Below, piece after piece: positions 1 to 24,210 of a DNA stretch of 24,210 bases; the first letter of the stretch is position 1, and each line of letters starts with the position of its first letter. The notes under the pieces are model-generated. The model saw only the letters and a program-made list of their open reading frames with translations, made no database searches and was not told where the DNA came from. The stretch lies in IMG/VR virus record IMGVR_UViG_3300032241_001626, positions 1 to 24,210 of that record, one strand, 5' to 3'. The translations under genes and the position numbers were made by a program. Origin of the DNA: a virus.

Positions 1-2
1 CA

Positions 3-1526
3 CTGACCCTCAACTCTGCATCATCAAACAACTTCATTCCGCAAATCCTCGTCAATGGCTCTACCCAGACGGTCTACCTCTTGCCGAATGGACAGGCCAC
101 AACTTCACCAAGCATCCTCAATGTTTACGGCACGACCTATGCGGGCTATGTCGTTGGAGTGGGCGGCATTTCCACCAACGGAACTATTTGGACAGTCACG
201 ACTGGCACAACCCATAACTTCTTGACCGGACAGACGGTTTACCTCGGTGGTCTTTCCCCAGCCGGATACAACGGTTCGTTCACGATTGCCTCAACTGGCA
301 CAAACACTTTTACCATTGCAAATACGACGACCCTCACCGCAGTCACCTTCCAAGGCACTGCAACCGTGCAACCCTTCCCCCTTCCAGCAGGAGGGGCGGT
401 TTCGTATCAAGGCATCAACGGTTCAACTGGAACAATCTGGCTCACTGGTTCTAACCCGCAAACGCTTTCTGGCGATGTGACGGTTGGCAATACGGGAGCA
501 GCAACCGTCAACAAGGTTCAGGGTGTAGCAATCAGCGGAACGCCTTCTGCTGGTCAGGTTCTGACGGCTTCAGCAACAAACGCTGCATCGTGGTCGGCAC
601 AGTCAAGTGTCACGGTTCTCGGCGGTTCAGGTGGAACAGTTGCCGCTACGGGAACCTACACAGTTCCTGTCTGGGCAACAAACCTTCGGGTGATTTGCGT
701 TGGGGGAGGCGGCGGAGGAGGAGGTGGCGGTGTCCAACTCTATGCTTCAGGAACGGCCTCTGGTGGCAATGGTGGAAACGGTGGAGATGCAACCATCATT
801 GACATCCCCGTGAACTCCTCTTTGATTACTTCTGGCATCGTGTACGGAGTTGGGGCTGGTGGGGTCGGTGGCGCTGCCGCCACGACTACAGGCTCATCAG
901 GAACAGCAGGAACGACTGGTGGCTTCAGTTACTTTGGAAGCACGAACGCTACGGGGCCTACAACCTTCTGTTACGCAGCAGGTGGCTCGGGCGGTGTTGG
1001 TGGAAAGAACGCTACCTTCAATGGTGGCTACACCTATCAGAACACTAATACCTCATCCGGCACGACGCTTTATGGCGGTCAAGGCGGTTATGGGGGCATT
1101 GGTGGCACTACCGCTGGTGGTGGAACTGTGCCGGTCGCTGGCATTGTCAGCACTCTTGGGACTGGTGGATTTACTGGCGGCGGCGGTGGCGGTGGCGGAG
1201 TTGGTAGTAACGGTTTGGGTGGTGGAACTTCCAACCCGGCAGGTGGCACAGGTGGGCCGACGAGCATCAGCCCATCTATGAGTGGCGGTGCTGGTGCTAT
1301 CGCATCAACGAACACGGCGGCTGGTGCAGGAACCACTTTGGGCTATGCAGCCTCTGGTGGCGGTGGTGGGGCATACAGTTCGATAGGAACAAGCGCCAAG
1401 AATGGTGGAAACGGGGTTTATGCCTCTGGTGGCGGTGGTGGAGCCGGTGGCTTTACTGTGACTGGAACTCCGGGTGGCACAGGTGGAAACGGCGGGCAGG
1501 GTCTTATCGTTGTCATTGCGACCTAA
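3..1526 (+). CDS. Glycine-rich tail/head fibre protein, 5'-truncated by the window edge
   Basis: The reading frame is open to the left edge, so the N-terminus lies outside the window; 507 residues are visible. The first in-frame start-like codon (TTG at 81) has no ribosome binding site and the residues before it read like normal protein, so I treat the gene as partial. Visible residues about 59-121 form a beta module common in phage fibres (TGTTHNF, TGQTVYL, PAGYNGSFTI). Residues about 165-195 carry the fibre motif SGDVTVGNTGAATV. From about 203 on there is a glycine-rich domain beginning TYTVP, followed by runs of ten and eight glycines and many GGxGG patches, ending GGNGGQGLIVVIAT. Such domains fold as stacked polyglycine-II helices in phage adhesins and bind receptors. 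Role in host recognition is inferred. Its position before the connector genes leaves open a capsid-fibre rather than tail-fibre location. Confidence 0.75.
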   Translation: MTLNSASSNNFIPQILVNGSTQTVYLLPNGQATTSPSILNVYGTTYAGYVVGVGGISTNGTIWTVTTGTTHNFLTGQTVYLGGLSPAGYNGSFTIASTGTNTFTIANTTTLTAVTFQGTATVQPFPLPAGGAVSYQGINGSTGTIWLTGSNPQTLSGDVTVGNTGAATVNKVQGVAISGTPSAGQVLTASATNAASWSAQSSVTVLGGSGGTVAATGTYTVPVWATNLRVICVGGGGGGGGGGVQLYASGTASGGNGGNGGDATIIDIPVNSSLITSGIVYGVGAGGVGGAAATTTGSSGTAGTTGGFSYFGSTNATGPTTFCYAAGGSGGVGGKNATFNGGYTYQNTNTSSGTTLYGGQGGYGGIGGTTAGGGTVPVAGIVSTLGTGGFTGGGGGGGGVGSNGLGGGTSNPAGGTGGPTSISPSMSGGAGAIASTNTAAGAGTTLGYAASGGGGGAYSSIGTSAKNGGNGVYASGGGGGAGGFTVTGTPGGTGGNGGQGLIVVIAT

Positions 1527-1528
1527 TC

Positions 1529-2623
1529 ATGGGTATTGGCTACAAGCAGATAGGCAGAGCCTTCCTCGGCGGATCGGAGTTCTACTTCTCCGGTCTTGCC
1601 CGAACTGAGGCTTCACAGGCGGCAGAACACTTTGCTACCGACGCTCCCCGCTCGCAAGGACACCATGTAATCGGTGAAATCGCACAGGGCGTTGTTGCGG
1701 TGGACAACAGCCGAAACTCCATTGCTGGTGCGGGAGTTCTCGGCTCGATGATCCTCGGTTTTGGATTTCCCGCCGCACAGGCTTCATGGCTTGCGCTGCC
1801 CGCTGCCGAAAAAACCACCCGCCGTAGAAATGCTACGGAAATCGTTGCCGAAATCACACGGAGCAGCCGCAGCGTCACCGCAAAGCGTAATGTGGCAGAG
1901 GCGGTCGAGCAGTTCGTCGCTGAGTCCCGATCCGCTCATGGTCGCAAAGAGGGTTCTGCTCCTGCTGAAATCCAAAGCACAGTTGCAGGTCGCAAGACCG
2001 CCCATCACGAAGCCAGCGAAACCACGGGACGAAAGGCTACGACGAGTAGCCGGATCGTCATTTACAAGCCAGCCGCAAGTGCTACACAACGATTTGCCGC
2101 ACGAGAGCAGAAAATCCGCTTCCTGCAACGGGTTGGTATGGCTGCGATGCTGTCGTTCGAGGCGGTTCGCAGCGCACGGGTAATCGTCAAAAAGCCCGAG
2201 GCGATCCAAACCTTCGCAACCGACGGCACAAAGAGTGTCGGACGCACCACATCTTCGACGGTTATTGAAACTTGGGGCAACAACCCATCTCCAAAGGTGC
2301 AAACACGCTTTGCAGCAGGGATTTCAGCGTTCCGTGAGGCTACCGAGGCATACCGCCATGTCGCTTACAGCCGTGCAAATGAGGTCACACTCCGGCAAGT
2401 TTCCAGCGTTTTCCAATACCTCGTGCGGTTCGACCATGAGTTCAAGGTCATCTTCAGCGAGATTTACAAGAAGGGGTTGTATGGTGAATACCCCGAGGGT
2501 GGAACAGCCGGTCAAGACAGCGGAATGTCCACTTTTGGAACACCATCAACCACGGTGACCTTCACGGACGATGGAGTAGCATCGTATCGAGAAGGTTACA
2601 ACCCGTATTTGGAGAGCGAATAA
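1529..2623 (+). CDS. Unrecognised 364-aa structural-region protein with degenerate repeats
   Basis: ATG two bases after the previous stop; no clear Shine-Dalgarno sequence, so translation is probably coupled to the fibre gene. I do not recognise a family. The protein is rich in Ala, Arg, Ser, Thr and Glu. From about residue 20 to 290 it shows loosely repeated stretches with an Arg-Ser/Thr start, a Glu-Ala segment and a Q-x-F-A or E-x-F-A core (AAEHFATD, VEQFVAES, TQRFAARE, IQTFATD). One hydrophobic Gly/Ala stretch (AGVLGSMILGFGFPAA) lies near residue 70-90. The C-terminal 60 residues are different, Gly/Thr-rich and end NPYLESE. Similar low-complexity repeats occur in phage fibre proteins, so a fibre or virion-surface role together with the upstream gene is plausible but only inferred. 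Confidence 0.7.
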   Translation: MGIGYKQIGRAFLGGSEFYFSGLARTEASQAAEHFATDAPRSQGHHVIGEIAQGVVAVDNSRNSIAGAGVLGSMILGFGFPAAQASWLALPAAEKTTRRRNATEIVAEITRSSRSVTAKRNVAEAVEQFVAESRSAHGRKEGSAPAEIQSTVAGRKTAHHEASETTGRKATTSSRIVIYKPAASATQRFAAREQKIRFLQRVGMAAMLSFEAVRSARVIVKKPEAIQTFATDGTKSVGRTTSSTVIETWGNNPSPKVQTRFAAGISAFREATEAYRHVAYSRANEVTLRQVSSVFQYLVRFDHEFKVIFSEIYKKGLYGEYPEGGTAGQDSGMSTFGTPSTTVTFTDDGVASYREGYNPYLESE

Positions 2624-2626
2624 CCC

Positions 2627-2959
2627 GTGACGATCCACTACCCGACAGCCGCCGCAAGCCTGCCCGATGTGGAGTTCACATGGAACGACGCTGACGGGAA
2701 CGCCATAGATTTCAGCACCGGTTGGTCGTTCAAGATGACCATTGGCCGCCCGCCGAACCCTGCCGTCATCACTAAGACCTCCGGAATCGTCGGATCAGCC
2801 GCAGTTCCCAACTTGACGGTTGTTTGGGCACCGAGCGAACTTGCTTCCCTCACGCCGGGTGTGTGGTATTTCCAAATCACCGCTTCCTACGGGCCGCAAG
2901 CAGGCAAGGCTCGCATCTTGACCGGTTCTATCCGCATTGACCAAGCGATTATCCAATAG
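2627..2959 (+). CDS. Small beta-sandwich virion protein, BppU N-terminal-like
   Basis: 110 residues, GTG start at 2627 with GGAGAG ten bases upstream; three bases separate it from the preceding stop. The sequence reads as a single beta-sandwich. It has an early strand with DVEFTWNDADGNAIDF, then a WSFKMTIG strand, and a terminal pattern LTPGVWYFQITAS...ILTGSIRID. This matches the pattern of the BppU-type N-terminal domain found in baseplate and fibre-attachment proteins of siphophages (polypeptide F-x-x-x-D-x-D-G-x-x-I-D, later W-x-F/Y-x-I). No fold assignment can be proved here. Placed between the fibre-like genes and the head-tail adaptor, it may anchor a fibre to the virion or act as a head/neck accessory protein. 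Confidence 0.65.
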   Translation: MTIHYPTAAASLPDVEFTWNDADGNAIDFSTGWSFKMTIGRPPNPAVITKTSGIVGSAAVPNLTVVWAPSELASLTPGVWYFQITASYGPQAGKARILTGSIRIDQAIIQ

Positions 2960-2967
2960 GTGAAATC

Positions 2968-3468
2968 ATGACGTGGACATACACTTTCGACCCAACGAGC
3001 AGCCCAAAGGACACGGTTCGCTTCCTCATCGGAGATGTGGTGGAGGCAAACCCTCTCTTGCAGGACGAGGAAATCTACTTCTCCCTCAATGAGGTGAACA
3101 TGGAGCCGTATCGTGCGGCAGCCAACTCCTGCGCCAACCTCGCAGCGCAGTTCACCGGCCTCGCACAGAGCACGAGCAAGTCCGTCGGCGGCCTGAGCCT
3201 GAGCCAGACCTACGGTGATCGTGCACAACGCTACGAGCGTCTGTCCAAAGACCTGCTCGCTCGCTCCCGTCGAGTTGCGCCGCCTATTCCAAATGCCGAC
3301 CACTGTGCCCTCGGCGCAGAGTTGAAGGTTGGCATGTTCGACCGCTACTGGGCGGTGGCGAACGACTGGCCTTCCGACTCCGAACTTGGCACTTCGACCA
3401 CTTACGGGACTGGCTACAACCCCGGCGATGAAGGTGTGGTGGGGACGGACTACCGCCCTGAGCCATGA
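2968..3468 (+). CDS. Head-tail adaptor (gp6/gp15-like connector)
   Basis: 166 residues, ATG preceded by AGGTGAAATC. The first half has the pattern of the HK97 gp6 / SPP1 gp15 connector family: DTVRFLIGD near residue 15, then LLQDEEI, then a helical YRAAANSCANLAAQF and a later YGDRAQRYERLSKDLL. These proteins form a ring bound to the portal after DNA packaging and provide the platform for head closure. The C-terminal about 50 residues are Gly/Asp/Thr-rich and probably disordered. The stop codon overlaps the next start (ATGA), the spacing expected for co-translated connector genes. Confidence 0.82.
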   Translation: MTWTYTFDPTSSPKDTVRFLIGDVVEANPLLQDEEIYFSLNEVNMEPYRAAANSCANLAAQFTGLAQSTSKSVGGLSLSQTYGDRAQRYERLSKDLLARSRRVAPPIPNADHCALGAELKVGMFDRYWAVANDWPSDSELGTSTTYGTGYNPGDEGVVGTDYRPEP

Positions 3469-3878
3469 GCAGCATTGACCCAGAACTTCTGGGACTGATG
3501 ACGCAGACCATCATCATCGAGAACATCATTTCAGCACCCGACCAGAACGGGAACCCGCCAACTTTGGACGGCTATGGCCGCCACTACGTCAACGGGAGCG
3601 GGGAGAGTGGCTCAACGGTGGAGTATGGCGCACCCGTGACCTACAAGTGCCGCCTCGAATACAAGGCAAAGGTTCTTTCCACCATCAACGGGCGTGATCG
3701 GGTCAGTTCCGGTAGGGCTTACCTCGCCGGGTTCTTTCCAAATCTCACAACCGAGTGTCGGGTGACCGTCCCCAACCAAACACAGGAGTCCATGCAGCAC
3801 CCTGTCGTCATGTTCATCGAGAACAACTTCGACGAAACGGGGCTAACGGGCTACAACACGACGGTTCACTTCGAGTAG
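3465..3878 (+). CDS. Head-closure (stopper-type) protein
   Basis: 137 residues, start overlapping the preceding stop by four bases. The composition and order of elements fit the small beta-barrel head-closure proteins (SPP1 gp16 / HK97 gp7 class): an N-terminal strand TIIIENI, a central YGAPVTYKCRLEYKAKVL segment, and a terminal beta region (CRVTVPNQ, VVMFIENNFDETG). In this class the central segment corresponds to the barrel and a loop that plugs the DNA channel. Assignment rests on length, predicted beta content and the position directly after the adaptor and before a gp10-like gene. An alternative is a generic head-tail joining protein of the same fold. Confidence 0.7.
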   Translation: MSSIDPELLGLMTQTIIIENIISAPDQNGNPPTLDGYGRHYVNGSGESGSTVEYGAPVTYKCRLEYKAKVLSTINGRDRVSSGRAYLAGFFPNLTTECRVTVPNQTQESMQHPVVMFIENNFDETGLTGYNTTVHFE

Positions 3879-3888
3879 GTGGTGAAAT

Positions 3889-4269
3889 ATGGCAAGGGAT
3901 TTATACGCCGACTACACAGTTGACTTCAAAAATCTGATCGACTCCCCAAACAGGGTTCGCCGAGGCATCAAGCGTGGCGTGAACGAGGTCATGCAGGAGG
4001 TATTCGACGAAAGCCAAGAACTTGTCCCCGTGGACACCGGATCGCTCAAAGACTCCGGCATCTTCATTTCAGCGCAGGACAAGGGCAACGGGGTAGAAGC
4101 CTCGATCTCCTATGGCAACGCACTTGTGACCTACGCAATAGATGTTCACGAGGACTTGCAAGTATTTCACGAGCCACCCACGCAAGCGAAATACCTCGAA
4201 ATCCCTATGACCAACCATCAACCCGAACTGCTAAAGGCCATTCGGCACAGGATCGGTGAAAACCTATGA
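3889..4269 (+). CDS. HK97 gp10-like neck/tail-completion protein
   Basis: 126 residues; ATG preceded by GGTGGTGAAAT. The diagnostic core of the HK97 gp10 family is plain: ELVPVDTGSLKDSG at residues about 44-57, followed by SISYGNALVTYAIDVHE and then P..AKYLEIPM. These proteins sit at the head-tail interface or help tail completion in siphophages and are almost always encoded between the head-closure gene and the tail terminator, as here. The last codons overlap the next gene (ATGA at 4266). Confidence 0.82.
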   Translation: MARDLYADYTVDFKNLIDSPNRVRRGIKRGVNEVMQEVFDESQELVPVDTGSLKDSGIFISAQDKGNGVEASISYGNALVTYAIDVHEDLQVFHEPPTQAKYLEIPMTNHQPELLKAIRHRIGENL

Positions 4270-4697
4270 CTACTCTCCTCGATGCCATCGGCTACTACCT
4301 GCCGATCCAAACCGCCAACCTTCCGGCGGAACAACAACTTGTCCTCGGTGAAAACTTGTTCCTCGGTCGCTTCCCGGCTGAGGCTCCCAACGCCGCCGTG
4401 CTCGTGCAGTTATACATGGGTAAGGCTCCGAACTTCACAATGGGGAGTGGTGCGATCGCTTTAGACAACCCCAAAATCCAAATCCTCGTCCGTGGGGAGC
4501 GTGAGGACTACCCCGGCGCATACGACCTCTCCATCGTCATCAGGAACATCTTGGGGAGCATCGTCGGTTCGACGGTTATCGACGGCGTGACCATCATGCG
4601 CCTCGAACCACTCGGCACCCCGAACTACACGGGCTACGACGAGGTGGATCGTCCAAAGTTCACGCAGAACTTCCAAGCGATGTTGCCCGGTTCATGA
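4266..4697 (+). CDS. Tail terminator protein
   Basis: 143 residues, start overlapping the previous stop by four bases. The pattern is that of siphophage tail terminator / 'minor capsid' proteins: an N-terminal helix (TTLLDAIGYYL), a beta strand ending in LFLGRFPAEAPNAAVLVQLYMG, PKIQILVRGEREDYPGAYDLSIVIRNIL split across a strand and a long helix, and a C-terminal PLGTPNYTGYDEVDRPKFTQNF. In the family these form a hexameric ring that stops tube polymerisation and joins the tail to the head. Gene order supports this. The 3' end overlaps the next small gene by four bases. Confidence 0.75.
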   Translation: MTTLLDAIGYYLPIQTANLPAEQQLVLGENLFLGRFPAEAPNAAVLVQLYMGKAPNFTMGSGAIALDNPKIQILVRGEREDYPGAYDLSIVIRNILGSIVGSTVIDGVTIMRLEPLGTPNYTGYDEVDRPKFTQNFQAMLPGS

Positions 4698-4927
4698 GCG
4701 ACGGCATCGAACTCGTCACCGAGAGCATCAGGGCGGCGAAGGAAGCGACGAAGGCTGCCTACTACGCCTTGCTTGCGGTCGAGCGACTTTTGGAAAAAGC
4801 CCCCGCAGACGAACAAATCGAACACGAGGCGGAAACCACCTGCCGACACGAAAAGGCTTCCCGTGTGAACACCACTCTGGGCGAGTTCGTGATCTGCGAA
4901 TGTGGTCATCAGGAGCAGACCAACTAA
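4694..4927 (+). CDS. Small zinc-ribbon-like protein
   Basis: 77 residues, translationally coupled to the tail terminator by an ATGA overlap. The N-terminal 40 residues form a likely amphipathic helix (ESIRAAKEATKAAYYALLAVERLL). The C-terminal part holds C50-x-H52 and C68-x-C70-G-H72, spaced like a minimal zinc ribbon. Metal binding is inferred from residue spacing only. Small proteins of this kind occur in actinophage structural operons with no known function. The gene is the last one before an internal promoter. Confidence 0.7.
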   Translation: MSDGIELVTESIRAAKEATKAAYYALLAVERLLEKAPADEQIEHEAETTCRHEKASRVNTTLGEFVICECGHQEQTN

Positions 4928-4936
4928 ACCCCCGAT

Positions 4937-4965
4937 TTGCAGTGCTCTGTGATATGTGCTATCAT
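4937..4965 (+). promoter_or_regulatory. Sigma-70-type promoter inside the late operon
   Basis: TTGCAG at 4937-4942 and TATCAT at 4960-4965 are separated by exactly 17 bases, matching four of six and five of six consensus positions. The site lies in a 75-base gap after the zinc-ribbon gene and about 38 bases before the next ATG. The segment is more AT-rich than its surroundings. Expected transcription start is near 4972. Confidence 0.6.
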
Positions 4966-5002
4966 TCTTTTCGCAGGGAACAGGACTAGAGAGAGGGAAA
5001 GC

Positions 5003-5320
5003 ATGGTCAAGCGAAACACCAGTGCGCCGGAGGTTGAGGTCGCAAGGGAATGGTCGCCTATCGACAGTTGGGGAGGGTTCTCCAAGGGCGACCTCGTGCA
5101 CGTCAAGGGCACGAGCAGTAGTGAGTGGCGGTTCATGTATGCCCATGACCGCAACGGTCAGATCGAAGCGGTGACCGTGTTCGGCGGAGAGCGTGCGACA
5201 AAGCGCATGGCGGCTACGCAGGCGTATCGAACCTTCGTGCCGGAGCGTGTCGTCGCCCCATCAGTAACGCAGCGGCGCAGCGTCCGCACCCCAAAGCACG
5301 AGGTCGAGGTCGTCTCATAG
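5003..5320 (+). CDS. Small basic protein of unknown function, own promoter
   Basis: 105 residues. The frame is open from 4937, but I chose ATG 5003 because a purine-rich AGAGAGGGAAAG stands just upstream and the longer version would run through the promoter. The central region looks like a small beta barrel: SWGGFSKGDLVHVKG, then EWRFMYAHDRNGQIEAVTVFGG, resembling KOW/SH3-like strands, followed by a basic tail rich in Arg, Thr and Val (RVVAPSVTQRRSVRT). Similar small proteins occur in actinophage genomes, possibly the DUF7246 group, but I cannot confirm this. The separate promoter suggests expression at a different time or level from the flanking structural genes, which would fit a regulatory or nucleic-acid-binding role; this is inference. 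Confidence 0.7.
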   Translation: MVKRNTSAPEVEVAREWSPIDSWGGFSKGDLVHVKGTSSSEWRFMYAHDRNGQIEAVTVFGGERATKRMAATQAYRTFVPERVVAPSVTQRRSVRTPKHEVEVVS

Positions 5321-5394
5321 CCAAAGCCACAGGGGGATTTTTCCCTATCCGATGATACGCTTGCTAGCAAGTACTGTCCTCGGGGAGCGGCTGC
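5321..5394 (+). other. Intergenic region with two small inverted repeats
   Basis: An imperfect hairpin (AGGGGG...TTCCCT, 5331-5346, loop of four) is followed by a perfect 12-base palindrome CTTGCTAGCAAG at 5360-5371. There is no U-tract after the first hairpin, so an intrinsic terminator is unlikely. A GGGGAG ribosome binding site at 5382-5387 serves the next gene. The palindrome could be an operator or an RNA processing site; no clear promoter boxes are visible. Confidence 0.4.
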
Positions 5395-5610
5395 ATGGCT
5401 AAGGCAACACCCACATACCAAGTCACCGACAAGTCACCCGTATCCTACAGCGGGAAGGTGGCTCAGCCCGGCGATCTCGTTTCCGACTTGCCCGGTGAGA
5501 GCATCACTTGGCTTCTCGCAGACGGCTTCATCGTCCCCGCCGCCGATCCTGCGCCCGCCGATGACCCCGCTCCCGATGCTGAGCCAGCACCGAGCGACGA
5601 GGCAGCGTAA
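5395..5610 (+). CDS. Small acidic protein preceding the major tail proteins
   Basis: 71 residues; ATG eight bases after GGGGAG. Residues 1-45 form a compact domain with the pattern VSYSGKVAQPGDLVSDLPGESITWLLADGFI, a motif seen in many phage genes near capsid or tail-tube genes (annotated variously as head-fibre or hypothetical). Residues about 49-71 are an Asp/Pro/Ala tail with repeated PAPxDxP units, probably disordered. Its stop is directly followed by the ATG of the first major tail protein, so the two are probably co-translated. The biochemical role is unknown. Confidence 0.72.
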   Translation: MAKATPTYQVTDKSPVSYSGKVAQPGDLVSDLPGESITWLLADGFIVPAADPAPADDPAPDAEPAPSDEAA

Positions 5611-6588
5611 ATGTCCACTCCGATCTTCCTGCACGGTAAGAACACCCGTGTCTTGTTGGCTTGCCCTTCGAGCGCATACGGCACCTTCTCTGCGGTGACC
5701 ACCAACGGCAGCCCGAGCATCACCGTTCTCTACACGGGCTTTGCCCTCGCTCCCGGCATGGAAGTTTCCGGTGCAGGCATCCCTGCCAACACCTACATCG
5801 TGTCGGTCTATGTGAACACGGTTCTGCTGTCGGCAAGTGCTACAGCGACATCGACCCTCAACGCACCCACCGTCGTCACCGTGCCTGTGAGCAACGGAGT
5901 GTCGTATGACCTGTCGCAGTTCCTCAACGACGTTGGCATCTCCCGCATGACGGAGCCAACCGAGACGACCACTTTCCAAACCGGACAGTCGAAGTCCTAC
6001 ATCGCCGGTATTCGAGACGGCTCGATCACCGCATCAGGCTTCTACGACGGCGGCGCATCAGGCGTGGACGCTGTGCTGAACAACGTCATCTACACGGCAG
6101 GCGATAAGGCTGTGCTTGCCTTCCCCGACGGTGGGCAGACGGGCAGCCCCTCGGTTTGCTACATGGCGAACGCCATCGCAACCAAGTACGATCTGAAGTC
6201 GCCAGTCAGCGGTGTCGTCGCTATGGACACCGAGTTCCAAAGCGACCGTGGCGTGTGGCGTGGGCGTGGGGAATACCTGAAGATCACCACCTCGGGCACG
6301 ACGAACACTTACGATTTCTCGACCTCGACGGCAAAGGGGGGCTTACTCGTTCTCGGCATCGCCGCCGTGACCGGTGCACCCACCTCAGTCACCCTCTCTT
6401 TCCAGCACTCCCAAGATGGAGCAACGTGGGTCAGCCCCACCGGAGGAACCCTCGCCACCGAAACCGGACTTGGGGCGACCGTCGCCCTGCTCACCGGAAC
6501 GGTGTACGAATACACACGCTTGTCTTACACCATCTCTGGTGGAAGCAGCCCGACAGCGACAGCCTTCTACGGCTTCGCCCGCTACTAA
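5611..6588 (+). CDS. Major tail (tube) protein 1, long form with extra C-terminal domain
   Basis: 325 residues, ATG adjacent to the preceding stop. Residues about 1-20 (FLHGKN) and 98-219 form the tube-protein core: FLNDVGISR, EPTETTTF, KSYIAGIRDGSITASGFYD, then KYDLKSPVSGVVAMDTEFQ. This core aligns with the next gene. Residues about 32-84 are an inserted beta module with GMEVSGAGIPANTYIVSV. Residues about 224-325 form an added beta-sandwich domain (LSFQHSQDGATWVSPTGG, VYEYTRLSYTISGG), like the Ig-like decorations carried on many phage tube proteins. Such domains project from the tail surface. It may be the main tube subunit, a minor variant, or a decorating subunit mixed with the shorter paralogue. 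Confidence 0.8.
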   Translation: MSTPIFLHGKNTRVLLACPSSAYGTFSAVTTNGSPSITVLYTGFALAPGMEVSGAGIPANTYIVSVYVNTVLLSASATATSTLNAPTVVTVPVSNGVSYDLSQFLNDVGISRMTEPTETTTFQTGQSKSYIAGIRDGSITASGFYDGGASGVDAVLNNVIYTAGDKAVLAFPDGGQTGSPSVCYMANAIATKYDLKSPVSGVVAMDTEFQSDRGVWRGRGEYLKITTSGTTNTYDFSTSTAKGGLLVLGIAAVTGAPTSVTLSFQHSQDGATWVSPTGGTLATETGLGATVALLTGTVYEYTRLSYTISGGSSPTATAFYGFARY

Positions 6589-6600
6589 AGGAGCAGCCAC

Positions 6601-7302
6601 ATGGCAACCCCAGTGTTCAACCACGGTAAGAACGCATTTCTCGCCCTCGGGTGGGCTTCACCGGCCTACTCGGCATATCCCGGCGTGACCGGCCTCATCA
6701 ACTCCGGTGCAACGGGCGTGACGATCTCGGGTGGGTCTATCCCTACTGAAATCTCCGGCGAAGCCCCCATCGTCAACGGTGGCTCCATCTACGGTGCCTT
6801 CGTCGGCGGCGTGCCGGTTTACGCCTCGACCGCACCAACCGGTGCGTCAGGAACCACCTTCCCGATCACCAACGCTGGTGCGACCGGCGTGAGTGGTCCC
6901 ATCGTGCAGATGCGGAACATTTCACCGTGGATCAACGACATTGGCTTCCCGACCGCCATCGAGCCGCAGGAAACCACGACCTTCAGTGCCGCCGGTGTGA
7001 AGTCCTACATCGTAGGTCTGAAGGGCTACAGCCTGACCTTCTCCGGTATGTTCGATGAGACTGCCGCCGGTATCGACCAGATGATGTATGAGATGGAAGC
7101 CTTCCAAAACACGGCTGGTCAGTTCGTCCAGTTCGTCTATGGCCCCGCAACGCCGGGTGCGTTCGCTGGCGTGGCTGCCGATATCAAGTATTACGGACAG
7201 GGCGTTCTCTCCAAGTATGAACTGAAGTCTGCGGTTGCCGGTGTCGTGACCTTCGACAGCGAACTCCAAGTGACGGGGCCGGTTTACCGGACTACACTGT
7301 AG
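6601..7302 (+). CDS. Major tail (tube) protein 2, paralogue of the preceding gene
   Basis: 233 residues; AGGAG seven bases before ATG is one of the strongest ribosome binding sites in the window, suiting an abundant protein. The N-terminal FNHGKN and residues 104-230 (WINDIGF, EPQETTTF, KSYIVGLKGYSLTFSGMFD, KYELKSAVAGVVTFDSELQ) match the first tube protein motif by motif. Between them lies a different Gly/Thr-rich insertion (about residues 22-95), and there is no C-terminal extension. The protein ends shortly after the common core. Being closest to the chaperone gene and lacking decorations, this copy is a good candidate for the main tube subunit; that choice is inference. Confidence 0.82.
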   Translation: MATPVFNHGKNAFLALGWASPAYSAYPGVTGLINSGATGVTISGGSIPTEISGEAPIVNGGSIYGAFVGGVPVYASTAPTGASGTTFPITNAGATGVSGPIVQMRNISPWINDIGFPTAIEPQETTTFSAAGVKSYIVGLKGYSLTFSGMFDETAAGIDQMMYEMEAFQNTAGQFVQFVYGPATPGAFAGVAADIKYYGQGVLSKYELKSAVAGVVTFDSELQVTGPVYRTTL

Positions 7303-7325
7303 GAACACCCTACTAAGGAGCAAGC

Positions 7326-7679
7326 ATGTCCAGCCTTTCCGATCAGATTTTTGCCGTAGACGACATTGAGTCCGAACTCCTCGAAGTCAAGGTTTGGGGC
7401 GTGACCGTCTTGGTGAAATCCATGACCGCTAAGGACCGTGCCCGCATGATCGGCAACTCGACGACGGTGACCGGTCAGTTCAACTTGGAGCAGGTGCTTC
7501 CCGACCTCGTGATCCACTGCACCTACGACCCGGAGACGGGCGAGCGGGTGTTTTTGGAAAGCGACCGTGAGGCACTCATGGCGAAGTCTGCATCAGCCAT
7601 CGAGGAAATCGCATCGGTGGCTCTGCGGCTTTCAGGGATGGGAGACGACTCTGCGGACGAAGCGGGAAAAGACTCCTAG
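7326..7679 (+). CDS. Tail assembly chaperone, short (gpG-like) product
   Basis: 117 residues; AAGGAG five bases before ATG. It is an acidic protein with VKVWGVTVLVKSMTAKDRARMIG near the N-terminus and PDLVIHCTYDPETGERVF in the middle, the usual layout of siphophage chaperone N-terminal domains (a mixed domain with DLV and YDPETGE). It ends AGKDS at a TAG just after a slippery heptamer. The short form is made when ribosomes do not shift and, as in lambda gpG, should predominate over the long form. It lies between tube and tape measure genes, the invariant location for this pair. Confidence 0.85.
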   Translation: MSSLSDQIFAVDDIESELLEVKVWGVTVLVKSMTAKDRARMIGNSTTVTGQFNLEQVLPDLVIHCTYDPETGERVFLESDREALMAKSASAIEEIASVALRLSGMGDDSADEAGKDS

Positions 7680-7855
7680 CCGACCCCGAGAGGCGTTTCC
7701 TCTTTGAGTTGGCCGAGAAGTTAGGGCGAACCGTTGACGAGTTGCTCAACGGTTCGCCTAGCCACACACCGATCTCCGCATACGAAGTTACAGAATGGCA
7801 AGCGTTGTGGAGACTGCGAGCCTACGAGCAGGAACAGGCCATGAAGGGCTACTAG
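7326..7855 (+). CDS. Tail assembly chaperone, -1 frameshifted long (gpGT-like) product
   Basis: The first 115 codons (7326-7670) are shared with the short product. A -1 slip at GGGAAAA (7664-7670) continues at 7670 to the TAG at 7853-7855, giving 176 residues. The added 61 residues read RLLADPERRFLFELAEKLG, then RTVDELLNG, later SAYEVTEWQALWRLRAYEQ and EQAMKGY. This is the classic T-domain pattern (helix, ELAEKLGRTVDEL, then E-x-x-E-W-x-A-x-x-R-x-E-Q) which recruits the tape measure protein. The frame has no independent start, which supports synthesis by frameshift only. Confidence 0.88.
7664..7703 (+). promoter_or_regulatory. Programmed -1 ribosomal frameshift signal
   Basis: G GGA AAA at 7664-7670 is in the correct phase (X_XXY_YYZ) with the chaperone reading frame and lies seven bases before its stop. 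A five-base-pair stem AGAGG/CCTCT (7689-7693 with 7699-7703, loop of five) starts 18 bases downstream and could assist, though it is weak. The downstream frame encodes a typical T domain. Confidence 0.88.
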
Positions 7856-7874
7856 CGCAGGGGGGGTGTGAAAT

Positions 7875-10800
7875 ATGACGTTTATGTCCGATGCGGGTGC
7901 GAATAGTGCCGATAACAGCCTCCGTATCGCCATTCTCGGTGACCCCGACAACTACATCAAGGCACTGGACAAGGTTCAGAAGGCCACGCTAGAAACTGGC
8001 GACAAGATCAAGGACAGTTTTAGCGAAGTCGGTAGTTTCCTGATGAAAACCATCGGATACATCGGGTTCGCCACAGCACTCGAAGGTGCGGTGGAGTCGG
8101 CATCTACCCTCGTGTCCTACCAAAAGGTGCAGGGTCAGGTTCTCCAAAACCAACTCAACCCCGCCTTGCTGAAACAGTTGCAGATGCAGAAGCAGTCCTA
8201 CACCAATGGTGTAGCGATTTCTAATGTGCTCACCGACTACACCACGCAGCAGTCCATTTCCACCGGTATTTCACGAGATCAGTTGACCCAAACTGAAACC
8301 TTGTTGCTGACCAACCGTGAAATCACGAAAGAGATGACGGCGCAGGGAGCAAACATGGTGAAGAACGGCTCGATGTTCAGCCTCGCCGTCACCGATGCTG
8401 AAAACATGAGTGCAGTCACACACCAAGGCATCTTGTCGTCGGCAAAGATGCTGAACCGTGTGCTGAATGACCCCGCTAAGCGCATTTCAGCAATGTCTCG
8501 TGGTGCAGTGCAGTTGAGCCTTGCCCAGCAGAACTACATCAAGCAGATCGAAGCAGCGCAAGGTAAGCAAGCCGCCCGTATGGCGTTGCTCAACACCGTG
8601 AACCAGCAGTTGCAGGGTGCGGCTGAGTCGGCAATGTCGCCGATGGAACGCCTGCAAAACGACTTTCAAATCCTGTATCAGCAGTTGGGTTTGATTTTCC
8701 TGCCGCTTCTCGACGCTTTGGCGACCACGCTTTCTAGCGTCTTGAATCCGATTTCTCAGGTCTTGACCTACATTGGCAAGGCGTTCAGTGACGTAATGGA
8801 AGGGATCGGTCAGAACCTCGGGCAAATCTTTGGTCTTATGACCCCGTGGTTCAAGTTGCTGACCCAGACCATCATCCCCGCCATTTTTACCATCATCGAG
8901 CCGTTGGTGAACCTAGCCACAAACGTTCTCACCCCGCTTTCTAACGATTTCCAAAACATCGTCAACGGCTCACCGGGCTGGCTCAACCTTTCCACCATCA
9001 TCGCCAATATCGCTAAGGTCATGTCGGGTGACCTCATGACGGGTGTGAACCAAGTTGCCGCCATGTTCAACCAAATGCAGCAAAACGGCACTCTGCAACA
9101 ACTGTTCAATAGCCTTGCTCAGTCGCTCGAAATCATGGCTCCGATCCTGCCAGCATTGGTTCAGGCGTTTGTGGACATGGCGGTCGCCCTCCTACCCATT
9201 GGGGTCAAGGCACTTCCCTATGTGGCTGACCTGCTAAAAATCTTTGCCGACATGGCTACCTTCATCGCAAAGTTGATCCCGCCTGTCGCCAACTTTGTCT
9301 CAAAACTCATGAAAATCGGTGCCGTCAAGGACTTGCTCATTGTCCTTGCGACCTTCTGGTTCACGAAGCGTCTGTTCATGACCCCCATGATGAGTGTTCT
9401 CGGTGGTCTTGGGAAGATTGGGAGCAGGATCGGTGGACTTATTGGAACCATGAAGCAGTATGGCTCCACCGTCAAGGACTTTGGCACAATCAGCAAGACC
9501 GCTGAAGGTGCTGAAATGAGCCGTGCCGCCCGCATGAAGAAGGCTTTGGAGGACGAGGCACGAACCGGCAAGGCGTGGCGGCTCAACCGCATCGAGGAAC
9601 TGAAGGCCAAGGGTCCAAAGGGCGTAGAAAAGGCTGAAAAACTAGAGAAGGACTTGTCGAAGGCGGAACGCCGCTTCGCCAAATACGAACGCCGCTACAA
9701 CGAAGCGGAGCGCAAGGGTGGCGGTATCCGAGGGCTGTTGAAGTCGGTTTTCAGTATCGGCATGGGAAACCTCCCCGGCGAAGAAGAGCCGAAGCCCAAA
9801 GATCAGTTTCAGGCAACCATCGACAACACCAACGCTCTGATCCAACTCACCAACCAACTTGCAAGCGGCGGCGGTCTGTTCGGGAACAGTGGTGGTGGTG
9901 GTGGAAACAACTTAGAACAAAAGTTGGAAAATAAACTGAAGTCCAAGTTAGAGGGCAAGGTGAAATCTGAGTTAGAAGGCAAGGTCAAGTCTGAACTCGA
10001 AGATAAGTTGGAAGGCAAACTCGAAGGCAAGTTGGCTGGAAAACTCGAAGGCAATGTCGGAAAGCGTCTTGCTGGCAGGTTGCTCGAACGCTACGGAGGC
10101 CGTGCGGGTCAGATGATCTCCAAGTTCGCCGGTTTGGGCGAGGAGGGTGCTGGTCTTGCTGAGGGTGCTGGTGAAACGGCACTGGTTGGTGGTGGCGAGG
10201 CCGCCGCTGAGGGCGGCATTTTGGCTGCCGGAGCGGCAAGTGGAGCCGCCACGCTCGGTATTGGACTTGCCGTTGCAGGTGCCACTGTGGCCTATATGAA
10301 GTATCACAAGGCCATCAACAAGTGGATCAAGGGGACCGCAAAGCATCTCTACCATGCCGCCCAAGATGTAGTGAAATGGGGGCAGAAAGAGGGTCAGCAC
10401 CTTGTCAACGGCGTAAAGGACGTTGCTAAGTTTGCTGGTCGTGTTGGACACGCTGCGATGGGTGTCGTCACCGGAGGCATTCACGCAGCCGGGACGATCC
10501 TGCATGGCGTTGGCTCAGCCATCGGCGGCTTCTTTGGCGGACTGTTCGGTGGAGGCGGTGGTGGTGGAAAGTCAAGTGGTGGTGGTGGCGGCGGACAAAC
10601 CTACTGGCTCATTAGGATCGCTCATCACACCTACGACTCAGCGAACTACCTCCGCTACATGAGTGGGAACCACGCCATCACCAACCTCATGCGCCACCCC
10701 ATCATGAAAAAGATGGAGAGCGAGCGTAAGAACTACGACGGTCGCTATTGGTTCATCAAGATCGCTGGAAACACGAAGGACACCAAGGAGGCGTTGCGGG

Positions 10801-10973
10801 CGATGAACCGCAGCGGACACCAAGGCGCCATCACCATCGAGAAGGGCGCTTTCGTCATCACCGTCAACGGCGCAGTCCACCCTGACGAGCACGCAAAGGT
10901 CGTCCAAAAGGTCGTCAACGACAACATGAAGGAGTTGCAGCGGGTTCTTCGGACGCTGGGACGTGGCATCTAA
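7875..10973 (+). CDS. Tape measure protein
   Basis: 1032 residues, start at ATG 7875 after GGTGTGAAAT (another ATG three codons on is possible). It sets tail length and is ejected into the cell; at the usual 0.15 nm per residue the tail would be about 155 nm. Hydrophobic segments occur near residues 486-520 and 782-812. Residues about 560-620 are charged coiled coil. Residues 680-739 are 15 tandem four-residue units with Leu or Val at each first position. Gly-rich linkers lie at about 660-677 and 888-907. The C-terminal part has two copies of a YW-hydrophobic-I-K/R-IA motif (residues 910 and 958) and ends in VQKVVNDNMKELQRVLRTLG, as in many tape measures. No peptidase or lytic domain motif was recognised. 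Confidence 0.92.
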   Translation: MTFMSDAGANSADNSLRIAILGDPDNYIKALDKVQKATLETGDKIKDSFSEVGSFLMKTIGYIGFATALEGAVESASTLVSYQKVQGQVLQNQLNPALLKQLQMQKQSYTNGVAISNVLTDYTTQQSISTGISRDQLTQTETLLLTNREITKEMTAQGANMVKNGSMFSLAVTDAENMSAVTHQGILSSAKMLNRVLNDPAKRISAMSRGAVQLSLAQQNYIKQIEAAQGKQAARMALLNTVNQQLQGAAESAMSPMERLQNDFQILYQQLGLIFLPLLDALATTLSSVLNPISQVLTYIGKAFSDVMEGIGQNLGQIFGLMTPWFKLLTQTIIPAIFTIIEPLVNLATNVLTPLSNDFQNIVNGSPGWLNLSTIIANIAKVMSGDLMTGVNQVAAMFNQMQQNGTLQQLFNSLAQSLEIMAPILPALVQAFVDMAVALLPIGVKALPYVADLLKIFADMATFIAKLIPPVANFVSKLMKIGAVKDLLIVLATFWFTKRLFMTPMMSVLGGLGKIGSRIGGLIGTMKQYGSTVKDFGTISKTAEGAEMSRAARMKKALEDEARTGKAWRLNRIEELKAKGPKGVEKAEKLEKDLSKAERRFAKYERRYNEAERKGGGIRGLLKSVFSIGMGNLPGEEEPKPKDQFQATIDNTNALIQLTNQLASGGGLFGNSGGGGGNNLEQKLENKLKSKLEGKVKSELEGKVKSELEDKLEGKLEGKLAGKLEGNVGKRLAGRLLERYGGRAGQMISKFAGLGEEGAGLAEGAGETALVGGGEAAAEGGILAAGAASGAATLGIGLAVAGATVAYMKYHKAINKWIKGTAKHLYHAAQDVVKWGQKEGQHLVNGVKDVAKFAGRVGHAAMGVVTGGIHAAGTILHGVGSAIGGFFGGLFGGGGGGGKSSGGGGGGQTYWLIRIAHHTYDSANYLRYMSGNHAITNLMRHPIMKKMESERKNYDGRYWFIKIAGNTKDTKEALRAMNRSGHQGAITIEKGAFVITVNGAVHPDEHAKVVQKVVNDNMKELQRVLRTLGRGI

Positions 10974-11042
10974 TCCAGCCATTCGTGCTGAAATGTTGGG
11001 CAGGGATTTCTCGCAAACAGGGAGTAGAGTAGGGGTTGCGCC

Positions 11043-14000
11043 ATGAGGAACTACATCGCAAATCCGAACTACTCCGATGTGACCGACTCGCCCTATTGGA
11101 GCGTGATCGGGACAACTACGCCCGATGCAGCCCTCGCTGACGTTACCCAACTCTCTATAGGGCTTGTCCCCGATGACGGGGTGAACTACAAGGCCGCCCA
11201 TGTCGAGGACTTGTCCAAACTCCTGCTCGGTTCCACCTCCCTGTCGGTGGCTTCTTGGGGGCAGCGAGGCGGGTCGTCATCTGGGCCGCTTGGAAACACC
11301 GTGGGTGCTATAGGAACCAACAGCGGTGATCCGTTCATCTACGTCAACGACATTACACAGGTGCAGCCGGGAAACACCGTTGCCCTTTTGGAAGGCACGA
11401 CGGGCAGCCATCCGATCTCGTGGACACCTGCCGTTTCCACCGATGATTTCATGAGCGAATGGCTGAAAGCCCGAAATGTTGGGCTTGTCCCTGTGGTCTC
11501 GTCCATGTCTTGCAATACGACGGCTGCCACCTTCCTGCCAAGTAGCGGCACGAGCCTCACTGCTTCCCTGAAGCCGCTCTACAACTTGGACGACTACGAC
11601 AACAACAGGGGACAAACTGGCCCTGAGTATGCTCCTACGCCGGATAATGTCGGAGCAACCAAAACTGCTGGAACGCAAATCCCATCGTTCTACATCACCA
11701 CCTCTGGCGACACGCAGGCTCAGGCAAATGTGCAAACCGGTCTTGGCTTGTCGGATTGGAACCCGAACGGCTACAACGTCGTTTCCGTCGCAGTTAGCAC
11801 CGCAGCGGCCACCATCGTCATCTCTGGCTCCACAACTTTCACGAACGCCGCAGGGGTAGTCAAGGGGATGACCGGCGGGCAAATGGTGACCCTCGCCATT
11901 GAGTCGACGAACATGGGTTGGAACGCTGGAACCATTACCGGCGTGACCGGCTCCGGCTCGACTTGGACGATCACCACCGATTTGACTACATTCACCACCG
12001 GTGCTGGCTCAACTGGCTTGGGTGCAGTCCCCTATTATTGGACGCTTCCGGCTACCGCTATGTCGTCCACTTCAGCCGTTCCCACGACAGTTTCCGTCAC
12101 GGCTACCGGTTCGACTGGATCAAATCTGATTTCAGTTTCCAGCAGCACCGCCAACCTCGACGTCGGGCAGATGGTCACCTTTGCAAGTGGCGTAAGCCCC
12201 TTGATCTGCGAAATCATCGGCATATCGGGAAGCAAATACATCATCAGTGGAACGGCATCGGGGACGGGGACGATCACCGGGACTGCCCAAAACGTTGTGG
12301 CTTTTACAGCCACCGTTGAGGAAAACGACGCTGTGACGGGGCAGCCAGACCTCGTGCTGAAAAATGGCGTGAACATCTTTGGTTGCGAGCCGTTGATGGC
12401 ACCCTACTATGCCACCACCTATACGGATATTTACCTAGACGGTCAGCATGGTGCCCCCGTAGGATCGCACTACGGACAAGACCTCTACTTCCCCGTTCAG
12501 TTCTCGAACTACTACAGCACCCCAGTCGCCAACTTCCAAAGCATGACTGCTCTCCCGAAAAACGCTATTCCGGGGTGGGTTCCCTCTCTCGCAAACGGAA
12601 GCACTCTGGCGGCAACAGGAAGCACCGCATTTGCAGCACCCACCCCCTATGTGGTGTATGCGGATAGCGTGGCAAACATCTACCCCGGTCAAAAGTTGAC
12701 GTTCCGTAGCGATTTCACACCGAATACCAATGTGACGAACATCATCATCGGCAACGGAAGCGGGACGGCCAATATCAACGCTTGGAACACAGGCGATATC
12801 GCCACCTCGGATGTTGCGTATTACCAAGTTTTGCCCGGACAGCAACTTCTCGGGTTGGGCGGGGTTATCGGCAGTAGCGTGCAGACTGTCGCTGTCGGCT
12901 CCTCTAGCAGTTTCACAATCTACCCCAACTCAACGCAAGACCACGCCACAAATGCTGCTCCCGTCCGTTTGACGACCCGTGATAAATACCTTTACTCGTG
13001 GCAGGTTTACTCCGTAAATACGGCGAACAACTCGTTCATCATCTACAACAGCAGCCAGTCATACACCCACCAGCCCGGATCTTATCCAAACGGCGACTCC
13101 CAAAACGCCATCTACCAATACGACCCTCTGGTGACGAGCGGTGCAGTCTTTGACCTCGTGATTTCGGACACAACCGGAGCGGGTGTCGTCGGACTGACCT
13201 CAAATGTGGTTGGCAACCACGCCACCGGAACTTTCGTCGCTGCCTACGAGGAAGGTCCTCGCTACCTCGGAACTTCGGCTACCGGAGATTTGGAAGCGAT
13301 CACGCCGTCATTCATCGGAACTCGTGTTGGCTCCGTCCTCGATCAGAACGCACCGGCGGGTTCCACCTACATCATCGTTTCACCAAACCCCACGACTGCT
13401 ACGGGAACCTTTGGAGCGTGGAACTACAACGCCTACGGAAACTCTGGCAACGGCGGCTTCGTGCCTCTGGCGAACAATGGGACGACCTACACCTTCACCG
13501 GAAACTGCTACGACGGTTCCACCTCGATCACGGGCATCACGCCCACCACCGGACTTGCGGTTGGGCAGGAAATCGCTGTAGCAAGTTCGCAGGGTTCATT
13601 CCCATCGGGAACTGAAATCACGGCTATCTCGAAGAACACGCTGACCGTTTCACAAGCGTTTGTCGGACCGACGGGCGGCATCAGCGACATTCCAAACAAC
13701 ACCTTGACCGCCACCGCAAACTCTCTCTACACCATTGTTGTCGGGGAGGGAAGCGATCAAGAACTCGTCACACTCGTCCCTCCATCGAACAGCATCAGCA
13801 CCTCCCTTGGACAGCCGCAGGATGGCAGCGCAAACATCAACCAACCGATGATTTGGTATCTGGCAAATGGCTTGTCGCTCCAAAACGACCACACGGTAGG
13901 TGAAATCGTCACCACTCCGAACTTCACCTACTCCGCCGGTGGCTCAACGACTTCGCACGCTCAATACACCCCTGTTCTCGGCTCCCCAGACTTGGGCACG

Positions 14001-17000
14001 ATCTACACGGTGAGCGGTGGCACGGACTATGTGCAGACGAACGCTCTGGTCGCTAGCAACAACTCAAACCAAATCGCCATCAACGCTGAGGTTTTTTTGG
14101 AGTTGGACGACCCGTGGGAGGTTTCTGGCCTCGGCGGTGACCCGAACATCTCCACCGCTTTGACCTCACCTTCGGTTGCGGGGGACACCCAAATCACCAT
14201 TGGAGACAACGGCGGCTTCCCGACCACGCTTCCAAATGTCCTCAACGCCTCGTTCTCTTACCAGCCTCCTACCTTAGGGCTGCTCAACGGTGCGGCGGCG
14301 GCGGGTGCGACGTATTTCACCATCAACCTGACGAGCGAGGTTCCCGCTTCCTTCCCGTTCACCGTGGCGATGGGGACGGGTAGCGCAACCGTCGGCACCA
14401 TGTCTCTTATTGCAACCGGTTCCACCGGAGGGACATTCATCGCCCAACTGCAAAGCACGACGATCAACGGCTTTGTCCTCACGAGCGGCAATAGCGTTGC
14501 CACGGTTGGTAGCACGGCAGGGATTTCAACGGGGCAGGTCGTCACCGGAAATGGTATCCCAAGCGGCACGACGGTTGCCTCTATCGGAGCAGGCTCGGTC
14601 ACCTTCAGCGCAACGGCTTCATTGACCGCTCAGGTTGCTCTGACCTTCACGAATACCCTCGGCGCAAGCCACCCGGACATGACCCCGGTGATCCTGAGCA
14701 CCCTTCCGGCAAATGTGGGCTACCACAAGGTCGAGGTTCCATCGTTCTACCTTTGGAAATCCGATGGCAGCGATGCTGGTTTCCACCTGACTAACCCTTC
14801 GACCAACTACACCTCGATCAACACCACACCGCTTCCCTGCGCTATTCCAGCGAACTCTACGCTATATCTGCGCTACGGGGCATATGTGGACTCGTTCTAC
14901 ACCGCAACCGGAGCGGCGGCAGGGGCTACAGGGTTCGCCATTCAGGCTTCATCGGGTTCTACGGCGGGCTACGCCCCTTCCTCGAACTTCCCCACCTCTA
15001 TTGGTAGCAGCGGCTCCCTGACCACCGTAGGGGCTGTGGTGACCGTTGGTTTGACCTCTGATTTGGAACCGGAGCAGGAAATCTTCCTCACTGACGGCAC
15101 AAATGTCGTCCCGATCACTGTTTCGTCTTACACGCCGAGCATTTCAGCAAGTATCCCAACACTCCAATACTCCACAACAGTCGATATTGCCGCCGGTTCG
15201 ACCTTCATCGCCCCTCCGAACTTCGCCATCGACAGCGGTGCGGATTTGGAAACGGTCTATCCCCTCACTGTGCCTGCTGCGGCTGGAAACAACTGGTCGG
15301 TGCAACTTGCCGCCGGACTGACCTACAACCACAATGTCGGTGCTCCGGTTTCCTACTACGAATGGCCGTCGAACATCCAAACCGGCATGGTGACCTACCG
15401 CCCTGACTACGGCGAGTTTGTGATGTGGGACGGTGAGCGTTGGCGACAGGCTCGTGTGAACTATGTCCAAACCGTTCTGGCGATCCTCGGTGCGGTCGGC
15501 GGACGTGACCAGACCAACATTTCACTCTACGATGCCTCTACGGGCGTTGCTTCTACGCCGGACACTTTCGCCAACACTCTTTCCACCGCCTTCACGGTTT
15601 ACTACGGCGGTGCGAGGAACAATGATCCAAACGGCGACGAATGGACGGGCGACACCCTCAGCGCAATCCAGTTGCAACTGAAGGTGCAGGTTCCCCAAAG
15701 CCGACAAATCGCTTTCCGCAGCCTCGGCCTAAATGTCCAATACAAGAGCCAGCCCGTCGTCCGCCAAGTAAGCCTTACGCCCACAGACAACCTGCGCCTT
15801 GACCAGAACCAGCACACCTCGGTTTCTTGGCTCTACACCGACCTCGACAATGACCAGCAAGCCGGTTGGGATGTGAAAATCTTTGCCGACACCACTGTCG
15901 TCCGTGATGACTTCGATCCGACCACCTCTACGCCGTTTTGGAGTGCATCAGGAACAGATACAAGCAGTGAGGTTGCGCTCGACGCTTCGCATGGTTACAC
16001 CAGCGGTATGCGCTACTGGGCGTATGTCCGAGTTGCTAAAAAGTTCCGTGGCAGCCTTTGGTATAGCGACTGGCAGTTCACCCCGTTCGTTCCAAATGTG
16101 AAGCAGCCGCAGCCGCCGCTCGTCATGGTCTATGGCGACAACAACAACGCTGTGAACACCGTCACGATCCAATCCACCGACAACCTTCTGGCTCCCGATA
16201 ACGGGGCGTTCACGAACTCGCTTGGAACATGGACGGCAACCCACAACGACTTCATCGCTGGAATGTTGAGTAGCATCGCTACGACTTCTAAGGTAGACGA
16301 AACACTTGGCGTAGTGACTTCCATCCCCGTCGGTGCGGTCGGCTACCTCAAAACGCAGGGTGCGCTTTCGGGCACGGGCACTGGAACCTTCGTTGTGTCT
16401 GGCAATACCGGTGGAAGCGCTGATGCCCTTGGCTTCCCGATCACCGGACGGTTCTGGGTCACCATTGGGACTGAGCAAATCCTCGTCACAAACAAGGTGG
16501 ACGGCAAGAACTCCGGCGACACTTTCCAAATCGTCACCCGTGGCTACAACGGAACCACCCCGACTTCTCACCTCGCCGGTTCCACTGTGACTTTTGGTTT
16601 GCAGCAGCCGGTTTACACCGGTAGCAACCTCGAACTGTCTTACACGGAGAAAATCGTCAAAGACTGGACGACGACTAATACCAGCGTTCGATGGGTCGGA
16701 GGCTCGGCGGGTGTGACCCGAACCTCCACCACCGCCTCTTTCGACATTGTTGGGCACGATAACGGTGAAAAGAACACCGCCATCATCATTGACTCTCCCG
16801 GCATCACCCGTGACGGTTGGGACGGGCAGCAAGTCACCATTCAGTATCCCAACCCTCTGAACACCACGGAAGCAGCGGTATTCGGTCTTTACAGTAAGAA
16901 CCCAACCATCACACAAACAGCGATTATCCGTAGTGTAACGCAGATCATGGGCGCAACTCCACCTCCGGTGGGTATTGCCATGACGATTTTGAGTGACTTC

Positions 17001-19799
17001 ATCACCAAGGGTTCCTACACTGTTCGGGCGCAGGTTCCAAACGGGAGCATCAACGGTGTTCCCGTTTGCCATAATGGGACGATAACCACCAAGACCGTCA
17101 TGCTCAACGCAGGCGAGCGTGTGTATATAGAAATGCCTGCGGCAAGGGCGTGGACAAAAAAGGGCTTCATCACGCAACCAGCAATGACCGCAAGTGGCAT
17201 CATCACGCAGCCCTTCTACTTCGGCAGCACGACAATCCACATGACGGTTCTCTTGCCGTCGGCAAGCGGCATCTTGCCTGCTCTGAGCCGCATCATCTAC
17301 GACTACCCAGAAAAGCCAACTGCTGAAAAGAAGGTTGTCTTTGACCGCACTATTGGAATGGGTGCTCCGATCAGCGGCGGGAAAATCCTGTTCAGCGTAA
17401 CGCAGACCTTTGGGGCGGTTTCAGCAACCAAGGTTGTGACCAACACGCCGGTCAAGCACTCCACGGTGTCCTATGTTCCTCATGCTCAGACCTGCGTGGT
17501 GGACTACTACACCCAACCCATCACTGCCACCGGAACGGCAGGAGTTTGGAACGGATCAACCTTCGCCACCCTCTCTGCCACGCTGAGCGGCCTCTCCTTC
17601 ACCGGGAACATCACCTCCGGCAGTTCGGGGGTCACGGGCGTTTCGAGCACGGCGGGTCTTGCCGTTGGACAGCAGATTTTCGGGTTCGGCGTTCTGCCCA
17701 ACACCTACATCTCGGCAGTTGGAACCGGCACGATTTCACTGTCCACCACCGCCACGACCTCTGCTACGGCGAACATCATGGCTTCCAACCCCACCTTCAA
17801 CGCCTTCCAGTTCGCCTCGATCCCCGGAAGCGTTGCCGTCGGCAGCACCATCGTCGCTCCGGGGCTTCCAAATGGTTCTGTGGTGGCTGGCATCACGGGC
17901 ACAGTCGTCACCTTCACGAGCAACATCACCGACGGCTACAGCCAAGGAGCCGGATCGGTCAGTTTCAGCGACATTGACCAAACCACCGGTGTTCCAAAGA
18001 ACCCGTTGATTACCCAAACGGTGAGTTTCATCACCTCGTCACAGACGGTTATTCCAGCAGGTTCGACCACTGTTCCTGTCTGTGGGTTCAAGCCGAGCGG
18101 GACATTCCCCGCCTACAGCGCAGTTCGCATCAACTACCCCGCTCTGTATGGCGATTATGCGATGGCGGTCATCGCAACCACCGGTGGAACGGCTGCTTAT
18201 GCTGAGGTCACCACTCACACGGCAGGACAGTTGCTAAGCGATATCCAAAAGGGTGTGTTCAACCCTGCGGCGGTCCCGGTCAAGGCAGGACAAACCTATG
18301 CCCTCTCGGCGTGGACGCAGGTGATCTCCTCCACTGCGGTTCCCACCTTTGCCCTGTATGTGGACTGGTATGCCTCGAACGGCACGTTGCTTTCCACCTC
18401 AGATGGAACGGCGTTCCTGACGAAAAACGGCAACACGACCACTTCCTCGGTGCAACCTTCCGTCAACGCAGTTGGCAGTAGCCACGGACAGGGTTGGAGG
18501 CCGAACGCCATTGTCGCTGTTGCCCCGGCAAACGCCTACTATGCCATTCCTCGTATCAGGTGGAATAACGTCACTACGGGTGGCGTATATGGCCTCTCCG
18601 GCATCATGTTCAAGGCGGTGGCAAGTCAAGCCCTCGACCTCAACGGAGCGGCGCAGACGAGCAACATCGGCGGCTCGACCTCGCTTCCTGTCCTCGGCTC
18701 AACGGTTGACCCAACCAACGGAACCGTTGCCTCTGCGATCAACATTCCGACCACCACTCCGGTCAGCGGCTACAACACCCTGTTCGTCTTTGACCCCGCC
18801 AACGACAACAACTCTCGTGAAATGGTCCAAGGCGGCTCGGACTCCTTCATCAAGACCAACCTGACGGCAACTGCAAATGCCGGTGATACCACGATTACCG
18901 TTGGCAAGACCCTTGGTATGGGCGTTGGAGCATTGCTCTACCTGAACATTGGTGGATCGCTCTACGAAACTGTGACCATTGACCCGGCGTGGGACGGCAG
19001 CATGACCGTCACGATTTCAGCACCCCTCACCTACACGCATGGCGTAAACACCTCGGTTAGTGGCTATGCCGCAGGGCTTTCGACTGGGGTGTCTAAGGTG
19101 CAGCCAAAGGGCGGCCTCGTCGCTGCGCTCAACTGGTCATACGACGGGTATGTGAACCAAACCATCGACACCTACGCCTACAACGTCCAAAAGTCGGTTG
19201 ATGGCGGAATATCTTGGTACACGCTCCGCAACGGCGACTATGTGGTTGCAACGGGAACGGGATTTGCTTCGATCACCGACTACGAGGCAGTCCCCGGACA
19301 GGCGACGCTCTACCGTGCGCTCCCATCAGTGCTGAAAAACGGCGGCAAGACGGCAGTTGCCGGTCCGGTTTCAGCAGGTTCGTCACCCACAACTCCGATG
19401 ACTAGCCAGACATGGTGGATCGCCGACAGTTCCAACCCGACCCGTCGCTACCCGATCAACGTGCAGAACGGCTACACCGAGACGCAAAAGCACCCCTCTG
19501 GCGTGTTCTACCCGCTCGGTTCCAGCCGCCCGTATGTCGTCTCTGGTGTCGTGCAGGGTCGAGATGGCGATATCAAGGTGATTTGGACTGACCTCGCCAA
19601 CTGGGACAACTTCCTGAACCTGCTCAACTCAGGGAACGTCCTCATTCTGACCAATCCGGTTGAGTCCACACGCTCCTACATCTTCATCAACCAAGATGTG
19701 CAATACACCCATAACGCCGCCGCAAGCCCCTATCGTGAGGTGGAAATCCAATACGTCGAAGCCGCACCTCCGGGCTTTGGCTATTCCTACGGGAGTTAG
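11043..19799 (+). CDS. Giant modular minor tail protein (2918 aa)
   Basis: The ATG follows GTAGGGGTTGCGCC, 69 bases after the tape measure stop. The protein is almost wholly beta-rich, Gly/Ser/Thr-rich, with no obvious membrane segment. Recognisable parts: several 'VGQ...G.GIP..T.I..I' modules (residues about 358-403, 820-874, 1149-1204, 2189-2246, weaker 2250-2309); a conserved centre near 1448 (YRPDYGEFVMWDGERW); Fn3-like segment about 1571-1683 ending YWAYVRVAK and WYSDWQF; a phage TRGYNGTTPTSHLAGSTV module about 1780-1855; a carbohydrate-binding-like jelly roll about 2412-2530 (VKAGQTYALSAW, APANAYYAIPRIRW); another Fn3-like stretch about 2686-2785; and a C-terminal domain from 2790 (RRYPINVQ, WTDLANWDNFLNLL) seen in actinophage minor tail proteins. 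It probably builds the tail tip and its side fibres and binds host glycans; that role is inferred. Confidence 0.85.
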   Translation: MRNYIANPNYSDVTDSPYWSVIGTTTPDAALADVTQLSIGLVPDDGVNYKAAHVEDLSKLLLGSTSLSVASWGQRGGSSSGPLGNTVGAIGTNSGDPFIYVNDITQVQPGNTVALLEGTTGSHPISWTPAVSTDDFMSEWLKARNVGLVPVVSSMSCNTTAATFLPSSGTSLTASLKPLYNLDDYDNNRGQTGPEYAPTPDNVGATKTAGTQIPSFYITTSGDTQAQANVQTGLGLSDWNPNGYNVVSVAVSTAAATIVISGSTTFTNAAGVVKGMTGGQMVTLAIESTNMGWNAGTITGVTGSGSTWTITTDLTTFTTGAGSTGLGAVPYYWTLPATAMSSTSAVPTTVSVTATGSTGSNLISVSSSTANLDVGQMVTFASGVSPLICEIIGISGSKYIISGTASGTGTITGTAQNVVAFTATVEENDAVTGQPDLVLKNGVNIFGCEPLMAPYYATTYTDIYLDGQHGAPVGSHYGQDLYFPVQFSNYYSTPVANFQSMTALPKNAIPGWVPSLANGSTLAATGSTAFAAPTPYVVYADSVANIYPGQKLTFRSDFTPNTNVTNIIIGNGSGTANINAWNTGDIATSDVAYYQVLPGQQLLGLGGVIGSSVQTVAVGSSSSFTIYPNSTQDHATNAAPVRLTTRDKYLYSWQVYSVNTANNSFIIYNSSQSYTHQPGSYPNGDSQNAIYQYDPLVTSGAVFDLVISDTTGAGVVGLTSNVVGNHATGTFVAAYEEGPRYLGTSATGDLEAITPSFIGTRVGSVLDQNAPAGSTYIIVSPNPTTATGTFGAWNYNAYGNSGNGGFVPLANNGTTYTFTGNCYDGSTSITGITPTTGLAVGQEIAVASSQGSFPSGTEITAISKNTLTVSQAFVGPTGGISDIPNNTLTATANSLYTIVVGEGSDQELVTLVPPSNSISTSLGQPQDGSANINQPMIWYLANGLSLQNDHTVGEIVTTPNFTYSAGGSTTSHAQYTPVLGSPDLGTIYTVSGGTDYVQTNALVASNNSNQIAINAEVFLELDDPWEVSGLGGDPNISTALTSPSVAGDTQITIGDNGGFPTTLPNVLNASFSYQPPTLGLLNGAAAAGATYFTINLTSEVPASFPFTVAMGTGSATVGTMSLIATGSTGGTFIAQLQSTTINGFVLTSGNSVATVGSTAGISTGQVVTGNGIPSGTTVASIGAGSVTFSATASLTAQVALTFTNTLGASHPDMTPVILSTLPANVGYHKVEVPSFYLWKSDGSDAGFHLTNPSTNYTSINTTPLPCAIPANSTLYLRYGAYVDSFYTATGAAAGATGFAIQASSGSTAGYAPSSNFPTSIGSSGSLTTVGAVVTVGLTSDLEPEQEIFLTDGTNVVPITVSSYTPSISASIPTLQYSTTVDIAAGSTFIAPPNFAIDSGADLETVYPLTVPAAAGNNWSVQLAAGLTYNHNVGAPVSYYEWPSNIQTGMVTYRPDYGEFVMWDGERWRQARVNYVQTVLAILGAVGGRDQTNISLYDASTGVASTPDTFANTLSTAFTVYYGGARNNDPNGDEWTGDTLSAIQLQLKVQVPQSRQIAFRSLGLNVQYKSQPVVRQVSLTPTDNLRLDQNQHTSVSWLYTDLDNDQQAGWDVKIFADTTVVRDDFDPTTSTPFWSASGTDTSSEVALDASHGYTSGMRYWAYVRVAKKFRGSLWYSDWQFTPFVPNVKQPQPPLVMVYGDNNNAVNTVTIQSTDNLLAPDNGAFTNSLGTWTATHNDFIAGMLSSIATTSKVDETLGVVTSIPVGAVGYLKTQGALSGTGTGTFVVSGNTGGSADALGFPITGRFWVTIGTEQILVTNKVDGKNSGDTFQIVTRGYNGTTPTSHLAGSTVTFGLQQPVYTGSNLELSYTEKIVKDWTTTNTSVRWVGGSAGVTRTSTTASFDIVGHDNGEKNTAIIIDSPGITRDGWDGQQVTIQYPNPLNTTEAAVFGLYSKNPTITQTAIIRSVTQIMGATPPPVGIAMTILSDFITKGSYTVRAQVPNGSINGVPVCHNGTITTKTVMLNAGERVYIEMPAARAWTKKGFITQPAMTASGIITQPFYFGSTTIHMTVLLPSASGILPALSRIIYDYPEKPTAEKKVVFDRTIGMGAPISGGKILFSVTQTFGAVSATKVVTNTPVKHSTVSYVPHAQTCVVDYYTQPITATGTAGVWNGSTFATLSATLSGLSFTGNITSGSSGVTGVSSTAGLAVGQQIFGFGVLPNTYISAVGTGTISLSTTATTSATANIMASNPTFNAFQFASIPGSVAVGSTIVAPGLPNGSVVAGITGTVVTFTSNITDGYSQGAGSVSFSDIDQTTGVPKNPLITQTVSFITSSQTVIPAGSTTVPVCGFKPSGTFPAYSAVRINYPALYGDYAMAVIATTGGTAAYAEVTTHTAGQLLSDIQKGVFNPAAVPVKAGQTYALSAWTQVISSTAVPTFALYVDWYASNGTLLSTSDGTAFLTKNGNTTTSSVQPSVNAVGSSHGQGWRPNAIVAVAPANAYYAIPRIRWNNVTTGGVYGLSGIMFKAVASQALDLNGAAQTSNIGGSTSLPVLGSTVDPTNGTVASAINIPTTTPVSGYNTLFVFDPANDNNSREMVQGGSDSFIKTNLTATANAGDTTITVGKTLGMGVGALLYLNIGGSLYETVTIDPAWDGSMTVTISAPLTYTHGVNTSVSGYAAGLSTGVSKVQPKGGLVAALNWSYDGYVNQTIDTYAYNVQKSVDGGISWYTLRNGDYVVATGTGFASITDYEAVPGQATLYRALPSVLKNGGKTAVAGPVSAGSSPTTPMTSQTWWIADSSNPTRRYPINVQNGYTETQKHPSGVFYPLGSSRPYVVSGVVQGRDGDIKVIWTDLANWDNFLNLLNSGNVLILTNPVESTRSYIFINQDVQYTHNAAASPYREVEIQYVEAAPPGFGYSYGS

Positions 19800-19801
19800 T
19801 C

Positions 19802-21508
19802 GTGTATCCAGCCAGTAAAAAGTTCTTTGAGGCGGTCACGGGATCACACCGAGCCATGATTATCGTCAAGGCGTTGTCCACTGACGGCACTTGGTATAAC
19901 CTGCCCGTCGTTTCGGGGTCGGTCAAGATTGACCAAACTAGCCAAGATGTTCGGCGCACTGTAGAACTCACCCTCGACGATGAGCGGTATGTGCCGGTGA
20001 AATCCACAGACCCGCTCAGCATCTACGGCAACCACCTTTACGTCTATCGAGGCGTAGTGTGGGATTTGCCCAATGTGGGTACGGAGGTCATCAACGCTCG
20101 CCCGCCGCTGACCGGCGATCTCTTGCAGCCGACAAATGGGGCATACGAACTCGTCCCTTGTGGAGTATTCCGTATCACTGATACGACTGTGGAGGAGGAC
20201 GAGGACGGACAACTTACGATCACCGTGAACGGCTCTGACCTTGCCCTGAACATCAAACTCAACGCTTGGACGGCTCCGACAACGGTTTGGACATTTCCCT
20301 ACACCCCGCCGGTTGTGAACACCAACCAAGCCGGTTTCACCCCCTATACGCAGCATGAAACCACCTACGTCGCACAAACCTTTATCGAGGCCATCAAGTT
20401 GCTTATCAACGATCGGTGGCCTGCATACTGCTACAGCGTGTTCGGTCCTCCTGAGTTCGAGATTACGGGCGTGGTGGACGCAAAACTGACCCAACCTGTC
20501 GTCATGGGTTCGGTAAGTTTTTCACCATCGGGAGCCGGTTCGCCGTGGAACGACATTTCCAGCCTCGCCGCCGGTGTGAACGGGCAGTTATACATTGACG
20601 CTGTTGGACGCTTCACCGTGGCGCAACTCCCTGACCCATCAACCGTTGAGCCGGTATGGGACTACATGGACGGGGAGGGCGGGCTACTGACCAAAGTGAC
20701 CCGCAAGATCGACAGTTCCAAAGCCGTGAACTACGTCATCGCCACAGGTGAAAACACGATCACCTCGCTGCCGTTCCGAGCGATCGCTGTGGACTCCGAC
20801 CCCAACTCTCCCACCTACTACCTCGGCCCCTTCGGGCGGGTTGTCGGTCGTGAACCGGGTCGGAAGCGTCTCCAAAGCCAAAAGCAGACCCAAAATGCCG
20901 CCAACCTCTACCTCAACTGGTTCGTAGGCGGCGATGAGAGCGTCACCGTGGAGGGTGTGTGTAATCCTGCCCTCGACGTGGGCGATGTGATCCGTGTGCG
21001 CCGGAAGCGGCTTGGCATCTTCCAGCCCGATCAAGTCATCACCGACTTGGCGGCGGATTTCCCCAACGGCTCCGACCTCAGTCCCGGAACCATCGTGCCG
21101 CAGGTCATTGACGCAGAGGACTACGCCGACCCACAGCCGCCGACGAACACCGGGCAATACATCATCAGTGAACTCAAAGTGGACCCCCTGCGCTTGCCGC
21201 TGAAAAAGGGGCAGACGGTCATTCTCTATACCAACGTCACCACGAACTCTGTAACCGTGACCGAGCACTGTCCCGTGGGCGCAACCGTCATTCCCGTAAA
21301 GCCATTTCACCCCAAAATCCAGTATCGTAAGGGCACGATGATCCTCGACCCACTGCTTGTTCCAAACGCCGGTGCGGTGCCCTACTACATCGACCAAATC
21401 ACCATTCCGCTCGACCTCGACAGCCCGTTGCAAATCACCGCCCGTGAGCGTCGCATCGGAACCAAGGAAGATGCAGCCCGCATCTCCGAATACACGATCG
21501 GCTACTGA
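19802..21508 (+). CDS. Tail hub / minor tail protein, DUF5047-like
   Basis: 568 residues; GTG start two bases after the preceding stop with GGGAG a few bases upstream. The N-terminal 160 residues have the DUF5047 pattern: SGSVKIDQTSQDVRRTVELTL, DPLSIYGNHLYVYRGV, then LVPCGVFRITDTTVEEDEDG. The middle (WNDISSLAAGVNGQLYIDAVGRF, later GRVVGREPGR and NAANLYLNWF) and the segment VCNPALDVGDVIRVRRKRLG are like baseplate hub proteins (gp27/gp44-type), where related domains form the trimeric ring that closes the tube. After about residue 455 a beta module follows (KKGQTVILY, TEHCPVGATVIPVKPF), then YYIDQITIPLDLDSPLQITARERR, a typical hub ending. It is encoded back to back with the giant tip protein and the OB-fold protein. 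Confidence 0.8.
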   Translation: MYPASKKFFEAVTGSHRAMIIVKALSTDGTWYNLPVVSGSVKIDQTSQDVRRTVELTLDDERYVPVKSTDPLSIYGNHLYVYRGVVWDLPNVGTEVINARPPLTGDLLQPTNGAYELVPCGVFRITDTTVEEDEDGQLTITVNGSDLALNIKLNAWTAPTTVWTFPYTPPVVNTNQAGFTPYTQHETTYVAQTFIEAIKLLINDRWPAYCYSVFGPPEFEITGVVDAKLTQPVVMGSVSFSPSGAGSPWNDISSLAAGVNGQLYIDAVGRFTVAQLPDPSTVEPVWDYMDGEGGLLTKVTRKIDSSKAVNYVIATGENTITSLPFRAIAVDSDPNSPTYYLGPFGRVVGREPGRKRLQSQKQTQNAANLYLNWFVGGDESVTVEGVCNPALDVGDVIRVRRKRLGIFQPDQVITDLAADFPNGSDLSPGTIVPQVIDAEDYADPQPPTNTGQYIISELKVDPLRLPLKKGQTVILYTNVTTNSVTVTEHCPVGATVIPVKPFHPKIQYRKGTMILDPLLVPNAGAVPYYIDQITIPLDLDSPLQITARERRIGTKEDAARISEYTIGY

Positions 21509-21509
21509 A

Positions 21510-23183
21510 ATGTCTTTCGGCGGCAGTTTTGGAACTATGTTCGATTACCGCAAGTTGGCAACTTCGCTGCTGCACAACAACCAGTGGCACACCCCGCCGT
21601 CAGACACGATCCGCATGGGCATCGTGGTTGGCTACGACCCGAACTGGCAAAGCGAGTCCGAGTCCTACTCCCACCCCTTCCTGAGTATCCAAATGGAGGG
21701 CGACACCGGACCGATGCACGGCTTCCGGTTCTTGGAGAGTTACATTCCAAAAATCGGAGACACCGTTTGGGTTGTCTGGTCGGGCGAGGACGCTTGGGTG
21801 CTCGGAGCGTTGGCGGGTTCCAACATCTACGATCAAGGCTCAACCCTCAACGGCAATAACGGCACGATCCAACGCAAGCGTTCCCCTATGACCCTCATTG
21901 GGCATCAGGCGTTTTTGGAAATCACCGCCGTCGCAGGGACGGGTGCTACCGGGGTCACGACAGTCGTTCCTCCGGGCATGACGGGCACCTACCCCGGAGC
22001 GACCTGCTACCGGCTCGACGCTACGGGCTTGGAGACAGACTTTTTACCAAACCGCATCTATCGAGCCGAGGCCACCTTGCGGTTCAAAATCAGCGGTGCC
22101 GTCCCCTACTACAGCCAGCCCGCAACGGGCACAGGTTCGCCCGGATACACGGCTCCGACAGGCTCGACAGGCTCGACTATTTCTGTCGTTGCTACCGTAC
22201 AGCAGTCGTCGGGAAGCACTAGCACCAACCTCAGCGTGACGAACGCCAGCGTCAACGTGCCCGTGACGGTTGGGGGCATCGGAGTTGCGGGAAGCACAAC
22301 CGACCCTTGGGACACGGTTGCCGTTTATGGGCGAGTTTTTTACAGCACCGACCAAACCAAATACGTCACCTACAACGGGGCGACCTATCAGATTTCACAG
22401 ATCGTCCAAGATGTGAGCGGGGATACCAACGGCATAAATGCGTTTCTGGCCTACTCAGGTGGTTGCATGGTGGCAGGATACGGCTTCCCGGCAAGCACAC
22501 AAGTAGCGGTGAACACCGTCCTTTTCTCCACCGGTTCGCTGACCTACCACAACATCTCCACCCTGAACCCTCCGCTTTTGTTCGTGACCGACCAATGGGC
22601 AGGCAACCAAGCCAGCGGTGGATCAGCCGCCCCGTATCCAAATCCCGCAAACAACGACAACTTTCCTGCGGCCACTGGTCCGGGTTTCCAAATCACGCTT
22701 ACCAACATTGGGGAGAGTTCGGGAACCTTCAACGCCAGTGGATCGTCAGACCTTGTGACGGTGACCGCCCCTTATGTGAAGTCAACCATTCCCATCGTCA
22801 CGCCGACCATCAAATCCAATCCCGATAAGAGCCTCGTGTCCATCGGTGTCCTCACGCCGACCAACACCTACCAACCCCAAGCCCACTACGAGGAAATGCA
22901 ACTCCTCGATGTGACCGGCACACCGGACGGCACCTACTTTACGATCCACTGCTCTACGACCTTCTGGGTGACCCCGACGAAGCAAATCGTTGGCGGCAGT
23001 TGGGTCGGACTGAACACGACCGGACCGACGAACGAATGGTATCTGGCGGTCATTCCAAACGGCACATCAGGCAGCGTGCCCACCGTGACCTTCACCGCAG
23101 CGAGCAACCCAAATAACGACCCCTCGTTGCAACTCGACGACACCCAGCGGTTCGTGATCTACGACTGCGGCGTGGCTCAGTAG
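21510..23183 (+). CDS. Minor tail protein with N-terminal OB-fold (gp5-like)
   Basis: 557 residues from ATG 21510, two bases after the hub stop (the frame is open further left, but that part is the hub gene read out of frame). Residues 1-105 contain TIRMGIVVGYDPNW, HPFLSIQMEGDTGPMHGFRFL, YIPKIGDTVWVVW and DAWVLGAL, the strand pattern of the OB-fold found in phage hub/spike proteins (P..GD.VwV...G...VLG). The remainder is beta-rich, with a Gly/Ser/Thr-rich region, repeated structure near 230-290, and a C-terminal domain (YEEMQLLDVTGTPDGTYFTI, EWYLAVIPNG, FVIYDCGVAQ). It is probably part of the tail tip complex with the hub. Confidence 0.75.
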   Translation: MSFGGSFGTMFDYRKLATSLLHNNQWHTPPSDTIRMGIVVGYDPNWQSESESYSHPFLSIQMEGDTGPMHGFRFLESYIPKIGDTVWVVWSGEDAWVLGALAGSNIYDQGSTLNGNNGTIQRKRSPMTLIGHQAFLEITAVAGTGATGVTTVVPPGMTGTYPGATCYRLDATGLETDFLPNRIYRAEATLRFKISGAVPYYSQPATGTGSPGYTAPTGSTGSTISVVATVQQSSGSTSTNLSVTNASVNVPVTVGGIGVAGSTTDPWDTVAVYGRVFYSTDQTKYVTYNGATYQISQIVQDVSGDTNGINAFLAYSGGCMVAGYGFPASTQVAVNTVLFSTGSLTYHNISTLNPPLLFVTDQWAGNQASGGSAAPYPNPANNDNFPAATGPGFQITLTNIGESSGTFNASGSSDLVTVTAPYVKSTIPIVTPTIKSNPDKSLVSIGVLTPTNTYQPQAHYEEMQLLDVTGTPDGTYFTIHCSTTFWVTPTKQIVGGSWVGLNTTGPTNEWYLAVIPNGTSGSVPTVTFTAASNPNNDPSLQLDDTQRFVIYDCGVAQ

Positions 23184-23220
23184 CACACGACATTTGGAAA
23201 GTTGCATCTAAACTTTCAGC
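23184..23220 (+). promoter_or_regulatory. Inverted repeat and possible leaderless -10 before the membrane-protein genes
   Basis: GAAAGTT (23197-23203) and AACTTTC (23211-23217) form a perfect seven-base inverted repeat with a seven-base loop, three bases before the next ATG. TAAACT at 23209-23214 fits a -10 hexamer and would start transcription at about the ATG itself (23221). No ribosome binding site is present in the last 15 bases, and no good -35 is seen. Confidence 0.35.
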
Positions 23221-23580
23221 ATGGCGGCTAACTCTCAACCTTATGTCTTAGCAGCCATCATCTCGGCGGTGCCTGCCACGCTTGCCGCCACCTCAGCGTG
23301 GTATTCAGCCCATCGAGGTCGTAAGGAAAGTCTCGACGGCGATGCCAACATCGTCGGCAGCATGGGACTCCTGCAAGAAAGCGTGGCTCGGTTCGACACC
23401 CGCTTCGAGCGCATCGAAACCCACTTTGAGCGCATCGACCTGCGGTTCGATGGAATCGAGGATAAGGTAGAGCGTCACCTCGGTTGGCACCGTGCCGAAG
23501 CCGAGGGCGACCTTACCCAAGCCCTCTCAAAGGAGACTGCCCATGACCAACCCCAGCACCGCTACATCCCCAACGACTAA
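23221..23580 (+). CDS. Small membrane protein with coiled coil (lysis-region candidate)
   Basis: 119 residues. One N-terminal membrane segment (VLAAIISAVPATLAATSAWY, residues about 9-28) is followed by basic residues (HRGRK). Then comes a helical segment with a repeated R-F/H-x-x-I-E/D pattern (TRFERIETHFERIDLRFDGI) and DKVERHLGWH, and a charged tail. This layout (one membrane helix, cytoplasmic coiled coil, terminal HLGWH) is common among phage proteins near holin and lysin genes. It could be a holin-associated protein or a small pinholin-like protein; neither is proved. It has no clear Shine-Dalgarno sequence. Its 3' end overlaps the next gene by 38 bases. Confidence 0.72.
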   Translation: MAANSQPYVLAAIISAVPATLAATSAWYSAHRGRKESLDGDANIVGSMGLLQESVARFDTRFERIETHFERIDLRFDGIEDKVERHLGWHRAEAEGDLTQALSKETAHDQPQHRYIPND

Positions 23581-23839
23581 GCCGGTCGTTGATCCAAAGG
23601 CTCTCGGAGCCACCGTCGCCCGCTATGTCGTCCCCGCCGTTGTCGGACTGCTCGTCTCGTGGGCAGCGAAGGTGGGCTTCACCCTGACCTCCACGCAAGC
23701 GTTCGCTTATGTCGCTCCGGCTGTGGCAACCGCCTACAGCACCGTCCTGCACTTTGCCGAGGCAAAGGTTCCCGCCCTCGGGCTTCTCATGGGAGCGAAG
23801 CGTCCAGCCAGCCTGACCAAGGTTGCGCCCAAGGCGTAG
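23543..23839 (+). CDS. Holin-like two-helix membrane protein
   Basis: 98 residues. The frame is open from 23492, but ATG 23543 is preceded at seven bases by AAAGGAG (23529-23535) and is the likely start. The N-terminal 22 residues are Thr/Pro/Ser-rich. Two hydrophobic segments follow: YVVPAVVGLLVSWAAKVGF (residues about 29-47) and FAYVAPAVATAYSTVLHFAE (about 55-74), then KVPALGLLMGAKRP and a basic tail. Small size, two membrane helices, charged C-terminus and position after the tail genes fit a holin. No endolysin is present on the plus strand, so the assignment rests on topology and place. It is the last gene before the terminator. Confidence 0.68.
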   Translation: MTNPSTATSPTTKPVVDPKALGATVARYVVPAVVGLLVSWAAKVGFTLTSTQAFAYVAPAVATAYSTVLHFAEAKVPALGLLMGAKRPASLTKVAPKA

Positions 23840-23859
23840 CCGTAGTATCATCACGCCGC

Positions 23860-23899
23860 AAAGCCGGTGGGCTAGGGTTCGTCCCGCCCACCGGCTTTT
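23860..23899 (+). terminator. Strong bidirectional intrinsic terminator
   Basis: AAAGCCGGTGGG (23860-23871) pairs perfectly over 12 bases with CCCACCGGCTTT (23887-23898), followed by one more T. The 15-base loop itself holds GGG/CCC. Read leftward, the same stem ends in a run of U. It lies between the stop of the holin-like gene (23839) and the stop of the leftward gene (23901), closing both transcripts. Confidence 0.88.
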
Positions 23900-23900
23900 G

Positions 23901-24122
23901 CTATCGCTCGACCGGCGCAGTCCGCACGGTGAGCAGTTGGGTTGTCCCCGAGTTCGTGTGGCGGACAGGCTGCGTGAACACCGATCCGCCCTTCTCAACG
24001 GCATCGCCCATCGCCACGAAGTCGTTGCGCTCTAGCCAAGCAGTCAAGTCAGCGTCCGCTTCCAAAACCGCCATGAACACATCGCCGAACCAGAGCACTC
24101 GAACATCGTGGGCGGTAGTCAT
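23901..24122 (-). CDS. Small hypothetical protein, minus strand
   Basis: 73 residues on the minus strand, starting at ATG 24122-24120 and ending with TAG exactly two bases before the terminator stem. I do not recognise a family. The sequence begins MTTAHDVRVLWFGDVF, continues with an acidic helix (MAVLEADADLTAWLERNDFV) and ends in a polar segment (NSGTTQLLTVRTAPVER). The start lies one base beyond the stop of the next gene upstream on the same strand, which indicates an operon. The plus-strand frames across this interval are interrupted by the terminator and have no ribosome binding site. Confidence 0.68.
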   Translation of the reverse strand: MTTAHDVRVLWFGDVFMAVLEADADLTAWLERNDFVAMGDAVEKGGSVFTQPVRHTNSGTTQLLTVRTAPVER

Positions 24123-24123
24123 C

Positions 24124-24210
24124 TCAGCCAGCCACCTTCACGCTGACTGAGATGCCACCCTCGGTGTGTTGCAGACCGGCGATCTGAGCACCGGTGATCG
24201 GGTCGAGCAC
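24124..24210 (-). CDS. C-terminal end of a minus-strand gene (partial)
   Basis: Only the last 28 residues are inside the window; the frame is open to the right edge and stops at TGA 24126-24124, one base before the start of the next gene. The visible part includes DPITGAQIAGLQH, TEGGISVSVKVAG and looks like a real C-terminus (beta strand ending). No family can be assigned from so little. Confidence 0.55.
   Translation of the reverse strand: MLDPITGAQIAGLQHTEGGISVSVKVAG

Follow-up and report, generated by a model that had tools for sequence, protein, structure and literature searches.

Tandem tail tube paralogues in environmental phages: one plain and conserved, the other decorated and variable

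The tail operon of IMG/VR virus IMGVR_UViG_3300032241_001626 (24,210 bases, analysed whole and referred to here as the window) contains two adjacent genes that encode homologous major tail (tube) proteins. Gene A (5611..6588, plus strand; 325 aa, ATG start) is a tail tube paralogue with an exchangeable insert and a C-terminal jellyroll; gene B (6601..7302, plus strand; 233 aa, ATG start) follows after 12 nt and lacks the C-terminal domain. The pair is kept in every relative with enough sequence, which argues for a function and against a chance event of recent date, and it probably represents a useful division of labour. The model we favour, to which we give about an even chance of being correct, is that the two derive from an old duplication and share one tail, in which B is the constant main subunit of the tube and A is a paralogue that bears display modules.

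Homology between the two proteins was clear from their sequences. A local BLOSUM62 alignment, spanning nearly all of B at ~31-33% identity, scored 257, compared with a mean of 47 (sd 8, maximum 85) for 500 shuffles. Both proteins match two PHROG families annotated as 'major tail protein', 9522 (E 4e-34 for A and 2e-12 for B) and 10528 (E 3e-16 and 1e-13, respectively), and B also matches PHROG 1407. The Pfam family Phage_tail_2 was matched below its curated cutoff only, and a search of the PDB with the tube cores found no sequence relatives at E up to 1. An earlier note on this DNA had proposed two paralogous major tail proteins in tandem with common core motifs; its coordinates proved exact, and all six motifs are present in identical order, as HGKN, NDVGI, EPTETTTF, KSYIAGI, KYDLKSPVSGVV and DTEFQ in A, and as HGKN, NDIGF, EPQETTTF, KSYIVGL, KYELKSAVAGVV and DSELQ in B.

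The surrounding genes, all on the plus strand, are arranged in the order of a siphophage tail operon. A tail terminator (4266..4697; PF12691, E 3e-8, above cutoff; phrog_2595) is followed by a small head-tail connector-like gene (5395..5610, 71 aa; phrog_2322, E 3.5e-5), the stop codon of which abuts the start codon of A. Directly 3' of B lies a G-type tail assembly chaperone gene (7326..7679; phrog_344, E 4e-18), which has a canonical -1 slippery heptamer, G_GGA_AAA, at its end (7664-7670); reading on in the -1 frame to 7855 would give a G-T fusion of 176 aa. The tape measure gene (7875..10973, 1032 aa; phrog_305, E 1e-5) comes next. Thus, both A and B occupy the position of a tube gene, between the tail terminator and the chaperone and tape measure genes. 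Further downstream, an ORF encoding 2918 aa (11043-19799), about a third of the record, was without a PHROG or Pfam match.

Structure prediction of both proteins, a check named in the earlier note, recovered the siphophage tube-protein core fold in each. The AF2 models (pLDDT 88 for A, 80 for B) contain a core beta-sandwich with a helix and a long beta2-beta3 loop, and run in the order beta1, insert, beta2, long low-confidence E-P-x-E-T-T-T-F loop, beta3, helix and remaining strands, which is the strand and helix order of published tube proteins (PMC8718954, PMC9022992). Compared with solved tail tubes, the A model gave VIA Z scores of 10-12.7 over about residues 1-222. The B model matched the tube proteins of monocin, 80alpha/SaPI1, lambda and GTA at Z 8-8.9, near the level that VIA calls middling, in a match list made up mostly of tube proteins. 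In published work on tube proteins, polymerisation and ring stacking are assigned to two elements, an N-terminal arm and the long beta2-beta3 loop (reviewed in PMC8718954). This inter-ring loop lies at 5953..6012 in A, with EPTETTTF, and at 6949..7029 in B, with EPQETTTF, both on the plus strand, and is conserved between the two. It is the lowest-confidence part of the A model besides the N-terminal arm (pLDDT 70 at residues 111-120 and 56 at 121-130), and in B pLDDT falls below 50 at residues 119-129 and 132-141. The two families have the same residue at 21 core positions with conservation of 80% or more in each family, and 12 of these fall in the arm or the loop. Since these are the parts in which A and B are most alike, both proteins look able to polymerise.

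A tube-like fold could also serve in an adaptor, with A confined to a single hexamer or a small number of them at the neck or the tip. Afp and PVC provide a precedent, since two functionally distinct tube homologues occur in one particle and the second joins the tube to the baseplate. By analogy with that second tube protein of extracellular contractile injection systems or with Dit, A might act as such a ring, and PVC and AFP chains were indeed among the structural matches of both A and B. Moreover, distal tail proteins, like A, combine a beta-sandwich with a tube-like domain, and the top whole-length Foldseek matches of A include the Dit-type proteins of the monocin tip, SPP1 and the 80alpha baseplate (E 1e-5 to 7e-5), which speaks for such a role. 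However, whole-length superpositions on Dit-type proteins gave rmsd values of 13-16 A, so the domain arrangement is unmatched, whereas the best superpositions of A were on tube proteins (Z 12-12.7); A also sits at the tube-gene position, upstream of the chaperone and tape measure genes. On balance, we consider an adaptor ring unlikely.

The most obvious difference between the two proteins is the C-terminal domain of A (residues 214-325; 6250..6585, plus strand). The earlier note had described an Ig-like domain of about 100 residues confined to the first gene. The confinement and approximate length (~110 residues) held up, but the fold assignment did not: what A carries there is a jellyroll like that of the BPP-1 cement protein. 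A ten-member profile of the domain matched PDB entry 3j4u_H, the BPP-1 cementing protein, at E 5.1e-7 over 61 of 112 positions, a match also obtained with a whole-A profile. Superposition of the A model on the same protein gave a VIA Z of 10.0 and an rmsd of 2.4 A over 101 residues with 20% identity, the best row for this domain, so that similarity extends over most of its length. In Pfam, the domain matched DUF6385, F5_F8_type_C and Bbp16, the last in one of the ten members (E 1.2e-4), with none of the Ig superfamily entries Big_1, Big_2, I-set or FN3. On these grounds a lambda/T5-type Ig-like domain was ruled out, the lack of Ig rows in the VIA fold list being no proof by itself. Every one of the 47 aligned A proteins has the domain, at 105-142 residues, while B proteins end at the core; among the matches listed for a search of the loci with its profile, all were A proteins. 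In two loci the A paralogue is much longer (599 aa in L080:3998-5797 and 718 aa in L077:153-2309), the jellyroll being split by 230-340 extra residues that contain internal repeats and matched no Pfam family above cutoff. Inspection of the translations by eye suggests two repeats in L080 and three in L077, so that copy number seems to differ.

A and B also carry inserts at the same site, the beta1-beta2 loop: residues 19-96 in A (5665..5898, plus strand), which form a small beta module, and residues 19-104 in B (6655..6912, plus strand). The earlier note had claimed that the modules after the N-terminus differ, and hhalign bore this out, giving a probability of 0.1% between the two inserts; descent from a single ancestral module accordingly has no support. 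In the insert-bearing clade, the B insert was found in 25 of 25 proteins at 74-103 residues, and other B proteins have only 7 residues there. The A insert is far less constant. A module of ~74-86 residues occurs in 14 relatives, is missing from seven members of the same clade (4 residues at the site), and gives way to a longer, different insert in the remainder; it is absent (4 or 0 residues) in L020, L022, L040, L056, L061 and L016, among others, and is replaced by other modules in L063 and L065. In addition, the module recurs in the 2918-aa tail protein of the window, at residues 2185-2244 (17595-17774; E 5e-10) and at 14475-14630 (E 4e-6), with weak similarity elsewhere in that protein. The A insert is therefore exchangeable, being absent, swapped or common to the phage's giant tail protein, and by its sequence relationships we class it as a mobile tail module. 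Neither gene has an insert in L016 or in the Arthrobacter pairs. The existence of such pairs means that the inserts are most likely later additions that joined an already existing pair, and the idea that the genes were 'diversified by insertions' is only part of the story.

A search of related genomes, the other check named beforehand, found the pair in every relative with enough sequence. Profile scans of IMG/VR returned 186 stretches related to A and 326 related to B, from which 80 loci were kept for each; 175 sequences were compared, comprising IMG/VR contigs, some of them overlapping pieces of one contig, and a few isolates. Exactly two matches, with A upstream of B, were found in 166 of the 175, and the other nine are explained by contig ends or by an A protein (718 aa) above the 600-residue size filter. 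In every contig extending far enough, A and then B precede the tail assembly chaperone gene, with a spacing that is nearly always ~25 bases or less. Isolates with the pair are the Arthrobacter cluster AL-type phages, Microbacterium phage ValentiniPuff and Microcystis phage Mae-JY09. Roseobacter phage CRP-406 and Pelagibacter phage HTVC112P have a single short B-like tube protein without the C-terminal domain, and contigs retrieved with the CRP-406 protein contained one match wherever there was any. Such single-copy relatives mostly score slightly higher with the B profile than with the A profile. A scan of bacterial genome contigs with the B profile gave no confirmed relatives.

This strict conservation bears on whether only one of the two proteins might be built in at a time, as alternative tubes, or whether one might be a non-structural helper, such as an assembly decoy or redundant copy. 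None of the sampled phages has lost or disrupted either gene, and the polymerisation elements of both are constrained; had one been a decoy or a spare copy, its loss from some lineages would be expected. We therefore regard this explanation as very improbable.

A tree was built from 133 core columns and rooted on the single-copy proteins. It placed 51 of 52 A proteins in one clade (support 95/98), the exception being the very divergent A of Mae-JY09, and a tree holding all A proteins together was not rejected (p 0.23), leaving independent duplications in each lineage unsupported. A single B clade was likewise not rejected (p 0.21), so that A inside B and A beside B both fit; with a short alignment and some long branches, the order of the deepest splits is uncertain. 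A recent duplication is ruled out by the low identity between A and B and by the grouping of each across phages. The tree is thus compatible with one old duplication of the tail-tube gene.

Since that duplication the two copies have diverged at different rates. Among 50 distinct pairs remaining after removal of redundancy, any two phages of the insert-bearing clade resembled each other more in the B core than in the A core (276 of 276 comparisons), as did 315 of 325 phage pairs outside it: A evolves faster than B. Given that the stacking elements are common to both, B looks like a constant backbone and A like a variable surface, although the faster change of A may merely reflect surface exposure, as in a major decorated tube protein such as that of lambda or T5. 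The roles could be reversed, with A the main tube subunit and B forming a few special rings or acting as filler where the tube must be bare. Such an assignment would agree with A being the first gene and the one annotated as major tail protein in most isolate records, and with the frequency of C-terminal beta-sandwich domains on tube proteins (PMC9022992), lambda gpV and T5 pb6 among them. It sits less well with the stronger conservation of B and with the single-copy outgroup, which is B-like in length and lacks the C-terminal domain, and we hold it to be rather less than likely, if more credible than the adaptor ring. Ribosome-binding-site (Shine-Dalgarno) strength was set aside as a weak proxy for abundance: it was slightly stronger in B on average (32/49, p 0.036), but an earlier, less clean count gave no difference.

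Of the ideas in the earlier note, a tube protein with a surface-presenting paralogue fits best, in that A changes faster, swaps its inserts and, in some phages, holds 230-340 extra residues in its jellyroll. In our favoured model, with B as the constant subunit and A as the display subunit, a tail-tube gene would have duplicated long ago to give A and B. B, the conserved copy, would make up the greater part of the non-contractile tail tube; A would be a second tube subunit that kept the ring and stacking core, added the cement-type C-terminal jellyroll and, in the insert-bearing clade, also gained the exchangeable beta1-beta2 loop module. A would join B in one tail, interspersed along the shaft or forming rings of its own, where its jellyroll and loop module are expected on the outer surface and might serve in host-surface contact or tube stiffening. 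On this model, which is inference in these points, virions would contain both proteins, B in the larger amount, and A would act in surface display.

Several known systems resemble the pair in part. The closest are its own sequence relatives in Arthrobacter cluster AL (Laroye gp64/gp65, both named 'major tail protein' in RefSeq; Kovu 61/62; Ottawa 39/40), ValentiniPuff (64/65) and Mae-JY09, with the same order and place before the chaperone or tape measure gene; they differ in having no beta1-beta2 insert in either gene and a B of ~137-144 aa. In Gordonia cluster DJ, genes 22 and 24 of FortCran encode related major tail proteins, 43% identical and present in all 56 members, of which the product of gene 22 is extended by 51 residues at its C-terminus; the authors leave the function of the two open and suggest that one copy was acquired horizontally (PMC12859696). 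As described there, these proteins are like A and B in being two related major tail proteins with the first extended, but a gene lies between the copies. Two paralogous major tail proteins, again with function left open, are reported for Microbacterium cluster EL (Damascus; PMC11080557), and we found three in Camille of the same cluster (gp17, gp19 and gp20; L218 2907-6405), 42-48% identical and, like A and B, with differing C-terminal ends. A five-protein profile search gave no clear relation of the Camille proteins to A or B (best E 0.02), so that cluster EL is apparently an independent case. Thus, this kind of paralogy was already known, and A/B is a variant of it.

Decorated tubes also arise in other ways. 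In SPP1, plain gp17.1 and C-terminally decorated gp17.1* occur in one tail at 3:1, by translational frameshift (PMC8718954). A and B, known here from their genes, likewise combine a plain and a decorated tube subunit, but they are separate full genes with their own starts, not products of one frameshifted gene, and the decoration is a jellyroll instead of an FN3 domain. Lambda gpV, T5 pb6 and YSD1_22 resemble A in joining a tube core to a C-terminal beta-sandwich outside the tube (PMC8718954, PMC9022992), but each is a single gene, with Ig-like (Big_1/Big_2) domains. The BPP-1 cement protein (Bbp16), which A's C-terminal domain resembles by profile and fold, is a free-standing capsid protein with no tail tube part; in A, then, a domain of the capsid-cement type is reused in a tail protein. 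A pair of separate genes that combines a cement-type jellyroll with exchangeable modules in a loop was not discussed in any paper found in the literature searched.

Annotators have flagged paralogous major tail proteins and left their function open. The pair described here is a single old arrangement, strictly maintained across many environmental phages, in which the plain member is conserved and the decorated one varies, and its cultured representatives (Laroye, Kovu and Ottawa) allow stoichiometry and placement to be measured directly. More tentatively, and with less confidence than in the favoured model itself, we suggest a two-component tail, in which a constant tube subunit is accompanied by a dedicated, fast-evolving display subunit bearing a cement jellyroll and modules common to the large tail protein. 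If this is true, the whole tail shaft, beyond the tip, would be an evolvable host-contact surface, long kept in phages of unrelated hosts.
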